Assembly: GCA_947476625.1 (NCBI GenBank)
Contig: CANJRA010000002.1
Coordinates: 1-64,000 of the forward strand
Direction of reading: 5' to 3'
Origin: Fidelibacterota bacterium
GTDB lineage: Bacteria; Pseudomonadota; Alphaproteobacteria; Rhodospirillales; Rhodospirillaceae
DNA length: 64,000 nucleotides
Each line of letters starts with the position of its first letter. The first letter of the stretch is position 1. Shown here in pieces: positions 1-64,000 of this stretch. The position numbers and the translations under genes were made by a program. Under the pieces are notes generated by a model. It was given only the letters and a program-made list of their open reading frames with translations. It searched no databases and was not told the origin of the DNA.

Positions 1-107
1 CGCACCGTCGCCCGCGACACCGAGAACGTCCGCACGATCTCCTTGATCGGCCGACCCTGCTCAAAATACGCCCGCCGTATCTGACCGATAACATCCACGC
101 CAATCAT
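1..107 (-). CDS. IS21-type transposase IstA, N-terminal fragment (cut by window edge)
   Basis: Only the first 35 codons are in the window. The translation starts MIGVDVIGQIRRAYFEQG and goes on through a helix-turn-helix-like stretch (KEIVRTFSVSRATV), which matches the N-terminal DNA-binding region of IS21-family IstA transposases. The start is ATG at base 107, because the upstream ATG in another frame runs straight into a stop. IstA is the DDE transposase of the family and normally works with an IstB ATPase encoded downstream, which would lie to the left. Whether the whole element is intact cannot be seen. Confidence 0.75.
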   Translation of the reverse strand, partial: MIGVDVIGQIRRAYFEQGRPIKEIVRTFSVSRATV

Positions 108-148
108 CCCCCCAGCATCCTTCCCGGCAAAAGGAAGGGACGCTGACA
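1..148 (-). mobile_element. IS21-family insertion sequence, one end only
   Basis: This is the terminal part of an insertion sequence that continues beyond the left edge. Read on the minus strand, it begins with TGTCAGCGTCCCTTCC near base 148, a terminus of the style seen in IS21-family elements. It then carries a ribosome binding site (GGGGGG) and the start of an istA-like transposase at base 107. The exact last base is uncertain (148 or 150) because the target duplication lies outside the window. The element abuts the remaining 3' end of a TonB-dependent receptor gene, so it appears to have inserted into that gene. Confidence 0.75.
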
Positions 149-365
149 CACATCGTCAGAGGCGGTCGGAATTGGACGCGAAAACCGCCCTCAGGGGGTC
201 AACATTGCACGCGATTTCAGACGCTACAGCGTTACTGCGTGGATCAAGAACATCACCGACCGGAATTATTATGTCTCCGGGCTTTCAAACAGCAGCTTCG
301 GGTTTATGGAAGTGTTTCCAGGATTGCCGCGCACATTCGGTGTCACGGTGGCTGGGAAGTTCTAG
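149..365 (+). pseudogene. C-terminal remnant of a TonB-dependent outer-membrane receptor
   Basis: This reading frame has no start of its own and ends at the TAG at 363-365. Its translation includes AWIKNITDRNYY, then VSGLSNSSFGFMEVFPGLP, then RTFGVTVAGKF at the stop. This is the hallmark end of TonB-dependent receptors: an (A)W(V/I)KN(L/I)TD strand, a PRT(F/Y)G strand, and a final beta-strand with a C-terminal aromatic residue. About 70 codons remain and the rest is separated by the adjoining IS21-type element. The stop overlaps the convergent queC stop in a shared CTAG. Such receptors import siderophores, cobalamin or glycans; the substrate cannot be told from this piece. Confidence 0.72.
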
Positions 366-1027
366 AGCGCGGGTGTGACCGTGCCGACGTTTCCGGCTTC
401 GTCCCACGCGTGCGTGTGGAGCAAGCAAGCATCGCAGTGTCCACACGGTTTTGGTTCCGGGCCTGAAGTATCGGGCGCGTAACAGCTCCAGGTGTCGCCG
501 TGCTTTAATCCAAGGTCGCGGGCGAGGGCTGCGATCTCGGGTTTGGTCAGTGTGACCAGCGGCGCTACGATACGCGGCGGATTAGGGACCGCCTCGGCCC
601 ACATCGTGCGAAAGGCGCCGAGGAAAGATTCCCGGCAATCGGGATAACCCGAATAATCGACGGCATTAACACCCAGCCAAACTTCCGTTGCGCCAATTCC
701 GGCTGCTTCCGCGCAAGCCAGGGCTAGGAATACGGCGTTGCGCCCCGGTACGAAGGTGGGCGCGATCCCGGCTTTCATCTCGGCAACGCTGCGGTCCTTC
801 GGAATAACAATCTCGGGCTTCTTCCATGCAACATCGACGACATGACGTTCGATGCCGAAGCGTGCGCATTGCGCAGCGGCATATGCCAACTCGACGTCGT
901 GACGCTGGCCGTAACTGATGCCGAGGCTGTAGGGAATACGGCCCTGCTTGCGTGCGAGCAGAAGGCAGACGGTGGAATCAAGTCCACCTGAATGCAGAAT
1001 GAGCGCGCGGGCGGTGGACGTCGTCAT
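362..1027 (-). CDS. queC: 7-cyano-7-deazaguanine (preQ0) synthase QueC
   Basis: QueC converts 7-carboxy-7-deazaguanine to preQ0 with ATP and ammonia, the last step before preQ1/queuosine or other 7-deazaguanines. The 221-residue protein has the N-terminal PP-loop motif SGGLDST (about residues 13-19) and a C-terminal zinc cluster made from SCYAPD plus CGHCDAC (about residues 180-201), both typical of QueC. Length is normal for the family. Its ATG overlaps the queD stop in ATGA, and queE lies just upstream, so the three genes form one operon making preQ0. The queC stop overlaps the convergent receptor remnant, and no terminator is visible there. Confidence 0.95.
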   Translation of the reverse strand: MTTSTARALILHSGGLDSTVCLLLARKQGRIPYSLGISYGQRHDVELAYAAAQCARFGIERHVVDVAWKKPEIVIPKDRSVAEMKAGIAPTFVPGRNAVFLALACAEAAGIGATEVWLGVNAVDYSGYPDCRESFLGAFRTMWAEAVPNPPRIVAPLVTLTKPEIAALARDLGLKHGDTWSCYAPDTSGPEPKPCGHCDACLLHTHAWDEAGNVGTVTPAL

Positions 1028-1395
1028 GCCACGTCGAAGCGGCAGGATTCGCCCAAGGTCGGGCGGCGGACGGTGACGCTGGAGAGCTGCGGGAAGCGCG
1101 GGCCCAATTCGTTCGCGATCCAGCGGGCGAGATTCTCAAGAGACGGCGTGCCGAGACCTTCGATGTCGTTGAGGAAGTGGTGATCAAGTTTGCCCCGAAC
1201 GCCTTCGATGGCCTGAGTCACAGTCTCAAAATCCACAACGCAGCCGTTGTCGGCGGCAGGTTCACCGCTGAGCGCGATCTCGACTTTGAACGAGTGTCCG
1301 TGCACGCGTGTATTCTCGTGCCCCAGCGGCTTGTGGCCGAAATAATGGGCAGCTTCGAAGCCGAACTCTTTAACGATGTGAAAACGTCCCGACAT
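1024..1395 (-). CDS. queD: 6-carboxy-5,6,7,8-tetrahydropterin synthase QueD
   Basis: QueD makes 6-carboxytetrahydropterin from dihydroneopterin triphosphate, the step between GTP cyclohydrolase I and QueE. The 123-residue product starts at ATG 1395 (MSGRFHIVKEFGFEAAHYFG), preceded by GTAAGG. A longer frame exists but overlaps queE and lacks family similarity. The zinc ligands are visible as AAH and HGH. The motif around the second pair reads GHENTRVHGHSF, whereas the Escherichia coli enzyme has HKCGRLHGH, so the catalytic cysteine position appears to hold Asn. The family assignment is firm from fold motifs and operon position; the Cys loss is an observation that depends on this alignment. Confidence 0.9.
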   Translation of the reverse strand: MSGRFHIVKEFGFEAAHYFGHKPLGHENTRVHGHSFKVEIALSGEPAADNGCVVDFETVTQAIEGVRGKLDHHFLNDIEGLGTPSLENLARWIANELGPRFPQLSSVTVRRPTLGESCRFDVA

Positions 1396-1399
1396 GGCC

Positions 1400-2035
1400 T
1401 TACGGAATTCCCAGATATTTATGCGTCTGCATCGACAGCCGCCACTTCGGATGTGCGAGGCAGTAGTCAATCGCTTGACGACTGTTGGTTGCGCGCGCGC
1501 TTCCGTCCATTGGCTGCAAGAACCAATGATCGAAGCGCAGGTTCTCGTATCGATCGGGTGCGCCGCCCGCTTGAGGGTAAACCAGCTTCAATTCGTCGCC
1601 GGTTTTCACAACGAGCGCGGCATCGGCTTTTGGACTGACGCACACCCAATCAACGCCGTCCGGCACCGCTATGGTGCCATTGGTTTCCACCGCGACCTTA
1701 AACGCCCGCGCGTGCAATGCCGCGATCAGCGCCGTGTCCAATTGCAGCAACGGTTCGCCGCCCGTACAGACCACAAAGCGCTGTGCGCCCCCGTTGCCTT
1801 TCCATGCGGCGGCCACGGCATCGGCCAAAGCGTCGGCGGTCTGAAACTTGCCGCCGCCAGCGCCGTCGGTGCCGACAAAGTCGGTATCGCAAAACTTGCA
1901 CGCCGCTGTGGTGCGATCTTTTTCCTGGCCGCTCCATAGGTTGCAGCCGGCGAAACGGCAAAACACGGCCGGTTTGCCGGTATTAGCGCCTTCACCCTGC
2001 AGCGTGTAGAAAATCTCTTTTACGGCGTAGGTCAT
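1400..2035 (-). CDS. queE: 7-carboxy-7-deazaguanine synthase QueE (radical SAM)
   Basis: QueE is the radical S-adenosylmethionine enzyme that contracts 6-carboxytetrahydropterin to 7-carboxy-7-deazaguanine. The chosen start (ATG 2035) gives MTYAVKEIFYTLQGEG, the family's usual N-terminus. An upstream ATG ten codons earlier is possible but adds nothing conserved. The cluster-binding segment is CRFAGCNLW followed by CKFCDTDFVG, the long CX14CX2C spacing of proteobacterial QueE rather than the classic CX3CX2C. TGGEPLLQ is the glycine-rich SAM motif, and ETNG and SPK are also present. It is the first gene of queE-queD-queC, with a 4-base gap to queD. Confidence 0.95.
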   Translation of the reverse strand: MTYAVKEIFYTLQGEGANTGKPAVFCRFAGCNLWSGQEKDRTTAACKFCDTDFVGTDGAGGGKFQTADALADAVAAAWKGNGGAQRFVVCTGGEPLLQLDTALIAALHARAFKVAVETNGTIAVPDGVDWVCVSPKADAALVVKTGDELKLVYPQAGGAPDRYENLRFDHWFLQPMDGSARATNSRQAIDYCLAHPKWRLSMQTHKYLGIP

Positions 2036-2192
2036 GGTGTTTCCGACGGCCACTCTCGGGTTCACATACCCCCTTAACGCCCAAGAATCCAGACTTGGCC
2101 TGACTTTCCGAGGCTTTTCAGGGGGCTAGCCCTAGGTTTGGGTGGCCTACCTGAGGCCCGACATACATGTCGCCGGTGCGCCGTTGTTGGCT

Positions 2193-2519
2193 ATGATGGC
2201 GGCCATGAAACTGGCTTTGGTCTCCAGCGCTTTATTCCTGCTGAGTTATCTCGCCGTGAACCGTGGCCTGGTGCCGCAGCCGGTGCTGGTGATTGTGCCG
2301 CTTTTGGTGGTTATCGGAACCACCGGGGCGGCTCATTGGCTCATCGGGCGGGGGCGGCGCGGACGTTCCAGCGGCAAAGCGGCCGCCCAATTTGCCGCTA
2401 AAATGGGGCTGGACCCCGACCGGCCACAGGCTGAAGCGCCCATGCCGCGTGCTCCGCTTCCGCCATCACCACTTCCGCCCTCACCCCCGCGTGGCGGCAA
2501 GGCGCGTAAGCTATTTTAG
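2193..2519 (+). CDS. Small membrane protein of unknown function
   Basis: No family is recognised. From ATG 2193 the product is about 108 residues. There is a first hydrophobic helix (LALVSSALFLLSYLAV), a second (VLVIVPLLVVIGTTGAAHWL), a short basic loop (GRGRRGR) and a Pro-rich tail (PLPPSPLPPSP). This is consistent with a two-helix inner-membrane protein with a cytoplasmic, basic, low-complexity tail. No clear ribosome binding site decides among ATGs at 2142, 2193, 2196 and 2205. It is divergent from queE and precedes the Pho box of phoU. The codon pattern fits a real gene, but the evidence is modest. Confidence 0.45.
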   Translation: MMAAMKLALVSSALFLLSYLAVNRGLVPQPVLVIVPLLVVIGTTGAAHWLIGRGRRGRSSGKAAAQFAAKMGLDPDRPQAEAPMPRAPLPPSPLPPSPPRGGKARKLF

Positions 2520-2545
2520 GCGCTGCGCCGCCGGCTTCGCAGTCT

Positions 2546-2574
2546 TCGTCATAAATATTTCACGAGACCGTCAC
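2546..2574 (+). promoter_or_regulatory. Pho box: three 7-base units at 11-base spacing upstream of phoU
   Basis: Three units, TCGTCAT (2546-2552), ATTTCAC (2557-2563) and CCGTCAC (2568-2574), are separated by 4-base spacers (AAAT, GAGA). This is the 11-base periodicity of PhoB-binding Pho boxes; the first two units match a CTGTCAT/N4/CTGTCAC-type consensus at 15 of 18 positions. A CATATT at about 2585 could serve as the -10. The site lies about 70 bases before phoU, so phosphate-starvation control by PhoB is likely. The site is visible in the sequence; the regulator is inferred. Confidence 0.7.
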
Positions 2575-2645
2575 GAAGCCCTGGCATATTTCCCGTAGAC
2601 CAGCTGTATTAAATTGATCCTCATTCCAAGAAGCGGAACATCGCG

Positions 2646-3374
2646 ATGAATCATGGTGACCATACCGTATCGTCTTTCGACAACGATCTGGCACAGCTTG
2701 AGCGCCGTGTCCTGGAAATGGGCGGTTTGGCGGAGTCCCAGTTGCAGGGTGCGATGAACGCGCTCATGAAGCGCGACGTCGATGGCGCCGAGAAGATCAT
2801 CGCGCGCGATCCCGAGTTGGACGAGTGCGAACGTAAGATCGAAGCCAGCGCGCTTTCGATCATCGCCCGTCGTCAGCCCATGGCCAATGATCTGCGTTAT
2901 GTCTTCGGCAATGTGAAGATCGCCGGCAGCTTGGAGCGTATCGGCGACTATGCCAAGAACATCGCCAAGCGTGCGGTTATTCTGGCGCGTTATCCCGGCA
3001 TTGGGGTTCCCCAGGATATGGGAACGCTGGGCGCCTTAGCGCAGAAATCCGTGCGCGATGTCATGGACTCTTTTACCACCCGCGACGCCAATAAGGCCGA
3101 AATGGTCTGGCAGCACGACCACGAAATGGATGATCTGGTGGCGCGCGTTATGCGCCAGGTCATTTCGCGCATGTCCCAGGACATGCTCAAAACGCCGCGT
3201 AACGAGGGCGAGATCGAGTGCTCGACGCATCTCTTGTTCATGACGAAGAACCTGGAACGTGTAGGCGATCACGCGACGAACATCGCGGAGGTCATTCAGT
3301 TCCAGCTCTCGGGCGGATGGAAGACGACGCCGCGGCCCAAGGGCGGCGACGAACTACAGTCGACTGCGAACTAG
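2646..3374 (+). CDS. phoU: Phosphate signalling protein PhoU
   Basis: PhoU is a cytoplasmic negative regulator that links the Pst phosphate transporter to the PhoR/PhoB two-component system. The 242-residue protein shows the expected duplicated three-helix bundle. The metal-binding helix motif appears as ERIGDYAKNIAKRA in the first half (about residues 98-111) and ERVGDHATNIAE in the second (about residues 202-213). An N-terminal HTVSSFDNDLAQLERRVLEMG is typical. No pst genes are beside it, which is less common because phoU usually ends a pst operon, but the Pho box upstream gives it its own phosphate-responsive promoter. Confidence 0.93.
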   Translation: MNHGDHTVSSFDNDLAQLERRVLEMGGLAESQLQGAMNALMKRDVDGAEKIIARDPELDECERKIEASALSIIARRQPMANDLRYVFGNVKIAGSLERIGDYAKNIAKRAVILARYPGIGVPQDMGTLGALAQKSVRDVMDSFTTRDANKAEMVWQHDHEMDDLVARVMRQVISRMSQDMLKTPRNEGEIECSTHLLFMTKNLERVGDHATNIAEVIQFQLSGGWKTTPRPKGGDELQSTAN

Positions 3375-3380
3375 GTTCGC

Positions 3381-4989
3381 TTAAGCGATTTTCTTGAGTT
3401 TGGTCTCAAAGGTCTTGGCGTCCAACGGCTTCGAATAGAAGAAGCCCTGGATGCTGTCGCAGCCGTTGTCTTTCAGGAACTCGACGTGTTCCAAAAGTTC
3501 AGCACCTTCTGCGACAACTTCCAGATTGAGGCCGCGTGACAGGCCAATGATGGCGCGGGCGATTTCGGCGGTGTTCTGGTTCTCTTACACGTCGCGTACA
3601 AAGGCGCGGTCGATCTTGAGTGTCGTGATCGGGAAGCGACCGAGATAACTGAGGCTCGAGTACCCGGTGCCGAAGTCATCGATCGACAAGCCGCAGCCCA
3701 GATCGCGGACGGCCTGCATACGCGTAATGGCGCCTTCGACATCGTTCATCAGCATGCTTTCGGTGATTTCCAACTCGAGCCATTTGGCTTCAAGTCCGGT
3801 ATCCGCCAGCGCCGATTTGACCTTATCGAGCAAATCTTTCGCCTTAAATTGCATCGACGAGACGTTGACCGACATTTTGATCGGCGCGTAGCCGGCATCC
3901 TGCCAGGCTTTGGTTTGAAAACATGCCGCGCGCATAACCCACGTGCCGATATCGACGATCAGCCCGGTTTCCTCGGCCACGGGAATGAATTCGCCGGGGC
4001 CGATCATGCCGTGAACGGGATCGATCCAGCGGATCAGCGCTTCGGCGCCTTTGACGCGGTCGGTCTTGGGTTCGACCTTCGGCTGATAGAACAGGACGAA
4101 CTCCTGATTGACCAGCGCTGCGCGCATGCGCTTTTCCAGCGCTAGGCGGTTCTTGGCCTTGGCGTTCATGTCGCTGGCGAAGAAGCGGTACTGACTGCCG
4201 CCGTCCTGCTTCGCGTACTGCATGGCCGATAGGCTGTCTTTCAACAGGTCGTCGAAATCTTCGCCGTCGGTAGGATAAATGCTGATGCCGATAGAGAAGG
4301 TGACGAAGACTTCTTCGCCCTTCAGGGTGAACGGCTTCTTGATGGCGTTCAGTACCTTTTCGGCGACGATGACGCTGTCGTCGATGGCACTGATCGGCGT
4401 CATGACGGCGAATTTGTCGCCGTCGAGGCGCGCGGCCGTATCACTGACGCGGATGACTTTGGCAAGACGCTCGGCAACTTCGCGCAGCATCTGGTCGCCG
4501 GCGGCATAGCCCAGGGCGTCATTGACCAGCGTGAAGCGGTCGAGGCCCATTACCAGCAATGCGATAGACTTGTTGGCGCGTTTTGCATTGAGGATGTTTT
4601 GCCCGACGCGTTTCGCCGGTGGCAGCGTCGGTCTGGAAGGACTCCGAGAGAATGACCGCAATGAACTGGCTGGGTTGTCCGGCTGTGTCGCTGATGGGCG
4701 TCATGTTCAGGGCATGCACCTGGGCGCGGCCATCGGAATGTTTCGAGCGTACGGAGGGATAGTTGCGCGGCGCTGTGCCGTGCTCCCAGAGTTCTTCACA
4801 AAATTCGGGGTCGTTGATGTCGCGGAACAACTCGCGCGCGTCCTTGCCCACAAGAGTCCCAGACGCAAAGCCCGTGAGTTTCTCGAAGGCAGGATTAATG
4901 CGGCGGATAATGCCGGCGCGGTCGGTCACCATCACGGCATCGCTGGTGGTATCGAGCACCGCGCTAAACAAAGCTTCCGTTTCAACCAT
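3381..4989 (-). pseudogene. PAS-GGDEF-EAL cyclic-di-GMP signalling gene with a frameshift and an internal stop
   Basis: The reading starts at 4989 (MVETEALFSAVLDTTSDAVM) with a PAS domain. It shifts by one base near 4605-4650, where the frame changes from the PAS frame into KRVGQNILNAKRANKS. It continues through a GGDEF domain whose signature is degenerate (LDGDKF) and an EAL domain with EALIRW and DDFGTGYSS. A TAA at 3585-3587 then interrupts the EAL domain after FVRDV. The same frame resumes with ENQNTAEIARAI, VVAEGAE and QGFFYSKPL and runs to the natural stop at 3381. About 68 EAL residues, including conserved glutamate motifs, are therefore lost. An intact version would probably have been a c-di-GMP phosphodiesterase. 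The 274 bases upstream (4990-5263) are AT-rich and probably held its promoter. Confidence 0.82.
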
Positions 4990-5263
4990 AAAAGTCGCGC
5001 TACCCGCGGTGCTTGTGGAACGGTTGCCCGCACCAATTGACCGGCTCTTTGATCAGTGCCCCTGTACCTTCGATTTTTATAATATTACGCGTCCATTGTC
5101 CTCAACATACTGCGATCCTTCTCTGTCAGAATATCTTTTAAAATCAACTGTTTGATATAATGCGCGCTTTCGAGGAAAACACATTTGTGCAGGCGTGAGG
5201 AATGGGGATTTTACACGTGGGCCGCTATCCGAGCTCCAACGCGTTGCTCAAAGTGGCGGGCGC

Positions 5264-5695
5264 CTACTCTTCCTTCAGATTCTTGACCATGCGGGCGACA
5301 AGGCGAAACATATCGTCCTGATCCGCCGCCGAGAGGCTTTTGACGGTCTGATTGGAAACGGCCCGTGCACCTTCCATAATTTTGATCTGCATCTCGCGGG
5401 CACGCGGTGTCAGATGCACCAGTGATCGGCGTTTGTCGGCGGGGTCGTCCTTGCGGCGAATAAGCCCGTCGCGCTCCATGCGCTGCAAGGTGTTTGCCAT
5501 GGTCGGCTGTTCGACATTGATACGCCGGCAAAGCTCGGCCTGCGTCAGGCCGTCTTGCTCAAAGAGCATGACCAACGGTGCAAATTGCCCGGGCGCCACG
5601 CCGAAGTCCTTCAGTTTCTCCTGAAGGCGCCGGTCATAAAGGCGGCCAAGGAGCCCGATTTGATAGCCAAGTGAGTCTATGCGGCGAATAGCCAT
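5264..5695 (-). CDS. MarR-family transcriptional regulator
   Basis: This 143-residue winged helix-turn-helix protein has the MarR layout: an N-terminal dimerisation helix, then LTQAELCRRINVEQPTMANT (HTH, about residues 50-69), the wing DPADKRRSLVHLTPRA, and a long C-terminal dimerisation helix. The DxRxxxLxLT wing motif is clear. MarR proteins repress neighbouring or distant genes and usually respond to phenolic or oxidant ligands. Its target is not obvious, since the adjacent lipoprotein gene upstream is in the same direction. The gene ends 274 bases before the broken PAS-GGDEF-EAL gene. Confidence 0.85.
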   Translation of the reverse strand: MAIRRIDSLGYQIGLLGRLYDRRLQEKLKDFGVAPGQFAPLVMLFEQDGLTQAELCRRINVEQPTMANTLQRMERDGLIRRKDDPADKRRSLVHLTPRAREMQIKIMEGARAVSNQTVKSLSAADQDDMFRLVARMVKNLKEE

Positions 5696-5717
5696 GAATG
5701 ATGGGCGCGCTTTCGTG

Positions 5718-6086
5718 TCATTTTGCCGCGGATGAGCGTTCGTAATACCCCTTAGACGTCATGCAGTTTTCAAATGCACGATTGAAATCGGCTTCGGTAT
5801 GGACGCGATCATGCATTTCCAGGGGTGATTCGCCGCGATTGAGGCCGGGGTTTGGGCCCGGCCGCGCGCCATAGGTTTCCTGCTGCTTCGCGGCGCGGGC
5901 CATGGCGTCCTCTTCCGACTGGACCACGCAAATGCGCTCGTCGAGCGCCATTTCTTTGGCGCTTTTATGCGGATGTTGCCATGTGCTACCGCAACCGGAT
6001 ATCAACGCGGCAATAGCGACGACGGCCGCGACTGTTGCGGCCCGACCGACCTTGACCCCGCATCCCGGACCTGTTTGTTTCGCCAC
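5718..6086 (-). CDS. Small lipoprotein of unknown function
   Basis: The product is about 122 residues with a basic N-terminus, a hydrophobic stretch (AATVAAVVAIAALISGC) and a lipobox ending at Cys, so it should be lipidated and anchored in the envelope. The start is taken as GTG 6086 because GGAG lies six bases before it; a preceding GTG is too close to the site. The mature part is polar, with DERICVVQSEEDAMARAA and a NCMTSKGY ending that resembles small alphaproteobacterial lipoproteins carrying a Cys-Met-x-x-(K/R)GY tail. No function is known to me. It is divergent from the maoC-like gene. Confidence 0.7.
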   Translation of the reverse strand: MAKQTGPGCGVKVGRAATVAAVVAIAALISGCGSTWQHPHKSAKEMALDERICVVQSEEDAMARAAKQQETYGARPGPNPGLNRGESPLEMHDRVHTEADFNRAFENCMTSKGYYERSSAAK

Positions 6087-6149
6087 CACAATCTCCTCAA
6101 ACCAAAGCTTTAACTTTACGCATCCCGACTTATTAGGAGAGATGATCGC

Positions 6150-6623
6150 ATGGCCGCCCCTCCACAATCCAGTTCGCAATCGGATATGCAGCAACGCATT
6201 AAGCAGTCCATTACCACATTCGAGGACATGGCGGTCGGCATGGCAGCCAGCTTTGCCAAAACCGTCACCGACGCAGACTTAGTGCTGTTTGTGGGGGTTT
6301 CGGGCGATACCAACCCGGTGCATTTGGATGAAGACTATGCCGGCGGGACGATGTTCAAGGGGCGCGTTGCGCACGGCGCGCTCACTGCCAGTTTCATTTC
6401 CACTGTGCTCGGTACAAAATTGCCGGGCGCGGGTTCGATCTATGTGGCGCAGACCTTAAAGTTCAAAGCTCCGGTCTATGTCGGGGATACCGTGACCGCT
6501 TTTGTGGAAGTGATCTCCCTGGTCCCGGAAAAAAGGTTCGTTATCTTTAAAACGCAATGTTTTGTGCGTGATACGCTGGTCATCGACGGCGAAGCCACCA
6601 TGAAACTGCCGTCGCGCGCGTAA
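6150..6623 (+). CDS. MaoC-like (R)-specific enoyl-CoA hydratase
   Basis: This is a hot-dog fold hydratase of the PhaJ/MaoC type, which converts trans-2-enoyl-CoA to (R)-3-hydroxyacyl-CoA. In 157 residues it shows the hydratase 2 motif: FVGVSGDTNPVHLDEDYA, with Asp and His as catalytic pair (about residues 53-58), then FKGRVAHGALTASFIS. A good ribosome binding site (AGGAGAG) precedes ATG 6150. The first 15 residues are polar and unconserved, so a shorter start at Met13 is possible. It precedes ribF, a neighbour order common in alphaproteobacteria. It may feed polyhydroxyalkanoate or fatty-acid metabolism; the specific role is inferred. Confidence 0.85.
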   Translation: MAAPPQSSSQSDMQQRIKQSITTFEDMAVGMAASFAKTVTDADLVLFVGVSGDTNPVHLDEDYAGGTMFKGRVAHGALTASFISTVLGTKLPGAGSIYVAQTLKFKAPVYVGDTVTAFVEVISLVPEKRFVIFKTQCFVRDTLVIDGEATMKLPSRA

Positions 6624-6638
6624 AACGGATCATTGTCG

Positions 6639-7619
6639 ATGCGCCTTTTTCGAACATTGAGCGAGATGCCGGCGTCGCTGAAAGGCGGCGTGCTGGCGCT
6701 TGGCAATTTTGACGGCTTACACCTTGGGCATCAGGCGGTCTTGAGTGAGGCTGTGACATGCGCGCGCGCGAACGGCGTGCCGGGCGGGGTCATGACCTTC
6801 GCGCCGCACCCGCGTTTGTTTTTCAAACCCGATCAGGAGCCCTTTCTGCTCAGCCCCTTTCGCATTAAGGCGCGGCTGATCGCGGCGCTCGGGTTGGATT
6901 ATCTTTATGTGCAAACCTTCGACCGTGCGTTGTCGCAGATGGCCGCCGAAGATTTTGTCGCGCAGATTCTGGTTGAGGGCCTCAAGGTTTCGCACATCGT
7001 CGTCGGGTACGACTATGTCTTTGGCCATCAGCGCAAAGGCAATGTGGCGCTGCTGAACACGCTCTCGCAACGTTATGGTTTCGGCGTTACCGCTGTGGGC
7101 GAACTGACGCGGCCTGGTGGCGCGCGCTATTCCTCGACCAATGTCCGCAATCTTTTGAAGGACGCTCAGCCGGCCGAGGCTGCCAAATTGCTGGGGCGTT
7201 ATTGGGAAATCGAAGGCCGCGTCGAGCACGGCGACCAGCGCGGTCGCACGCTGGGCTTTCCGACGGCCAACGTCCCCTACCGCGACTACCTGCATCCTAA
7301 AAAGGGTGTGTATGCAGTGCGGGCAGGTGTTGATGATGGTGCCGGCACGGTGTGGTTAGACGGTGTCGCGAACTTCGGCAACCGTCCGACCTTCGATAAG
7401 ACCGATGTGCTTCTGGAAGCGCATTTGTTCGATTTCAGCGGAAATCTCTATACCCGCCATTTGCGTGTGGCGCTGATCGACTACATTCGTGACGAGCGCA
7501 AATTCGACGGTCTCGACGCCCTCAAGGCTCAGATCGCCCACGACAGCGCCACGGCGCGTGACATGCTTGCCCGCCGGCGCTTTCCGGATGGACCCGCACC
7601 TTTTGTCGCCGCGACATGA
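6639..7619 (+). CDS. ribF: Bifunctional riboflavin kinase / FAD synthetase RibF
   Basis: RibF phosphorylates riboflavin to FMN and adenylylates FMN to FAD. The N-terminal adenylyltransferase domain has GNFDGLHLGHQAVL (about residues 22-35) and the later YSSTNVRNLL segment. The C-terminal kinase domain starts around GRYWEIEGRVEHGDQRGRTL and has the GFPTANV motif and an FGNRPTF segment. I chose ATG 6639; a TTG two codons earlier is also possible. Length (about 326 residues) is normal. The nudix gene start overlaps its stop in ATGA, and ileS follows the terminator after nudix. Confidence 0.95.
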   Translation: MRLFRTLSEMPASLKGGVLALGNFDGLHLGHQAVLSEAVTCARANGVPGGVMTFAPHPRLFFKPDQEPFLLSPFRIKARLIAALGLDYLYVQTFDRALSQMAAEDFVAQILVEGLKVSHIVVGYDYVFGHQRKGNVALLNTLSQRYGFGVTAVGELTRPGGARYSSTNVRNLLKDAQPAEAAKLLGRYWEIEGRVEHGDQRGRTLGFPTANVPYRDYLHPKKGVYAVRAGVDDGAGTVWLDGVANFGNRPTFDKTDVLLEAHLFDFSGNLYTRHLRVALIDYIRDERKFDGLDALKAQIAHDSATARDMLARRRFPDGPAPFVAAT

Positions 7620-8053
7620 GTGACGTCAGCATTCTCGGCGAGCCCCGTCCCGGCGAGAGCTATACGCACCGTCATGTAACGTCCGCCGTCATTATCGATG
7701 AACACGGGCTGGTCGCGGTCGTACGCTTGGGCGATCGCTACTTTCTGCCCGGTGGCGGCATCGAAGCCGGTGAAACCGAAGTTGAGACGCTGGTGCGTGA
7801 GCTGCGCGAAGAGTGTGCCCGCGCGGTCGTTGTAGGCGCGCGTCTGGGCGACGCTGTCTTTTATCAATATACGCCGACCTATGGCGGCTGGTGTATTCAC
7901 AGCGCGTATTATCGCGCGGCGTTCGGTCCTTTGCTGGACGTTGCCCCCGAACCCGATCACACGCCGTTCCACTTCAGCCCTGACGAAGCCCGCGCGCTGT
8001 TATTTCGCAAGAGCGACGCTTGGGCCGTAACCGCGGCGCTTTCGGCGGGTTAA
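7616..8053 (+). CDS. Nudix hydrolase
   Basis: The protein is 145 residues with a single Nudix domain. The Nudix box reads GGIEAGETEVETLVRELREE (about residues 46-65), matching GX5EX7REUXEE; the usual Gly after EE is replaced (ECARAV). Nudix enzymes hydrolyse nucleoside diphosphates linked to another moiety, using Mg2+ held by the REUXEE glutamates. The substrate cannot be assigned from sequence. Its start overlaps the ribF stop, so the two are co-transcribed, which could suggest cleaning up nucleotide or flavin nucleotide products, but that is speculation. A terminator follows at 8063. Confidence 0.85.
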   Translation: MSDVSILGEPRPGESYTHRHVTSAVIIDEHGLVAVVRLGDRYFLPGGGIEAGETEVETLVRELREECARAVVVGARLGDAVFYQYTPTYGGWCIHSAYYRAAFGPLLDVAPEPDHTPFHFSPDEARALLFRKSDAWAVTAALSAG

Positions 8054-8062
8054 CCGGCTGAG

Positions 8063-8086
8063 AGCCGCGGTTTTCCGGGCTTTTTT
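8063..8086 (+). terminator. Rho-independent terminator after the nudix gene
   Basis: AGCCGCGG, a TTTT loop and CCGGGCT form a short GC-rich hairpin with one bulged G, followed directly by a run of six T. It sits ten bases after the nudix stop and separates ribF-nudix from ileS. Confidence 0.65.
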
Positions 8087-8182
8087 AAGGGTGGCGGGCG
8101 GTGTTCACTTGAACCCCGGGCAAGGCCCTGTTAGACACCCGGCCATGCTAAACAACCTTGCAGAGTGGTCGCGAATTAGCCG

Positions 8183-8206
8183 CCCCATTCCCTAATCGGA
8201 ATGGGG
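8183..8206 (+). other. Perfect 9-bp inverted repeat in the ileS leader
   Basis: CCCCATTCC (8183-8191) and GGAATGGGG (8198-8206) are perfectly complementary around a 6-base loop CTAATC. It lies 44 bases before the ileS start and has no T-tract after it, so it is not a classic terminator. It could be a leader RNA stem or an operator. Upstream, TTGAAC and TTAGAC spaced 16 bases (near 8108-8135) could be a promoter. Confidence 0.5.
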
Positions 8207-8249
8207 CCTGCAGTAATTCGTTTCAACCGATTTCAAGGACTCTGCGACC

Positions 8250-11096
8250 ATGGCCGACGTGCCTGATACCTCCACTGATTCAAAAGCGCCGGATTACCGC
8301 GCGACAGTCTTTTTGCCTGAGACCGACTTTCCGATGAAAGCCGGGCTGCCGCAGCTCGAGCCAAAATTGTTGGCACGCTGGGAAGGCATGAACCTCTACA
8401 AGCGGCTGCGCGAAGACGCTAAGGGCCGCGAGAAATTCATACTCCACGACGGCCCGCCCTATGCGAACGGCAACCTGCATATCGGCCATGCGCTGAACAA
8501 AATTCTTAAAGACACCATCGTGCGCGCGCGACAAATGATGGGCTTTGATGCCAATTATGTGCCGGGTTGGGATTGTCACGGTCTGCCGATCGAATGGAAG
8601 ATCGAGGAAGAATATCGCGCCAAGGGCAAGAACAAGGATGATGTGCCGGTCATCGAATTCCGGCGCCAGTGCCGCGAGTTTGCCGCCAAGTGGGTTGAAG
8701 TGCAGAAGGGTGAATTCAAACGCCTGGGCATCACCGGCGATTGGGAAAATCCCTATACCACCATGAGCTTCGCCGCGGAATCCAACATCGTGCGTGAGCT
8801 TGGCAAGTTCACCATGAACGAGGGGCTTTATCGCGGCTCGAAGCCCGTGTTGTGGTCGGTCGTGGAAAAGACCGCGCTGGCAGACGCAGAAGTGGAATAC
8901 GAAGATCACACGTCGACAACGGTGTGGGTGCGCTTTCCTATTCTCGAAACGAATGTCGCGGCATTAAAGGGCGGCGCTATCGTCATCTGGACGACGACGC
9001 CGTGGACCTTGCCCGGCAACCGCGCTGTCGCGTTTGGCAGCGGCATCGATTACGTCGTGATTGAGGTTAAAGCCATCGGCGAGAAAAGCCAAGCGCGCGT
9101 CGGCGAACGCTTTGCCGTGGCCGTCGAACTGCTCCCGCAGGTTCTGAAATCCGCCGACATCACCGAGTATGATGACGTGGCGCGTATCACCGGCGACGCG
9201 CTGACGGGCACCGTTTGCCGTCACCCGCTATATAAAAGTGGATACGATTTCAACGTGCCGGCCTATGCGGGCGACTTTGTCACGACTGAAGCCGGCACGG
9301 GTTTTGTGCATATCGCGCCCGGTCACGGCGAGGACGATTATCACCTTGGCCTGGCTAACAATGTCACCATCCCCGAGACGGTCGCAGGCGACGGTACGTA
9401 TTATCCGCATGTGCCGCTATTCGCAGGCAAGCATGTCTTCAAGATCGACCCGGATATGCTCGCCGCATTGAGAGAAGCGGGGGCGCTGCTGGCCAATGGT
9501 AAATTGGTTCACAGCTATCCGCATTCGTGGCGCTCCAAAGCGCCGCTGATCTTCCGCAACACGCCGCAGTGGTTCATCTCGATGGAGAAGAACGATCTGC
9601 GCAAAAAGGCCCTGGCAGCTATCGAAGAAACGACGTGGGTCCCGGCGCTCGGCAAAAACCGCATCGGCGCGATGATCGAAGCGCGGCCCGATTGGTGTGT
9701 CTCGCGCCAGCGGCAGTGGGGCGTGCCGATCACGATTTTCCTCAATAAAAAGACCGGCGAAGTGTTGCGCGATCAGGCTGTGATCGACCGCATCGCCGAC
9801 GCGGTATTGCAAGAGGGAGGTGACGCCTGGATGACGTCGCCGCCGGAACGCTTCCTCGGCAACAAGTATCAAGCCGACGAGTGGACGCAAGTATCGGACG
9901 TTGTCGAAGTCTGGTTCGATTCAGGTTGTACGCACTCTTTTGTGCTGGAGCAGCGGCCCGACCTTCAATGGCCTGCCGACTTGTATCTGGAAGGGTCCGA
10001 CCAGCATCGCGGTTGGTTCCATACATCATTGCTGGAATCTTGCGGCACGCGCGGCCGCGCGCCGTTTCATGCGGTGCTGACGCATGGTTTCGTGCTGGAT
10101 GAAAAATCCCGCAAGATGTCGAAGTCGCTGGGCAATGTTGTGTCGCCGCAAGACGTCACCAATCAGTCGGGCGCGGATATTCTCAGGCTCTGGGTCGTGG
10201 CGTCGGATTACAGTCAGGACCTTTCCATCGGTCCGAATATCCTGAAGCAGATGAGCGACCTCTATCGCCGTCTGCGCAATACGCTGCGGTATCTGCTGGG
10301 CAATCTCTCGGGCTTCGATGATGCCGAGCGTGTTGATGCCAAGGATATGCCGGAGCTGGAGCGATGGGTGCTGCATCGCGTATGGGAGTTGGACAAGAAG
10401 ATCCGTGAAGCTTGCGATTACTATGACTTTCATGGGCTGTTCAACGAGCTGCACAATTTTTGCGCCGTAGAGCTGTCGGCGTTCTACTTCGATATCCGCA
10501 AAGACGTTCTGTATTGCGACGCGCCGTCATCACTGCGCCGCCGCGCCTGCCGCACAGTGCTCGATACGTTGTATGACTGTCTTGTGAAATGGCTGGCGCC
10601 GTTTATCTGCTTCACGGCCGAAGAAGCATGGCTTGCACGTCATCCGGGCGATGATGTCTCTGTGCACCTTGAGCAATTCCCTACCATTCCGGCTTCATGG
10701 CGCGATCAGGCCTTGGCAGATAAGTGGGAACAGGTCCGCACCTTCCGTCGCGTTGTAACCGGCGCGTTAGAAGTGGCGCGTGCCGCAAAGAAGATCGGCG
10801 CGTCGTTGCAAGCCAATCCGAAAGTCTTCGCGCCGCCGGAACTCGTGAACGTTGTGCGTGATTTGCCCATGGATGACATCTGCATCACGTCTGCGATCTC
10901 GATCAGCGACGGCGCGCCGCCGGCAGATGCGTATACTTTGCCCGATGTTCCAGGCGTTGGCGTTGTTGTGGAGCTGGCTGCGGGCGAGAAATGCGTGCGC
11001 TGCTGGAAAGTATTGCCCGATGTCGGCACGCACCGTCACCCTGGTGTTTGCGAGCGCTGCACGGCTGCGGTCGATCTCGTTACTGTGGCGAAATAG
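8250..11096 (+). CDS. ileS: Isoleucyl-tRNA synthetase
   Basis: IleRS charges tRNA-Ile with isoleucine and edits mischarged valine. The 948-residue protein has the class I HIGH motif as NLHIGHALNK (about residues 75-84), an editing domain with WTTTPWTLPGN (about residues 248-258) and the KMSKSLGN loop (about residue 622). The anticodon-binding region is followed by a C-terminal zinc finger (CVRCWKVLP and CERC, about residues 914-938). Length and zinc finger fit the standard bacterial type, not the eukaryote-like mupirocin-resistant form. It follows its own leader and precedes lspA by 11 bases, the common ileS-lspA operon. Confidence 0.97.
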   Translation: MADVPDTSTDSKAPDYRATVFLPETDFPMKAGLPQLEPKLLARWEGMNLYKRLREDAKGREKFILHDGPPYANGNLHIGHALNKILKDTIVRARQMMGFDANYVPGWDCHGLPIEWKIEEEYRAKGKNKDDVPVIEFRRQCREFAAKWVEVQKGEFKRLGITGDWENPYTTMSFAAESNIVRELGKFTMNEGLYRGSKPVLWSVVEKTALADAEVEYEDHTSTTVWVRFPILETNVAALKGGAIVIWTTTPWTLPGNRAVAFGSGIDYVVIEVKAIGEKSQARVGERFAVAVELLPQVLKSADITEYDDVARITGDALTGTVCRHPLYKSGYDFNVPAYAGDFVTTEAGTGFVHIAPGHGEDDYHLGLANNVTIPETVAGDGTYYPHVPLFAGKHVFKIDPDMLAALREAGALLANGKLVHSYPHSWRSKAPLIFRNTPQWFISMEKNDLRKKALAAIEETTWVPALGKNRIGAMIEARPDWCVSRQRQWGVPITIFLNKKTGEVLRDQAVIDRIADAVLQEGGDAWMTSPPERFLGNKYQADEWTQVSDVVEVWFDSGCTHSFVLEQRPDLQWPADLYLEGSDQHRGWFHTSLLESCGTRGRAPFHAVLTHGFVLDEKSRKMSKSLGNVVSPQDVTNQSGADILRLWVVASDYSQDLSIGPNILKQMSDLYRRLRNTLRYLLGNLSGFDDAERVDAKDMPELERWVLHRVWELDKKIREACDYYDFHGLFNELHNFCAVELSAFYFDIRKDVLYCDAPSSLRRRACRTVLDTLYDCLVKWLAPFICFTAEEAWLARHPGDDVSVHLEQFPTIPASWRDQALADKWEQVRTFRRVVTGALEVARAAKKIGASLQANPKVFAPPELVNVVRDLPMDDICITSAISISDGAPPADAYTLPDVPGVGVVVELAAGEKCVRCWKVLPDVGTHRHPGVCERCTAAVDLVTVAK

Positions 11097-11107
11097 GTAA
11101 GGCACCG

Positions 11108-11647
11108 ATGACCGCAACGTCATCCGATACGGCGCGTTCACACTTGCCGATAGTGGGAATTATCGTCGCTGCGGTGTCGTTGGTCGTAGATCAGATCTCG
11201 AAATACGTCATCGTCGAACATGTTCTGCGACCCGAAGGTGTCACGGACACGCCGTATTTCACGTCGCAGATCATCGAGCTTCTGCCTTTCTTTCAGCTGC
11301 GGCTCTCATGGAACGCGGGCATCAGTTTCTCGCTGTTCAATTCGGGCGAATCCGGCACCACAGCTGTGCTGCTGACCGTGCAAATCGTCATGGCCCTGGG
11401 GCTTACCTGGCTTCTGCATCGCCTGGACCGGCCCTGGTTGCAGGCTGCCTGCGGGCTCATTATTGGCGGCGCCATCGGTAATATTGTCGACCGTGCCATG
11501 TTCGGCGCAGTGGCGGATTTCCTCGACTTTTACTGGGGATCGTGGCATTTCCCCACCTTCAATGTGGCAGACAGCTGCATCAGTATCGGCGCGGCCATGT
11601 GGCTGCTTGACGCCGTTCTCGACCGCCCTCAGGATGCGGCCGAATAG
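11108..11647 (+). CDS. lspA: Lipoprotein signal peptidase LspA
   Basis: LspA is the inner-membrane aspartic protease that removes signal peptides from prolipoproteins after lipidation. The 179-residue protein has four predicted transmembrane helices. The catalytic aspartates are visible in GNIVDRAMFG (about residue 122) and FNVADSCISIG (about residue 153). Two further family motifs are DQISKYVI near the N-terminus and WNAGISFSLF. The start is ATG 11108, shortly after ileS; a longer upstream frame overlaps ileS and is not conserved. It is followed by a lipoprotein gene that would be one of its substrates. Confidence 0.95.
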   Translation: MTATSSDTARSHLPIVGIIVAAVSLVVDQISKYVIVEHVLRPEGVTDTPYFTSQIIELLPFFQLRLSWNAGISFSLFNSGESGTTAVLLTVQIVMALGLTWLLHRLDRPWLQAACGLIIGGAIGNIVDRAMFGAVADFLDFYWGSWHFPTFNVADSCISIGAAMWLLDAVLDRPQDAAE

Positions 11648-11668
11648 TAAGGCAAGGGATAGCGTTTC

Positions 11669-12241
11669 ATGATCCGTTTAACTTCCCGTCACGTCGTTTT
11701 GGCTACTGCAGCCGCGGTCACGGTTTTTGCGCTTTCGGGCTGCGAAAGTACCCGGCGTGCGCTCGGCGTGGGAAAGAACGCGCCTGATGAATTCGCTGTC
11801 GCTTCTCCGGCGCCGCTCGCCATGCCGCCCGATTTCAACCTGCGCCCGCCGGCGCCGGGTTCGGAACGCGCCGCCCAGGCCGTTGAGCCTTCACAACAGG
11901 CGCGGGTCGCGCTGATCGGGCGCGCTAAAATTCAGGACTATCTCAGCCGCGGTCTGACCAAGGGCGAGGCGTCGCTGCTCGCCCACGCGCGCGCCGATGC
12001 GGTGCTGCCGGGTGTCCGCGAAACTCTGAACAAAGAAGTTTCCGCGTTTGCCGCAGAGGAAAAATCCTTCACGGATCGCTTGGTATTCTGGCGCGAAGAA
12101 GGCCCCCAAGGCACCGCTATCGACCCGGCGGCTGAAATGAAACGCCTCAATCAGAATGCCGCCGCGGGCAAAAAACCCAATGAAGGCCAGATCCCTGTCA
12201 TTACCAAAGGCGGCGGCAGCGGCGTACTGGGGATTTTCTAA
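11669..12241 (+). CDS. DUF3035-family lipoprotein
   Basis: This is a 190-residue lipoprotein with an N-terminal signal (VVLATAAAVTVFALSGC, lipobox Cys at about residue 25). The mature start (ESTRRALGVGKNAPDEFAV) followed by a Pro-rich PLAMPPDFNLRPPAPG segment is the signature of the DUF3035 family, which sits after ileS-lspA and before M16 peptidases in many alphaproteobacteria. The rest is helical and polar, ending in a Gly-rich VLGIF tail. Its function is unknown. The conserved linkage with the peptidase pair suggests an envelope role, but that is inference. Confidence 0.8.
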   Translation: MIRLTSRHVVLATAAAVTVFALSGCESTRRALGVGKNAPDEFAVASPAPLAMPPDFNLRPPAPGSERAAQAVEPSQQARVALIGRAKIQDYLSRGLTKGEASLLAHARADAVLPGVRETLNKEVSAFAAEEKSFTDRLVFWREEGPQGTAIDPAAEMKRLNQNAAAGKKPNEGQIPVITKGGGSGVLGIF

Positions 12242-12258
12242 CCCACATCTTTTAAGAC

Positions 12259-13071
12259 TTAAGTTTGCGTGGGCGTTTCTGCCGCAATGGTTTGGGCAGA
12301 TGGGTTTGTCAGTCGGTTATAGGCAAAGCCGAATGCCGTCACGGCTGACAATTGAATCAGTAAGTTTGCGACGCCCTGAAACGCGATATTCAGATATTCG
12401 CCTACGGTAGAAAAGTACTGAATCACGCCGACCACGATAAAGAGCGGCAGCATAACTAATACCACTAACAAAGATGCGATCGCGACGGAAGTAAATATGC
12501 GCGGGCCAACGCCGATGGCCATGCGCCACGCCGCTTTGAAACTCACCGGCTGATCGAGCGCCACCAGCGCCAGCACCATAGAGAGGCGTGTGCCGGCGAT
12601 TAAGAAGCCGACAGCAATTGTTATTCCCCAGGCGATAACGATTCCGATGACAACGTATTGGCCGAACGTGCCCTCGGTAATAAAAAAGCTGCCTATTTTC
12701 ATTAACAACAGGATGCTTCCATAAGCGATTGCAGTCGCCGCCGCGCTTATAAGGAGTAGCAGGATCTGCCAACCTAGGAGACGTTGCTCGATTCGTCCGA
12801 ACGCGAAGAGAGGGCGGTTCCGGGCGGCTTCTTCGCCCCACACAACGATGCGGTACCAGGTCACTGTCACCGGCAGAAAAGCCAGGGTTTGGAAGACTAT
12901 TGTGATGAAAGATGTCGCCGCGCGCAAAGCCGTCGGCACGGCGGCATAAAGCGCCATTGAAAGCACGACAACAATAATGACGGGCACGGCGCTAAATCGG
13001 GCCAAAGCTACGCGTCTATGCCATCCATAAGACAGAACGTCTTTGCTTGTTTGCCACGCCGGAAAATCCAT
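12259..13071 (-). CDS. Polytopic membrane protein of unknown function
   Basis: This 270-residue protein has about six hydrophobic helices, for example VPVIIVVVLSMALYAAV, ITIVFQTLAFLPVTV, ILLLLISAAATAIAYGSI, VVIGIVIAWGITIAVGFLI and VAIASLLVVLVMLPLFIVV. The soluble loops are short. The pattern, including an AWRMAIGVGP segment and repeated Phe/Gly-rich helices, resembles uncharacterised multi-pass proteins of the YciC/DUF-type class, but I cannot name the family with confidence. It is transcribed towards the DUF3035 gene and divergently from the M16 peptidase genes. Confidence 0.65.
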   Translation of the reverse strand: MDFPAWQTSKDVLSYGWHRRVALARFSAVPVIIVVVLSMALYAAVPTALRAATSFITIVFQTLAFLPVTVTWYRIVVWGEEAARNRPLFAFGRIEQRLLGWQILLLLISAAATAIAYGSILLLMKIGSFFITEGTFGQYVVIGIVIAWGITIAVGFLIAGTRLSMVLALVALDQPVSFKAAWRMAIGVGPRIFTSVAIASLLVVLVMLPLFIVVGVIQYFSTVGEYLNIAFQGVANLLIQLSAVTAFGFAYNRLTNPSAQTIAAETPTQT

Positions 13072-13255
13072 CGAAACCCCTTGGGTATCTCCCGAAAGCC
13101 TCCGTCAGACTAACTCAAGCCAGGTTGTAAAAAAGCCCCGAAGCACTATTTCCATGACACGATCTTCATGTTGCGGCGCATTAGGCGGGTTTGCGTTGAC
13201 CGGTTCCTTGCGCCGCCGCATGTTCTTGCACCACCGCACCTTCATTGGGGGGATT

Positions 13256-14632
13256 ATGCTCCGCCGTTATATTGCCTGCCTGACGTTCATTCTGGGTTTC
13301 ATGAGCCTCGCGTCTCCCGCCGTTCAGGCCGCGGTCTACGGGGCCGAGACTTTCACACTCGCCAACGGCATGCAGGTGGTCGTCATCCCCAATCACCGCT
13401 CGCCTGTCGTCACGCACATGGTGTGGTACCGCATAGGTTCGGCAGATGAAGTGCCCGGAAAGTCCGGCATCGCACACTTCCTCGAGCACCTTATGTTTAA
13501 GGGCACGACCCGCTTCCCCGGCACCGCCATCACCGACTTGGTCGCGAAGAACGGCGGCGATCAGAACGCTTTTACCAATGACGATTACACCGGTTATTAC
13601 CAGAACATCGCCGTGGATCGCCTGCCTTTGGTGATGGACATCGAGGCCGACCGCATGCGCAACCTCATCCTGTCGAAGGAAGATGTCGACACCGAGCGTG
13701 AAGTGATTATCGAAGAGCGCCGCATGCGCACCGATAATGTGCCGTCGTCGCTTTTGTCCGAGCGTGTTAATGCCGCGCTGTGGGGCACCAATCATTACGG
13801 TATTCCCGTGATCGGCTGGGAAGAGGAGATGAGGGGTCTGTCGCGCGACGATGCGTTTCAGGTCTACAAAGACCATTACGCGCCTCACAACGCTATTCTC
13901 GTCGTGGCCGGTGACATTACCGCCGCGGCATTAAAGCCGCTCGCCGAAAAATATTACGGCGCTATTCCCAAAACCGGTGAATACAAACCGCGTGTGCGGT
14001 CTGCCTTCCTACAGCCGCGCGCGGACTCGCGCATTGTCATGCATAACGAACGCGTCCGGCAGCCACAGTGGAGCCGGTTGATCATTGCGCCCAGCTACAG
14101 AGTTGGCGACCGCACCGATGTCCATGCGCTGGAGCTGTTTTCCGAAATCATCGGCGGCGGTTCTACAGCGAAGCTTTACAGAACCCTTGTGATCGATCAG
14201 CAAGTCGCGGCTTCTTTCGGCGCGGGCTATTCCGCTGACGCGGTTTCTTACGGCACATTTTTCCTTTCGATGACACCAAGCCCCGGCGTAACGACGGAGC
14301 AGGCGGAAGCCGCCTTTACCAAGGCGATGGATGCAACCTTAAAAGACGGCATCACCGATGCTGATATTGTGCAAGCTAAGCGGCGCTTAACGGCGCGCCT
14401 TGCGTTTGCGAAGGACTCGCCGTTCTCGGCAGCTCAGGCGGTAGGCGCGTCATTGGCTGTGGACCAGACATTGAACGACATCGAAAGCTGGCCTGATGAG
14501 ATCGCGAAGATAACGACCGCACAAGTGCGTAGCGCCGCGCGCAAGCTGTTTTCCCAATACTCAAGCGCCACCGGCATTCTTCTCCCGCCGGAACCCGCCG
14601 CACCTGGTGCCGTTCAAGGAGCAAAGCCATGA
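13256..14632 (+). CDS. M16 family zinc peptidase, active-site subunit, exported
   Basis: The 458-residue protein begins at ATG 13256 with a signal peptide (YIACLTFILGFMSLASPAVQA). It shows the inverted zinc motif HFLEH (about residues 77-81) with the distal glutamate downstream, so it should be catalytically active. The longer upstream frame would bury the signal peptide and is rejected. M16 peptidases are periplasmic or processing proteases that act as pairs of homologous halves. The next gene encodes the partner without the zinc motif, starting in ATGA overlap. A pitrilysin/mitochondrial-processing-peptidase-like function is inferred. Confidence 0.9.
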   Translation: MLRRYIACLTFILGFMSLASPAVQAAVYGAETFTLANGMQVVVIPNHRSPVVTHMVWYRIGSADEVPGKSGIAHFLEHLMFKGTTRFPGTAITDLVAKNGGDQNAFTNDDYTGYYQNIAVDRLPLVMDIEADRMRNLILSKEDVDTEREVIIEERRMRTDNVPSSLLSERVNAALWGTNHYGIPVIGWEEEMRGLSRDDAFQVYKDHYAPHNAILVVAGDITAAALKPLAEKYYGAIPKTGEYKPRVRSAFLQPRADSRIVMHNERVRQPQWSRLIIAPSYRVGDRTDVHALELFSEIIGGGSTAKLYRTLVIDQQVAASFGAGYSADAVSYGTFFLSMTPSPGVTTEQAEAAFTKAMDATLKDGITDADIVQAKRRLTARLAFAKDSPFSAAQAVGASLAVDQTLNDIESWPDEIAKITTAQVRSAARKLFSQYSSATGILLPPEPAAPGAVQGAKP

Positions 14633-15981
14633 AATCGGTTCGCGTTTGCCTTCTGGCAGCGGCTGCGTGTGTGCTGAGCGCTGCTGCGTCAATGCCTGCA
14701 CTGGCGATTACCGTCAAAGAAGTGAAAAGCCCAGGGGGCGTTACGGCGTACCTCGCGGAAGATCATTCCACGCCGATTATCGCCATTACATTTGGTTTTA
14801 GAGGCGGCTCGGCTCTTGATCCCGTCGCGAAGCTCGGTTTGTCAGGCTTTGTGACGTCCTTGTTGGACGAGGGCGCAGGCGATCTGGATTCCTTCAACTT
14901 CCAATCGGCGCTTGAAGACCGCGCCATTCAGCTACGTTTCAGCGCCGACGACGATATGATTCGGGGAGCCTTTGTCACGACCACCCCCAACGCCCCCAAA
15001 GCTTATGAATTGATGCACCTCGCGCTGACCAAGCCGCGGTTTGACGCCGAGCCAGTTGAGCGTATTCGCCGCCAAATCCAGGTCGGTATCGCCAGCCGTG
15101 CGGAAAATCCGGGGCGCATTGCGCGTAAGACGTTGATGGAAGCCGTGTTCGCCGGGCATCCGTATGCACGCGAAGATGATGGAACGCTCGAAACGCTGGC
15201 CGCTATTACCACAGAGGATCTGCGCACCTGGGTCAAAAGCCGCTTTGCACGTGACCGTCTTTTGGTCTCTGCCTCGGGCGACATCACACCGGCCGATCTC
15301 GGCAAAGTCATGGATATGCTGTTCGGTGATCTGCCTAAAACGACGGGGCTTGATGTGCGTTTGCCGAAAGCGGTCGCGCCCGCGAAAGGCCAAACGATTC
15401 GGGTCGAGAAGAATTTGCCGCAGAGCATCGTTAGTATCGCGCAGCGCGGTCTACTGCGCAGCGATCCCGATTGGTATGTCGCAACTGTTGTCGACTACAT
15501 TTTCGGCGGCGGCAGCTTTGCGTCGCGGCTCATGACGGAAGTGCGCGAAAAGCGCGGGTTGGCCTATAGCGTTTCGACTAGTCTTGCGCCCTATGAAGCG
15601 GGCGCTTTGATGTTCGGCAGTGTCGGCACGCGCGCAGACCAGGCGGAGACAAGTCTCGCCCTGATGCGCGACGAGTGGAAAAAGATGCGTGACACAGGTC
15701 CGACGCAAAAAGAGGTCGATGAAGCAAAAGAATATCTGACAGGCGCCTGGCCGCTACGCTTTACCTCGACCGGCAGCATCGCAGAAATCCTGATGGCCGT
15801 GCAGCGCGACAACCTTGGCATCGACTATATCGATAAGCGTAATAGCCTGATTCAGGCCGTGACCCTGGAAGACGCACGCCGTGTGGCGAACCGGCTTTAT
15901 GATCCGGATGGTCTGACGGTTGTGATCGTCGGCCCGACGCCAAAAGCCGTCGCCAAGCCGCCGGCCAAATCCGGGGGCTAG
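14629..15981 (+). CDS. M16 family peptidase partner subunit lacking the zinc site, exported
   Basis: This 450-residue protein has a signal peptide (AAAACVLSAAASMPALA) and the M16 fold, but the position of HxxEH reads GLSGFVTSLLDEG, so it cannot bind zinc there. It keeps the C-terminal Arg/Tyr motif in REKRGLAYSV (about residues 305-314), which contributes substrate binding in heterodimeric M16 enzymes. Overlap with the preceding active subunit (ATGA) and conserved pairing support a heterodimer similar to the alpha/beta subunits of mitochondrial processing peptidase. Confidence 0.88.
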   Translation: MKSVRVCLLAAAACVLSAAASMPALAITVKEVKSPGGVTAYLAEDHSTPIIAITFGFRGGSALDPVAKLGLSGFVTSLLDEGAGDLDSFNFQSALEDRAIQLRFSADDDMIRGAFVTTTPNAPKAYELMHLALTKPRFDAEPVERIRRQIQVGIASRAENPGRIARKTLMEAVFAGHPYAREDDGTLETLAAITTEDLRTWVKSRFARDRLLVSASGDITPADLGKVMDMLFGDLPKTTGLDVRLPKAVAPAKGQTIRVEKNLPQSIVSIAQRGLLRSDPDWYVATVVDYIFGGGSFASRLMTEVREKRGLAYSVSTSLAPYEAGALMFGSVGTRADQAETSLALMRDEWKKMRDTGPTQKEVDEAKEYLTGAWPLRFTSTGSIAEILMAVQRDNLGIDYIDKRNSLIQAVTLEDARRVANRLYDPDGLTVVIVGPTPKAVAKPPAKSGG

Positions 15982-16148
15982 ACCCTTATAGGAAAGCGAT
16001 TTTTTGGCCGCACGGCGTGGTGGGGCTAGATATAAGTCGTTGATTTTGAAGCTCTTTGCTATTCTTGGATTTGGCTTCCACACTGCGGGTTGATATGGTG
16101 GCGCCGCTCGGTTTGATTCAACGTGACGACGGCGCCTGCTTTTAAACA

Positions 16149-17798
16149 ATGACTGAACACCCGCTGACACTGCTGCCCGCTTGGCAAGCGCTGGAGGCCC
16201 ACGCGGCGTCGACGCGTGCGGTCCATCTGCGTGACCTGTTCGCTGCCGATCCGGACAGGTTTGGTCGTCTATCGTTCTCGCAGGGCCCGCTGTTCGCGGA
16301 CTATTCCAAGAACCGCGTCACGACTGAGACCATCGGCCTGCTGTTGGAGCTCGCGCGTTCGCGTAACCTCGAAGCCGCACGCGCCGCGATGTTCGCAGGC
16401 GAGCATATTAACATTACCGAAAATCGCGCCGTGCTCCATGTGGCGCTGCGTAACCGCGCCGATGGGTCGATGACGGCGGATGGCATCGACGTCATGCCAG
16501 ACATCCGCGCGACGCGCGAACGCCTCAAGACATTTACGGATGATGTGCGCGGCGGTACTTGGACCGGAGCGACGGGAAAGCCCATCCGTCACATCGTCAA
16601 TATTGGCATTGGCGGATCGCACTTGGGTCCGATGTTCGTGGCCGATGCTTTAAAGGACCGGCAGAAAAATGGCGTGTCCCTTGCGTTTGTCTCTAATCCG
16701 GATCGCGCGCAGATAGACGAAGCCCTGGCAGGGATCGATCCCGCCGCGACTTTGTTTATCGTCGCCTCAAAGACATTCACGACTGCTGAAACCATGTTTA
16801 ACGCGGGCATCGCACGCGCTTGGATTGTCGACGCGCTTGGCGAGGCTGCGGTTGCCAAACATTTTGCGGCCGTTTCCACCAATCTGAAGGCCGCTGCTGC
16901 TTTCGGCATCCCGGCCAGCAGTGTGTTTCCGATGTGGGATTGGGTGGGCGGGCGCTATTCGGTGTGGTCGGCAATTGGTCTGGCCGTCATCATCGCGTGT
17001 GGTTTTGAAGATTTCGATCAGTTTCTTGCCGGCGCTGAAGCCATGGACCGGCATTTTGAAACCGCGTCGCACGATCAGAACCTTCCCGTGATTCTGGCGC
17101 TGATCGGCATATGGAACGCGGACTTCCTCGACTGTCCGGCCGTCGCTGTGCTGCCCTACGATCACCGGCTGAAACTTCTGCCTTTTCATCTCCAGCAGCT
17201 CGATATGGAAAGCAACGGCAAGAGTGTGATGAGCGATGGCACGGCTGCCGTCGGCAAAACCGGGCCGATTGTTTTCGGCGGCGGCGGCTCCGACAGTCAG
17301 CATTCTTTCTTCCAGCTATTGCATCAAAGCCCGCGGGTTATCCCGTGCGAATTTATTGCGGCGCTGAGGGGCGCTGATGGCGTGGGGCCAAGCCGTGACT
17401 TGCTCTTGGCCAACATGTTTGCCCAGAGCGAAGCGCTGATGAAAGGCCGCACGGCCGCAGATTTGGCCGCGACGCCTCCGGAATTAGCACCCCACCGCAG
17501 TTTTTCAGGCAACCGCCCATCGACTACGCTGTTAATAGATGAGGTGTCGCCTTATACGCTCGGCATGCTTCTGGCACTTTATGAGCATCGGGTGTTCGTG
17601 CAGGGCGTCGTGTGGGGAATCAACTCTTTCGACCAGTGGGGCGTCGAATTGGGCAAGGAATTGGCCAAATCCTTAGAGCCGGCCTTTGCCGCTGCGTCAG
17701 ACGGCGCGGCGTTGAAAACACGCGATAGCTCTACGTCAGGGCTGGTCGCTGCTTATCGCATCGTCCGTAATGGCGGCAAGAAGGACGGCGCCACATGA
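16149..17798 (+). CDS. pgi: Glucose-6-phosphate isomerase
   Basis: Pgi interconverts glucose 6-phosphate and fructose 6-phosphate. In 549 residues it shows [10 protein letters not shown] (about 150), the first PROSITE-style signature [15 protein letters not shown] (about 262), the catalytic Glu in MESNGKS (about 353), the catalytic His in [10 protein letters not shown] (about 384) and the second signature [17 protein letters not shown] (about 490), which contains the catalytic lysine. All expected residues are present. It overlaps mutL in ATGA. A phosphofructokinase gene elsewhere in the window is frameshifted, so Pgi may here serve gluconeogenesis or the Entner-Doudoroff and pentose routes rather than glycolysis. 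Confidence 0.96.
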
Positions 17799-19624
17799 CC
17801 ATCCGGCTTCTTCCGCCCAACCTGGTCAACCAAATCGCCGCCGGCGAAGTGGTCGAGCGTCCGGCGTCCGCTTTAAAAGAGTTGGTCGAGAACGCGATCG
17901 ATGCGGATGCCAGCCGTATCGACATCGTGATCAATGACGGTGGGCGTTCGCTGATTGTCGTGACCGACAACGGCTGCGGCATGACACCGCAAGAGCTTAT
18001 GGTTGCCGTGGATCGTCATGCGACGTCGAAGCTTCCGAGCGATGACTTACTGGATATCAGTTATCTCGGATTTCGCGGCGAAGCGTTGCCGGCGATCGGT
18101 TCGGTGGCACGCCTTACGGTGACAAGCCGCACGGCGGGCGCCGACACCGGCTGGTATGTCGTTGTCGGCGGCGGCCGCAAAGATGGCCCCGTGCCGGCAC
18201 CGCACCAACGCGGCACGCGCATCGAAGTGCGCGATATCTTCTTCGCGACGCCCGCACGTTTGAAATTTATGAAAGCTGCCCCGACCGAGTTGTCTTACGC
18301 CATCGACGCAGTCGAGCGTCTGGCCATGGCGCATCCGGATATCAGCTTTACCTTGGTTGCCGATGGCAAGCAGCGCCTGAATCTCCCTGCGGGTTTAACG
18401 CAAGGCGACTTGTTCGACTCTCATCTCGAGCGTTTAGCGATCATTCTCGGCAAGGACTTTGCCGCCAATGCCGTACCCGTCGCCGCCGAGCGCGAGGATA
18501 TCAAGCTTTACGGGTATATCGGCGTGCCGACCTTCAATCGTGGAAACGCGCTCGCACAATACCTTTTCGTCAATGGGCGTCCGGTGCGTGACCGTCTGCT
18601 GGCGGGCGCGGTGCGCGCGGCCTACCAAGATTTTCTTGCGCCCAACCGTCATCCCTACGTCGTTCTTTTCCTCGATCTGCCGCAGCGTGAGGTGGATGTG
18701 AACGTCCATCCTGCAAAAGCCGAGGTGCGTTTCCGCGACGCAGGGCTCGTGCGTGGCCTCATGGTCGGCGCGCTAAAGCATGCGCTGGCCGAAGCAGGTC
18801 ACAAAGCATCGACGACGGTTGCTAACGCGGCGCTGGCGGCCTTTCAAAATCAAGGCGGCTATGGTCAACGGCCCGGCGCTTATGGAAGCACTGCGGCTTA
18901 TGGTGCGGCGTACGCAATGCAAGCGCCGCAAGATTATGAAAATCAGGGTCTTGCCGAGGGAGACAGTGCGACGTCGCTGTTTGCGCTCGCGCCCTCAGCG
19001 CCGGATGCCACGCCGATTGAAATTATCGAGGCGGATTGCCGTTCGCATCCGTTAGGTGTTGCGCGGGCGCAGGTGCACGAGACTTATATCGTGGCCCAAA
19101 CCGGCGATGGCATTGTGATTGTCGACCAACATGCCGCGCACGAACGGCTCGTCTACGAGCGCATGAAGGCTTCGCTGGCGGAAGGCGGTATCGCGCGCCA
19201 GATGCTGTTGATTCCTGAGGTCATAGAGTTGGATGAAGCCTCTGCCGCCCGCGTGGCCGCCCGCGCGCCCGAGCTGGCAGAGCTAGGCTTGGTGCTGGAA
19301 GCCTTCGGTGGGAATTCCATTGTCGTGCGAGAGATCCCGGCGCTCCTGGGGGACACGGATGCCGCCGGACTGGTGAGGGATTTGGCCGACGATCTTGCCT
19401 CCGTGGATGAAGCTTTGACGCTCAAGGACCGCCTAGGGGATGTATGCGGCACGCTTGCCTGCCACGGCGCGGTCAGGGCCGGGCGCCGGCTGAACGGCGC
19501 CGAAATGAACGCGCTTTTGCGTCAAATGGAAGTGACGCCCCATGCCGGTCAATGCAATCATGGGCGACCGACTTATGTCGAACTTAAGCTCAAGGATATC
19601 GAGCGGCTTTTCGGCCGCAGATAG
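17795..19624 (+). CDS. mutL: DNA mismatch repair protein MutL (endonuclease type)
   Basis: MutL couples mismatch recognition by MutS to strand removal. The N-terminal GHKL ATPase has [11 protein letters not shown] (about 30-40), DNGCGM (about 55) and [13 protein letters not shown] (about 90). A Gly/Ala/Tyr-rich linker (about 350-400) precedes the dimerisation domain, which holds the endonuclease motif [12 protein letters not shown] (about 443-454), ACHGAVRAG (about 555) and CNHGRPTY (about 587). This is therefore the latent-nicking MutL used by bacteria without MutH. The start overlaps the pgi stop. Length (609) is normal. Confidence 0.96.
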
Positions 19625-19638
19625 GGGATCGCGGAAGA

Positions 19639-20559
19639 ATGATCGGCGAATTCATCCGTTACGCGACAACCTACGCGCCCGAACGCACGCGTAAATTCGG
19701 CTATCTCAAGCGGTTGATTGCGCTTGAGTTTCGCGCGCGCCGTTTGACGACGGCGTGGCAGAGCCATCAGCGTTCGACCCGCAATCTCATCGTTAAAGCG
19801 TCCGACCTTTGCGAACAGCAGCGCATCGCCGTCGTGCTGGGTTCCGGGTTGCTGCTTGAGGTTCCGTTGAAGGCGTTAACGGAGAAATTCGAGCGTGTAT
19901 ATCTCGTGGATATTTTCCACATGCCGCAAGTGCGCCGCGAAGCGAAGAAGTACTTCAATGTTAAGCTTCTGACGGGCGACATTACCGGCGTTTTCGCGGC
20001 CATAAAAGAAGGTAGCCCGCCCGGAGGTCATACGCCGCCGCCGCCGCCGCGCATTCCGCATTTGAAGGAAGCCGACCTGATTGTCTCGTGCAATTGCCTG
20101 ATGCAGCTTGCTGATCCATTCAACGATTACTTCGAGAAGACGCGTGGCTTTTCCGATCTCGATTCCGACAAACTCGCCTATCAGATCATGGACCAGCACG
20201 CGAAAGCCATCGCGACAGAAGCGACGGGCGTCGGCGTGATCGTGACGGATACGGAGCGGTTTGCGATGCAGGACGATAAAATCGTGTCGCGCACGGATTT
20301 GTTAAAGGCGTTGAAGTTGCCGCCGACGCCGACGCCGACCGTTATGCACAATGAAGAATGGGATTGGCTGTTCGCGCCCCATCCTGAAGACCATCCAAGC
20401 CACGATTATATACATAAGGTGCAGGGCAAGGTTTATCAGCGCAATATTGCCGCGGATGATAAAACCGAAAATAAAGATGACGCACTTTCCGTTGATTTGC
20501 CGCCAACACTAGATGAACCCGATATAGATTCGATGGGGGCGATTATCCCGGAGCGGTGA
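19639..20559 (+). CDS. Conserved hypothetical protein with a Rossmann-like core
   Basis: I do not recognise a named family. The 306-residue protein has an N-terminal helical segment, then RIAVVLGSGLLLEVPLKAL (a glycine-containing nucleotide-fold turn), FERVYLVDIFHMPQVRR (a strand ending in Asp, as in methyltransferase-like folds) and LIVSCNCLMQLADPF. The last has the NxLxQL-type loop at the position where methyltransferases carry a catalytic segment. Two Pro-rich insertions occur (HTPPPPPRIP and PPTPTPTV). An S-adenosylmethionine-dependent enzyme is a possibility, not a claim. It follows mutL by 14 bases in the same direction and converges on rsmD. Confidence 0.7.
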   Translation: MIGEFIRYATTYAPERTRKFGYLKRLIALEFRARRLTTAWQSHQRSTRNLIVKASDLCEQQRIAVVLGSGLLLEVPLKALTEKFERVYLVDIFHMPQVRREAKKYFNVKLLTGDITGVFAAIKEGSPPGGHTPPPPPRIPHLKEADLIVSCNCLMQLADPFNDYFEKTRGFSDLDSDKLAYQIMDQHAKAIATEATGVGVIVTDTERFAMQDDKIVSRTDLLKALKLPPTPTPTVMHNEEWDWLFAPHPEDHPSHDYIHKVQGKVYQRNIAADDKTENKDDALSVDLPPTLDEPDIDSMGAIIPER

Positions 20560-20585
20560 GGCATTAATTAAAGCAGCTTAGCTTC

Positions 20586-21197
20586 TTAGCCCACGTATTT
20601 CAGAAATGTGATGGCAACGCGGCCATAGGAGCGGCGGTCTAGCAGGACGTAGCCTGCTGCGTCGGCGAGCGTTTCCGATGCATCGGTTTCTACCGTGACG
20701 AGCGCCCCCGACGAGAGCCAGTTCTGATTGGCAAGGCTGTTCAATCCGGACATCGCAAGGCCTTCGCCATAAGGCGGGTCAAGAAAGGCGAGATCACAAG
20801 CAGTCGCCGCGCGCGGCAAATGAGCGCCGTCGGCGTTCATGATTGTGGTGCGATCCTCGGCCCCGAGTTTCCCGACATTGCGCTTCAGCAGACCAATCAC
20901 ATCGGGATTGCGGTCGAGCAAAACGGCTTGGGCGGCGCCGCGCGACAAGGCTTCCAACCCCAAAGCGCCCGTGCCTGCAAAGACGTCAACCACACGTGCG
21001 CCGCTCAGTCTAAAGCCTTCATCGGCAAAAGAATGCGCGAGACGATTGAACAAGGCTTCGCGCACGCGGTCCGATGTCGGGCGCACGGATTTGCCGGGCA
21101 ATACTTCGATGCTGCGTCCGCGCCAAGCTCCGGAAATGATACGTAAGCTGCCGGGCTTTTCTTTCGCGGTACTATTCTTCGGCGGAAGCTTTTTCAT
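20586..21197 (-). CDS. rsmD: 16S rRNA (guanine(966)-N2)-methyltransferase RsmD
   Basis: RsmD methylates G966 of 16S rRNA. The protein (203 residues) begins SLRIISGAWRGR, the family's RIIxGxxRGR start, followed by VRPTSDRVREALFN, the SAM-binding VVDVFAGTGALGLEALSRGA (about 68-87) and the catalytic DPPY tetrapeptide (about 140). The start lies inside the rluB gene by 26 bases, so rluB and rsmD are co-transcribed. The usual order in this class, a pseudouridine synthase followed by rsmD, is seen. Confidence 0.94.
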   Translation of the reverse strand: MKKLPPKNSTAKEKPGSLRIISGAWRGRSIEVLPGKSVRPTSDRVREALFNRLAHSFADEGFRLSGARVVDVFAGTGALGLEALSRGAAQAVLLDRNPDVIGLLKRNVGKLGAEDRTTIMNADGAHLPRAATACDLAFLDPPYGEGLAMSGLNSLANQNWLSSGALVTVETDASETLADAAGYVLLDRRSYGRVAITFLKYVG

Positions 21198-21999
21198 GAC
21201 GCTGCCGCTTTTTGTTGAGTCCCGAAGGGGCCGCCGCGCCTAACTGCTGGCGCACAACGTGCCGCGGTACTTCCTCAAGTACGCCGGGCTCAAGCTTGCC
21301 CAATTGAAAAGGACCGTAGGACACGCGGATGAGGCGGTTCACGGTCAGGCCTAAGTACTCCATCACCTTGCGCACTTCGCGGTTCTTGCCTTCGGAAAGC
21401 GCGACTGTGACCCAGGTGTTGGACTTGCTCGTGTTCTTTTCCTTGCCGTCGACCATGGTTTTGTCGACCAGCGCTTCGATGGGGCTGTAACGCACGCCGT
21501 CGACGGTAACGCCTTTTTTGAGGCGCGCGAGCTGGGCGTTATCGACGCGGCCATGAACGCGTACCCGGTAGCGGCGCACCCAGCCGCGCGACGGATGCTC
21601 CATTTCGCGCGCGAGTGTGCCATCGTTTGTCAGCAGCAATAAGCCTTCCGAGGTCAGATCCAAGCGTCCGATGCTGACGACACGCGGCAGTTCGGGCGGC
21701 AGAACGTCGAAAACCGTCGTGCGGCCTTTTTCGTCTTTATTGGTTGTGACAAGGCCCTTGGGCTTATGAAAGCGCCACAGACGCGCGCGGTCGGCGGTGG
21801 GAATCGGCTGGCCGTCGACAACAACGATGTCGTTTTCGCGGACGACAACCGCGGGCGTCTCGAGAACTTTGCCATTGAGCGACACTCGGCCGGCAGCGAT
21901 CCACTTCTCGGCATCGCGGCGGGAGCATAACCCGGCGCGCGCCATGACCTTGGCAATGCGGTCGCCTTTTTCTTCGTCTGGTTTTTTATCAGAACTCAT
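21172..21999 (-). CDS. rluB: 23S rRNA pseudouridine synthase, RsuA/RluB/RluE family
   Basis: This enzyme converts a uridine in rRNA to pseudouridine. From ATG 21999 the 275-residue protein has an N-terminal S4 RNA-binding domain (RIAKVMARAGLCSRRDAEKW), then the catalytic motif IGRLDLTSEGLLLLTND with the nucleophilic Asp (about residues 109-125), and the RQVRRM-like KNREVRKVMEYLGL. A longer frame upstream runs into the peptidase gene and is not conserved. The C-terminus is basic (KKRQRHEK). RluB is the most likely member by length and S4 domain; RsuA or RluE cannot be fully excluded. Confidence 0.88.
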   Translation of the reverse strand: MSSDKKPDEEKGDRIAKVMARAGLCSRRDAEKWIAAGRVSLNGKVLETPAVVVRENDIVVVDGQPIPTADRARLWRFHKPKGLVTTNKDEKGRTTVFDVLPPELPRVVSIGRLDLTSEGLLLLTNDGTLAREMEHPSRGWVRRYRVRVHGRVDNAQLARLKKGVTVDGVRYSPIEALVDKTMVDGKEKNTSKSNTWVTVALSEGKNREVRKVMEYLGLTVNRLIRVSYGPFQLGKLEPGVLEEVPRHVVRQQLGAAAPSGLNKKRQRHEKASAEE

Positions 22000-22709
22000 T
22001 TTCTGCACGCGTCGATAAAAGCCGCGAACAACCGCACGTCGGCTTGGCTGATGTGAAACTCGGGATGCCACTGCACACCGATACAAAACTTACGCGATGG
22101 ATCTTCGATGCCTTCGATCACGCCGTCCGGCGCGACCGCATCGATCACTAAATTCTTCGGCACGTCTTTGACCGCTTGATGATGCGCGCTGTTAACTGGC
22201 ACGCGGGTCTCGCCGGTGATTTTGTGAAGCTGCGTTCCGGTTTTGATATCGACGTCGTGACCGGCCTGATCGCGCGGATTGGGTTGTTCGTGGGCGAGCG
22301 GAGCGCCGATTTCGTCCGGTATGTGCTGAATAAGCGTACCGCCCAGCGCGACGGCCAAAAGCTGTTGTCCGCCGCAAATACCAAGAATTGGCTTGTCGGC
22401 TTTCAACATGGCGCGGGTTATGGCGATCTCGAAGTCGGTGCGGCCTTCCTTGACGGTGACTTTAGGGTGGCGCGTGGCCGCGCCAAACAAAGCCGGATCG
22501 ACGTCAAAGTTGCCGCCGGATACCAGCAAGCCGTCTAGAAGGTCGGCATAATGTTCGACCAGCGTGGGTTCATGCGGCAGCACGATAGGCACACCGCCGG
22601 CCTTGCGCACGGAGGAGCAGTAATTCTCCCGGATCGCGTACCAGGGGAATTTTGAATAGCCGCCGGGCTGTTCGCTGTCGGCGGTGATGCCAATGAGAGG
22701 GGCGTGCAT
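21996..22709 (-). CDS. Class I glutamine amidotransferase-like peptidase C26 (PuuD-like gamma-glutamyl hydrolase)
   Basis: The 237-residue protein has the class I glutamine amidotransferase triad: Cys in LGICGGQQLL (about residue 111) and His-Glu in GVQWHPEF (about residues 216-219). It begins PLIGITADSEQPGGYS and carries VSGGNFDVDPALFG, as in PuuD-type gamma-glutamyl-gamma-aminobutyrate hydrolases of putrescine breakdown. The substrate is not proven; related proteins act on other gamma-glutamyl amides. Its stop overlaps the rluB start in ATGA. The presence of an ornithine decarboxylase in the window makes a polyamine link possible, but the genes are far apart. Confidence 0.82.
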   Translation of the reverse strand: MHAPLIGITADSEQPGGYSKFPWYAIRENYCSSVRKAGGVPIVLPHEPTLVEHYADLLDGLLVSGGNFDVDPALFGAATRHPKVTVKEGRTDFEIAITRAMLKADKPILGICGGQQLLAVALGGTLIQHIPDEIGAPLAHEQPNPRDQAGHDVDIKTGTQLHKITGETRVPVNSAHHQAVKDVPKNLVIDAVAPDGVIEGIEDPSRKFCIGVQWHPEFHISQADVRLFAAFIDACRK

Positions 22710-22775
22710 AAATGACCTCAGTCCACCAGGGCGGAGTAGGGCGCTGGCGGTGGGAAGTCAAGGATAAGGGCGGAT

Positions 22776-23903
22776 TTAGCTCGGATCGTCGCGGCGCACG
22801 GGGATAAAGGGCACCGCCGGGACTGCGTTCAGCATGTCATAGGTACGATTAGCTTCGGCGGCGCGGCTTTTGGCGATGCTGCGCTCAAGCGCGGCCTGAT
22901 CGGCGGTTTGCGTGCCGTCCTTGGAAAGCGAGCGGGTCAGCGCGGCGGTCCAATCGGCGCCTTGGAGGCCGTTCGAGCCCAGCGCGGTTTCGTCGGGATT
23001 TTCCTCGTCCTCGCCCTCGCCCTCGCCCGTGCCGCTCATAGACATGGGATTGGCCGCAATGAGCTTGGACATTTCTTCAAGAACGAAATGTGAGACGAGG
23101 GCTTTGTTGGTATCTGCACGGTCCGGTGCGGGCTTCGCGAGTATTTTGCTGAGATCCAATCCACCGGCTGCGTGCGGTGTCGTATCCGATGCCGCACGCT
23201 CGGCGGCTACGGCATTGACGGCTTCCTGCCCGCCCATGGCTACGGCAACATCGGCGTAACGGTCCAGCTGAGTGGAGAAACGCTCGCGCACCAGTTTCAC
23301 GACCTCGGCGACGCTGCGCGCCCGGCCTTCGGGCGTATAAAACACAGCTGTGTTGGCTTTGGCGGCGCTTGGCAGCAACTGCGCGGCCGACGTTGACGGC
23401 GACGTCGCGGCGGCGTTCAGCAGTTCGCTTGCGCCGGTCGCACCCAGAAAGTGCGCGAGATACAGATCCGGCGCATCCACGCCGCGCCCTAGCGCCGCGT
23501 GCATCGCCGTTGCGTTATCGCGCGCATATTCCGCAGCCATGAGTGCCGAAGCTTCGGGATTGTTGCGCAGCGCCAGAATGCGTTGCTCGGCGGCGGCGTC
23601 CTTTACGATCGGTTTGCCGTCGTCGTTCAGATGGATTTTTTGTGCGGCATCATTGTAGCCATACAGCGCGCCGTACTTTTTCATCATGTCGAGCCATGTG
23701 CCGCGCGTGAACTGGAAGAGCCCCGTGGCGGACGATGTGTCGGCCTGGGCGTCACTTTGCAGGCTGCTTTCCTGCGCGGCCTTGGCGACGAGATACTGAA
23801 AGCTGACGCCGCTTTTCTGGCTGGCGTTTTGCAGACCGGTCAGCGTCGCTCGGTCGACGGTTTGACCCGCCAGTTTCACGACATCTTTGATTGGCTGAAC
23901 CAT
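22776..23903 (-). CDS. Lytic transglycosylase (SLT-like domain)
   Basis: The 375-residue protein has an N-terminal lysozyme-like module. SFQYLVAKAAQESSLQSDAQ carries the catalytic glutamate (about residue 45), followed by SSATGLFQFTRGTWLDMM, the family's G-L-(F/M)-Q motif, and later YLAHFLGATGASELL. This would cleave peptidoglycan between MurNAc and GlcNAc. No clear signal peptide is seen, as in transglycosylase-like proteins exported by flagellar or other routes. The C-terminal half is low-complexity and acidic (GTGEGEGEDEENPD). The gene is divergent from tadA. A flagellar peptidoglycan-hydrolase role is possible, given a FliL-like gene nearby. Confidence 0.78.
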   Translation of the reverse strand: MVQPIKDVVKLAGQTVDRATLTGLQNASQKSGVSFQYLVAKAAQESSLQSDAQADTSSATGLFQFTRGTWLDMMKKYGALYGYNDAAQKIHLNDDGKPIVKDAAAEQRILALRNNPEASALMAAEYARDNATAMHAALGRGVDAPDLYLAHFLGATGASELLNAAATSPSTSAAQLLPSAAKANTAVFYTPEGRARSVAEVVKLVRERFSTQLDRYADVAVAMGGQEAVNAVAAERAASDTTPHAAGGLDLSKILAKPAPDRADTNKALVSHFVLEEMSKLIAANPMSMSGTGEGEGEDEENPDETALGSNGLQGADWTAALTRSLSKDGTQTADQAALERSIAKSRAAEANRTYDMLNAVPAVPFIPVRRDDPS

Positions 23904-24026
23904 CGGTCTTCCGGCTCCTAAAAATAGCTCTTTGGAGCTTAGCTGGCGCGGGTTACTGAATCCTTACCACTCCTTAACGATTTCAGCCGGCTTGACGCCG
24001 GTTTGTTCCTCACGGACTCTGTCGCC

Positions 24027-24485
24027 ATGTCGAAAACATCGCCCGATTTCATGGATTTAGCCTTCCGCGCGGCGGAAGCTGCGCGCGCGCGCGGTGAGGT
24101 TCCCGTGGGGGCGATCATCGTTGACCCCGCCACCGGCGAAATCCTGGCTGCGGCAGGTAATGAGACAGAGGCGCGGCATGATCCTACGGCGCATGCCGAA
24201 ATCCTAGTCATTCAGGCCGCGGCCGCTAAGGTCGCAGCGGCGCGCCTGACAGGGTGTGATCTCTACGTCACATTAGAGCCATGCACCATGTGCGCGGCGG
24301 CCATATCGCTGGCGCGCCTACGTCGTGTGATCTATGGCGCTTACGATCCCAAGGGCGGCGGCGTCGACCACGGCGCCAAGGTTTTCAGCCAGCCGACCTG
24401 TCATCATCGGCCCGAGGTTATCGGTGGCGTAGGTGCATCGCGTTCTGAGACACTGCTGAAGGATTTTTTCGTTGCCCGACGCTAG
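24027..24485 (+). CDS. tadA: tRNA-specific adenosine deaminase TadA
   Basis: TadA deaminates A34 to inosine in tRNA-Arg(ACG) and is essential in most bacteria. The 152-residue protein shows the cytidine-deaminase zinc site: HAEILVIQ (His and catalytic Glu) and LEPCTMCAAAI (the two Cys). GEVPVGAIIV is also typical. The start was set at ATG 24027; an earlier TTG adds eight unconserved codons. A tRNA-Arg(ACG) gene is not in the window. Confidence 0.93.
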   Translation: MSKTSPDFMDLAFRAAEAARARGEVPVGAIIVDPATGEILAAAGNETEARHDPTAHAEILVIQAAAAKVAAARLTGCDLYVTLEPCTMCAAAISLARLRRVIYGAYDPKGGGVDHGAKVFSQPTCHHRPEVIGGVGASRSETLLKDFFVARR

Positions 24486-24529
24486 GGTTGAGCCTAGGCA
24501 GCCGTGCCCAATCCTTCTACCATGAACGC

Positions 24530-25018
24530 ATGATGCGTAGAGCTTTCCATCTCGTGGCGGTGCTAGCGATACTTGGCTTATGCATGCCGGCCTTTGCCGC
24601 AGAGCATGGTGGCGGCGGCGGTGCTGAGAACGCTATCGGTTACGGCGGCGCCAAGGTGCAGCTTCAGCCGTTCATGGTGCCGTATAAATCGGGTAGCGGA
24701 ATCCAATATCAGGTCGTGACATTGCGTTTGGTGCTGGACGTTGGCCTCATGGAACGTGCCGGGTGCTTCATGGCGCCGATCGTGCATGAAAAATTGCTGT
24801 TGTGCCTGCACAAACTGAAGCCAACGCCTGCCGATTTTGTCGGTCAGCGCAAAGAGGTCATGCAAAAAGAGATGTTGGACGTTGCGATCGCAGCGACCGA
24901 CCGCGGCATTTATTCCGCCGTAGAAGTGGTGGATGAGGCCATGCTGCAGGTGAAAGACGAAAAAACCGGCACGCACATGGACCCCAAGTCCACGACACTT
25001 ACGTCACAGTGTAAGTAG
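24530..25018 (+). CDS. Exported FliL-like protein (tentative)
   Basis: From ATG 24530 the 162-residue product has a signal peptide (FHLVAVLAILGLCMPAFA). The mature region reads VQLQPFMVPYKSGSGIQYQVVTLRLVLDVG, then a segment of alternating helices and a C-terminal AVEVVDEAMLQVKDEK. The pattern of a PF-V start, a strand of beta type and a terminal V-D-x-x-hydrophobic strand is like flagellar FliL or SPFH-type domains, but the match is by eye only. There is no flagellar gene next door. It ends 13 bases before the convergent purD stop. An unrelated secreted protein is equally possible. Confidence 0.5.
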   Translation: MMRRAFHLVAVLAILGLCMPAFAAEHGGGGGAENAIGYGGAKVQLQPFMVPYKSGSGIQYQVVTLRLVLDVGLMERAGCFMAPIVHEKLLLCLHKLKPTPADFVGQRKEVMQKEMLDVAIAATDRGIYSAVEVVDEAMLQVKDEKTGTHMDPKSTTLTSQCK

Positions 25019-25031
25019 GCAGCGTAAGTCA

Positions 25032-26324
25032 TTACGCTTTCTCGCGTGCTATTGCGCGCCAGCCAATATCGCGGCGGCAGAAACCACCCGGCCATTTAAT
25101 CGCATCCACGCCCTTGTACGCGCGCGCCTGAGCTTCGCCGACGGTTTTGCCGGTGGCGGTGACGGCAAGCACGCGGCCGCCGTTCGCGACAATGACATCC
25201 TTGCCGCCGCGGATCTCGGCTTTGGTACCGGCGTGGAAGATGTTCACGCCATCGAGTTTCGCGGCCGCATCTAGGCCTTCGATGATCGTGCTTTTTTCCG
25301 GTGTGCCCGGATAACCGTTGGCGGCCATGATGACTGTGACGGCCGCATCATCGTGCCAGCGCAAATCGACGTGCTTCAACTGGCCATCGGCGGAGGCAAT
25401 CAGCGCGGGGAGTAGATCCGACTTCAAGCGCATCATCAAAACTTCACATTCCGGATCGCCGAAACGGACGTTGAACTCCAGCGTTTTGGCGATGCCTTTG
25501 CTGATCATCAATCCCGCGAACAGCACGCCTTTGAAAGGGTGTCCTTCCGCCGCCATGCCGCGCACGGTCGGCATGATGACATCGCGCATGATTTGTTCTT
25601 GCATCGCGGAGTCGACAATCGGCGCGGGCGAATAGGCACCCATGCCGCCGGTGTTGGGGCCGGTATCACCGTCGCCTACGGCCTTATGGTCTTGCGCGGC
25701 GATCAAAGGCAGCGCGTTGGTGCCATCGACAATGGCAAAAAAGCTGGCTTCTTCACCGGCGAGAAATTCCTCGACCACGACTTCATCACCGGCAGCGCCG
25801 AAAATCTTTTCGCCCATCATGCTATCGATGGCCGCGTGACCCTCGGCAATGCTCTGGCAAATGATCACGCCTTTACCGGCGGCCAAGCCGCTGGCCTTCA
25901 CAACGATGGGCGCGCCTTTTTCTGAAACAAAGGCTTTGGCTTTGGCGGCATCGGTGAATCGTCCGTAGGCCGCCGTCGGAATGTTATGGCGCGCGAAAAA
26001 ATCTTTCATGAAGGCTTTGGAGCCCTCCAGACGCGCAGCTTGCGCGCTGGGACCAAAGGCCTTGATGCCGGCAGCGGCCAAGGCGTCTACAAGCCCCGCC
26101 ACCAGAGGAGCCTCGGGTCCGACCACGACGAAATCGATTTTTTCCTTTTGCGCGACGGCGACCAGGCCGTCTATGTCTTCGGAGCTAACCGGCAGGCAGG
26201 TGGCCACCGCGGCGATGCCGGGATTGCCGGGCGCGCAGTAAAGGGCGTCGCAAACCGGCGAGGCGCTTAAAGCCCAGCACAAGGCATGCTCACGTCCGCC
26301 GCCGCCTACTACCATGACACGCAT
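25032..26324 (-). CDS. purD: Phosphoribosylamine-glycine ligase
   Basis: PurD catalyses the second step of de novo purine synthesis, joining glycine to phosphoribosylamine with ATP. From ATG 26324 the 430-residue protein begins [15 protein letters not shown]. It has an ATP-grasp fold with [13 protein letters not shown] (about 136-148), [12 protein letters not shown] (about 185), [12 protein letters not shown] (about 226) and [12 protein letters not shown] (about 283). All family motifs are present. A frame extending upstream into a repeat is not conserved. purD and xseA are divergent, sharing a 67-base promoter region. Confidence 0.96.
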
Positions 26325-26333
26325 CGATTTTGT

Positions 26334-26369
26334 CCCGCTGTTGGGCTTGCCCCCGCTATTGGGTTTGCC
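26334..26369. repeat. 18-bp tandem repeat between purD and xseA
   Basis: CCCGCTGTTGGGCTTGCC (26334-26351) is followed immediately by CCCGCTATTGGGTTTGCC (26352-26369), identical at 16 of 18 bases. It lies in the 67-base divergent promoter region and could be a repeated operator or a slippage product. Confidence 0.6.
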
Positions 26370-26391
26370 GAAGCTGTGGCATAACAGAGCC

Positions 26392-27822
26392 ATGAGCGAT
26401 TTGTCATCCCCGCCGGACGCTAATTCTAACGCCGCCGCCTTCACGGTCTCGGAACTCGCGGCCAGCCTGAAGCGGACGGTTGAGGATTCGTTTGGCTATG
26501 TGAAGGTCAGGGGCGAGATTTCCCAGCCCAAAATCCCGGGTTCCGGCCACTGCTACCTGCGCCTCAAAGACGAGAACGCCTGCATCGACGCCATTATCTG
26601 GCGCGGCACCATGAGCAAGCTGTCGATCCGTCCGGAAGAAGGCATGGAGGTGATTGCCACGGGCCGCCTTACGACCTATCCGGCGCGCTCCAGTTACCAG
26701 ATTATCATCGAGTCCCTGGAGTTGGCGGGGCAGGGCGCGCTTCTGAAGCTGTTGGAAGACCGCCGCAAGAAACTCGCTGCCGAGGGTTTGTTCGACGAGA
26801 GCCGCAAAAAGTCCCTGCCGTATTTGCCGGAGGTCATCGGCGTCGTGACGTCGCCGACCGGTGCTGTGATCCGCGATATTCTGCATCGCTTGGCGGACCG
26901 CTTCCCGCGCCGGGTCATCGTCTGGCCGGTGAAGGTGCAAGGTGAAGGGGCTGCGGAAGAAATCGCTGCCGCCATTGCTGGCTTCAACGCATTGGACATC
27001 GACGGAGAGATTCCGCGACCGAGCGTGATCATCGTTGCGCGCGGCGGCGGCAGTCTCGAAGACTTATGGGCTTTCAACGAAGAGATTGTCGTGCGCGCGG
27101 CTGCGGCCTCAGACGTACCGTTGATCTCCGCCGTCGGCCACGAGACCGACTGGACATTGATCGATTATGCCTCGGACCGCCGTGCGCCGACGCCCACTGC
27201 CGCCGCCGAGATGGCGGTACCTGTTCGGTTGGAACTTCTGGCTCACGTGCAGCAGCGCCATGGACGTCTGGTGCAGGCCATCATGCGTACGCTCGAGCAA
27301 TACCGGGTTCATCTTGAAGGGCTCGTGCGCGGTATTCCACGCCTCGACATGATTGTTGCCCAGAAGACGCAAGACTTGGACGTCCTTGTCGAGCGTCTCG
27401 ATGAGGCGCCGAAGCGCATGATGACGGCGAAGAGCGAACAGCTCGCCATGCTGAGTGGGCGGTTGAACCTCGATCGCTTCTCGGCCGATCTGCGGCGGCA
27501 AGGCGACGATCTGCGTAATCTCGCGGAGCGCTCTGTGCGCGCCCTTGCACGCGCGTCCGGCGATGCAACACGGCATCTCGAAAATATCATGGCGCGGCTT
27601 GAGTCGGTTTCACCGCGCCGTGTTCTGGAACGCGGTTACGCCATTGTGAAGGATATGAATGGCGCGGTGATATCGAGCGCGCTGGCGGCGACTGGGCCAT
27701 CACTGAAGATCGAATTCGCTGACGGCGATATCGCCGTACAAACTGGCGACAACGCGCCAAAAGCAGCGCGCCTTGCACCGAAGAAAGCTACGGATACGGG
27801 TGGTCAAGGAACATTGCTGTGA
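26392..27822 (+). CDS. xseA: Exodeoxyribonuclease VII large subunit
   Basis: XseA is the catalytic large subunit of exonuclease VII, which degrades single-stranded DNA in both directions with XseB. The 476-residue product starts with an OB-fold ([28 protein letters not shown]) and carries the conserved [17 protein letters not shown] (about 142), [14 protein letters not shown] (about 223) and [20 protein letters not shown] (about 251). A long coiled-coil middle follows, then [13 protein letters not shown] near the end. The start ATG 26392 is the first Met of the conserved region. xseB is not adjacent, as is common in this class. M23 peptidase follows with overlapping stop and start. Confidence 0.95.
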
Positions 27823-28637
27823 TGCGCTGGGCGATACTTTTTTCTTATGCGCTGATTTCCTTTCCGGCGCTCGCGTTTGACGTCACGCTCGCGGGACGCA
27901 TGGAGCAAGGCGGTCTTGTCATCGGCATGGCCCCGCCGGGAGCAAAGGTCACATTCGGTGATCGTGTTATTCCAGTTACGGAACGCGGCCGGTTTCTTAT
28001 CGGGCTTGGGCGCGATGCGGCGGCGTCGGCATCGCTGACAGTCACACTGCCGGACGGCGCAAAAGAAACGCGTACATTCGTTGTGGCCCCGCGCGCCTGG
28101 CAAATCGAACGCGTTGACGGTGTACCGCAGAAATTGGTGACGCCCGATCCGGAGACGGCTGAAAAAATCGCCGCCGAGAATAAACTCATGGTGGCAGCGC
28201 GCGCGCAGTTGGAACTGACGCCGTACTTTGAGGGCGGGCTCATCCGCCCGGCGGAGGGCCGCATTTCCGGCGTCTTCGGCAGCCAGCGCGTGCTGAACGG
28301 TGTGCCCCGCGACCCCCACAGCGGTCTCGACATCGCAGCACCTATCGGCACGCCCGTGCACGCAGCGGCAGACGGCATCGTCGCGCTCCAGAAAGAGAAC
28401 ATGGTGCTCACCGGTGATTCCATCGTGCTCAACCATGGTTATGGTCTGGAGACGGTCTACATCCACATGAGCGCGATTCATGTGAAGGACGGTCAGCGCG
28501 TGAAGCAGGGCGATGTTATCGGGGAAGTCGGGATGACCGGCCGCGCCAATGGGCCGCACCTGCATTTCGGTGTGACCTGGTTCAATACAAGGTTAGATCC
28601 GGAAACGATTTTGGCGGTTTTACCCGCCGCGAAGTAG
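27822..28637 (+). CDS. Exported M23-family metallopeptidase (LytM-like)
   Basis: The 271-residue product starts at ATG 27822, overlapping the xseA TGA by one base. A signal peptide (AILFSYALISFPALA) leads into an immunoglobulin-like N-terminal region, then the M23 domain with HSGLDIAAPIGTPVHAAADG (zinc His and Asp, about residues 166-185) and HLHFGV (about 246). All zinc ligands are present, so it should hydrolyse peptidoglycan cross-bridges rather than act as an EnvC-like degenerate protein. It converges on lpxK with 18 bases overlap. Confidence 0.88.
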   Translation: MRWAILFSYALISFPALAFDVTLAGRMEQGGLVIGMAPPGAKVTFGDRVIPVTERGRFLIGLGRDAAASASLTVTLPDGAKETRTFVVAPRAWQIERVDGVPQKLVTPDPETAEKIAAENKLMVAARAQLELTPYFEGGLIRPAEGRISGVFGSQRVLNGVPRDPHSGLDIAAPIGTPVHAAADGIVALQKENMVLTGDSIVLNHGYGLETVYIHMSAIHVKDGQRVKQGDVIGEVGMTGRANGPHLHFGVTWFNTRLDPETILAVLPAAK

Positions 28638-29597
28638 CGCTTTATCGAGTAAAGCATCCAACGCGCTTACATCTTCCCACCCTGCGGTGACGGTCAGCAC
28701 GTTGACCTGTTGGCGTTGATCCGGGTCCAGCCGCACAGCGTCCTTTGCCGTCGTCACGGGCAGAGCCTCGGCATTGTATGCCTGATCAAGCAACGGCTGG
28801 ATGTCGGCAGGGCCATAACCGGCATGATCGCTGAAGGGATGGAAACCAACGACCTGCGCGCCGGCCTCTACCAAAGCATTAAAGAATTTCTCCGGATCGC
28901 CGATGCCGGCGAATCCAACGACACGCTGGCCGCGCAGCGTCTGCCATTCAGGCCCGGGCGCGAGACGCGCGCGCAATACGGGAAGCCATTCGGCAAGGCG
29001 TGGCGCCAAGCCATGTGAATCCTCGCCCATCAGCACAACGGCGTCGGCCCGCGCGAGGCCTGTGGTTACCGGCTCGCGCAACGGACCCGCCGGAATAATG
29101 CGTCCATTGCCGAAGCCCAGGCGCCCATTCACAACCACGAGGGACAGATCTTTCGCCAAACCGGGATGTTGATGGCCGTCATCCATCACCAAGACGTCGG
29201 CGCCTGCCTGAATGGCGTGGGGCGCGGTGCGGGCGCGTTCACCGCCGATCCAGGTCGGGCAAATGCGTGCATGAAGCAGCGCTTCATCGCCGACTTCATC
29301 GGCGGTGTGGCTATGAGCATCTACTTTAACCGGACCTTTGAGACTGCCGCCGTAGCCGCGCAAAAGAATCCCCGGTGTGCGCCCTTGATCCTTCAGGCGC
29401 GCGGCAATGAATGTGGCCACAGGCGTTTTACCCGTGCCGCCGGCGGTGAGATTGCCGACGCAGATGACAGGTTTGGCGGCTTTATATGGAACCGTGCGCG
29501 CAATGCGCCGCGCGGTGACGGCGGCATAAATCAATCCCGCGGGCTCGAGCAGGCGCGCGATGCCGTTATCGGTTCGCCAGAAATCAGGCGCGCGCAT
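28620..29597 (-). CDS. lpxK: Tetraacyldisaccharide 4'-kinase LpxK
   Basis: LpxK phosphorylates the tetraacyl disaccharide lipid A precursor to give lipid IVA at the inner membrane. The 325-residue protein has the P-loop GNLTAGGTGKTPV (about residues 47-59), MDDGHQHPGLAKDLSLV (about 137, with the catalytic DDGxQH motif) and an N-terminal membrane-associated helix. Length is typical. It overlaps the upstream DUF374 gene by 14 bases. The usual waaA (Kdo transferase) gene between the DUF374 gene and lpxK is not here. Confidence 0.94.
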   Translation of the reverse strand: MRAPDFWRTDNGIARLLEPAGLIYAAVTARRIARTVPYKAAKPVICVGNLTAGGTGKTPVATFIAARLKDQGRTPGILLRGYGGSLKGPVKVDAHSHTADEVGDEALLHARICPTWIGGERARTAPHAIQAGADVLVMDDGHQHPGLAKDLSLVVVNGRLGFGNGRIIPAGPLREPVTTGLARADAVVLMGEDSHGLAPRLAEWLPVLRARLAPGPEWQTLRGQRVVGFAGIGDPEKFFNALVEAGAQVVGFHPFSDHAGYGPADIQPLLDQAYNAEALPVTTAKDAVRLDPDQRQQVNVLTVTAGWEDVSALDALLDKALLRGG

Positions 29598-30300
29598 GGG
29601 CAGGTTCCGCCGGCAAAATTGGACTATGACCCATCATCGTATCGGCATCGGCGCTCACGCGATTGAGTTCCCCCGCAAGTTTCTGTCTGAGCTCGGCCAG
29701 CGCGGCATCGTCGGCGTCGCGCGGCACGCTTATCGGTTCGCCCCATATCATGGCGCCCCGGCCAAAAGGCAAGGGGATGATCAGCTTATCCCACGTGTTG
29801 AGAAGGATACGACGGCTGACGGAAATAGAGGCCGGTACGATGGGGACGCCGGAGAGACGCGCGAGCATCAGGATGCCGTCGCCGACGTGCATGCGCGGTC
29901 CGCGCGGTCCATCGGGCGTGACGCCGATGCTCTCGCCGTTTTTCAAATGACGCACCAGTTGACGCACGGCTTCGCCGCCCCCGCGCGTCGACGAGCCCGC
30001 GACCGCGCTAATGCCGAAGTGCGCGACGGTGCCTGCGATCAGGCGCCCATCAGGGTGTGATGAGATCAACATATGAAACGGCTCCGGCGAAAGCCAGCAG
30101 GCCGGCATCATCGCGAGGCGGTTATGCCAGAAAGCGACGATGATGGGTTTTTGACCGGCCCACGCAGATTCTGCGACCGTGCCGTTAATGGTTTGCCAGC
30201 GCGTCGTCAATTTAACGGTGCCGATTAAACTCGCGGCAATCGCAGACAAGACGCGCTGCACGGCGGGCTTACGTCCGATATATTTTGTGAACTTACCCAC
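29584..30300 (-). CDS. DUF374 lysophospholipid acyltransferase-family protein
   Basis: The 238-residue protein has the DUF374 pattern: IVAFWHNRLAMMP, the degenerate H-x4-D acyltransferase site read here as HNR, followed by HPDGRLIAGTVAHFG, then GVTPDGPRGP (about 131) and ARLSGVPIVP. It has an N-terminal hydrophobic helix. Members sit with lpxK and waaA in many alphaproteobacteria and are thought to acylate lipid A or Kdo-linked lipids, but the substrate is not established. Here it overlaps lpxK without waaA between. The strong linkage supports a lipopolysaccharide role. Confidence 0.85.
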   Translation of the reverse strand: MGKFTKYIGRKPAVQRVLSAIAASLIGTVKLTTRWQTINGTVAESAWAGQKPIIVAFWHNRLAMMPACWLSPEPFHMLISSHPDGRLIAGTVAHFGISAVAGSSTRGGGEAVRQLVRHLKNGESIGVTPDGPRGPRMHVGDGILMLARLSGVPIVPASISVSRRILLNTWDKLIIPLPFGRGAMIWGEPISVPRDADDAALAELRQKLAGELNRVSADADTMMGHSPILPAEPAHARA

Positions 30301-30414
30301 TGTCTACGTATTCCGTCGCGGCGCGCGTTGGCAACGTGCCACGCTTCTGTCGTGCGAGGACAATAGAGGAGATCGGTCCTTAAGAACCAGAGGCCGAATT
30401 CCTTCGGGCTGGGC

Positions 30415-31464
30415 TTATGCGGCGACAGGCTTCATGTGAATCCCCTCGCCCGGGAAGTAAATTTCAGGCGGGAAGGGATGGATGTTGGCCAGGAACTGCT
30501 GCACGCTGGCCTCCCACGAATAGCTTTCGGCGTGGGCACGGCAGGCGGCCGGTGACGCGCTCAAGGCTTTCTCGACAGCCACGCCCAGGTCGGCGTGCAA
30601 GCAGCCCACGGGGGCGTCGCCGATAACATCCAGCGGACCGGCTACGGGATAAGCCGCTACGGGCACCCCGCAGGCCAGAGCCTCCAGCAGCACCAACCCA
30701 AATGTGTCGGTAAGGCTCGGGAACACGAAGACGTCGGCGGCTGCGAAATGACGCGCGAGGTCTTCGCCTTCCTTAACTCCGGCAAAGATGACGTCGGGAT
30801 ATTTCCGGGCGAGGGCCTGGAGTTGCGGGCCGTCTCCGACTACGACCTTGCTGCCGGGCTGTTTCAAGGCGAGGAAAGCCTCGATGTTCTTCTCGACGGC
30901 GACACGGCCGACATGCAAAGCAATAGGACGCGGAAGGTCCAGAAAGGCCTTGTCGCGCGGGCGGAACAGGTTGGTGTCGACGCCGCGGCTCCACCGCTTG
31001 ATATTGCGGAAGCCACGGGCTCTCAATTCAGCTTCCACGGTTTCCGTTGCCACCATCACTGACTTCGCCGGCGCATGGAAACGCTGCATGATCTTGTAGG
31101 TCCACGAAACCGGCACGTGCAGACGCGCATTCAAGTATTCGGGGAACTTGGTATGGAAGGCCGTCGTGAACGGAATATCGCGGCGCAGACAATAGCGCCG
31201 GGCCGCCATACCCAACGGACCTTCCGTGGCGATGTGAACGACGCAAGGGCGCATGCTCTCGATCTTCTTCGCCATGCGCCGGAACGGCAGCAACGCAAGT
31301 CTGATCTCGGGATAAGACGGGCAGGGAATGCTGCGGAACTGATCTGGCGTGATGGTGACGGCTTCGTGCCCGGCGGCCAGCAAATGATTTTGCAGCGCCG
31401 TCAGGGTTCGGACGACGCCATTGATTTGGGGGTGCCAGGCGTCGGTGACGATGAGTATGCGCAT
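30415..31464 (-). CDS. GT4-family glycosyltransferase
   Basis: The 349-residue protein starts at ATG 31464, MRILIVTDAWHPQINGVVRT, typical of GT-B retaining glycosyltransferases of the alpha-mannosyltransferase type. The donor-binding C-terminal domain has ALHVGRVAVEKNIEAFLAL (about 191-209), VVVGDGPQL, and VFPSLTDTFGLVLLEALACGVPVAAY with the EX7E-type motif. It is followed by nothing in the operon and is preceded by an LpxH-like phosphoesterase gene, with which it overlaps by 64 bases. GDP-mannose-dependent transfer to a lipid is the likely activity, by analogy with MgtA-like enzymes; the acceptor is unknown. Confidence 0.85.
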   Translation of the reverse strand: MRILIVTDAWHPQINGVVRTLTALQNHLLAAGHEAVTITPDQFRSIPCPSYPEIRLALLPFRRMAKKIESMRPCVVHIATEGPLGMAARRYCLRRDIPFTTAFHTKFPEYLNARLHVPVSWTYKIMQRFHAPAKSVMVATETVEAELRARGFRNIKRWSRGVDTNLFRPRDKAFLDLPRPIALHVGRVAVEKNIEAFLALKQPGSKVVVGDGPQLQALARKYPDVIFAGVKEGEDLARHFAAADVFVFPSLTDTFGLVLLEALACGVPVAAYPVAGPLDVIGDAPVGCLHADLGVAVEKALSASPAACRAHAESYSWEASVQQFLANIHPFPPEIYFPGEGIHMKPVAA

Positions 31465-32471
31465 TCTTTTGCCTTGTTGCTGACTTCCAGAGGAATCCGT
31501 GACGCGGCAACGGATAGGATGCCGAGGTCTATGCCGACATTTACGCAAACGTTCGCGGCAACCTCTTCGGCTTGCGGTTGATCGTCATCGATCTGTGTGT
31601 CGCCGGGCCGTGTGTCGGTGGGCGCGAGACCGCGCAGGTCGGCCCAGTCCAGAATTTCCCAGCGGCCGTCGTAGTGCTCGGCTAACGCCGTGCAGCTTTC
31701 GACCCAGTCGCCGTCGTTCAGGTAGGTAATGCCATCGATGTCGCGGATTTCGGCGTGATGGATGTGGCCGCAGATAACGCCGTCGGCGCCGCGTTCACGC
31801 GCGAGGCGCGCCATGGCTTGCTCGTAGTTGGAAATGAACGCGACTGCGTTCTTTACTTTGTGCTTCAGATATTTCGAGAGCGACCAGTACGGCAAGCCGA
31901 AGCGGCGGCGTAAGGCGTTGAACCAGGTATTCAGCCTCAGCGCCGCGGTGTAAGCGGTGTCGCCCAGGATCGCGAGCCATTTGGCATAGATCATCACGCC
32001 GTCGCATTCGTCGCCGTGGGCGACCAAATAGCGGCGGCCGTCGGCGCCCATGTGGATCATGTCGCGCACAACTTTGATTTGTCCGAATTCCTGGTTGAGG
32101 AAGTCGCGGGCGAATTCGTCGTGGTTGCCCGGCACATAGATGACGTCGGTACCCTTGCGCGCTTTGCGCAAGAACTTCTGTACAACGTCGTTATGTTCCT
32201 GGGTCCAGAACCAGTTTTTCTTCAAACGCCAGCCGTCGACAATATCGCCGACAAGAAAGAGCTTTTCAGATTCTGTGTGCTTGAGGAAATCGAGAAGGAA
32301 GTGGGCTTTACAGCCCCGCGTACCCAGATGAATATCGGAGATAAAGATCGTGCGAAACTTGAGGGCGTCGCCAATCGCGCGCACTATAAACTCCTGCAAA
32401 CGACGAACTCGCGCGCGCTGGATGTATGAGAAGTAAGGGTGCTTGCCTAGTGTCCGAGAGTGGCTCTTCAT
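31401..32471 (-). CDS. LpxH-like UDP-2,3-diacylglucosamine diphosphatase family metallophosphoesterase
   Basis: This calcineurin-type phosphoesterase shows TIFISDIHLGTRGCKA, LFLVGDIVDGWRLK, VPGNHDEF, AHGDECDGV and ICGHIHHAEI, the full set of metal ligands. The first ATG 32504 lacks a ribosome binding site; ATG 32471 has GAAGAG and is preferred, giving about 356 residues. Related proteins are nearer 280 residues. The last 60-70 residues here (from RPGDTQIDDDQPQAEE) are polar, unlike the family, and run 64 bases into the glycosyltransferase gene. The family makes lipid X or acts on related nucleotide-lipid substrates; the exact substrate is not known. Confidence 0.8.
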   Translation of the reverse strand: MKSHSRTLGKHPYFSYIQRARVRRLQEFIVRAIGDALKFRTIFISDIHLGTRGCKAHFLLDFLKHTESEKLFLVGDIVDGWRLKKNWFWTQEHNDVVQKFLRKARKGTDVIYVPGNHDEFARDFLNQEFGQIKVVRDMIHMGADGRRYLVAHGDECDGVMIYAKWLAILGDTAYTAALRLNTWFNALRRRFGLPYWSLSKYLKHKVKNAVAFISNYEQAMARLARERGADGVICGHIHHAEIRDIDGITYLNDGDWVESCTALAEHYDGRWEILDWADLRGLAPTDTRPGDTQIDDDQPQAEEVAANVCVNVGIDLGILSVAASRIPLEVSNKAKECAYSSSPTPGTPKSMASSEP

Positions 32472-32539
32472 GGACTCTTCACGGCGCTGTAACAGAACCG
32501 TCATTATCGAAGCCGTAGGCCCGCATTTAGGAAGCGTTC

Positions 32540-33439
32540 GTGCATAAAGTTGACGATAAGAGCGATCAGCCGCGGCGCATATTGGCGGTTTTCAATCCGG
32601 CCGCCGGCAGCCGCCGCCGGTCGCGGTTCGACCGTGTCATTGCCGCTGCGCGCGAAGCCGGGTGCCGTGTGACCGAAATGGAGACGACCTCGCCCGGCCA
32701 TGCCGAAGCGATTGCGCGCGACGTATCATCCGACGATTTCGACATCATCGCGGCTGCAGGCGGCGACGGCACCGTCAATGAAGTCGTCAACGGCCTCCAA
32801 GGCAAATCGCTCGCGATTGGGATTATTCCGCTCGGCACCGCCAATGTGCTGGCCGATGAAATTGGTCTCGGACGCAGTCCCGCCGTCATTGCCCAAACGC
32901 TGGCGCGCGGCACTATTCGTCCCGTACATGTCGGCAGTGTCAACGGTCGGCGCTTTGTGATGATGGCGGGCGCCGGTTTCGATGCGGATGTCGTGCGGGG
33001 CGTTTCTGTCGCCCTCAAGAAGCGCCTCGGCGCGTTGGCCTATGTTTGGCAGGCGGCGGTGCAAGCCTTTAAAAGAAGCCCCCCACCGTGTGAAATTTTG
33101 ATCGATGGACAGCCCTATACGGCGGCGTCCGTCGTGGTGTGCAATGGGCGGCGCTACGGCGGACCCTTCATCGCCGCTCCGGACGCGTCCCTGGCCGACG
33201 ACCGCTTTCATGTGGTGTTGATGGCCGGAACCGGCTGGATCGCTTCAGCCCGTTATGGCACGGCCCTGATCCTTGGGCGTATTTCGAAGCTGCATGATGT
33301 GAAACTCGTGATCGGGCGTGAGGTTGTCATCCTCGGCCAGATTGGCCGCCCGGTTCAAGCAGACGGCGACATCGTTGCGACGTTACCGACTGAGATCGGC
33401 GTCGTCCCGGACCCCATACGCTTGGTTTTCCCGGTTTGA
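32540..33439 (+). CDS. Diacylglycerol/lipid kinase family protein (YegS-like)
   Basis: The 299-residue protein has the DAGK catalytic core: RILAVFNPAAGSRRR (about 13-27), DIIAAAGGDGTVNEVVNGL (about 68-86, nucleotide-binding GGDGT) and IGIIPLGTANVLADEIGL. The C-terminal beta-rich domain has the GPFIAAPDASLADDRFHVV segment of lipid kinases. The start is GTG 32540, since AGGAAG lies seven bases before it. It should phosphorylate a membrane lipid such as diacylglycerol; the substrate is unknown. It is divergent from the LpxH-like gene, within an envelope-lipid gene group. Confidence 0.86.
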   Translation: MHKVDDKSDQPRRILAVFNPAAGSRRRSRFDRVIAAAREAGCRVTEMETTSPGHAEAIARDVSSDDFDIIAAAGGDGTVNEVVNGLQGKSLAIGIIPLGTANVLADEIGLGRSPAVIAQTLARGTIRPVHVGSVNGRRFVMMAGAGFDADVVRGVSVALKKRLGALAYVWQAAVQAFKRSPPPCEILIDGQPYTAASVVVCNGRRYGGPFIAAPDASLADDRFHVVLMAGTGWIASARYGTALILGRISKLHDVKLVIGREVVILGQIGRPVQADGDIVATLPTEIGVVPDPIRLVFPV

Positions 33440-33524
33440 GTTGGTACACCCTGGGCTATAGTATGGTCTTGCTCCGGCCGATTCCGGTGCCGTTCAAAAA
33501 GGCGCACTCCAAGAAGGACGCACA

Positions 33525-33782
33525 ATGAAAGACGCGATCGAGGAACTCTACAAAAAGGCCGAAGATGTCCGGACCAAGTACAAGGACGAGGCGCTGCACG
33601 ACTATCTTCTGGAAGTGGCGCAGAAGCTGCAGGACGCCGATGCCATGTATCACCACTTCGGGTATCTCTTGATGCACGTCCGCGCCAGCGTCGCGCATAC
33701 CGTGCGCCCGCCGCATCTCCAGGAAGCCATCGAACGCGCGCAGCAGTTTCTGAAGCGCTACGGCGACCAGCAGCAGAAGTAA
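33525..33782 (+). CDS. Small helical protein of unknown function
   Basis: The 85-residue product is highly charged and helical (IEELYKKAEDVRTKYKDEAL, LQEAIERAQQFLKRYGDQQ) with a central YHHFGYLLMHVRASVAHT. It has a good ribosome binding site (AAGGACG) before ATG 33525. No family is recognised. It ends two bases from the convergent pmbA stop. Codon use fits the neighbours, so it is probably a real gene. Confidence 0.6.
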   Translation: MKDAIEELYKKAEDVRTKYKDEALHDYLLEVAQKLQDADAMYHHFGYLLMHVRASVAHTVRPPHLQEAIERAQQFLKRYGDQQQK

Positions 33783-33784
33783 GG

Positions 33785-35128
33785 CTACATCCCCGCGAGC
33801 GTGAGGCCATCGATGCGCAAACTTGGCGCATCCATGCCGTACTTCAGCTCTAGATCGTTGGCGGGGGTCAGGCGTTTGAACATGTCCTTGAGGTTTCCGG
33901 CGACGGTGACTTCGTGGACCGGGTAAGTAAGCGCGCCGTTCTCGATCCAGAAGCCGACAGCGCCGCGGCTGTAATCGCCGGTCACGCCGTTCACACCCTG
34001 ACCGACCAGATCCGTCACGAACAGACCTTCCTTAATGTCGGCCATTAATTCGGTCGGACTTAAGGTGCCGGCTTCCAGCCACACATTGGTTGTACCGGGG
34101 CTGGGCGGCGATCCGGTGCCGCGACCGGCATGGCCGGTAGGTTCCAGCTTCAACTGACGCGCCGAGCGCAAATCCAGAATCCAGGTCGTGAGCTTGCCGT
34201 TGTCAATCAGGGCACGCTGTTTGTTGGCCAGTCCTTCCGCATCGCAGGGCTTAGAGCGCAAACCGCGATTACGGTGCGGGTCTTCGAAGATATTGATGCC
34301 AGGACCGAACACGTCCGTGCCCATGGCATCTTTCAAAAACGTCGTGCCGCGCGCTACCGAGCTGCCGTTAATAGCGCCCAGCAGGTGGCTCACCACGCCG
34401 CGTGCCACGCGGCTGTCGAGAATCACCGGGACTTTGCGGCTGGAAATCTTACGACCTCCGACTTTGCGCACAGCGCGTTCGCCTGCGCCGCGGCCAACGT
34501 CTTCCGGCGACTTCATGTCGGCGAAATAAACTGCGGTGGTGTAATCGTAATCGGTTTCCATGCCTGAAGCTGAATCTCCGGCAATGACCGACACGCTCAT
34601 GGACGAGCCCGAGGTTTCGTAGGCGCGCGCAAAACCGTTAGATGCAGCGATAGCGACCTGCGAGCGGCCCCATCCCGCCGACGCGCCTTCGGAATTGGTC
34701 ACACCCTTTACGTCACGCGCGGCGGCTTCGCAGGCTTTGACTTTCTCGATCAGGGTTTCGGCGGAGACTTTGGCGGGATCGCAGATGTCGAGTGTCGGCA
34801 GCGACTTCGCCAGTTGCGAGACCTCGGCGATACCGCAGTACGGATCTTCCGGCACCGTGCGCGCCATGTCGACGGCCCGCGCGACTAATTCTTTCAGCGC
34901 TTCCTTGGAACGATCCGCCGACGAAACGATGGCCTGACGTTTGCCGATCAGCACCCGCAACCCGATGTCGCCGCCTTCGGAACGCTCGAGCTGCTCGAGT
35001 TTGCCAAGGCGGTATGTGACAGAGACCGACGTGCCATCGGCGACAATCGCGTCAGCCGCATCGGCCCCGGCTTTTTTGGCGTCGGTGATGAGATCGGAAA
35101 GGATATTGAGGAGGTCAGCTTGAGACAT
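33785..35128 (-). CDS. pmbA: TldD/PmbA-family protein PmbA (TldE)
   Basis: TldD and TldE form a heterodimeric metalloprotease that trims peptides such as microcin B17 and CcdA; PmbA is the subunit without the zinc site. The 447-residue product starts at ATG 35128 (MSQADLLNILSDLI). It shows GDIGLRVLIGKRQAIVSSAD (about 53), the MSVSVIAGDSASGMETDYDY segment (about 183) and GVNGVTGDYSRGAVGFWIENG (about 392), all typical of PmbA. TldD is not in the window. It precedes nothing in the same direction and is nine bases downstream of ubiD. Confidence 0.92.
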   Translation of the reverse strand: MSQADLLNILSDLITDAKKAGADAADAIVADGTSVSVTYRLGKLEQLERSEGGDIGLRVLIGKRQAIVSSADRSKEALKELVARAVDMARTVPEDPYCGIAEVSQLAKSLPTLDICDPAKVSAETLIEKVKACEAAARDVKGVTNSEGASAGWGRSQVAIAASNGFARAYETSGSSMSVSVIAGDSASGMETDYDYTTAVYFADMKSPEDVGRGAGERAVRKVGGRKISSRKVPVILDSRVARGVVSHLLGAINGSSVARGTTFLKDAMGTDVFGPGINIFEDPHRNRGLRSKPCDAEGLANKQRALIDNGKLTTWILDLRSARQLKLEPTGHAGRGTGSPPSPGTTNVWLEAGTLSPTELMADIKEGLFVTDLVGQGVNGVTGDYSRGAVGFWIENGALTYPVHEVTVAGNLKDMFKRLTPANDLELKYGMDAPSLRIDGLTLAGM

Positions 35129-35136
35129 GACTGTGT

Positions 35137-36663
35137 TTATTCTTTCCAAATCTTTTTGCCGCTGCCGGGCAAACCATAGCTTGCCCACTTGTCGGTGACC
35201 AAGCTCACAATGTCGTCGGTCATGCGGATCTTTTTGCCCCATTCGCGTTTGGTCTCGGGGAAAAGCTTGTTAGTGGCGTCCAGGCCGATCTTGCCGCCGA
35301 GGCCGGGTTCGGGTGAGGCGAAGTCGAGGTAGTCGATCGGCGTGCCTTCAACCACGGTAATATCGCGCGCCGGGTCCATGCGGGTGGAGATCGCCCACAT
35401 CACATCTTTCCAGTCGCGTGCGTTGATGTCGTGATCCACGACGATCACGAACTTGGTGTAAACGAATTGGCGCAAGAAACTCCACACGCCCATCATCACG
35501 CGCTTGGCGTGGCCGGGGTATGATTTCTTCATGCTCACCACGGCGATGCGGTAGCTGCAGCCTTCCGGCGGTAGCCAGAAATCGACGATCTCGGGGAACT
35601 GCTGGACCAGCAGCGGAATGAAAACCTCGTTCAGCGCTTCGCCGAGGATGCTGGGCTCGTCGGGCGGGCGGCCGGTGTAGGTCGAGAGATAAATCGGGTC
35701 GCGGCGCATGGTGATGGCCGAGACTTTGAACACCGGGAATTTCTCGACGGAATTGTAATAGCCGGTGTGATCGCCGAAGGGGCCCTCGTCGCCGTATTCG
35801 TCGAGCTGCACATGGCCTTCGATGATGATCTCGGCGTCGGCGGGCACTTGCAGCGGCACGGTCTTGCAATCAACCAGCTCGACTTTGCGTCCGCGCAGCA
35901 GGCCCGCGAATTGATATTCAGACAGCGTGTCGGGCACGGGCGTCACCGCCGCGAGAATGGTGCCGGGATCAGCGCCGATGACGACAGCCGCGGCCAATGG
36001 CTCGGCCTTCTTGCCTTTCCAGCGGTCGAAGTGCCCAGCGCCGCCGCGATGCTTCAGCCAGCGCATGAGCGTCGTGTCGCGGCCCGTCACCTGCATGCGG
36101 TAGATGCCGAGATTGTAGACGTCGCGTTTATCGCCGCCCTTCTGATCGTGCGTAGGTCCGCGCGTTACCACGAGCGGCCACGTGATGAGCGGCCCGACAT
36201 CGCCGGGCCAGCAGGTTTGAATGGGCAGCTTGGATAAATCGATATCGTCGCCCGTTAGCACAATCTCCTGACAGGCGCCGCTGGAAACCACTTTGGGCTT
36301 CATCGCCATGACGGTGCGGACCAGCGGCAGCATGCCGAGGGCTTCCTTCCAGCCGCCCGGCGGCTCGGGCTGTTTCAGGAAGGCCAGGGTCTCGCCGATC
36401 TCGCGCAATTGATGGGGCTCGCGGTCCATGCCCCAGGCGACGCGCTCAACCGTGCCGAACAGGTTGACCAGGACCGGCATATCCATTTTTTTGCCGTCGC
36501 GGCCGATGACGTTTTCGAACAGCAGCGCAGGGCCGCCTTCGGCCAAGACTCGCGTCTGGATTTCGGTCATTTCCAAATGGGGGGATACGGGCGTTTTGAC
36601 CCGCAAAAGCCGTCCATCGCGCTCCAGGCGGGTGATGAACTCACGCAAGGACTGGTAAGGCAT
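35137..36663 (-). CDS. ubiD: UbiD-family prenylated-FMN-dependent decarboxylase
   Basis: UbiD decarboxylates 3-octaprenyl-4-hydroxybenzoate in ubiquinone synthesis, using prenylated FMN supplied by UbiX. The 508-residue protein shows the family core: [20 protein letters not shown] (about 183), [20 protein letters not shown] (about 271-290, holding the catalytic Glu residues) and [12 protein letters not shown] (about 428). Length is normal for the bacterial enzyme. UbiA, the prenyltransferase of the preceding step, is encoded about 4.7 kb away at 41338. Because other UbiD relatives act on other acids, the ubiquinone assignment is probable rather than certain. Confidence 0.9.
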
Positions 36664-36756
36664 ACCCGTTCCCGCCTAGGGGTTAATGGGAAATTTTCCG
36701 GTTGGGACGGGCACTTAAGGGCCTGGCCATAGTCCCGTCAAGCGCCTGACGCGGTT

Positions 36757-36781
36757 GTTGAAAGTCCGGGAGACTTTCAAC
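36757..36781. other. Perfect 10-bp inverted repeat upstream of the HD-GYP gene
   Basis: GTTGAAAGTC (36757-36766) and GACTTTCAAC (36772-36781) are exact reverse complements around a 5-base loop CGGGA. There is no T-run, and it lies about 95 bases after the ubiD start and 170 before the HD-GYP gene in the divergent region. An operator or a transcript stem are both possible. Confidence 0.5.
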
Positions 36782-36863
36782 TAAGTGGCGAAAAACTACC
36801 CCATACTTATCGTGAAACGACTGTAGGCCTATGATAAGACGTCTTTACAGTTGGTTTGTAAAT

Positions 36864-36893
36864 TTGCGCTAACGTACTGGCGTCTCGTATAAA
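36864..36893 (+). promoter_or_regulatory. Candidate sigma-70 promoter of the HD-GYP gene
   Basis: TTGCGC (36864-36869) and TATAAA (36888-36893) are separated by 18 bases in an AT-rich stretch, 60 bases before the start codon. The -10 matches the consensus at five of six positions; the -35 is weaker. Confidence 0.45.
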
Positions 36894-36952
36894 ACGCCTT
36901 CAAAAAATGACACGGGTGGCCGTAACGGGCGGCCGCTAACCAGGTATCGACA

Positions 36953-38707
36953 ATGGCTGAAGCAATTGCACAGGACCTTGCCTCTAATAATGTGCCGGAA
37001 GGCGCAAGCGGCTTGGAGCGTCTCATTGAGATCGGCTTAGCGCTTTCAGCCGAACGCAATCACGACCGACTGACGGAATTGATCCTGCTCGAGGCCATGG
37101 GCATTACCAAAGCCGATGGCGGCACGCTGTATCTGCGCACCGACGGCGATGCGTTGAAGTTTGCGATCATGCGCACCAACACACTGAAGATCGCAATGGG
37201 CGGCACGACAGGTGTGCCGATTCCGTTTCCGCCGATCCGTCTGTTTAACGCCGAGACCGGGGCACCCAACCACAACAACGTGTCGGCTTCTGCCGCCATC
37301 ACCAAGAAGCCGATTAACATTCCCGATGCTTATGAAGCCGAAGGCTACGACTTCTCGGGCACCAAGAAATTCGACCAGGGCACCGGCTATCGCTCCAAGT
37401 CGTTCCTGTGCATTCCGCTGCTGAATTATTGCGATGAAGTCATCGGCGTGCTGCAGCTGATCAACGCCAAGGACAACGCGGGCGAAGTGATCGCCTTCTC
37501 GAAAGAAGTTCAGCGCACCATCGAAGCGCTGGCCTCACAGGCCGCCGTCGCCATCGATAACCAAAACTTGATCGAAGCGCAAAAAGCCCTGATGGACAGC
37601 TTGATCAAGGTGATGGCGCACGCCATTGACGCCAAGTCGCCCTATACGGGCGGCCATTGTCAGCGCGTGCCGGAACTTACCAAGATGCTGGCGGCCAAGG
37701 CCGAGGCCATGACCGAAGGCATTTTCGCCGACTTCAAGCTCGACGAACAGCAGCGCTATGAACTGCACGTAGCGGCGTGGTTGCACGATATAGGCAAAGT
37801 CACGACGCCGGAATTCGTCGTCGACAAGGCGACCAAGCTGCAAACAATTTACGACCGCATTCACGAAGTGCGCATGCGCTTCGAAGTACTGCAGCGCGAC
37901 GCCGAAATCCGCATGCTCAAGGCCATCGCCAAGGGCAAGAACGCACGCATCGAACGCAAGAAATTCAAAGACCGCTGCGAAGAATTGAAGAAGCAGTGGG
38001 AATTCATCGCCGACGCTAACATCGGCGGCGAGTTCATGTCGCAGGAAAAGCAGGACAAAGTCAAAGAGATCGCGAAGCAGAAATGGTATCGCAACTTCGA
38101 CCGCAAGCTGGGTCTGTCGTGGACCGAAGCTAAGTTGCTCGATAAAGCGCCGCCCGCGGCCGAGGGCTGGGAACAGCTTCTCGCCGATCTGCCGGAGCAC
38201 AGCGAAGCCGAATATAATCTCGGCGAAGTTCTCAACATGTGCATCCAGCGCGGCACGCTCAACGACGACGAGCGCCGCAAGATCAACGATCACATTGTTC
38301 TGACCATCGACATGCTGAAGGAAATGCCCTTCCCGAAGCATCTGAAGCGCGTACCCGAGTACGCCGGCGGTCACCACGAGAAGATCGACGGCACCGGGTA
38401 TCCCAACAAGCTAAGGGGCGATCAGATGTCGTGGCCCGCCAAGATGATGGGCATCGCCGACATCTTCGAAGCCCTCACCGCCGCCGACCGGCCTTACAAA
38501 AAGGCCAAGACCTTGTCCGAGAGCCTCAAGATTCTGTGGTTCATGAAAAAGGACAAACACGTCGATCCGGATCTGTTCGATCTCTTCCTGAAGTCGGGCG
38601 CCTACATGGAATACGCCGAACAATTCCTGCGCCCCGACCAGATCGACAAGGTCGACATCAACCAATACCTGCAACCGCCCGCACCCAGGCCGCAAGCGGC
38701 GGAGTAA
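36953..38707 (+). CDS. GAF and HD-GYP domain protein, putative cyclic-di-GMP phosphodiesterase
   Basis: The 584-residue protein has an N-terminal GAF-like sensor (about 25-200, ending YRSKSFLCIPLLNYCDEVIGVLQL) and a C-terminal HD-GYP domain. The metal-binding HD is in AAWLHDIGKVT (about 278) and the signature in HHEKIDGTGYP (about 472-482), followed by ADIFEALTAADRPYKKA. Most HD-GYP domains place these two motifs about 60 residues apart, but here they are about 195 apart, with a charged, coiled-coil-like insertion (for example FEVLQRDAEIRMLKAIAKGK and EELKKQWEFIADANIGGEF). All key residues are present, so it is probably active. The adjoining PAS-GGDEF-EAL gene in the window is broken, so this is the only intact c-di-GMP enzyme seen. 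Confidence 0.88.
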   Translation: MAEAIAQDLASNNVPEGASGLERLIEIGLALSAERNHDRLTELILLEAMGITKADGGTLYLRTDGDALKFAIMRTNTLKIAMGGTTGVPIPFPPIRLFNAETGAPNHNNVSASAAITKKPINIPDAYEAEGYDFSGTKKFDQGTGYRSKSFLCIPLLNYCDEVIGVLQLINAKDNAGEVIAFSKEVQRTIEALASQAAVAIDNQNLIEAQKALMDSLIKVMAHAIDAKSPYTGGHCQRVPELTKMLAAKAEAMTEGIFADFKLDEQQRYELHVAAWLHDIGKVTTPEFVVDKATKLQTIYDRIHEVRMRFEVLQRDAEIRMLKAIAKGKNARIERKKFKDRCEELKKQWEFIADANIGGEFMSQEKQDKVKEIAKQKWYRNFDRKLGLSWTEAKLLDKAPPAAEGWEQLLADLPEHSEAEYNLGEVLNMCIQRGTLNDDERRKINDHIVLTIDMLKEMPFPKHLKRVPEYAGGHHEKIDGTGYPNKLRGDQMSWPAKMMGIADIFEALTAADRPYKKAKTLSESLKILWFMKKDKHVDPDLFDLFLKSGAYMEYAEQFLRPDQIDKVDINQYLQPPAPRPQAAE

Positions 38708-38728
38708 GGCGCGCTGTTTCATCACTCA

Positions 38729-38769
38729 CCACCCGTCGTCCTCGGACGTGTTCCGAGGACCCAGGGTGG
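38729..38769. repeat. Palindromic element with GTCCTCGGA arms
   Basis: GTCCTCGGA (38738-38746) pairs with TCCGAGGAC (38752-38760), flanked by a second pairing CCACCC (38729-38734) with GGGTGG (38764-38769). It interrupts the stretch that is continuous in the second copy of the flanking repeat at 40867-40945, so it may be an element inserted into copy one. Confidence 0.55.
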
Positions 38770-38806
38770 CTTGGTCCGATGAATGCGGTGGGGACCAATT
38801 TATTAA

Positions 38807-38943
38807 AGCGTGATGTGCTTCGTAACCCTGGACCCTCGGGTCAAGCCCGAGGGTGACAGTAGGGTTTGTTGCGCGACGACGACTCAATTAATCCCGTTAT
38901 TTACTGTCTCACTGTCTCACGCCCTAGGGATGAGACAGTGAAT
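38807..38943. repeat. Direct repeat, copy 1 (left flank of the GT41 gene)
   Basis: This 137-base segment is closely similar to 40892-41038. Both start AGCGTGATGTGCTTCGTAAC, contain a stem of ACCCTCGGG/CCCGAGGGT (38832-38840 and 38846-38854), and end in the CTGTCTCA palindrome. An 18-base block (38705-38722) matching 40867-40884 lies further left and includes the HD-GYP stop codon. Confidence 0.75.
38897..38943. repeat. CTGTCTCA palindrome, copy A (right arm shortened)
   Basis: The left arm holds two tandem CTGTCTCA units; the centre is GCCCTAGGGA; the right arm has only one GAGACAGTGAAT unit, so one unit has been lost. It is the leftmost of five related palindromes. Confidence 0.75.
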
Positions 38944-39046
38944 CTCTGGTTGAGGTCTGCGTACCTTTTTTGTGATGTGCAAAGTCTAAACTTCTTCTAC
39001 GGTTCAGACTCTGAGTTCTGACCGTGTAGAAGCTAATAATACCCCA
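38944..39046. other. Leader region of the GT41 gene
   Basis: This 103-base non-coding segment after palindrome A contains no hairpin or promoter I can support strongly, and no clear ribosome binding site stands before the ATG at 39047. Confidence 0.3.
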
Positions 39047-40810
39047 ATGGAATCGTCGGCATTATATTTAGAAGGCATCGCCCACCATCGCGCGGGCCGG
39101 TTTCAGGATGCCTTGGAAAGTTATGACCGTGCGCTTGAGCTAGAGTCCAATTCTGCCGCCACAGTGAATAGCCGCGGTGTGACGTTGATCGCGTTGGGGC
39201 GGATCGAACATGCGCTCGCGGACTTTAAGCACGCCTACACACTGGACCCGTCCTACCTCGAGGCCTATCTGAACGCGGCCGCCCTTCTCAGAGACACCGG
39301 GCGTTTCGAGCAGGCTGTAGAGCTTGCGGACCAAGCTATTGCGGGGTGCCCGCAATCCGGAACGGCGTGGCACATTAAGGCTGTGGCATTGGACTGGCTC
39401 GATCAGCGCGAGGACGCCATTGACGCCTACGAGAAGGCGCTCGCGTGCGACGACACCATCGAACTCGCTGCCGGGCGGAGGATATTCCTGGCCATGCAAT
39501 CGTGCAGGTGGGAGGGCTTAACGACCGCGACCGAACAGATTTTGGCGAAAGTCGACGCCGGCCATCTCGCGTCACAGCCCTTCTTCTTATTGCCTTTGCC
39601 GAGTTCGCTTCCGCAACAACGCGCCGCCGCGGAACTGTTCTCCAAAAAGATACTTTCGTCGGATGTCTCGTATCCTTTTTTCCTTCGGCAGCCCGGCCAA
39701 AAAATACGCGTGGGTTATTTTTCCCCTGACTTGCCGCGCCCCACCAGCCACCTCATCGCCGGATTGATTGAAGCGCATGATCGCGCGGAGTTCGAGATTT
39801 ATGGGTTTCAGTACGGGCGGGAGACGCCCTACGACCCCATGAGCCAACGGCTTAAGGGCGCGTTTGATGTTCTCATCCCGATAGACATGCAGCCGAACGC
39901 GGACGTCGCGAGAATGGTGCGGGACATTCGCATTGATATCGCTGTTCATCTTGCCGGCCATACGAGCAACGGGCGTTCAAAAATCTTTTCACCCCGCGTC
40001 GCGCCGATTCAAGTCAACTATCTGGGCTTTCCCGGCACCCTGGGGATGGAAACAATTGACTATCTGATTGGCGACGACATCGTGATTCCGCCGGAGCACC
40101 AGCAATACTATTCGGAAAAAATAGTTTCACTGCCGTGCTACCAGGTGAACGATTGGAAGCGGCCGTTTCCCGAAGGCGTTGTTGCTCGGCGCGACCTGGG
40201 CTTGCCGGAGGACGCTTTCGTATTCTGCGGGTTCCATTGCGCTTATAAAATCACGCCCCGTGAATTCGACGTCTGGATGCGTCTTCTCAAGCGTGTTCCA
40301 GGAAGCGTACTTTGGCTTATGGGTGACTCGGACGAGATAACATCCAATCTGCGGAAGGAAGCGGAAGCGCGCGGGGTTGCCGCGGATCGCCTGATTTTTG
40401 CGCCGCGGGTATCCGTGTCCAAGCATCTGGCGCGACACTAGGCAGCTGATCTTTTCCTCGATACATTCACATACAACGCCCATACCACAGCCAGCGACGC
40501 GCTTTGGATGGGCCTGCCGCTTGTCACGGTGCTTGGCAATACGTTCCCAAGCCGGGTGGCCGCCAGTTTGCTGAACACCGCAGGCTTGCCGGATCTGGTG
40601 ACGCGGAGCGAGGCGGATTACGAAGCGGTGGCTTTCGATCTCGCGACGCATCCGGACAAGCTCGCCGGTTTTAAGCGCCATCTCATTCATCACCGCAAAA
40701 CCTGCCCGCTGTTCGACACAGCGCTCTTTGCGAAGAATATCGAGGCGGCCTATCGCAGAATGGTGGAAACGTACGAAGCGGGTATCCCGCCCGATCATTT
40801 TTCAATTTGA
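39047..40810 (+). pseudogene. TPR-containing GT41 (O-GlcNAc-transferase-like) gene with an internal TAG
   Basis: The frame runs 587 codons but is broken by a TAG at 40439-40441. The N-terminus has tetratricopeptide repeats (AGRFQDALESYDRALELE, LGRIEHALADFKHAYTLD, TGRFEQAVELADQAI). The catalytic part has RVGYFSPDL, AVHLAGHTSNGRSKIFSPRV and PIQVNYLGFPGTLGM, signatures of SPINDLY/OGT-type GT41 enzymes. After the stop the same frame continues AADLFLDTFTYNAHTTASDA, which holds part of the UDP-binding site, and reaches TGA at 40808. If the stop is real, the enzyme lacks its C-terminal donor-binding part. A CAG to TAG change would explain it, but other codons are possible. GT41 enzymes glycosylate proteins such as flagellins. 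Confidence 0.85.
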
Positions 40811-40869
40811 TTATTCACTGTCCCAGTGTCCCGCTTCCCTAGGGGCGGGGACACTGGGACAGTGAATAA
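40811..40869. repeat. CTGTCCCA palindrome, copy B (perfect 22-bp arms)
   Basis: The 22-base arms at 40811-40832 and 40848-40869 are exact reverse complements around a 15-base centre containing CCTAGG. It begins directly after the GT41 stop codon. Outer ends read TTATTCACTG and CAGTGAATAA. Confidence 0.9.
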
Positions 40870-40891
40870 GGCGCGCTGTTTCATTCATTGC

Positions 40892-41038
40892 AGCGTGATG
40901 TGCTTCGTAACCCTGGACCCTCGGGACAAGCCCGAGGGTGACGGTAAAGTTTGTTACGCAGACACGATTCACTTAGTCCCGTTATTCGCTGTCTCACTGT
41001 CTCACGCCCTAGAGGTGAGACAGTGAGACAGTGAATAA
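40892..41038. repeat. Direct repeat, copy 2 (right flank of the GT41 gene)
   Basis: Matches 38807-38943, with a complete rather than shortened terminal palindrome (copy C). The internal stem is ACCCTCGGG/CCCGAGGGT at 40917-40925 and 40931-40939. The two copies differ mainly by scattered substitutions and at the palindrome's right end. Confidence 0.75.
40982..41038. repeat. CTGTCTCA palindrome, copy C
   Basis: Arms at 40982-41005 and 41015-41038 complement at 23 of 24 positions. Each arm has two tandem CTGTCTCA units, and the centre contains CCCTAGAG. Confidence 0.88.
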
Positions 41039-41042
41039 GCAT

Positions 41043-41087
41043 CTGTCCCAGTGTCCCACTCCCCTAGGGGCAGGGACAGTGGGACAG
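41043..41087. repeat. CTGTCCCA palindrome, copy D (outer ends missing)
   Basis: The 15-base arms (41043-41057, 41073-41087) pair at 14 of 15 positions, with a perfect CCCCTAGGGG centre at 41061-41070. The TTATTCA outer ends present in other copies are absent. Confidence 0.85.
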
Positions 41088-41276
41088 CCGCACAGCTAGG
41101 CAGCAGTACCGATTTTGCTTTCCTTGAGACGCAGAAAATGTAGACACAGTGTGATCGCTGTTCGTGGACCATCATTCCTTTTGTATGAAGGAATGAAGGG
41201 AGGGATGGCTATTGAATCATCCTATTCAGTGAGGACGTTATTCAAGACGCGTCTGCGGCTTCGCGCATCACCCACG
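41088..41276. other. Non-coding gap between palindromes D and E
   Basis: These 189 bases contain no gene I can support. Short fragments at 41224-41246 (TATTCAGTGAG, GTTATTCAAG) resemble pieces of the palindrome ends and may be remnants. Confidence 0.35.
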
Positions 41277-41334
41277 TTATTCACTGTCTCACTGTCCCAC
41301 TCCTTAGGGATTGGGACAGTGAGACAGTGAATAA
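41277..41334. repeat. CTGTCTCA palindrome, copy E (perfect 23-bp arms)
   Basis: Arms at 41277-41299 and 41312-41334 are exact complements around a 12-base centre containing CTTAGG. It ends three bases before the ubiA stop, so it is the 3' hairpin of the convergent ubiA transcript. No T-run follows. Confidence 0.9.
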
Positions 41335-41337
41335 AGC

Positions 41338-42279
41338 CTATCCAAACCGCTGCAGCAGCAACGCCGCCAGCACCAGCAACCCGAAATCGCGGTTCGCGCG
41401 GAAGCGGCGGAGGCAGTTGGTGCTGTCGTTGATGTTGAGCGTCGCCACCTGCCAGACGAGATGCAGCGCGGCTGCGCCTAAACACACAAGGCTCGGCAAG
41501 CCGGGCATGGTGATGCTGGTCATGACATAGGCCAGCAGGCCGATGGTCAGTAGATACATCAGCGCGACGAAAGGCTTGGTCAGTCTGCCCAGCGCAAGAG
41601 CAGACGACTTCACGCCGATGAGGGCGTCGTCTTCTTTGTCCTGGTGGGCGTAAATGGTGTCGTAGCCCAGCGTCCAGAAGATGCCTGCGACATACAGCGG
41701 CACCGCGGCGATATCGATGGTGTCGCGCACAGCAGCCCATCCCAGCAGCACGCCCCAGTTAAACGTCAGGCCCAGCCACGCCTGGGGCCAATAGGTGATG
41801 CGCTTCATAAAGGGATAGGTGAACACCAACACTAGCGAGGCCGCGCCGACGATGATGGCGGTGGTGTTGAATTGCAGCAGTACGGCCAGCCCAGCCACCA
41901 ATTGTATGCTCAAGAAAATCCACGCCGCGCGCACCGAGACGTGGCCCGAGGGCAGGGGGCGTGTCGCGGTCCGCGCGACTTTCGCATCGAATTCGCGGTC
42001 GATAATGTCGTTGTACGTACAACCCGCCCCGCGCATGACCAGCGCACCGATCAGAAACAGGAGTAACAATTTTTGGTCGGGCACGCCGAAGCCCGCCACG
42101 GTGATCGCCCACCAGCCCGGCAGCAGCAAAAGCCACGTCCCTATAGGACGATCCAAGCGCGCCAGGCGCGCGAAGGGGCGCAAGATGGGCGGCAGCCAGA
42201 CGTCGATCCACGGCATCTGCGGAATGTCGCTTTTGCCGGATGGGTTTCGTAAGGGGTTGGGTTTTTGACGGTTCATCAT
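41338..42279 (-). CDS. ubiA: 4-hydroxybenzoate polyprenyltransferase UbiA
   Basis: UbiA attaches the polyprenyl chain to 4-hydroxybenzoate in ubiquinone synthesis. The integral membrane protein (about 313 residues from ATG 42279) has two Asp-rich motifs: YNDIIDREFD (about 89-98) and YAHQDKEDD (about 208-216), which bind the prenyl diphosphate and Mg2+. Several helices such as TWLLLLPGWWAITV are evident. The start is Met14 of a longer frame, the first of an ATG ATG pair. It is divergent from rsmE, and the trio ubiA-rsmE-gshA is a common alphaproteobacterial arrangement. Its 3' end lies against palindrome E. Confidence 0.94.
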   Translation of the reverse strand: MMNRQKPNPLRNPSGKSDIPQMPWIDVWLPPILRPFARLARLDRPIGTWLLLLPGWWAITVAGFGVPDQKLLLLFLIGALVMRGAGCTYNDIIDREFDAKVARTATRPLPSGHVSVRAAWIFLSIQLVAGLAVLLQFNTTAIIVGAASLVLVFTYPFMKRITYWPQAWLGLTFNWGVLLGWAAVRDTIDIAAVPLYVAGIFWTLGYDTIYAHQDKEDDALIGVKSSALALGRLTKPFVALMYLLTIGLLAYVMTSITMPGLPSLVCLGAAALHLVWQVATLNINDSTNCLRRFRANRDFGLLVLAALLLQRFG

Positions 42280-42335
42280 GCTGCCACTACAGTAAGGGGC
42301 CTCCGACCAACCGATCAAGAGTCACAATCAGCCCC

Positions 42336-43079
42336 ATGGCGTATACCGCGTCCCTTCGTTTGCATGTCGATGCGCCGCTGGCGGCGGGCGCGGCCTTAGA
42401 TGCTAGCGAAGCACAGGCGCATTATTTGTTGCATGTCGTACGCGTGGCTGTCGGCGCATCGGTGTTGCTGTTCAATGGGCGTGACGGCGAGTGGCGGGCG
42501 ACTGTGAACAGTCCGGGCAAACGCCGCGTGCAGTTTGTCGTTACCGAACAGACACGCCCGCAAAAACCCGAGCCTGACCTGTGGGTCGCCTTCGCCCCGG
42601 TCAAGCGCATGGACTACATCGCGGAAAAAACCGCCGAGCTGGGCGTGGCCGCGTTGCTGCCGGTGTTCACGCAGCACACATCCGTGACGCGCGTGAATGC
42701 CGTGCGCCTTCAGGCCAACGCCGTCGAAGCCGCCGAGCAGTGCGAACGTCTGTCGGTGCCGGTCGTTCACGAGCCCGTGAGCTTCGACAAGCTCCTCGCG
42801 GCGTGGCCGGCGTCGCGGATGTTGTACTTCCTCGATGAAACCGGCGGCGGAAAGCCCATTGCTGCAGCATTGATGGCCGCACGCGGCGCGGCTGGTGCTG
42901 CGCAGCCAGCAGGCTTTTTGATCGGACCGGAAGGCGGCTTCGCCCAATCGGAGCTTGACGCCCTGAGGCAACTGCCTTTTGTTACGTCATTGGGTTTGGG
43001 GCCTAGAATCCTGCGCGCCGAGACGGCGGCTTTGGCTGCTGTGGCGTGTTGGCAGGCGCTTTTGGGAGATTGGGCGTAA
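42336..43079 (+). CDS. rsmE: 16S rRNA (uracil(1498)-N3)-methyltransferase RsmE
   Basis: RsmE methylates U1498 of 16S rRNA. The 247-residue product from ATG 42336 has a PUA-like N-terminus (HYLLHVVRVAVGASVLLFNG) and a SPOUT-fold C-terminal domain with FLIGPEGGFAQSE (about 190) and LGPRILRAETAALAAVA (about 221), the knotted SAM-binding region. ATG 42336 is the first Met within the conserved region. It precedes gshA, 166 bases away. Confidence 0.93.
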   Translation: MAYTASLRLHVDAPLAAGAALDASEAQAHYLLHVVRVAVGASVLLFNGRDGEWRATVNSPGKRRVQFVVTEQTRPQKPEPDLWVAFAPVKRMDYIAEKTAELGVAALLPVFTQHTSVTRVNAVRLQANAVEAAEQCERLSVPVVHEPVSFDKLLAAWPASRMLYFLDETGGGKPIAAALMAARGAAGAAQPAGFLIGPEGGFAQSELDALRQLPFVTSLGLGPRILRAETAALAAVACWQALLGDWA

Positions 43080-43245
43080 GGGCGAAGCTCTGACGCTCCC
43101 GAATCTAACCGGATGTATGTCGCGGGAATAATTCTTGTAAGTATGACTGGCGGATGCACCGCATGTCACTTATGTACCCCCGCACGTTGCGGCACCTTCT
43201 GTTTGCGGGCGCCGGTTTTTGACTCGTTAGGGGCCCGCGCCTGTT

Positions 43246-44607
43246 ATGACGTCGTTCCGATCCGAACAGCACGAGCCTGTGACGTCGAAGGCGCAGCTTA
43301 TCGCGACGCTGGCGTCCGGCTGTAAGCCCAAAGACCAATGGCGCATCGGCACCGAGCACGAAAAATTCCCGTACAATCACGCTGGCCTGACGCCCGTCCC
43401 CTACGACGGCCCGCGCGGCATTAAAGCTATCCTCACCGGACTGCAGCGGTTCGGCTGGCAGCCGGTGCTGGAAGGCGAGAATGTCATCTCGCTCTGGCAG
43501 AAGGGGAAGGGCACGATTTCGCTGGAGCCGGGGGGCCAATTAGAACTCTCCGGTGGGACTGTTACCAACGTTCATCAGACGCAGCGTGAAATCGCCGAAC
43601 ATCTGGCGCAAGTGCGCACAGTTACCGATGAACTCGGTGTCGGCATGCTGGCGTTGGGTTTTACGCCGAACTGGACACGCGACGACATCGAGTGGATGCC
43701 GAAAGGCCGCTACAAGATAATGCGTTCCTATATGCCCAAGGTCGGCAGCATGGGCATCGACATGATGACGCGCACCTGCACGGTGCAAGTAAACCTCGAT
43801 TACGCCTCCGAAGCCGACATGGTGAAGAAGCTGCGCGTGTCGTTGGCGCTGCAGCCTGTTGCAACGGCCTTGTGGGCCAATTCGCCTTTCACGGAAGGCA
43901 AGCCCAACGGCCATCTCTCGCTGCGCGGCAAAATTTGGCACAACACCGATCAGGCGCGCACCGGGCTTTTGCCGTTTGCCTTTGAAGACGGCATGGGCTT
44001 CGAGCGCTATGTCGATTATCTGCTCGATGTGCCGATGTATTTTGTCTATCGCGATGGTCACATCGACGCCTCGGGTCAGTCGTTCCGCGATTACATGAAC
44101 GGCACGCTGCCTGCCTTACCGGGTCAAATTCCAACCGTCGCCGACTGGTTCGATCACATGTCGACGGCTTTCCCCGAAGTGCGCGTGAAGACCTATCTCG
44201 AAATGCGCGGCGCCGACAGCGGACCCTTGGACATGCTGGTGGCGCTGCCGGCGTTCTGGACGGGATTGCTTTACGACGACCAAGCCCTCGATGCCGCCTG
44301 GGATCTGGTGAAGGGCTGGACGGCGAAGGACCGCGACACGCTACGGGCCGACGTGCCGGTGCAAGCCTTGAAGGCGACCGTGCGCGGCCGCAGTGTTCAG
44401 GATCTGGCGAAGGATGTGTTGGCGCTGTCCGAAGCCGGGCTCAAGCGCCGCGCCAAAAAAGACGGCGGTCACGACGAAGGCGTCTATCTCGCCCCCTTGC
44501 AGGAGATTGCCGCTTCGGGGATAACCCAAGCCGAGCGTATGCTGAACTTATATCATGGCGCCTGGGGCGGCGACGTCGCCAAGGCCTTTGAGCAGTTCAG
44601 TTACTGA
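43246..44607 (+). CDS. gshA: Glutamate-cysteine ligase, plant/alphaproteobacterial type
   Basis: GshA makes gamma-glutamylcysteine from glutamate and cysteine, the first step of glutathione synthesis. The 453-residue protein is of the plant-type family: WRIGTEHEKFPYNH (about 32-45), PGGQLELSGG (about 95), GFTPNWTRDDIEWMPKGRY (about 138) and MTRTCTVQVNLDY (about 172), as in proteobacterial GCS of this class. A conserved pair of cysteines in plant enzymes allows redox control, which I cannot confirm here. It follows rsmE and precedes a chorismate-mutase-like gene. Confidence 0.93.
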   Translation: MTSFRSEQHEPVTSKAQLIATLASGCKPKDQWRIGTEHEKFPYNHAGLTPVPYDGPRGIKAILTGLQRFGWQPVLEGENVISLWQKGKGTISLEPGGQLELSGGTVTNVHQTQREIAEHLAQVRTVTDELGVGMLALGFTPNWTRDDIEWMPKGRYKIMRSYMPKVGSMGIDMMTRTCTVQVNLDYASEADMVKKLRVSLALQPVATALWANSPFTEGKPNGHLSLRGKIWHNTDQARTGLLPFAFEDGMGFERYVDYLLDVPMYFVYRDGHIDASGQSFRDYMNGTLPALPGQIPTVADWFDHMSTAFPEVRVKTYLEMRGADSGPLDMLVALPAFWTGLLYDDQALDAAWDLVKGWTAKDRDTLRADVPVQALKATVRGRSVQDLAKDVLALSEAGLKRRAKKDGGHDEGVYLAPLQEIAASGITQAERMLNLYHGAWGGDVAKAFEQFSY

Positions 44608-44627
44608 CCGAGCGATGAGGGTTAGCC

Positions 44628-45044
44628 GTGGCCGCAAAATCAAAAGCCAAGACGAAGACCAAGACCAAGACCAAGACCAAGACCAAAGTAAAAGCCAAGC
44701 GCGCCCCTAAGCCGCTGGCCAAACGCAGCACCTCTCAAAAGGAGGGCGCGTGGCGCATTAAGTGCACCAGCCTCGCCCAAATTCGCCAGAACATCGATAT
44801 GCTCGATGCCCAGATCGTGCCGCTGCTGAGCCGGCGTCATTACTTTGTAACGCAAGCCGCTAACTTCAAACCCTCGGTGGCTGGCGTTGTCGTGCAATCG
44901 CGGGTCGAAGAGATCATCGTCAAGGTCCGCAGCATGGCGGCAGAAACCGGCTCCAATCCGGACACGGTGGAAAACGTCTACCGCAGCCTGATCGACGCCT
45001 TCACGGCCGACGAACAGCGCCACTGGAAAAAACTTCACAAATAA
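44628..45044 (+). CDS. Chorismate mutase type II (AroQ-like) with Lys-Thr tail
   Basis: The 138-residue product starts at GTG 44628, seven bases after GAGG. Residues 1-33 are a lysine-rich disordered tail with a repeated Lys-Thr pair (KTKTKTKTKTKTKVKAK) coded by an AAGACC hexamer repeated five times (44655-44684). The following part (SLAQIRQNIDMLDAQIVPLL, RRHYFVTQAANFK, VQSRVEEIIVKVRS) fits the small all-helical chorismate mutase fold that converts chorismate to prephenate. Key Arg and Lys positions look present but not all can be checked by eye. The basic tail is not usual for this enzyme and may bind nucleic acid or acidic surfaces. Confidence 0.72.
   Translation: MAAKSKAKTKTKTKTKTKTKVKAKRAPKPLAKRSTSQKEGAWRIKCTSLAQIRQNIDMLDAQIVPLLSRRHYFVTQAANFKPSVAGVVVQSRVEEIIVKVRSMAAETGSNPDTVENVYRSLIDAFTADEQRHWKKLHK
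44655..44684 (+). repeat. AAGACC hexamer microsatellite, five units
   Basis: Five perfect tandem AAGACC units code for alternating Lys-Thr in the chorismate-mutase-like protein. Units are in frame (6 bases), so changes in number would lengthen the tail without breaking the gene. Confidence 0.85.
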
Positions 45045-45072
45045 CGACGAGACCAAGCAGGAGAGTGGCCGG

Positions 45073-46118
45073 ATGAAGAAGATAGGCATACTCACCAGCG
45101 GCGGCGATTGCGCCGGTCTCAATGCGGTGATCCGCGCGGCCACCGAAGCCGCCATCGTCCGCGGCTGGGAAGTGGTCGGTTTGCGCAATGGACTTTTGTC
45201 GACACCGCCCGATGTTATTTCGCTCACCATGGATACCGTGTGCGGCGATCTCTTGCGCGCGGGCGGCACTATTTTAGGCACCACCACCAAAGACAGCCCT
45301 TTTGCCTTCCCCGACGCCGACGGCACCAAGCACGATCGCTCGGCCGATGTTATTGCCGCCATCAAGCAGCTCGGGATTGAGGGCGTTATCATTATCGGCG
45401 GCGATGGCTCGATGCGTCTGTTCGATAGCCTCCTGCAGCCGGCCGGCATCCCTTGGATCGGCGTACCCAAGACGATCGACAACGATGTGCCCGGTACGGA
45501 CTATGCCGTGGGCTTCTTCACCGCCATTGAGGTTGTGGGCGAGGCGCTGGATCGCCTGGCCTCAACCGCTGCCAGTGTCACCGCCGTATTATGGTGCTGG
45601 AAGTCATGGGGCGCGATTCGGGCTTTATCGCGCTGTTCGGCGGCGTTGCCGGCGGCGCTGATGTCATTCTCATGCCTGAGTTCGCCTACGATCTCGATGC
45701 CGTCGCGGCGCATGTGCGCTATGTCACCCATAACCGCCCCAGTCCGGTGCTGGTGGTTGTCGCCGAAGGCATTGCGCGTCCGCTCGACGAACGCCGGGGC
45801 GAGAGCAGCATTGGTGAGGCTGTCGCCGCTGGCCTTCAAGCGCGCAACGGCTTCGACGCGCGCTGCACGGTTCTGGGGCATCTCCAGCGCGGCGGCTCGC
45901 CGGCGGTTTTCGACCGCCTGCTGGCGTCTACGTTCGGCGCGCACGCGGTGCAACTGCTGGCCGAGGGCGCCACGGCGCGCATGACGGCTTGGCGCGGTGG
46001 TCTGGCGTCGCACATCCCCATGGCGGACGTGGTCACCGGCCCACGTTTCGTCACCGCCAACAACAGCCTTATCCGCACCGCCCGCGATATGGGGCTGTAC
46101 GTCGGCGAAGGCTTCTAA
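45073..46118 (+). pseudogene. 6-phosphofructokinase gene with a one-base frameshift
   Basis: The first 170 codons read correctly as PfkA: GILTSGGDCAGLNAVIRAA, LGTTTKDSPF, IIIGGDGSMRLF (about 111) and GVPKTIDNDVPGTDYAVGFF (about 135). The frame then shifts near 45577-45579, where one base appears missing. The second frame resumes HRRIMVLEVMGRDSGFIAL and continues to the true stop at 46118 (GHLQRGGSPAVFDRLLAS). Reading GGDGS with PKTIDND combines the ATP-type Gly with the Lys of pyrophosphate-type enzymes, the mixed group found in actinobacterial ATP enzymes. The substrate preference is therefore uncertain. Sequencing error or real decay cannot be separated here. Confidence 0.85.
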
Positions 46119-46144
46119 CGCCGTCCGAATCGGATGGCGGCGGC

Positions 46145-46549
46145 TTACATTGCCTCGGTCAGACGCATCACCGCGCCGAGCAATCCGCCGATCAGCAGGA
46201 TAAGCGACGACAGAAAAGAAATGCCGAAGCCGGGACCGCGTTTGTCGGCCGACAGGTAGTAGCGCACGGCGTAAAGCACGCGGCCGAGCGGCCAGAAGAT
46301 GGCAATGATGGCGGTGGGCAGATCGCCCCAGGCCGCCGCGAAAATCGCCAACGCCGGCAGGAACACAACAAGCTGCTCAAGCGTGTTCATGTGGACACGG
46401 AAGACGCGCTGGAATTCCACCGGGCCGTCGACGGCAGGGGCATGAACATTATATTTTGCGCGGGCTGCGCCCACTTTCATCATCACCCAGATATAAACAA
46501 AGAGTGAAAGAACTACGACGATGGCGGTCAGCGGATAGGCGGCTAACAT
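46145..46549 (-). CDS. MAPEG-family membrane protein
   Basis: The 134-residue protein starts at ATG 46549, with a strong ribosome binding site (GGAGGA). It has about four hydrophobic helices and the MAPEG pattern FQRVFRVHMNTLEQLVVFLPAL (about 46-67), with VEF and EQ positions seen in glutathione S-transferase-like MAPEG proteins, then VRYYLSADKRGPGFG. It could be a glutathione-dependent transferase or peroxidase at the inner membrane; gshA is nearby, but not in the same operon. It converges on the frameshifted pfk gene; the intervening GCCGTCCGA/TCGGATGGC stem (46121-46139) may act as terminator. Confidence 0.8.
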   Translation of the reverse strand: MLAAYPLTAIVVVLSLFVYIWVMMKVGAARAKYNVHAPAVDGPVEFQRVFRVHMNTLEQLVVFLPALAIFAAAWGDLPTAIIAIFWPLGRVLYAVRYYLSADKRGPGFGISFLSSLILLIGGLLGAVMRLTEAM

Positions 46550-46905
46550 GACTGTTTCCTCCCCAGAGAAATGTTCAAATGGATGACGAACCTTGCGCGC
46601 GGCTGGCGGCATGAGTGCCACGATTGCGCCACAGTCAGCCGATGCGACGGTGTGCCGAAACGTCATCCCCACATGGTTCGTTCAGGCGCATCGCCGCCGC
46701 TCACCTTGTTGGGTGAAAGGCACCGAGTCAAAAAAAATCAGGCGCGCGGGAGATTTTTACTTGATTTCCGGTGCAATAGGAGTAAATGCGAACCCAGACG
46801 TTACGCGCACGTGCCTAAAGCAACTCGCCGTTAAGCAACGACGTAAGCGTCCTTTCGTTGGTTAGACTTTTTTGAATTTGTCTGATTGATCAAAGGAGGC
46901 CGTGC
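46550..46905. other. Promoter and leader region between MAPEG and the polyamine genes
   Basis: These 356 bases contain no gene I can support. It should hold the divergent promoters of the MAPEG gene and the ornithine decarboxylase locus. AT-rich stretches occur near 46730-46760 and 46860-46890. I see no riboswitch of a type I know. Confidence 0.4.
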
Positions 46906-47043
46906 ATGCCCCTTCTAAACCTAAAAGAGAGTTCGCGTTTGCGGCGCTTCGCCAGCTTTTCGGCGGCGCTGTCTGATTCGCGCCACATCGCCTGGAATGG
47001 CCGGTTCGTCGGCGCGTCCAGGTTTGCCGTTCTTCGGGACTGA
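46906..47043 (+). CDS. Possible 45-residue leader peptide upstream of ornithine decarboxylase
   Basis: An ATG at 46906 is preceded by a near-perfect ribosome binding site (AAAGGAGG, spacing about six bases) and opens a 45-codon frame ending TGA 47041-47043, 98 bases before the decarboxylase start. The peptide is Arg- and Ser-rich (LKESSRLRRFASFSAAL, RHIAWNGRFVGASRFAVLRD). The decarboxylase itself has a weaker site, so ribosomes would initiate well at the leader. In enterobacteria the SpeFL leader peptide controls speF, and alphaproteobacterial speF leaders are reported as a structured RNA motif. Similarity to those cannot be judged here. It could also be a chance ORF. Confidence 0.5.
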   Translation: MPLLNLKESSRLRRFASFSAALSDSRHIAWNGRFVGASRFAVLRD

Positions 47044-47141
47044 AAACCCCTCCTCAACGTTATTGTTAAGCCAGCCGGGCGACCGGTCGGGTTGAGTGGT
47101 GGCGCCGCTGAAAGCGGTTGGAAGAAAGAACGAAAGTAAAG
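47044..47141 (+). other. Structured leader between the small ORF and the decarboxylase start
   Basis: CTCAAC (47053-47058) and GTTGAG (47091-47096) can pair and enclose CGACCGGTCG, a perfect 10-base palindrome at 47080-47089. This would place a stem just before the decarboxylase start and just after the leader ORF. Competition with the leader ribosome is a plausible mechanism, but not shown. Confidence 0.4.
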
Positions 47142-48551
47142 ATGTCCCAGTTCAAAACGCATCAATTCGAAAAACCCCCTGTAAGCGATCTCCCGGACGG
47201 CCTGTTCCGTAACGTTGACGATGTGGCGAAGCGGCTGAAGCCCGAAGCGCCCGTCCAGTGCGTATTCCCGGAACCCGTTCGCGCGCAGGCCAAGCGTTTC
47301 CTGACCCAGTTCCCGGGCCAGGTGCTCTATGCCGTCAAGTGCAACCCCGGCGCAGAATTCTTGCATCACATGCATGACGCGGGCATCCGTCATTTCGACG
47401 TGGCGTCGCTCGACGAAGTGCGTCTGGTGAAGGGCCTGTTCCCGAAGACCGCCACCTTGCACTTCATGCATCCGGTGAAGTCGCGTGAGTCGATCCGTGC
47501 CGCCTACAAGCTGGGTGTGCGCACCTTCGCGCTCGATTCCGTGGGCGAGCTGATGAAGATCCTGGAGGAAACCAAATCCGCCAAGGACCTGAACCTGTTC
47601 GTGCGCCTGGCCGTCTCGGGCAATGCGGCCGCTTATGATCTGTCCGGCAAGTTCGGCGCGGCGCCTGCCGCTGCCGCCGATTTGTTGCGCCATGTCCGCA
47701 AGGTCGCCCACAAGGTCGGCATCTGCTTCCACGTCGGGTCGCAGTGCATGGACCCGGCGGCCTATCGTGCGGCGATCATCCGCGCCGCTGACGTGATCGG
47801 CAAAGCGAAGATCAAGGTCGACGTGCTGGACGTGGGCGGCGGTTTCCCGGCTGCGTACCCCAACCTGACCCCGCCGCCGCTGGAAGACTACATGGCGGCG
47901 ATTATCGAAACGGCGCAGCCTTTGGTGGCCGCCGACGGTATCGCTGCGGGCGCCGAACTTTGGTGCGAACCCGGCCGTGCGATGGTCGCGGCAGGCGCCT
48001 CCATGCTGGTGCGCGTGATGCTGCGCAAAGGCCGCCGCCTGTTCATCAACGACGGCACCTACGGCAGCTTGTTTGACGCGGGCGCCCTGAACTGGCGTTT
48101 CCCGGTCCGTCTCGTGCGCCCCTTGAGCCGCAGCGGCAAGAACTCCAACACGCCCAACACCCGCCTGCCGTCCGAAAAGCTGGTGCCTTACGTGTTCTAC
48201 GGCCCGACCTGCGACAACCTGGACAAGATGAAGGGCCCCTTCATGTTGCCCGAAGATACCCAGGAAGGTGACTGGATCGAGATCGGCATGCTTGGTGCCT
48301 ATGGCTCGGCCATGCAGACGCGCTTCAACGGCTTCCATTCCACCCAGTCGGCGACTGTCTGGCCGGAAGTCCTGCCGTTTGCCGCCGACCAACGTCCGCG
48401 CCGTCGCGGAGTCTTGCGCGAAGTGACGCAGGCCGACGAGCGCCCGGTTGCAGCGCAACTGCAGCTGAGCGTGCCGGAAAATCCGGCTGCGGAGTCCCCG
48501 GAATTGTCCGCGGACGGTAACACTGACGCCTCGGCGCTTGATTTAAAGTAG
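47142..48551 (+). CDS. Ornithine/lysine/diaminobutyrate-type decarboxylase (fold III, PLP)
   Basis: This is a group IV PLP decarboxylase. The lysine that binds PLP is in QVLYAVKCNPGAEFL (about residue 66). VGICFHVGSQC carries the HVGSQ motif (about residues 200-204) and LDVGGGFPAAYPN is the glycine-rich phosphate loop. CDN at about 356 resembles the active-site Cys-Asp of ornithine decarboxylases, so the most likely reaction is ornithine to putrescine. The 469-residue protein has an extra C-terminal tail of about 60 residues, rich in Pro and Glu. The start ATG 47142 follows an A-rich region with GAAAG. A DHS-like synthase follows, so the locus makes polyamines. Confidence 0.9.
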   Translation: MSQFKTHQFEKPPVSDLPDGLFRNVDDVAKRLKPEAPVQCVFPEPVRAQAKRFLTQFPGQVLYAVKCNPGAEFLHHMHDAGIRHFDVASLDEVRLVKGLFPKTATLHFMHPVKSRESIRAAYKLGVRTFALDSVGELMKILEETKSAKDLNLFVRLAVSGNAAAYDLSGKFGAAPAAAADLLRHVRKVAHKVGICFHVGSQCMDPAAYRAAIIRAADVIGKAKIKVDVLDVGGGFPAAYPNLTPPPLEDYMAAIIETAQPLVAADGIAAGAELWCEPGRAMVAAGASMLVRVMLRKGRRLFINDGTYGSLFDAGALNWRFPVRLVRPLSRSGKNSNTPNTRLPSEKLVPYVFYGPTCDNLDKMKGPFMLPEDTQEGDWIEIGMLGAYGSAMQTRFNGFHSTQSATVWPEVLPFAADQRPRRRGVLREVTQADERPVAAQLQLSVPENPAAESPELSADGNTDASALDLK

Positions 48552-48570
48552 CCCGCGTTTAGCGACTTTC

Positions 48571-48592
48571 CGCTCCGGTCTTGACCGGAGCG
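48571..48592 (+). terminator. Hairpin between ornithine decarboxylase and the DHS-like gene
   Basis: CGCTCCGGTC (48571-48580) and GACCGGAGCG (48583-48592) are perfect complements. It is followed by a pyrimidine-rich run (TTTCC, CTTTTTCTCC) rather than a clean T-tract. It may be a weak terminator or attenuator that sets the ratio of the two enzymes. Confidence 0.55.
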
Positions 48593-48646
48593 GTTTCCTC
48601 TGCCTTTTTCTCCTTCTCAACCCTTGTAAGAACGGACGCTCGATCC

Positions 48647-49735
48647 ATGGCTGCGCCCAAAGCAAAAAAGAAGACATCCTCCAAGAAAGCTCCGGCCGCT
48701 AAAGCCAAGAGCAATCAGAAAGCCCGTTTGCTCTCGACGCCGGTCGAGCACATCGACATCACCTCGTTCGATGCCCGCCCGATCATCGACAGCATGGGCA
48801 AGATGTCCTTCACCTCGCGCGACACGTCGCGCGCGGCCGGCATCTTCAACATGATGATCAACGATTCCAAGTGCTCGAACATCCTGACGCTGGCGGGCTC
48901 GACCTCGGCCGGCGGCTGTATGCAGGTTTACGTGGAAATGGTCCGCTGCGGCATGATCGACGCCATCGTCTCGACCGGTGCGTCCATCGTCGACATGGAC
49001 TTCTTTGAAGCGCTCGGCTTCAAGCACTATCAGGGTTCACAGTTCGTCGACGACCGCGACCTGCGCGCCAACTACGTCGACCGCATTTATGATACCTACA
49101 TCGACGAAGAAGAACTGCAGCACTGCGACAAGATCATCGGTGAGGTCGCCGACGGTATGAAGCCGGCTGCCTATTCGTCGCGCTCGTTTATCAAGGAAAT
49201 GGGCCGCTACTTGAAGACCCGTAAGGGCCGCAAGAAGGAATCGCTGGTCGAGACCTGCTACGACATGGACGTGCCGATTTTCTGCCCGGCCTTCACGGAT
49301 TCCTCGGCGGGTTTCGGTCTGGTGGTGCATCAAGTGCGCAACCCGAAGAACCACATCACGATTGATTCCATCGCCGACTTCCGCGAGTTGACCGACATCA
49401 AGATCAAAGCCGGCACTACCGGCCTGATGATGATCGGCGGCGGCGTGCCGAAGAACTTCGTGCAGGACACGGTCGTCTGCGCCGAAATCCTGGGCGTCGA
49501 AGCCGAAATGCATAAATACGCCGTGCAGATCACGGTGGCCGATGTGCGCGACGGTGCGTGTTCGTCCTCGACCCTCAAGGAAGCTAATTCCTGGGGCAAA
49601 GTCGACACGACCTTCGAGCAAATGGTTTTCGCCGAAGCCACTACGGTCATTCCGTTGATCGCATCCGACGCCTATCACCGCGGCGGGTGGAAAAAGCGCA
49701 AGGCTCGCAAGTTCTCGAAGCTCTTCAAGGACTAG
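48647..49735 (+). CDS. Deoxyhypusine-synthase-like protein, probable homospermidine synthase
   Basis: The 362-residue product from ATG 48647 has a lysine-rich start (AAPKAKKKTSSKKAPAAK) and the DHS fold: AGIFNMMINDSKCSNILTLAGS (about 66), a NAD-binding GGGVPKNFVQDTVVC (about 264) and EANSWGKVDTTFEQMVFAEAT with the active-site Lys (about 313). Bacteria do not make hypusine, and DHS relatives beside ornithine decarboxylase in alphaproteobacteria are generally homospermidine synthases, which join two butanediamine units from putrescine. The gene follows the decarboxylase by 95 bases. Deoxyhypusine-like modification of a protein is a less likely alternative. Confidence 0.82.
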   Translation: MAAPKAKKKTSSKKAPAAKAKSNQKARLLSTPVEHIDITSFDARPIIDSMGKMSFTSRDTSRAAGIFNMMINDSKCSNILTLAGSTSAGGCMQVYVEMVRCGMIDAIVSTGASIVDMDFFEALGFKHYQGSQFVDDRDLRANYVDRIYDTYIDEEELQHCDKIIGEVADGMKPAAYSSRSFIKEMGRYLKTRKGRKKESLVETCYDMDVPIFCPAFTDSSAGFGLVVHQVRNPKNHITIDSIADFRELTDIKIKAGTTGLMMIGGGVPKNFVQDTVVCAEILGVEAEMHKYAVQITVADVRDGACSSSTLKEANSWGKVDTTFEQMVFAEATTVIPLIASDAYHRGGWKKRKARKFSKLFKD

Positions 49736-49763
49736 CGCGCAAACGATCAAGATAAAGAAAACG

Positions 49764-49793
49764 CCCGCAGTCACCTGCGGGGGTTTTGCTTTT
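49764..49793. terminator. Rho-independent terminator between the DHS-like gene and GlcG-like gene 1
   Basis: CCCGCAG (49764-49770), a TCAC loop and CTGCGGG (49775-49781) form a perfect 7-bp stem, followed by GGTTTTGCTTTT. A-rich bases on the other side (AAAGAAAACG) make it bidirectional, fitting the convergent genes. Confidence 0.75.
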
Positions 49794-49809
49794 CGGCCGC
49801 GTGGCGGCT

Positions 49810-50292
49810 TTACTTCCCAACCGCGGCAAGGCTGGCGCTCGCCACTTGCTGGTCCTGCGCAGGGCTGCCGCCGGATACACCGACAGCGCCGATGACCTTA
49901 CCGCCGGAGATGATCGGCTCGCCGCCTTGGATCGCCACCATACCCGGCACGGTGGCAATGAACGCACCCCCGCTGCCGGATGCGAGAAGGTCTTGGAAGG
50001 CTTTCGTGGGTGTGCGGAGTTCGACCGCCGTGCGCGCCTTACCGTCGGCGATGCGCAGCGAGCCGGTTTGGGTGTTGTCCATGCGCTGGCTCAGCACCAA
50101 AAGACCGCCGGGATCGACGACGGTAATGACCATCGTCCAGTTGTTCTTTTTGGCCTCGGCTTCAGCCGCGGCCACAATCTTTTTCGCTGCATCAAGCGCA
50201 ATCGGGGCGCCATAAGGGGGAGCTGATTGGGCGCCCGCTGCGGCCGGAAGTGCCAGGGCAACGGCGAAAAGAAGCGTCTTTGAGATGTGCAT
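49810..50292 (-). CDS. Exported GlcG/HbpS-family protein, paralog 1
   Basis: The 160-residue product starts at ATG 50292 with AGGAG before it and has a signal peptide (TLLFAVALALPAAAGAQ). The mature domain is the GlcG/HbpS fold: LDAAKKIVAAAEAEAKKNNWTMVITVVDPGG (about 33-63), then KARTAVELRTPTKAFQD and GGEPIISGGKVIGAVGVSGG. The family includes HbpS, a haem-binding sensor protein in Streptomyces, and GlcG of unknown function. The role here is not known. Gene 2, the paralog, lies upstream with similar sequence and terminator. Confidence 0.85.
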   Translation of the reverse strand: MHISKTLLFAVALALPAAAGAQSAPPYGAPIALDAAKKIVAAAEAEAKKNNWTMVITVVDPGGLLVLSQRMDNTQTGSLRIADGKARTAVELRTPTKAFQDLLASGSGGAFIATVPGMVAIQGGEPIISGGKVIGAVGVSGGSPAQDQQVASASLAAVGK

Positions 50293-50309
50293 GCTAGTTC
50301 TCCTGATAT

Positions 50310-50344
50310 AATAATATTGCGCAATAATATTGCGTAATATTATT
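50310..50344. repeat. AT-rich direct and inverted repeats upstream of GlcG-like gene 1
   Basis: AATAATATTGCG occurs twice (50310-50321, 50323-50334) at 13-base spacing, and the second copy pairs with AATATTATT (50336-50344). The block contains the palindrome TATTGCGCAATA. Such AT-richness in a 60% GC region and its place just before the ribosome binding site suggest an operator and promoter. Confidence 0.55.
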
Positions 50345-50456
50345 ACCAGTAGGCTTCTCTTCCTGCGGCTGCAAGGGGGATTCAATCGGCGCACGGCGAA
50401 CGCACGAATATGTGATCAATCGCAGAACACACACGAGAATAATCAGGAAAAAGAAA

Positions 50457-50485
50457 ACGCCCGCAATTACTTACGGGCGTTTTTG
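50457..50485. terminator. Rho-independent terminator between the two GlcG-like genes
   Basis: ACGCCCG (50457-50463), a 10-base loop and CGGGCGT (50474-50480), followed by TTTTTG. A-rich sequence (GGAAAAAGAAA) on the opposite side makes it bidirectional. It shares AAAGAAAACGCCCGCA with the terminator at 49764, so terminator and gene were probably duplicated together. Confidence 0.75.
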
Positions 50486-50502
50486 TCTCTAAGGCTGAAC
50501 GC

Positions 50503-50994
50503 TTATTTCGCTAGGGTAGCAGCGCCCGCACGTGCAATTTCGGTATCTTGAGGCGGAGTTCCGCCCGAAATGCCGATAGCGCCGACGATTTTTCCACCGG
50601 ACACCAGAAGCTCTCCGCCCTCCATCGGGATGACACCCGGCGTGGCCAGGCTTCGTAAGCCCTCGCCGCCGCCGGCGACAGCGTCTTGGAAGGCTTTCGT
50701 GGGTCTGCGGAATTCCGCCGCCGTGCGCGCCTTGGCTTCGGCAACACGTATCGATCCGATCTGCGTGTTATCCATGCGCTGCATCAGCACGACATGACCG
50801 CCGGTATCGACGACAGTGATGACCATTGTGAAGTTATTTTTCTTCGCCTCGGCTTCGGCGGCCGCAACAGCCTTTTTGGCCGCATCAAGCCCAATCGGCG
50901 CACCATAAGGCAGTGGACCGGACTGAGCCTGAACTGCAACGGGCAAAGCGAATGTAATCGTTGCGGCTAAAGTCGCCATTTTAAAGATGTTCAT
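50503..50994 (-). CDS. Exported GlcG/HbpS-family protein, paralog 2
   Basis: From ATG 50994 (ribosome binding site GGGAGG) the 163-residue product has a signal peptide (ATLAATITFALPVAVQAQ). The fold repeats that of paralog 1: LDAAKKAVAAAEAEAKKNNF, TMVITVVDTGGHVVLMQRMD, KARTAAEFRRPTKAFQD, GGELLVSGGKIVGAIGISGG. The two proteins share most of the conserved core, differing mainly in the loops, so they are recent tandem duplicates. The longer in-frame upstream codons are not conserved. Function unknown; haem or a small ligand is a family-based guess. Confidence 0.85.
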   Translation of the reverse strand: MNIFKMATLAATITFALPVAVQAQSGPLPYGAPIGLDAAKKAVAAAEAEAKKNNFTMVITVVDTGGHVVLMQRMDNTQIGSIRVAEAKARTAAEFRRPTKAFQDAVAGGGEGLRSLATPGVIPMEGGELLVSGGKIVGAIGISGGTPPQDTEIARAGAATLAK

Positions 50995-51218
50995 GAAAAA
51001 CCTCCCTTGTGTAAAAGCGCGAAGAATGAAGCTTACGTCGTAGATCACTATAAACACGATCGCGTGCCATATGCGACAGAGACCGCTAAGCACGGAACGT
51101 CGCATCACGTTGTCCAGCGCGATTTCCCACGGCCGTTCTTAGTTATTACCCCGGAGCGCGGGTTTGGTTACACTTCGCCGACCCTTTTTCTGGTATGTGC
51201 GTCTTTTCGGAGTGGCGT

Positions 51219-53711
51219 GTGGCTGAAATTCTAGAACTACGTGATCGGCGACTGATTCCCGCGCGTGACTCATTGGTATCCGGTGCGACAAAGGTTCTTT
51301 CGCTGGATCTATTCGATACCTTGCTTTGGCGCCGCGTGCCCGAGCCTGCCGATGTCTTTCCGTTACTGGGCAGGCAACTCATCCTCGCAAATAAGCTCGC
51401 CTCGCATATTTCACCTTTCGGTTTTTCGGACTTGCGCAAAAGCGGTGAGCGGACAGCGCGTGAGCGGGTTCAAGCCGTCACGGGGTACCGCGAAGTAACC
51501 GTCGCAGACATTTACGGCGCAATTCCCGATCATATTTTTAACGCGGACTTCGATCTCGCCGCACGCGTTCAAGCAGAGCTTGCGTTCGAGCGCAGCCAGA
51601 TTCTCTTGGACTACGACGTCGTCATGTTGATGCGTGCCGCGAAAACTGCCGGGGCGCGGGTGGTTCTGATGTCGGATACTTATTTTACATCGGCGCAGTT
51701 GCGCGATTTCCTGACCGCCGCCGGATTGCGCGACTTGACGCTCATCGATCATATTTATGCCTCATGCGAAGTCGGCAAGCCTAAGTACCGCGATCTTTTC
51801 GATGTGCTGCTGAAGGATGCCGGGGTTCCACCTGGCGCAATACTGCATGTGGGCGATACGCTGGAAGCAGATGTTTATCCCTGCCACGCACGCGGGATTC
51901 CGGTTGTGCATTACGACAAATGGAGCTTCGCGCCGCGTGTTCAAAACGTGGAATTTCCCGCGGACCGGCAAAAGCGTGCGGCTTTGCTGGAGGATGCCGG
52001 GGATTTCGGCCTCACAGGCTTTCGCTCGCGGCTTGCCCAGCGTCCGCCGCCGCGTCTTGCGGCCGACCTAAAGCCCTATTGGATTTACGGCGCGGCAACC
52101 CTGGCGCCGGTTTTTGCCGGCTTTGCGCGGTGGGTTGTAAACGCCGCCGTGTCGCGCGGCACGCCGCGGATTTTCGGGCTGATGCGCGAAGGCCGCTTCC
52201 TCAACCGCGTTATACAAGCGACCGCGTCCGGCATGGGTCTGCCGCTGCTGACGGAGGAGCTATGGCTCTCTCGCCGCGCGGTGATCCGCGCCGCGCTTTA
52301 TGAAGATGACCTCAGCCTTCTGCCCGATGCGATTATGCTGTCTCCCGGCACGACCACCGAGGAAGTCTTGGCCTCGCTTGGAATGTCTCGTGCTGATTTG
52401 CAAGACGTGCTGCCCGCCACGTTTGATTTTCGTGCGGCGAATGCCTTGCAGGTTTTGGGTCGGGCCATCATTGCGACGCCCGCTTTAAAGACGAAAGTGC
52501 TGGCGACGTCGGCGCGACACCGCGCCAATCTTCTCATGGGTCTTGGTAAATATCTGCGCGAGCCGCGTCTGACGGTGCTCGACCTGGGTTATGCGGCGAC
52601 CATCCAGTCGGTTCTGGCGCTGATCTTGAAACGCGAAGGCAGCCCCATCGTTGTCAGTGGGCTTTATCTTGCGCTGAATGAGAAAGCCATGGGTCACATG
52701 CGCGGCGGCGCGGAATTGTCTGCCTATCTGGATGACGAGGGCTTCCAAGGGGCTACGGCGGCCTTGCTCTCGCGAACGCCGGACGTGCTGGAACATGCCT
52801 GCATGTGCCGTGAAGGCAGTTTGTCCCACTACGATGACAACGGCGCGCCGGTTCTGTTACCGAATCAGCGCGACGAAACACAGCTCGCTCAGATGGAGGC
52901 CCTTCAGCAGGGCATTATGGCGGGCGTGGAATCGATTAATGGATTGCTCGGTGGTCTGGGCCGCGTGTCCGCAAATACGCCGACACTCAAAGCGCAGATC
53001 GCGGAAATTATCTCTGCCGCGTTGCTGCATCCAACGCAGCAAGAAGCCGCGACAATAGGCGCTTGGCACCACGAAGCTAATTTCGATCTCACCGATGTGC
53101 GCCGCCTAGGCGATTTGGTTTTCCAGACCGAGCGGCTTGAATATCACGGCTTTCCGGTACTGCAGGAGTTGGGCCATCATCAGGCCTATTGGCCGGCGGC
53201 TGGGTTAGTCGCCGCGCTTCCCTTTCTGAGTGACGGATATGCCGCCGGCGCCAATAACACTTACGGCGCCGATCATCTGACGGCCGGTCCGCTGCTGGGC
53301 GGGCTTGCCATATGTCCGGACCTGGGGGTTGGCTTTGATACAAAGCGCCAAGGGGTTGTGCCGCTTGCGGTCAACGCCTTCGGACGCGGGCATATTCAGG
53401 TTGTCGTCAAGCCGCCGGGTCCCGAGGCGTATAATCGCCTACGGTTTACGTGGCCTAAGGCGCGAGCCGTTATGCAAATCGATTCTATTCAGGTGTCTTA
53501 TTTCAACGAAAGACAGCGCAGCACGGCCATATTGGGGCCCGTCGCGTGGAGCGGCGTGAGCGCGGTTTCGACCGGGGCTTATGTCAGCATCGCTGAAACC
53601 CCGGCTGAAGCTGTGGTTGATCTGGGTACGCCGCCGCCATGGCCGCACGCAGTAGAGCTGACGGTACGCTATAAATATCTCAAGCTTGATCCTATTTTCG
53701 AGAGGCGCTGA
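51219..53711 (+). CDS. Large protein with N-terminal HAD domain (COG5610-like)
   Basis: The 830-residue protein begins, from GTG 51219 with GGAG six bases upstream, with a HAD-superfamily domain: VLSLDLFDTLLWRRVPEPA (nucleophile Asp), VVLMSDTYFT (motif II), CEVGKPKYRDLF (Lys motif III) and GAILHVGDTLEADVYPCHA (motif IV acidic pair). The remaining 550 residues have no family I recognise; they include a TTEEVLASLGMSR segment and a C-terminal beta-rich part, FGRGHIQVVVKPPGPEAYN. COG5610-like proteins are found in surface polysaccharide loci. It is four bases before a GT2 glycosyltransferase gene that is interrupted. An earlier ATG at 51195 lacks a ribosome binding site. Confidence 0.78.
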   Translation: MAEILELRDRRLIPARDSLVSGATKVLSLDLFDTLLWRRVPEPADVFPLLGRQLILANKLASHISPFGFSDLRKSGERTARERVQAVTGYREVTVADIYGAIPDHIFNADFDLAARVQAELAFERSQILLDYDVVMLMRAAKTAGARVVLMSDTYFTSAQLRDFLTAAGLRDLTLIDHIYASCEVGKPKYRDLFDVLLKDAGVPPGAILHVGDTLEADVYPCHARGIPVVHYDKWSFAPRVQNVEFPADRQKRAALLEDAGDFGLTGFRSRLAQRPPPRLAADLKPYWIYGAATLAPVFAGFARWVVNAAVSRGTPRIFGLMREGRFLNRVIQATASGMGLPLLTEELWLSRRAVIRAALYEDDLSLLPDAIMLSPGTTTEEVLASLGMSRADLQDVLPATFDFRAANALQVLGRAIIATPALKTKVLATSARHRANLLMGLGKYLREPRLTVLDLGYAATIQSVLALILKREGSPIVVSGLYLALNEKAMGHMRGGAELSAYLDDEGFQGATAALLSRTPDVLEHACMCREGSLSHYDDNGAPVLLPNQRDETQLAQMEALQQGIMAGVESINGLLGGLGRVSANTPTLKAQIAEIISAALLHPTQQEAATIGAWHHEANFDLTDVRRLGDLVFQTERLEYHGFPVLQELGHHQAYWPAAGLVAALPFLSDGYAAGANNTYGADHLTAGPLLGGLAICPDLGVGFDTKRQGVVPLAVNAFGRGHIQVVVKPPGPEAYNRLRFTWPKARAVMQIDSIQVSYFNERQRSTAILGPVAWSGVSAVSTGAYVSIAETPAEAVVDLGTPPPWPHAVELTVRYKYLKLDPIFERR

Positions 53712-53714
53712 GTT

Positions 53715-54596
53715 ATGGCGGCAAACCGTCTGTGCATGGTCACGACAAACTTCAACTACGGCGCTTATCTCGACGATTGCATGCGCTCGGTTGTGAACAG
53801 CAAGGGTTTCGACCGTGTCGACTATGTTGTCATGGATGGCGGCTCGACCGACAACTCGCTGGATATCGTCAAGAAACACGCAAGCTCGCTCAAGCACTGG
53901 CAGTCGGAAAAAGACGCCGGCATGTATCACGCCATTCAGGCGGGGTTTGCCAAGTCGGATGCGCCCTACATGGGCTGGCTGAACTCCGACGCTCAACTGG
54001 CGCCGTGGGCGATTCAAAGCGTGCTCGATATTTTCGACCAGCTGCCGAACGTGCGCTGGATTACGTCGCGGTTTCCGATGCAGGCGCGCAAAGACGGCGT
54101 CGTGATCAAGGCCGATTTCTTGCCGGGCGTCGACAACTGGGGATTCTTTAACGGCGAATATGTGCGCTCGCTCGGGTTGCCGTCGTCGGGCTGGATCGTG
54201 CAGGACTGCACCTTCTGGCGGCGCGACCTGTGGGATGAGGTCGGCGGAGAATTCGATCTCTCTTTGAAACTCGCCGGTGATTTCGAGTTGTGGGCGCGCT
54301 TTATTCAGAAGACGGATTTGTAAGTGGTGCCTGTTCCATTTGGCATCTATCGCTATCACGGCGCCAATGCCGCCATCGCCGGGCGCGACCAGTACCGCGA
54401 TGAGTGCGTGAAAGTACTGCAGCGCTACACGCCGATTATTCCGGAAGACCTCCAACGCCTGAACGACCGTGTTGTCGCGAAGCATCTGAAAGCGATCGGC
54501 TTCGGGCATCTGGTCGACAAGAACATGGGCCCGCCGCTGAAAACCATTCTGTTCAATCACGCCGACGGACGCTACTTCATCCACGAACAGGAATAG
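53715..54596 (+). pseudogene. GT2-family glycosyltransferase with an internal TAA
   Basis: The frame holds 293 codons, broken by TAA at 54321-54323. The first part is a GT-A glycosyltransferase: MVTTNFNYGAYLDDCMRSV, VDYVVMDGGSTDNSLDI (about 36-52), WLNSDAQLAPWAI (DxD-like) and EFDLSLKLAGDFELWARF (about 177). In frame after the stop comes VVPVPFGIYRYHGANAAIAG and the C-terminal helices to TAG at 54596. The 203-codon product would lack the C-terminal acceptor-side part. A TAT or TAC codon is the natural reading at the stop. It could be pseudogene or sequencing error. It sits between the HAD gene and the RNase gene. Confidence 0.82.
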
Positions 54597-54600
54597 CGGC

Positions 54601-55728
54601 GTGAGCATATCCTCGCGCTATCCGGACACCATCCTCGTGAACCGCGCCCCCGGTGAAACACGCTATGCCTTGCTGGCCGGCGAAGACCTGGTCGAGGTCG
54701 TGCATCGCCGTGATGCCGAGGTTCAGCCCGGTGCGATTTACCTGGGACGCGCGGGCGCCAAGGTGCCGGGCTTTGACGCCGTGTTTGTCAGTTTTGGCGA
54801 TACCGACGATGGTGTTTTGCCTGTGAAGGGCAGGCTGCCCTCGCAAGGCGCGGCCGTGCCGGTGGTTGTTGTGGTGCCCGCCCGCGCGGATAAAGGCGCA
54901 GAGCTTAAACACGCCGACATTCCGGTGCCTGAGGGCTCGAAAGCGCCTTGCTTGTTGCATGCCGCTCCCGAGCCGGTTGATGTGTGGTGGCAATGTTACC
55001 GCGATGGTATCGCGCGCATCATCTGCGCCCCACGGCGCGAGTCCGCACGTGTGAAGGCCCTGTTGGAACCAGAGGCGCCTGTCGAAGAAGCGGCCGAAGG
55101 CTCCGACCTCTTCGCGATGCATGGCGTCGACGCCGCCATCGAGGCAGCGCTCAGCCCTGTCGTGCCTTTGCCCAGCGGCGGCAGCCTCATTATCGAGCCG
55201 ACGGCGGCAATTGTTGCGATCGACATTAACGCCGGTCCTGCATATCCGGGCATCGCGAACAATGACGCCCTGGTTGCCGTGGCGGTGGAACTGCGCCGGC
55301 GCAATATCGCAGGTCACATACTTATCGACATCATTCCAGGACGCCGTCGTGGTGAATTGCCTAAACGTCTCATGGACGCGCTAAGCCCCGATCCGATCCC
55401 AGCCAACGTCGCGGGCCTGACGCCGCTCGGCATGATCGAGCTGACCCGCAAGCGTGTGGGGCTTTCGCTGGCCCAAACGCTTTGCGCCGAGGATGGTGCG
55501 TTGAGCGCAGCAACAGTTGCCTACAAACTTTTGCGCGATGCCGTCGGCTGCGCCTTCACGCAAAAGGCCGCGCACATCGAGGCCGCCGCCGCGCCCGATG
55601 TGATCGCGCTGTTGCAAGGCCCGCTACGCGCGGCGCTGAGCGAAGCCGAAGACATGACCAAAAGCGCCATCGCGCTGGTGCCGCGTCCGCAATTCCCGCG
55701 CGGGCGTACCGATGTGCGTGCCGCTTGA
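54601..55728 (+). CDS. RNase E/G-family protein (short, RNase G-like)
   Basis: This 375-residue protein has the RNase E/G catalytic domain in reduced form. DLVEVVHRRDAEVQPGAIYLG matches the start of the S1-like part, and GFDAVFVSFGDTDDG follows. The catalytic core shows AIVAIDINAGPAY (about 202-214, Mg-binding Asp), GHILIDIIPGRRRG (second Asp, about 237-250) and LTPLGMIELTRKRVG. It lacks the C-terminal scaffold of RNase E. The start is GTG 54601, four bases after the GT2 stop. This gene precedes yacG and tRNA-Phe, as in many alphaproteobacteria, suggesting a role in RNA processing. Confidence 0.85.
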   Translation: MSISSRYPDTILVNRAPGETRYALLAGEDLVEVVHRRDAEVQPGAIYLGRAGAKVPGFDAVFVSFGDTDDGVLPVKGRLPSQGAAVPVVVVVPARADKGAELKHADIPVPEGSKAPCLLHAAPEPVDVWWQCYRDGIARIICAPRRESARVKALLEPEAPVEEAAEGSDLFAMHGVDAAIEAALSPVVPLPSGGSLIIEPTAAIVAIDINAGPAYPGIANNDALVAVAVELRRRNIAGHILIDIIPGRRRGELPKRLMDALSPDPIPANVAGLTPLGMIELTRKRVGLSLAQTLCAEDGALSAATVAYKLLRDAVGCAFTQKAAHIEAAAAPDVIALLQGPLRAALSEAEDMTKSAIALVPRPQFPRGRTDVRAA

Positions 55729-55760
55729 CGGCCGGCCGATCCCTTAGCAATGATTGTGCG

Positions 55761-55979
55761 ATGACAGCCGATCCCTCCGATGCCTCAAAACTTCCCGGCG
55801 TGCGCGTGACCGCGCCGAAGTGCGTGCGCTGCGCCCAACCGGTACAGCCGCGCACCCGCCCGTTCTGCTCCCAGCGCTGCGCCGACATCGACCTGGGTGC
55901 CTGGCTGACGGAATCCTACCGGGTGCCCACCGACCAGGGCATGGATAGCGAAGACGACGAAGGCCCCGAAAAAGCCTAA
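55761..55979 (+). CDS. yacG: DNA gyrase inhibitor YacG (zinc-binding)
   Basis: The 72-residue protein has the four-cysteine zinc site of YacG: CVRC near residue 20 and CSQRC near residue 36, followed by DLGAWLTESYRVPTDQG, the conserved helix. YacG binds GyrB and inhibits DNA supercoiling in Escherichia coli. The start at ATG 55761 is set by conservation. The acidic C-terminal tail (MDSEDDEGPEKA) is variable in the family. Confidence 0.9.
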   Translation: MTADPSDASKLPGVRVTAPKCVRCAQPVQPRTRPFCSQRCADIDLGAWLTESYRVPTDQGMDSEDDEGPEKA

Positions 55980-56053
55980 ACCGGCGGCCCTTTACGTCAA
56001 AAAGCCCAACATCCTCAAGGATTTCGCGGTTCTTGCCCCAATGTCGGGGCGGC

Positions 56054-56082
56054 TGGACAGGCCCGGTGTTCTCTTTTATAAA
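56054..56082 (+). promoter_or_regulatory. Sigma-70-type promoter of tRNA-Phe
   Basis: TGGACA (56054-56059) and TATAAA (56077-56082) are separated by 17 bases; each matches the consensus at five of six positions. The start of the tRNA is 32 bases downstream. Confidence 0.7.
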
Positions 56083-56113
56083 GCGCGCCTTCCCTCAAGG
56101 GTTTTGCCCCAAT

Positions 56114-56189
56114 GCCCGGGTAGCTCAGTTGGTAGAGCAGCGGATTGAAAATCCGCGTGTCGGCGGTTCAAATCCGTCCCCGGGCACCA
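56114..56189 (+). tRNA. tRNA-Phe (GAA)
   Basis: The 76-base gene folds as a cloverleaf. The acceptor GCCCGGG pairs with CCCGGGC before ACCA, so CCA is encoded. The D-arm contains TAGCTCAGTTGGTAGAGC. The anticodon stem GCGGA/TCCGC encloses TTGAAAA, giving anticodon GAA. The T-arm is GGCGGTTCAAATCCGTC. All canonical positions are present. It follows yacG. Confidence 0.97.
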
Positions 56190-56398
56190 TTCTCCCTTCT
56201 TAAGTTTTCTACCGTTTTTGTCTGCGGGCCTATTGCCGCTTTTAAAAGTTGGGCTGCTCAAATTGATCAATGCTACAAATTAATCGTCGTACCTGAGTTG
56301 CGCGCGAGGGAAGGTAACGCGCGCGCGATGAAGTCGGGTCGACGGCTCTGACGGAGAGTCATAAACTAAATCATTGGGTAATTAGAGGGGAGGATACG

Positions 56399-57400
56399 AT
56401 GAAATTCTTGCGGACATTCATGATGGCGGCGCTGATCGCAGCCCCGTTGCACAGCGCGCTCGCCGACGAAACGGTGACGGATTACTTGGGGAACAAGATC
56501 GTTCTCAAGGAAGGTGATGTCGTCAATAACGGCGTCAAAATCCATTACTACTATGTGGGCGAGGGGCCGGTTCTGATCATCTCGCACGGTAACGGCGACT
56601 TCTGGTTCGGCTGGCGCAATCAGATCGCCTTTCTGGCGAAGCGCTACAAGGTCGTGATCTACGATCTGCGCAACTTCAATAAAAGCGACAAGATTATCGG
56701 ACAGGCCGCCAACATCGATATCAATTACGAAAATGACTTAAAAGCCGTACAGGAAAAATTCACGGACGGCCCGGCAGTTCACATCGGTAACGACCAAGGC
56801 GGCATGGTGCTTTGGACATACGCCATGCGTTATCCCGAAAAGGTGAAATTGCTGATTCAGACCAACACCATTCATCCGCGCGCGTTCGTGCGCGAATTGG
56901 CGAAGAACGATCAGCAGGCGAAAGCCAGCTACTACATCCAGATGTTTATAGACGAGCCAAATAAAGCAGGCCTTGAACGCGCCATCATGACCATGAACCC
57001 TGATCGTCCTGGCCGTGTCTTCCCGTCGGCTGAAATCGAAAAGATGTGGCGTGAGGCTTATGCGCGCACCACCGAAAAGGGGCGGCAAGGCTGTCTTGAT
57101 TGGTACCGATACAATTTCCCGTCGAAGCCCTATTCGCCGACCGACTATGCGTTCGGATATCAGGGAAGCGACTTCCCTCATATCAAAGCTCCCACTCTTG
57201 TAGTGGAAGCGTTGAATGATGGCGCGCTGCGGCCGGGCGGCTACAACGAACTGGGAAACTGGATCGATGCTGATTTTACATTAACGACCTGGCCGGAAGG
57301 TGATCACTTCCAGAATCACAATCAGCCGGCAAAGTTTAATGACACGATTGGCCGCTGGCTGGATGCTTACGACAAAGGATTGCCGCCACTCACGAAGTAA
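56399..57400 (+). CDS. Exported alpha/beta-hydrolase with an Asp nucleophile (epoxide-hydrolase-like)
   Basis: The 333-residue protein has a signal peptide (FMMAALIAAPLHSALA). The mature alpha/beta-hydrolase has the oxyanion region LIISHGNGDFWFGWRNQI (about 60-77), a nucleophile elbow GNDQGGMVLWTY (about 131) in which Asp takes the nucleophile place as in epoxide hydrolases and haloalkane dehalogenases, and a catalytic His in WPEGDHFQNH (about 301). The usual H-bond network cannot be checked here. Substrate is unknown. It has its own upstream region after tRNA-Phe and ends in a hairpin shared with a convergent gene. Confidence 0.83.
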   Translation: MKFLRTFMMAALIAAPLHSALADETVTDYLGNKIVLKEGDVVNNGVKIHYYYVGEGPVLIISHGNGDFWFGWRNQIAFLAKRYKVVIYDLRNFNKSDKIIGQAANIDINYENDLKAVQEKFTDGPAVHIGNDQGGMVLWTYAMRYPEKVKLLIQTNTIHPRAFVRELAKNDQQAKASYYIQMFIDEPNKAGLERAIMTMNPDRPGRVFPSAEIEKMWREAYARTTEKGRQGCLDWYRYNFPSKPYSPTDYAFGYQGSDFPHIKAPTLVVEALNDGALRPGGYNELGNWIDADFTLTTWPEGDHFQNHNQPAKFNDTIGRWLDAYDKGLPPLTK

Positions 57401-57444
57401 TAAGATCTCGCTCTGCGCTGAACTGGCGGGCGACGTCCACATAA

Positions 57445-57474
57445 ACAGCCCGGCTTCGTGAGAGGCCGGGCTGT
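57445..57474. terminator. Hairpin between convergent hydrolase and glycine-zipper genes
   Basis: ACAGCCCGGC (57445-57454) and GCCGGGCTGT (57465-57474) are perfect 10-base complements around a 10-base loop. No T-run follows, but it lies exactly between two convergent genes, so it probably terminates or protects both. Confidence 0.65.
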
Positions 57475-57502
57475 GAACGTTCAGGTCGTGCTTATCCGAG
57501 GG

Positions 57503-57726
57503 TTAGTAACGGTCGTCGTCACGACGATCGCGGCGGCGATCGCGGCGGTCGTCATGGTGATCAGGCGTCGTAGCCGCGCCCGCTACTGCGCCGACGGCCG
57601 CTCCCGCCACCAATGGCGCGCCCAGAACTGCCGCCGCACCAACGCCGATAGCGCCGCCGGTAAGCGCTCGCGTTCCCGGGTCATGGCCATAAGGGCTACG
57701 GCGCTGACAATAAGTTTCGTTTTCAT
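57503..57726 (-). pseudogene. Exported glycine-zipper protein gene with a frameshift
   Basis: ATG 57726, with AAGGA eight bases upstream, starts a signal peptide MKTKLIVSAVALMAM, whose frame then degenerates to arginine-rich sequence. In the next frame, RALTGGAIGVGAAAVLGAP, VAGAAVGAVAGAATT and a tail of repeated DRRDRR read perfectly to TAA at 57503. Intact relatives have a signal peptide, a glycine-zipper of GxxxG type and a charged tail, so one base appears missing between 57665 and 57690. The alternative start in the zipper frame (ATG 57736) lacks a signal peptide and is less likely. Confidence 0.7.
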
Positions 57727-57790
57727 TGGAAAACATCCTTTTCGGGTGAGTGTCATAGCTACAACGCCGACAGCACCTAAAAGGTCAGCA

Positions 57791-57985
57791 TTATTGTGTC
57801 GGAGCGAAAAATAAGTGAATGCCCTCTATTGCGTCCCATTCACCGCCGTTTCCGGCGGGACCTAAAACGCGCATTTCGTGAGCTCTGATGGGAAGGATCG
57901 TTTCCAGCTTAACGCGCGCGGTATCGGGCAGATCGCATTGGAAAACGACATCAATAGGGTTGCAGAAATCACCGGCCGGTTTAGC
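57791..57985 (-). pseudogene. Coding-like fragment without start
   Basis: A 64-codon open stretch, ending TAA at 57791-57793, reads AKPAGDFCNPIDVVFQCDL, then VKLETILPIRAHEMRVLGPA, then NGGEWDAIEGIHLFFAPT. It has a protein-like composition, but there is no start codon: an in-frame TAG lies immediately upstream at 57986. It may be the last part of a lost gene or a chance reading. No family is recognised. Confidence 0.35.
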
Positions 57986-58019
57986 CTATGCTTGTTTCAC
58001 CCTCTCGGACGTTATCTGA

Positions 58020-58817
58020 ATGCTCAAATGCTATAGGCAAGGCGTTGTCGTTCCGCAGCTTATTCCGGCGCGCCCGCACCGCGACTGGATGGATAGCTTT
58101 CCCGAAAGACATCCATACCGCTGTCTGCCCATGGCGATTGCTAATAGCTTCGGTTGGGAATTGCTAAGTCCGTGCGATGTAAAGCTTGAATGGAACGGTG
58201 GGCCCGGTCTTGGGGATATCAAGATCACGGCGGAGGATAACTATCCCTACGTCCACAATTTCGCCCTGTCGAATTTTTCGCACGGCGTTGTTTCTTTCCA
58301 CACCGGCTATCTCTTTGTGACCAATCCCGGATGGCAGTTGCTGGCGACGGGGCCCTTAAATGAAATCCCTGACGGCATTGTCCCGCTGACGGCGGTGATC
58401 GAAACGGAATGGCTTCCATACCCTTTCGGCATGAGCTGGAAATTCACACGTCCGGGCACTGTGCGTTTCAAAAAAGATCAGCCCTTTTGTCATTTGCTGC
58501 CGGTGCAGATCGCGCCCGTGTTGGAAATCGTACCCGAGATCCACGAGCTCAGTGACAATCAGCAGCTGGGCGACAGCTATATGAAATACCGCAACGATCG
58601 CGCCAAGCTGCTTGCGAACCAACAAAAGGTTGCCGCGCAGGGTGGTGAAAAGGCCGAGAACTGGGGCAAGCAGTATCTCTACGGCAAGCTGAGTGATGGG
58701 ACGGCCGCGACCAACCACTACCAGAAACTGCGCCTTGCTGCGCCAGTCGACAAACGCCCGCAAAGAACGCCCATTCCCTCGTTCTCTTATGGCCCGAAAA
58801 ATCCCCCCAGCACGTAG
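58020..58817 (+). CDS. DUF6065-like protein of unknown function
   Basis: The 265-residue protein reads MLKCYRQGVVVPQLIPARPHR, then PYRCLPMAIANSFGWELLSP and VKLEWNGGP. Further on come HNFALSNFSHGVVSFHTGYLF and WLPYPFGMSWKFTRPGTVRF. This compact beta-rich pattern recalls the DUF6065 family, which I recognise only in outline. Several such proteins sit with peptide or polyketide-like biosynthesis genes, but none is here. No signal peptide is seen. The preceding 34 bases have no obvious ribosome binding site. Function unknown. Confidence 0.6.
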   Translation: MLKCYRQGVVVPQLIPARPHRDWMDSFPERHPYRCLPMAIANSFGWELLSPCDVKLEWNGGPGLGDIKITAEDNYPYVHNFALSNFSHGVVSFHTGYLFVTNPGWQLLATGPLNEIPDGIVPLTAVIETEWLPYPFGMSWKFTRPGTVRFKKDQPFCHLLPVQIAPVLEIVPEIHELSDNQQLGDSYMKYRNDRAKLLANQQKVAAQGGEKAENWGKQYLYGKLSDGTAATNHYQKLRLAAPVDKRPQRTPIPSFSYGPKNPPST

Positions 58818-59088
58818 TGCACCCGAGAAAAGATTAATTAGAATTAATGGGTTGATGCCTGAGGTGTGCGGTTTTCCACGCTTGGCGTCGATGGCATGCG
58901 ACATCGCGCCCGCCCAGGTAGCGCCGGCAGCCGTCTCCTTAATGTGCAGAACAACGAGCCTTTCACCGCCGAACTGATCGGTGCTAAAATTTGTGACCGC
59001 ACCTTGGTTTAGTCGCCCGGTCTGCGTGGCGCTCGGGAGCGCGACGTTCCCTTAGTACGTTGTGAGCCGGTGTCTGGGAGGGCACATA
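58818..59088. other. Intergenic region before the exported cluster
   Basis: These 271 bases have no supported gene. The TTAATTAGAATTAATGGG stretch (58836-58853) is AT-rich, and the ribosome binding site GGGAGG lies just before the next gene at 59089. It probably carries the promoter of the exported cluster. Confidence 0.4.
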
Positions 59089-60204
59089 ATGAGCATATTT
59101 AGGGTTTCGGGTTCGGCGCGTCTGGCCGGCTGGGCTGCGGCATTGTTCGCGGTCGGCTTTTCGGCCGAGTGCGCAGCTGCGGAGAGCAGAAGCTGGGTGG
59201 TTGGGTGGTTCACGCTCGCCACGTATTCCCAGGAAGGCGACTGTTCCGCCGGCATCAATCCCTCGATTTACGAGGTCTATCGGACCGTCTTGCAGAACAT
59301 GGGCAAAACGCCCAAGGAAATCGAAACGATCTTCTCCGACATCGGCAACGGCGGCCCGCCCGCGACGCAGGAATTGTTCATCAATCGCGGCCGTATCGAC
59401 GGCAAGCCGGTCAACATCTACGACAATCCGATGTCCGCGCCGGATCCTAAGTTCCGCGAGGTCGACGGCAAGTATGCGTTCGGCTTCAATCTCGACGGCA
59501 AAGCAGACACTGGATACGAAGGCCCTGAAAGTCACGAGCGCGGCGTCGATAACCAATATTATCGCGCCCTTGGCTGCAATCAGAACCACCGCGCGTTTCC
59601 GCCCGATCGCCCGACACACGCGATTTACATTTGGAACGGCGCCCGCGATTCCTCACCCGCATGGATCATCACTGTTAAGGGCGAGAACCTCGACCAGGAC
59701 GGCGAGGTAACGGTTTTATTCGATCGCGCGCTCAAGCACGCGACGCTCGACGCCACCGGCAATGTGGTCGCCGACGCCACGTTCCGCATCGATCCCAGCC
59801 CGCGCTCACACAACGAGCTGAAGGGCCGCATCAAAGACAGCATTCTCTATATCGACGACGGCGATCTGCATCTTCTCGGCGACCCGTTCAATTATGTGAA
59901 GCTTCAACTCGCCAACACACATGCGCGCTTCAAGCTGCTGCCCGGCGGCAAGCTGGAGGGCATTCTCGGTGGTTATATGCCGTGGATGAACCTTTACTTC
60001 TCGTATAGCTCGCATGGTTACGTCGCCGAGGTAAATGAAAGCATCAACTATCACGGCGTCTATCACGCGCTGCGCCGTTTGGCCGATGCCTATCCCGATC
60101 CGAAGACCGGACAGAACACCGCGATTTCCGTCGCCTATCGTGTCGAGGCCGTGCGCGCGTTTACGCTGCCCGCGGAACCGATCAAATCCGCCGACGCCCG
60201 ATAG
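59089..60204 (+). CDS. Exported protein of unknown function
   Basis: From ATG 59089 (GGGAGG upstream) the 371-residue product has a signal peptide (RLAGWAAALFAVGFSAECAA). The mature protein shows SAGINPSIYEVYRTVLQNMGK, GPPATQELFINRGRIDGKP, RALGCNQNHRAFPPDRPTH and later DDGDLHLLGDPFNYVKLQLA, none of which I can place in a family. It is followed by DUF1592/1588/1585 and DUF1552 genes, so it may belong to the same exported complex. It is separated from the next gene by 37 bases. Confidence 0.72.
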   Translation: MSIFRVSGSARLAGWAAALFAVGFSAECAAAESRSWVVGWFTLATYSQEGDCSAGINPSIYEVYRTVLQNMGKTPKEIETIFSDIGNGGPPATQELFINRGRIDGKPVNIYDNPMSAPDPKFREVDGKYAFGFNLDGKADTGYEGPESHERGVDNQYYRALGCNQNHRAFPPDRPTHAIYIWNGARDSSPAWIITVKGENLDQDGEVTVLFDRALKHATLDATGNVVADATFRIDPSPRSHNELKGRIKDSILYIDDGDLHLLGDPFNYVKLQLANTHARFKLLPGGKLEGILGGYMPWMNLYFSYSSHGYVAEVNESINYHGVYHALRRLADAYPDPKTGQNTAISVAYRVEAVRAFTLPAEPIKSADAR

Positions 60205-60241
60205 CGCCCGGTAGCGAACGTTAACAAGAGAGTTCGAAAAG

Positions 60242-61915
60242 ATGCTGACGAGATTTACAGGTAATCGTTTGGTAGGCGGTGTCGCGTTGGCAGCCGGCGT
60301 TGCGCTGGCGGCGATGAGTTCAATATCCGTTGCATATGCCGCCGAGCAAGCCGCAGCCAGCGGTGTAAAGGATGTGGCTCCGGCCATGCGGCGTATCAGC
60401 AGCGATCAGTACACCAACATCGTGGCCGCCGTGTTTGGCCCCACCATCAAGGTTGGCGGGCGTTTTGAGCCCGACATCCGCGAGGGTGGTCTCTTCGCCG
60501 TCGGTGCGTCAAAAGTCAGCGTCAGCGCCACCGGCATCGAGCAGTATCACGCCCTGGCACGTTCGGTAGCGGCCCAGGTGGTCGATGACCGCCGGCGCGA
60601 TACTTTAATTCCCTGCCGCCCGGCATCGACGAAAGCCGCCGACGATATGTGCGCGCGTCAGTTTCTCGCCAAGACCGGCCGCCTGCTGTATCGGCGCCCT
60701 CTGACGAATGCCGAACTCGAAGCGCGTGTTGCTGCTGCGGGTGCGTCGGCGACAAAGCTCGGCAATTTCTACGCCGGCTTGCAGGCTTCTCTGACAGCCA
60801 TGCTTGTGTCGCCGCAGTTCCTGTTCCGTCACGTAGCCCTGGAGGCCGATCCGGCCCATCCCGGCGGGATGCGTATGGACGGCTATACAAAGGCCGCGCA
60901 GCTCAGCTTCTTCCTGTGGGATAGCGCGCCCGACATCGAACTTCTGAATGCGGCCGAAAACGGCGACCTGCACACGCGCAAAGGTCTCGAGAAGCAAGTC
61001 GACCGCCTGCTGGCGTCGCGCAAGCTCGAGACTGGCGTGCGCGCGCTGTTCGAGGACATGCTGCGCTTCGATGAGTTCTCGACGCTGGCCAAGGACACCG
61101 CGATCTATCCGAAGTTCACCATCCAGGCCGTGGCCGATGCCCGCGAGCAGACGTTACGCACGATCGTCGATCACCTTCTTGTCCGTCGCGGCGACTACCG
61201 CGACCTTTACACAACGCGCCATACGTTTCTTACGCCGACCCTCGGCACGATCTACGCCGTACCGGTCGCGGATGATCCGCTCTCGGCCAACGGCACGGCT
61301 GATGCCTGGACGCCTTACGAATTCGCCGCCAATGATCCGCGCGGTGTCGGTATCATCAGTCAGGTCGGCTTCCTCGCCCTGCATTCCCATCCCGGACGTT
61401 CGTCGCCGACATTGCGCGGCAAAGCGTTGCGCGAAGTGGTGCTGTGCCAGAGAGTCCCCGATCCGCCGGGCGACGTGAATTTCACGCTTGTCCAGAATAC
61501 CAGCGATAAAGTCCACCGGACGGCGCGCGAGCGCCTCGGCGCGCATGCGACCGAGCCAATGTGCTCGGGTTGCCACAAGCTCACCGATCCTATGGGCTAC
61601 GCACTTGAGAGTTTCGATTCCGACGGTGCGTTCCGCAGCACTGAAAACGGCGCGAAAATCGATACCACCGGCGTACTCGATGGCATTGCCTTTGCCGATG
61701 CGCCCGGATTGGGCCGCGCGGTACATGACAATCCCCAGACCGTCTCGTGCCTCGTCGACCGGGTTTATGCCTACGGCGCGGGCCGGCCGATAGCTAAGGC
61801 TGAGCGCGAACAGACACAAGCGCTTGCCAAGGATTTCGCGAAAGACGGATACCGTTTGCCTGATTTGCTACGACACGTCGCCACCAGCGACGCGTTCTAT
61901 CGCGTTGCGCCCTAA
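60242..61915 (+). CDS. Exported DUF1592/DUF1588/DUF1585 protein with one CxxCH
   Basis: The 557-residue protein has a signal peptide (GVALAAGVALAAMSSISVAYA). The DUF1592 segment is recognisable as AAQLSFFLWDSAPDIELLNA (about 217), followed by DUF1588 with the motif ATEPMCSGCHKLTDPMGYA (about 436-454), which carries a CxxCH haem-like site, and a DUF1585 end (VSCLVDRVYAYGAGRPI). Families of this set are common in planctomycetes together with DUF1552 proteins; their function is unknown. An N-terminal cytochrome-like domain is not visible, so haem attachment rests on the single CxxCH. It overlaps none of its neighbours and precedes the DUF1552 gene by 29 bases. Confidence 0.85.
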   Translation: MLTRFTGNRLVGGVALAAGVALAAMSSISVAYAAEQAAASGVKDVAPAMRRISSDQYTNIVAAVFGPTIKVGGRFEPDIREGGLFAVGASKVSVSATGIEQYHALARSVAAQVVDDRRRDTLIPCRPASTKAADDMCARQFLAKTGRLLYRRPLTNAELEARVAAAGASATKLGNFYAGLQASLTAMLVSPQFLFRHVALEADPAHPGGMRMDGYTKAAQLSFFLWDSAPDIELLNAAENGDLHTRKGLEKQVDRLLASRKLETGVRALFEDMLRFDEFSTLAKDTAIYPKFTIQAVADAREQTLRTIVDHLLVRRGDYRDLYTTRHTFLTPTLGTIYAVPVADDPLSANGTADAWTPYEFAANDPRGVGIISQVGFLALHSHPGRSSPTLRGKALREVVLCQRVPDPPGDVNFTLVQNTSDKVHRTARERLGAHATEPMCSGCHKLTDPMGYALESFDSDGAFRSTENGAKIDTTGVLDGIAFADAPGLGRAVHDNPQTVSCLVDRVYAYGAGRPIAKAEREQTQALAKDFAKDGYRLPDLLRHVATSDAFYRVAP

Positions 61916-61944
61916 GACAACCCGTATCACACACGGAGGAAGCG

Positions 61945-63276
61945 ATGATCCCGATCAATAATATAGCACGGCGGCGTGTTCTGCGCGGCATGTTCGGCGG
62001 CGCGGCAGTCTCGGTAGGCCTGCCGTTTCTCGATTGCTTCCTCAACAACAACGGCGCGGCGCTTGCCAACGGCCAGGAGATGCCCGTGTGCTTCGGCACA
62101 TGGTTCCAAGGCCTCGGCTTCTCGCAAGGCTTCTGGGAGCCCAAGACCTTGGGCGCGAACTACGAGTTCGGACCTCACCTCAAGGCGCTTGCGCCGTACC
62201 GTGACAAGATCAACATCTTCACAGGCATGAAGGTGTTTCTCGATGGCCACCCGCTTCAGGTGCACAGACCCGGTCCGCAAGCGGCGTTTCAGGGCGGGAT
62301 CCCGACCGGCGCCGAGCCACCCAGCATCGACCAACTCATTGCCGACGTCATCGGTACGCGCGCGCGTTACCGTTCCATCGAAGTGTCCTGCCACGGCAGC
62401 GCGGCCAGCTTCAGCCGCCGCAGCGCTGGCAGCATCAATCCGTCCGAGACGTCGCCGGTTGCTCTTTATACCCGCATCTTTGGGCCCGACTTCCGGGATC
62501 CCAACGCCGCCGAGTTCACGCCGGACCCGGAAGTCATGGTTCGCCGCAGCGTGCTGTCGGTGATCACTGATGAGCGTAATGCGCTGAGCACAACGCTTGG
62601 TGCGGCGGATCGCGCGCGGATGGACGAATATTTTACTTCCTTGCGTGAACTAGAGCAGCAGCTTGAATTGCAGCTCCAAAAACCCGCACCGCTCGCTGCT
62701 TGTACAGTTCCAAACAAGCCCGACGAGATTACGACGGGCACTGTCATCGACGACGCGCTCCAGACCAACAAACTGTTTTCCGGTCTCTTGGCCCATGCAC
62801 TGGCGTGTGGCCAGACCAATGTGATCAATGTCGAGTTCGGCGGCACCGCCTCCGATCTCCGCAAGCCCGGCAATCCGCAGACCTTCCACATCTATTCGCA
62901 CGAAGAAGCTATCGATCCCCAGCTCGGATACCAGCCGACGGTGGCGTGGTTCCAGCAGCAGTGCGTCGATGGGTTTGCAACCACGCTCAAGGCGCTGGAT
63001 AGCATACGCGAAGGTGACGGCACGCTCCTCGACCGTGTGCTCCTCTATTATTCCACCGATCACGGCGTGGCCCGCGTGCACGGCCTCGACAACATGCCGA
63101 TGATGACCGCCGGTCGCGCGGGCAATCGCTTGAAGACCGGTATGCATCTCCAGGCCAACGCCGATACGGTGACGCGCGTGGGCTTGACCCTCCAGCAAGC
63201 TTACGGCGTGCCGGTGAGCGCCTGGGGTTCGGAATCTAACCGCACCTCCAAACCATTTACGGAACTGCTCGCATGA
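61945..63276 (+). CDS. Tat-exported DUF1552 protein
   Basis: The 443-residue protein opens with a twin-arginine signal (NIARRRVLRGMFGGAAVSVG), consistent with Tat export of a folded protein. DUF1552 members show FGTWFQGLGFSQGFWEPKT (about 50), SIDQLIADVIGTRARYRS (about 127) and the C-terminal VLLYYSTDHGVARVHGLDN (about 362), which is consistent with that family. The function is unknown. It is the partner of DUF1592/1588/1585 proteins in many genomes. Its stop overlaps the start of the next gene in ATGA. Confidence 0.85.
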   Translation: MIPINNIARRRVLRGMFGGAAVSVGLPFLDCFLNNNGAALANGQEMPVCFGTWFQGLGFSQGFWEPKTLGANYEFGPHLKALAPYRDKINIFTGMKVFLDGHPLQVHRPGPQAAFQGGIPTGAEPPSIDQLIADVIGTRARYRSIEVSCHGSAASFSRRSAGSINPSETSPVALYTRIFGPDFRDPNAAEFTPDPEVMVRRSVLSVITDERNALSTTLGAADRARMDEYFTSLRELEQQLELQLQKPAPLAACTVPNKPDEITTGTVIDDALQTNKLFSGLLAHALACGQTNVINVEFGGTASDLRKPGNPQTFHIYSHEEAIDPQLGYQPTVAWFQQQCVDGFATTLKALDSIREGDGTLLDRVLLYYSTDHGVARVHGLDNMPMMTAGRAGNRLKTGMHLQANADTVTRVGLTLQQAYGVPVSAWGSESNRTSKPFTELLA

Positions 63277-64000
63277 TAACGCGCTCTCTCTCCGGTGCGT
63301 GCGTCGCCGCGGCGGCGTCGGCGCTTCTAGCCTTTGGGTCCCAGCCGGCATGGGCCGCGCGCACTTCCGCCGGTCCCGAACTCGCTACGCCACCCGGCAT
63401 CACCATCCAGACGCTCGGTGAAGCCCGCGGTTATAAATTGACCGGTCAGTTGTCGCCCTTGCGCGGCACGACGTATGCCGATGCTACCGGTATGACGCTT
63501 TATACCTCCGAGAAAGACACCACGCCCGGCGTTTCGGCGTGCACGAACGAATGTGCAGCTACATGGCTTCCTGCGGTCGCACCCGCGACGGCTAAGTCGC
63601 GTGGTGAGTGGACGGTGATCCGCCGCGCCGACGGCACGCGCCAATGGGCGCTGCGCAACAAGCCGCTCTACCGCTACCGCGAAGACACGCTGCCCGGCGG
63701 AGCCGCAGGTAGCGGCCAAGACGCCGGTGCGTGGCAGGTTGCCGTCATGAAGCCCGGCGATGGTTTGACCTTTCCGGATGGCATCGATGTCCGCGATCTG
63801 GACGATGTCGGCGGCAGCATCCTCGTCGATGGCCGCGGCTTCACCATTTATATGCTCGAAGGTGCCGTAGCGAAGGTTGAGAAGGCGTGCGCCAAGCCGC
63901 CGTGCTTCAGCCCGTGGGTGCCGGTCGAAGCCGCCGACCTTGCCAACGCCGTCGGCGACTTTACCATCGTGCGCGGCCCTGACGGTTCCAGGCGCTGGGC
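63273..64000 (+). CDS. Exported secreted-repeat protein (PF03640-like), cut by window end
   Basis: The frame opens at ATG 63273 in ATGA overlap with the DUF1552 stop and remains open to the right edge (242 codons). A signal peptide (GACVAAAASALLAFGSQPAWA) precedes two repeat units. The first has TTYADATGMTLYTSEKDTTP and ACTNECAATWLPAVA, with paired Cys typical of the secreted-repeat (lipoprotein-15-like) family. The second has GFTIYMLEGAV, PPCFSPWVPVEA and FTIVRGPDGSRRWA. Its function is unknown. Co-transcription with DUF1592 and DUF1552 suggests one exported assembly. The C-terminus lies outside the window. Confidence 0.8.
   Translation, partial: MITRSLSGACVAAAASALLAFGSQPAWAARTSAGPELATPPGITIQTLGEARGYKLTGQLSPLRGTTYADATGMTLYTSEKDTTPGVSACTNECAATWLPAVAPATAKSRGEWTVIRRADGTRQWALRNKPLYRYREDTLPGGAAGSGQDAGAWQVAVMKPGDGLTFPDGIDVRDLDDVGGSILVDGRGFTIYMLEGAVAKVEKACAKPPCFSPWVPVEAADLANAVGDFTIVRGPDGSRRW

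Follow-up and report, generated by a model that had tools for sequence, protein, structure and literature searches.

The origins of iteron plasmids are built of tandem short units, presumably read by the initiator, plus inverted copies. Replication of RSF1010 involves the helicase RepA, RepC on the iterons, and the primase RepB at the ssiA and ssiB hairpins (PMC4234260). The Sulfolobus plasmid pRN1 carries, just behind its replication gene, a stem-loop of about 100 nt that is necessary and also works when moved; its structure is kept rather than its sequence, one stem mutation having been tolerated only with the symmetry restored (PMC4234260). The replication protein of pRN1 is a helicase with a C-terminal winged helix, and a similar stem-loop occurs in some phages, e.g., BIP-1 (PMC4234260). 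Short palindromes of another kind are the REP sequences, defined as palindromes of 20–40 nt, one end of which carries GTAG (or CGTC) as a tag; REP/RAYT, TIRYT, and CGTC REPs are short intergenic palindromes of Alphaproteobacteria and Bacteroidetes, some of them paired (PMC3733652).

Results

The window, that is, the whole stretch of 64,000 nucleotides analyzed here, contains five long palindromes, designated A–E, all within 38897–41334 (Table 1). Their presence, originally proposed from the sequence alone, was borne out by the arm unit CACTGTCYCASTGTCYC, to which the window has nine matches with no more than 3 mismatches where 0.45 would be expected, and by strong hairpin scores, the palindromes folded as single-stranded DNA giving z = −4.2 to −12.1 relative to shuffles. 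Recomputation reproduced the predicted arm pairing of B (22/22), C (23/24), and E (23 perfect pairs), as well as the one or two units per arm, with one unit lost from the right arm in copy A. The TTATTCA ends ascribed to all five copies are absent from D and read TTATTTA in A, but are present in the rest, and the CCTAGG-like center holds as a likeness, not as a constant sequence. In copy E, TCTCA forms the outer and TCCCA the inner units, mirrored in both arms. Two copies of a 144-nt duplication, 87% identical, carry palindromes A and C. A second type of palindrome, CCCTGGACCCTCGGG-CAAGCCCGAGGGTGACAG, adjoins A and C at 38827–38860 and 40911–40945 and resembles CGTC REPs, for which no transposase was reported (PMC3733652); similar hairpins adjoin palindromes in two further genomes (G010 and G017) too.

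Table 1 Features of the palindrome locus, with positions in the window
Feature	Position	Strand	Remarks
144-nt duplication, first copy	38798..38941	+	CGTC-REP-like hairpin plus palindrome A
Palindrome copy A	38897..38943	.	right arm short by one 8-nt unit; ends TTATTTA
GT41 (TPR/O-GlcNAc-transferase-like) pseudogene	39047..40810	+	single in-frame TAG at 40439; between A and B
Palindrome copy B	40811..40869	.	perfect 22-bp arms; start adjoins GT41 stop codon
144-nt duplication, second copy	40883..41026	+	hairpin plus most of palindrome C
Palindrome copy C	40982..41038	.	23/24 arm pairs
Palindrome copy D	41043..41087	.	without TTATTCA ends; one arm mismatch
Leader-like interval D to E	41088..41276	+	GGAGGG-ATG at end, ATG 41205-41207
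Palindrome copy E	41277..41334	.	23 perfect arm pairs; 26/27 when extended
D–E unit borders	left, copy D; right, copy E		read as a putative decayed palindrome-leader-palindrome unit

In the genome to which the window belongs (G000; 2.6 Mb, 50 contigs, 100% complete), the palindrome motif occurs at this single locus, as judged, like all genome-wide statements here, by pattern, family, and BLAST-type searches. The original statement that no named element of such a form was known stands: in an Rfam search, the element passed the gathering cut-off of no family, its hairpins matching microRNA models below threshold, and none was met in the open-licence papers searched. As also stated, no mobilizing gene lies in the window, and no candidate for a partner gene was met there or in the rest of the genome.

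Each genome of the genus has from two to 19 relatives of the GT41 pseudogene; since it thus belongs to a large paralogous family in all of them, its position between A and B is probably incidental, and it was rejected as the partner of the palindromes. In 12 genus relatives, HD-GYP and UbiA, the genes on either side of the locus, are neighbors without a palindrome of this kind in between, the insertion of about 2.6 kb between the two genes being present in the window alone. Because small inserts or genes in this interval (38708–41337; L090–L101) differ between species of the genus, insertions may be especially frequent here. Within the genus, intergenic DNA is too diverged for insertion sites to be compared.

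The matched differences between the arms of B and E, from which it had been concluded that complementarity itself is kept beyond sequence, proved to be real and general. Among 44 clean copies from many genomes, a set obtained in part with a pattern in which most arm positions are fixed and the variable ones left free, the same change was found in both arms at 20 positions, against 3.5 expected when the arms were re-dealt (maximum 12 in 5000 re-deals), and in one arm only at 31 positions. The differences per 7 bases amounted to 0.25–0.30 between mirror-image units, versus 0.45 between the two units of one arm. The left-right symmetry itself is kept, although not strictly. The CTGCCCCA spelling of the palindrome in G010 (L185 2926–2969; L213 621–664 and 886–929; L056 7807) likewise shows changes mostly in both arms together.

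A strict palindrome pattern, run over 85,000 species genomes, matched 15 stretches plus one viral contig, in the flanks of which the palindrome lies repeatedly just 3' of a gene ending in a helix-turn-helix (HTH). This partner, which the first reading of the window missed, encodes a replicative helicase of the AAA_25 type that ends in an HTH (Pfam, AAA_25 plus HTH). The palindrome and gene occur together in Bradyrhizobium, Mesorhizobium kowhaii, a Bacteroidales MAG, and several alphaproteobacterial MAGs, and also on a 57-kb IMG/VR contig and on plasmid 2 of Nitrobacter hamburgensis; in phages, plasmids, and integrated elements, the palindrome is found about 3–60 bp past the helicase stop codon. 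Seven of 317 genomes of the order carry the palindrome, and all five with strong homologues of the gene (G180, G092, G214, G010, and G175) are among these seven (Fisher p = 8e-10). The gene is absent from the palindrome-bearing window genome and from G017 (76% complete), so that the palindromes there are without a resident reader. Searches with the protein gave no match in the phage collection and one among plasmids, that of Nitrobacter, consistent with the palindrome link.

The AlphaFold2 model of the protein (25 homologues, mean pLDDT 87) has a RecA-type core and a C-terminal helical HTH region. Its top PDB matches, 1g8y and 1olo (E = 5e-12 and 1.3e-11), are the hexameric replicative helicase RepA of RSF1010, the structural match covering the core only; the GK of the P-loop is invariant, and the Walker motifs together with the RepA fold mark the protein as an RSF1010-RepA-like helicase. 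A sequence search found no solved structure for it, and PHROGs annotates it as primase/helicase and DnaB-like. Among the neighbors in eight loci are four genes that encode phage-integrase domains, three for Toprim primases (with DUF7146), one for a phage capsid, and restriction-type genes; these neighbors place the gene in a replication module carried by phages and integrating elements.

The association was also approached in reverse, by choosing loci by protein only. In a viral sample of 54 such loci, 44 of them non-redundant, the start of a strong palindrome falls in the first 60 bp past the stop codon at 24/44 loci versus 17/233 other ORF ends from the same loci (p = 2.8e-12), and the mean best hairpin score is 10.8 on the 3' side of the genes versus 6.2 in control windows. 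At the remaining 20 of the 44, a strong palindrome is absent over these 60 bp, some of the loci having units further away or as direct repeats. The same architecture is spelled in the viruses as TGTCCCAC, GTTGCGCA, GTCACGCG, GTTTCCTG, TGTGTCAT, ACTGGTGCA, and in other ways. While the arm spelling varies by lineage (TGTCCCA, TTGCGNG, TGTTTCA, etc.), the layout is constant, with two tandem units of 7–9 nt per arm, mirrored to give four units, often a CTAG/CTAA center, and often further single units following the palindrome. The center contains CTA or TAG in 15/23 cases versus 6.7 expected, and the tandem units within arms average 0.58 versus 0.46 in shuffles, a value not exceeded in every copy. 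Several direct-orientation, iteron-like single units follow the palindrome in L128 (from 3553), L129, L145, and L159; L135 has mainly direct units and a weak palindrome.

A second, independent sample, again searched by protein only, covered 398 genomes across the phylum, of which 8 have the helicase-HTH gene. All seven parsed HTH-tailed genes, and likewise that of L189, which derives from the order-wide search and is counted beside them, are followed by a palindrome 8–35 bp past the stop, the weakest being those of L226, with a score of 7, and L230, whose score of 10 is also reached by its best control window; TGTCGCA, TGTTTCA, TTCTCAT, and GTTCCGCC are new spellings of this sample. No two-unit palindrome was found 3' of the AAA_25 genes without the HTH tail in L190, L191, and L228, and in the fourth such gene, L192, a 17-bp hairpin is present and the two-unit form absent.

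Partial Mantel tests, in which shared ancestry is handled only roughly, gave a correlation of arm distance with HTH distance when the ATPase-domain distance is removed (r = 0.34, p = 0.0005; viral loci only, r = 0.54, p = 0.0005), whereas the correlation of arm distance with ATPase distance is r = −0.05 with the HTH distance taken out. The arms thus diverge along with the HTH rather than with the ATPase, TGTCCC-type sites being paired with tails like GxSVRDIA and TTGCG-type sites with GLSQSEIA.

Within the genus of the window, palindromes are dispersed either alone or as palindrome-leader-palindrome units of about 285 bp. G010 has the helicase-HTH gene in a chromosomal setting, with a palindrome on each side, and the units, 80–84% alike, lie on contigs C18 and C173 of the same genome and on C59 of G017. 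Their interior matches the leader of the G010 gene up to the start codon, both ends and internal leader thus being common to the gene-bearing copy, and by this sequence likeness they look like internal-deletion derivatives of the palindrome-flanked gene. The D–E pair of the window has the same layout; its interior matches the leaders weakly and in the gene orientation only (z = 3.4, 5.5, and 2.0 for the three units, 2.9 for the gene leader), the best alignment being CCGATTTTGCTTTCCTTGAGACGCAGAAAATGTAG against GCGGATTTCTCTTTACTCGAAACTTGAAAATTATAG with GGAGGG-ATG at the end, and the pair looks like a decayed unit of this kind. Near contig ends of G010, half palindromes (L216 ~138, L217 ~1240, and L218 ~1384, on C86, C160, and C197) stop at the CTAG/CTCTAG center and give way to unrelated DNA, which looks like the outcome of insertion-sequence entry at CTAG. 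Another genome of the order, G097, has more than 20 copies of CACTGTCTCACCGTCTC-like tandem units (L023, L026, L029, L034, and others); these lack palindromic form, were rejected as palindrome copies, and look like a repeat of their own.

Discussion

The results described above make it likely that the palindromes of the window are stranded cognate sites of HTH-bearing, RSF1010-RepA-like AAA_25 helicases, the sites themselves probably being replication origins. Location, layout, co-divergence, co-occurrence, and leader homology were established by computation; binding of the HTH to the site, origin function, and the route of dispersal we infer, as follows. The HTH tail would dock on the units of the palindrome, the mirrored arms of which may allow a hairpin, a cruciform, or a symmetric docking platform for a multimer. 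The helicase would then assemble or load at the palindrome and replication would start there, as at the pRN1 stem-loop origin. One HTH would have to read all units, so that arm sequence and HTH would change together between lineages; this single reader, together with the maintenance of the left-right symmetry itself, would account for arms that vary together. The site has probably spread through chromosomes of the genus, alone or as ~285-bp units, leaving in the window five sites, two of which (D and E) form a putative decayed unit.

By analogy, the palindrome most likely works like a stem-loop origin of the pRN1 type and the protein like RSF1010 RepA. As in pRN1, a stem-loop lies 3' of a replicative helicase gene with a C-terminal DNA-binding domain (24/44 viral loci and the phylum-wide sample), and structure is kept while sequence changes, the importance of symmetry being experimental in pRN1 only. 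Unlike in pRN1, the window itself has no helicase gene beside the palindromes. The pRN1 protein combines an archaeo-eukaryotic primase (primase-polymerase) with an SF3 helicase, whereas the protein described here has a RecA-type AAA_25 core, its primase being a separate Toprim protein or a fused DUF3854; and the pRN1 stem-loop has a large loop and no tandem units, whereas here there are two per arm. With primase and helicase of other types, the palindrome-helicase pair is outside the pRN1 family, and it is not REP/RAYT either. With RSF1010, it shares the RepA helicase fold and an origin that uses short repeated units and hairpins, but here an HTH is part of the helicase itself, and a single palindrome combines the units with the hairpin. 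Like iteron origins, the site has tandem short units with presumed reading by an initiator and inverted copies; unlike them, it is placed 3' of the gene, has mirrored two-plus-two units and a special center, and its presumed initiator is the helicase. In the open-licence papers searched, no published description of an AAA_25-HTH protein paired with a palindrome was found.

An unexplained repeat family thereby becomes a protein–site pair with a testable code, of which about 30 natural HTH/palindrome pairs with differing spellings permit specificity swaps. The origin of many uncultured phages and islands is predicted by one rule, directly 3' of the AAA_25-HTH gene, and arm co-variation is given a concrete reason, one reader domain plus symmetry. 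The findings also suggest a possible route for short palindromic chromosomal repeats without a transposase of their own. A far more speculative and, as a whole, doubtful extension is that HTH-bearing hexameric helicases represent an undescribed, widespread mode of initiation, self-loading at a co-diverging four-unit palindrome, with escaped sites forming new non-autonomous repeats that are copied in trans by helicases of phages and islands, possibly as origin parasites or decoys.

The palindrome might instead be the cognate site of the same HTH helicase for gene control, copy-number control, or partition, and not a start of replication. Binding to inverted repeats close to the gene that encodes them is common among HTH proteins, G010 has one palindrome copy upstream of the helicase gene too, and the location and co-divergence data fit such a role equally well; however, the site lies 3' of the gene and not at its promoter, the partner genes are primases, and the pRN1 precedent points to an origin, so that we regard this alternative as rather unlikely. 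Less probable again is a transposon-like unit, in which the palindromes would be terminal repeats, the ~285-bp units MITEs, and the ATPase an aid to an unknown transposase. The G010 gene with a palindrome on each side would suit it, as would the units that look like internal deletions and lie at separate places in two genomes, but phages and islands usually carry the site only 3' of the gene, with further direct units, and the protein is RepA-like, without a nuclease domain.

The link to REP sequences suggested in the original prediction, by which the palindromes would be spread by a RAYT (Y1) transposase or form the terminal inverted repeats of a RAYT-like (TIRYT) element, has little left in its favor. 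Like REPs, the palindromes are short and intergenic, with fitting size and symmetry, and some are paired; a CGTC-like hairpin adjoins copies A and C, and GGGGACAG fits the GGGGWSAS of published TIRYT ends (PMC3733652). They differ from REP/RAYT in their two-unit arms, in the helicase-HTH partner, in having no Y1 association, and in the missing tag, the window copies being 45–59 nt long with TTATTCA or CTGTC ends and neither GTAG nor CGTC. The reading is contradicted by the palindrome genomes G092, G214 (complete), G320 (Mesorhizobium), and G323, from which a Y1 gene is absent, and by the Y1 loci examined, 0/18 of which have paired CTGTCYC units; RAYTs of the genus have a different palindrome, GTACCTGGTAC. 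In the window genome, the only Y1/RAYT gene has GTACCTGGTAC palindromes on both sides (L007 1409–1470 and 2145–2181; contig C3, about 141,670–142,440), an arrangement syntenic in G010 (L040) and G017 (L041), where orthologs of the gene are flanked likewise.

Equally improbable is a transcription terminator or mRNA-stabilizing hairpin behind the helicase gene: the position past the stop codon agrees with it, but the window copies show no T-tract and no terminator-like match, the palindrome of L058 (a viral record) lies inside the next same-strand reading frame, and a terminator would not be expected to have tandem units that track the HTH. Least credible of all is an absence of function, with a symmetry made by template switching and DNA repair, which would explain the mirror changes and the unit loss of copy A without selection but does not account for a site that lies, in distant phyla, behind genes of a single family, or for the co-divergence with the HTH; contradicted for the family, such processes may have shaped single copies. 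An integron attC site was rejected, inspection having found no GTTRRRY/RYYYAAC ends. Finally, the helicase-HTH modules of L050, L223, and L127 adjoin nSTAND3/Mrr, type I restriction, and SAVED domain genes, which suggests that defence islands are among the carriers.
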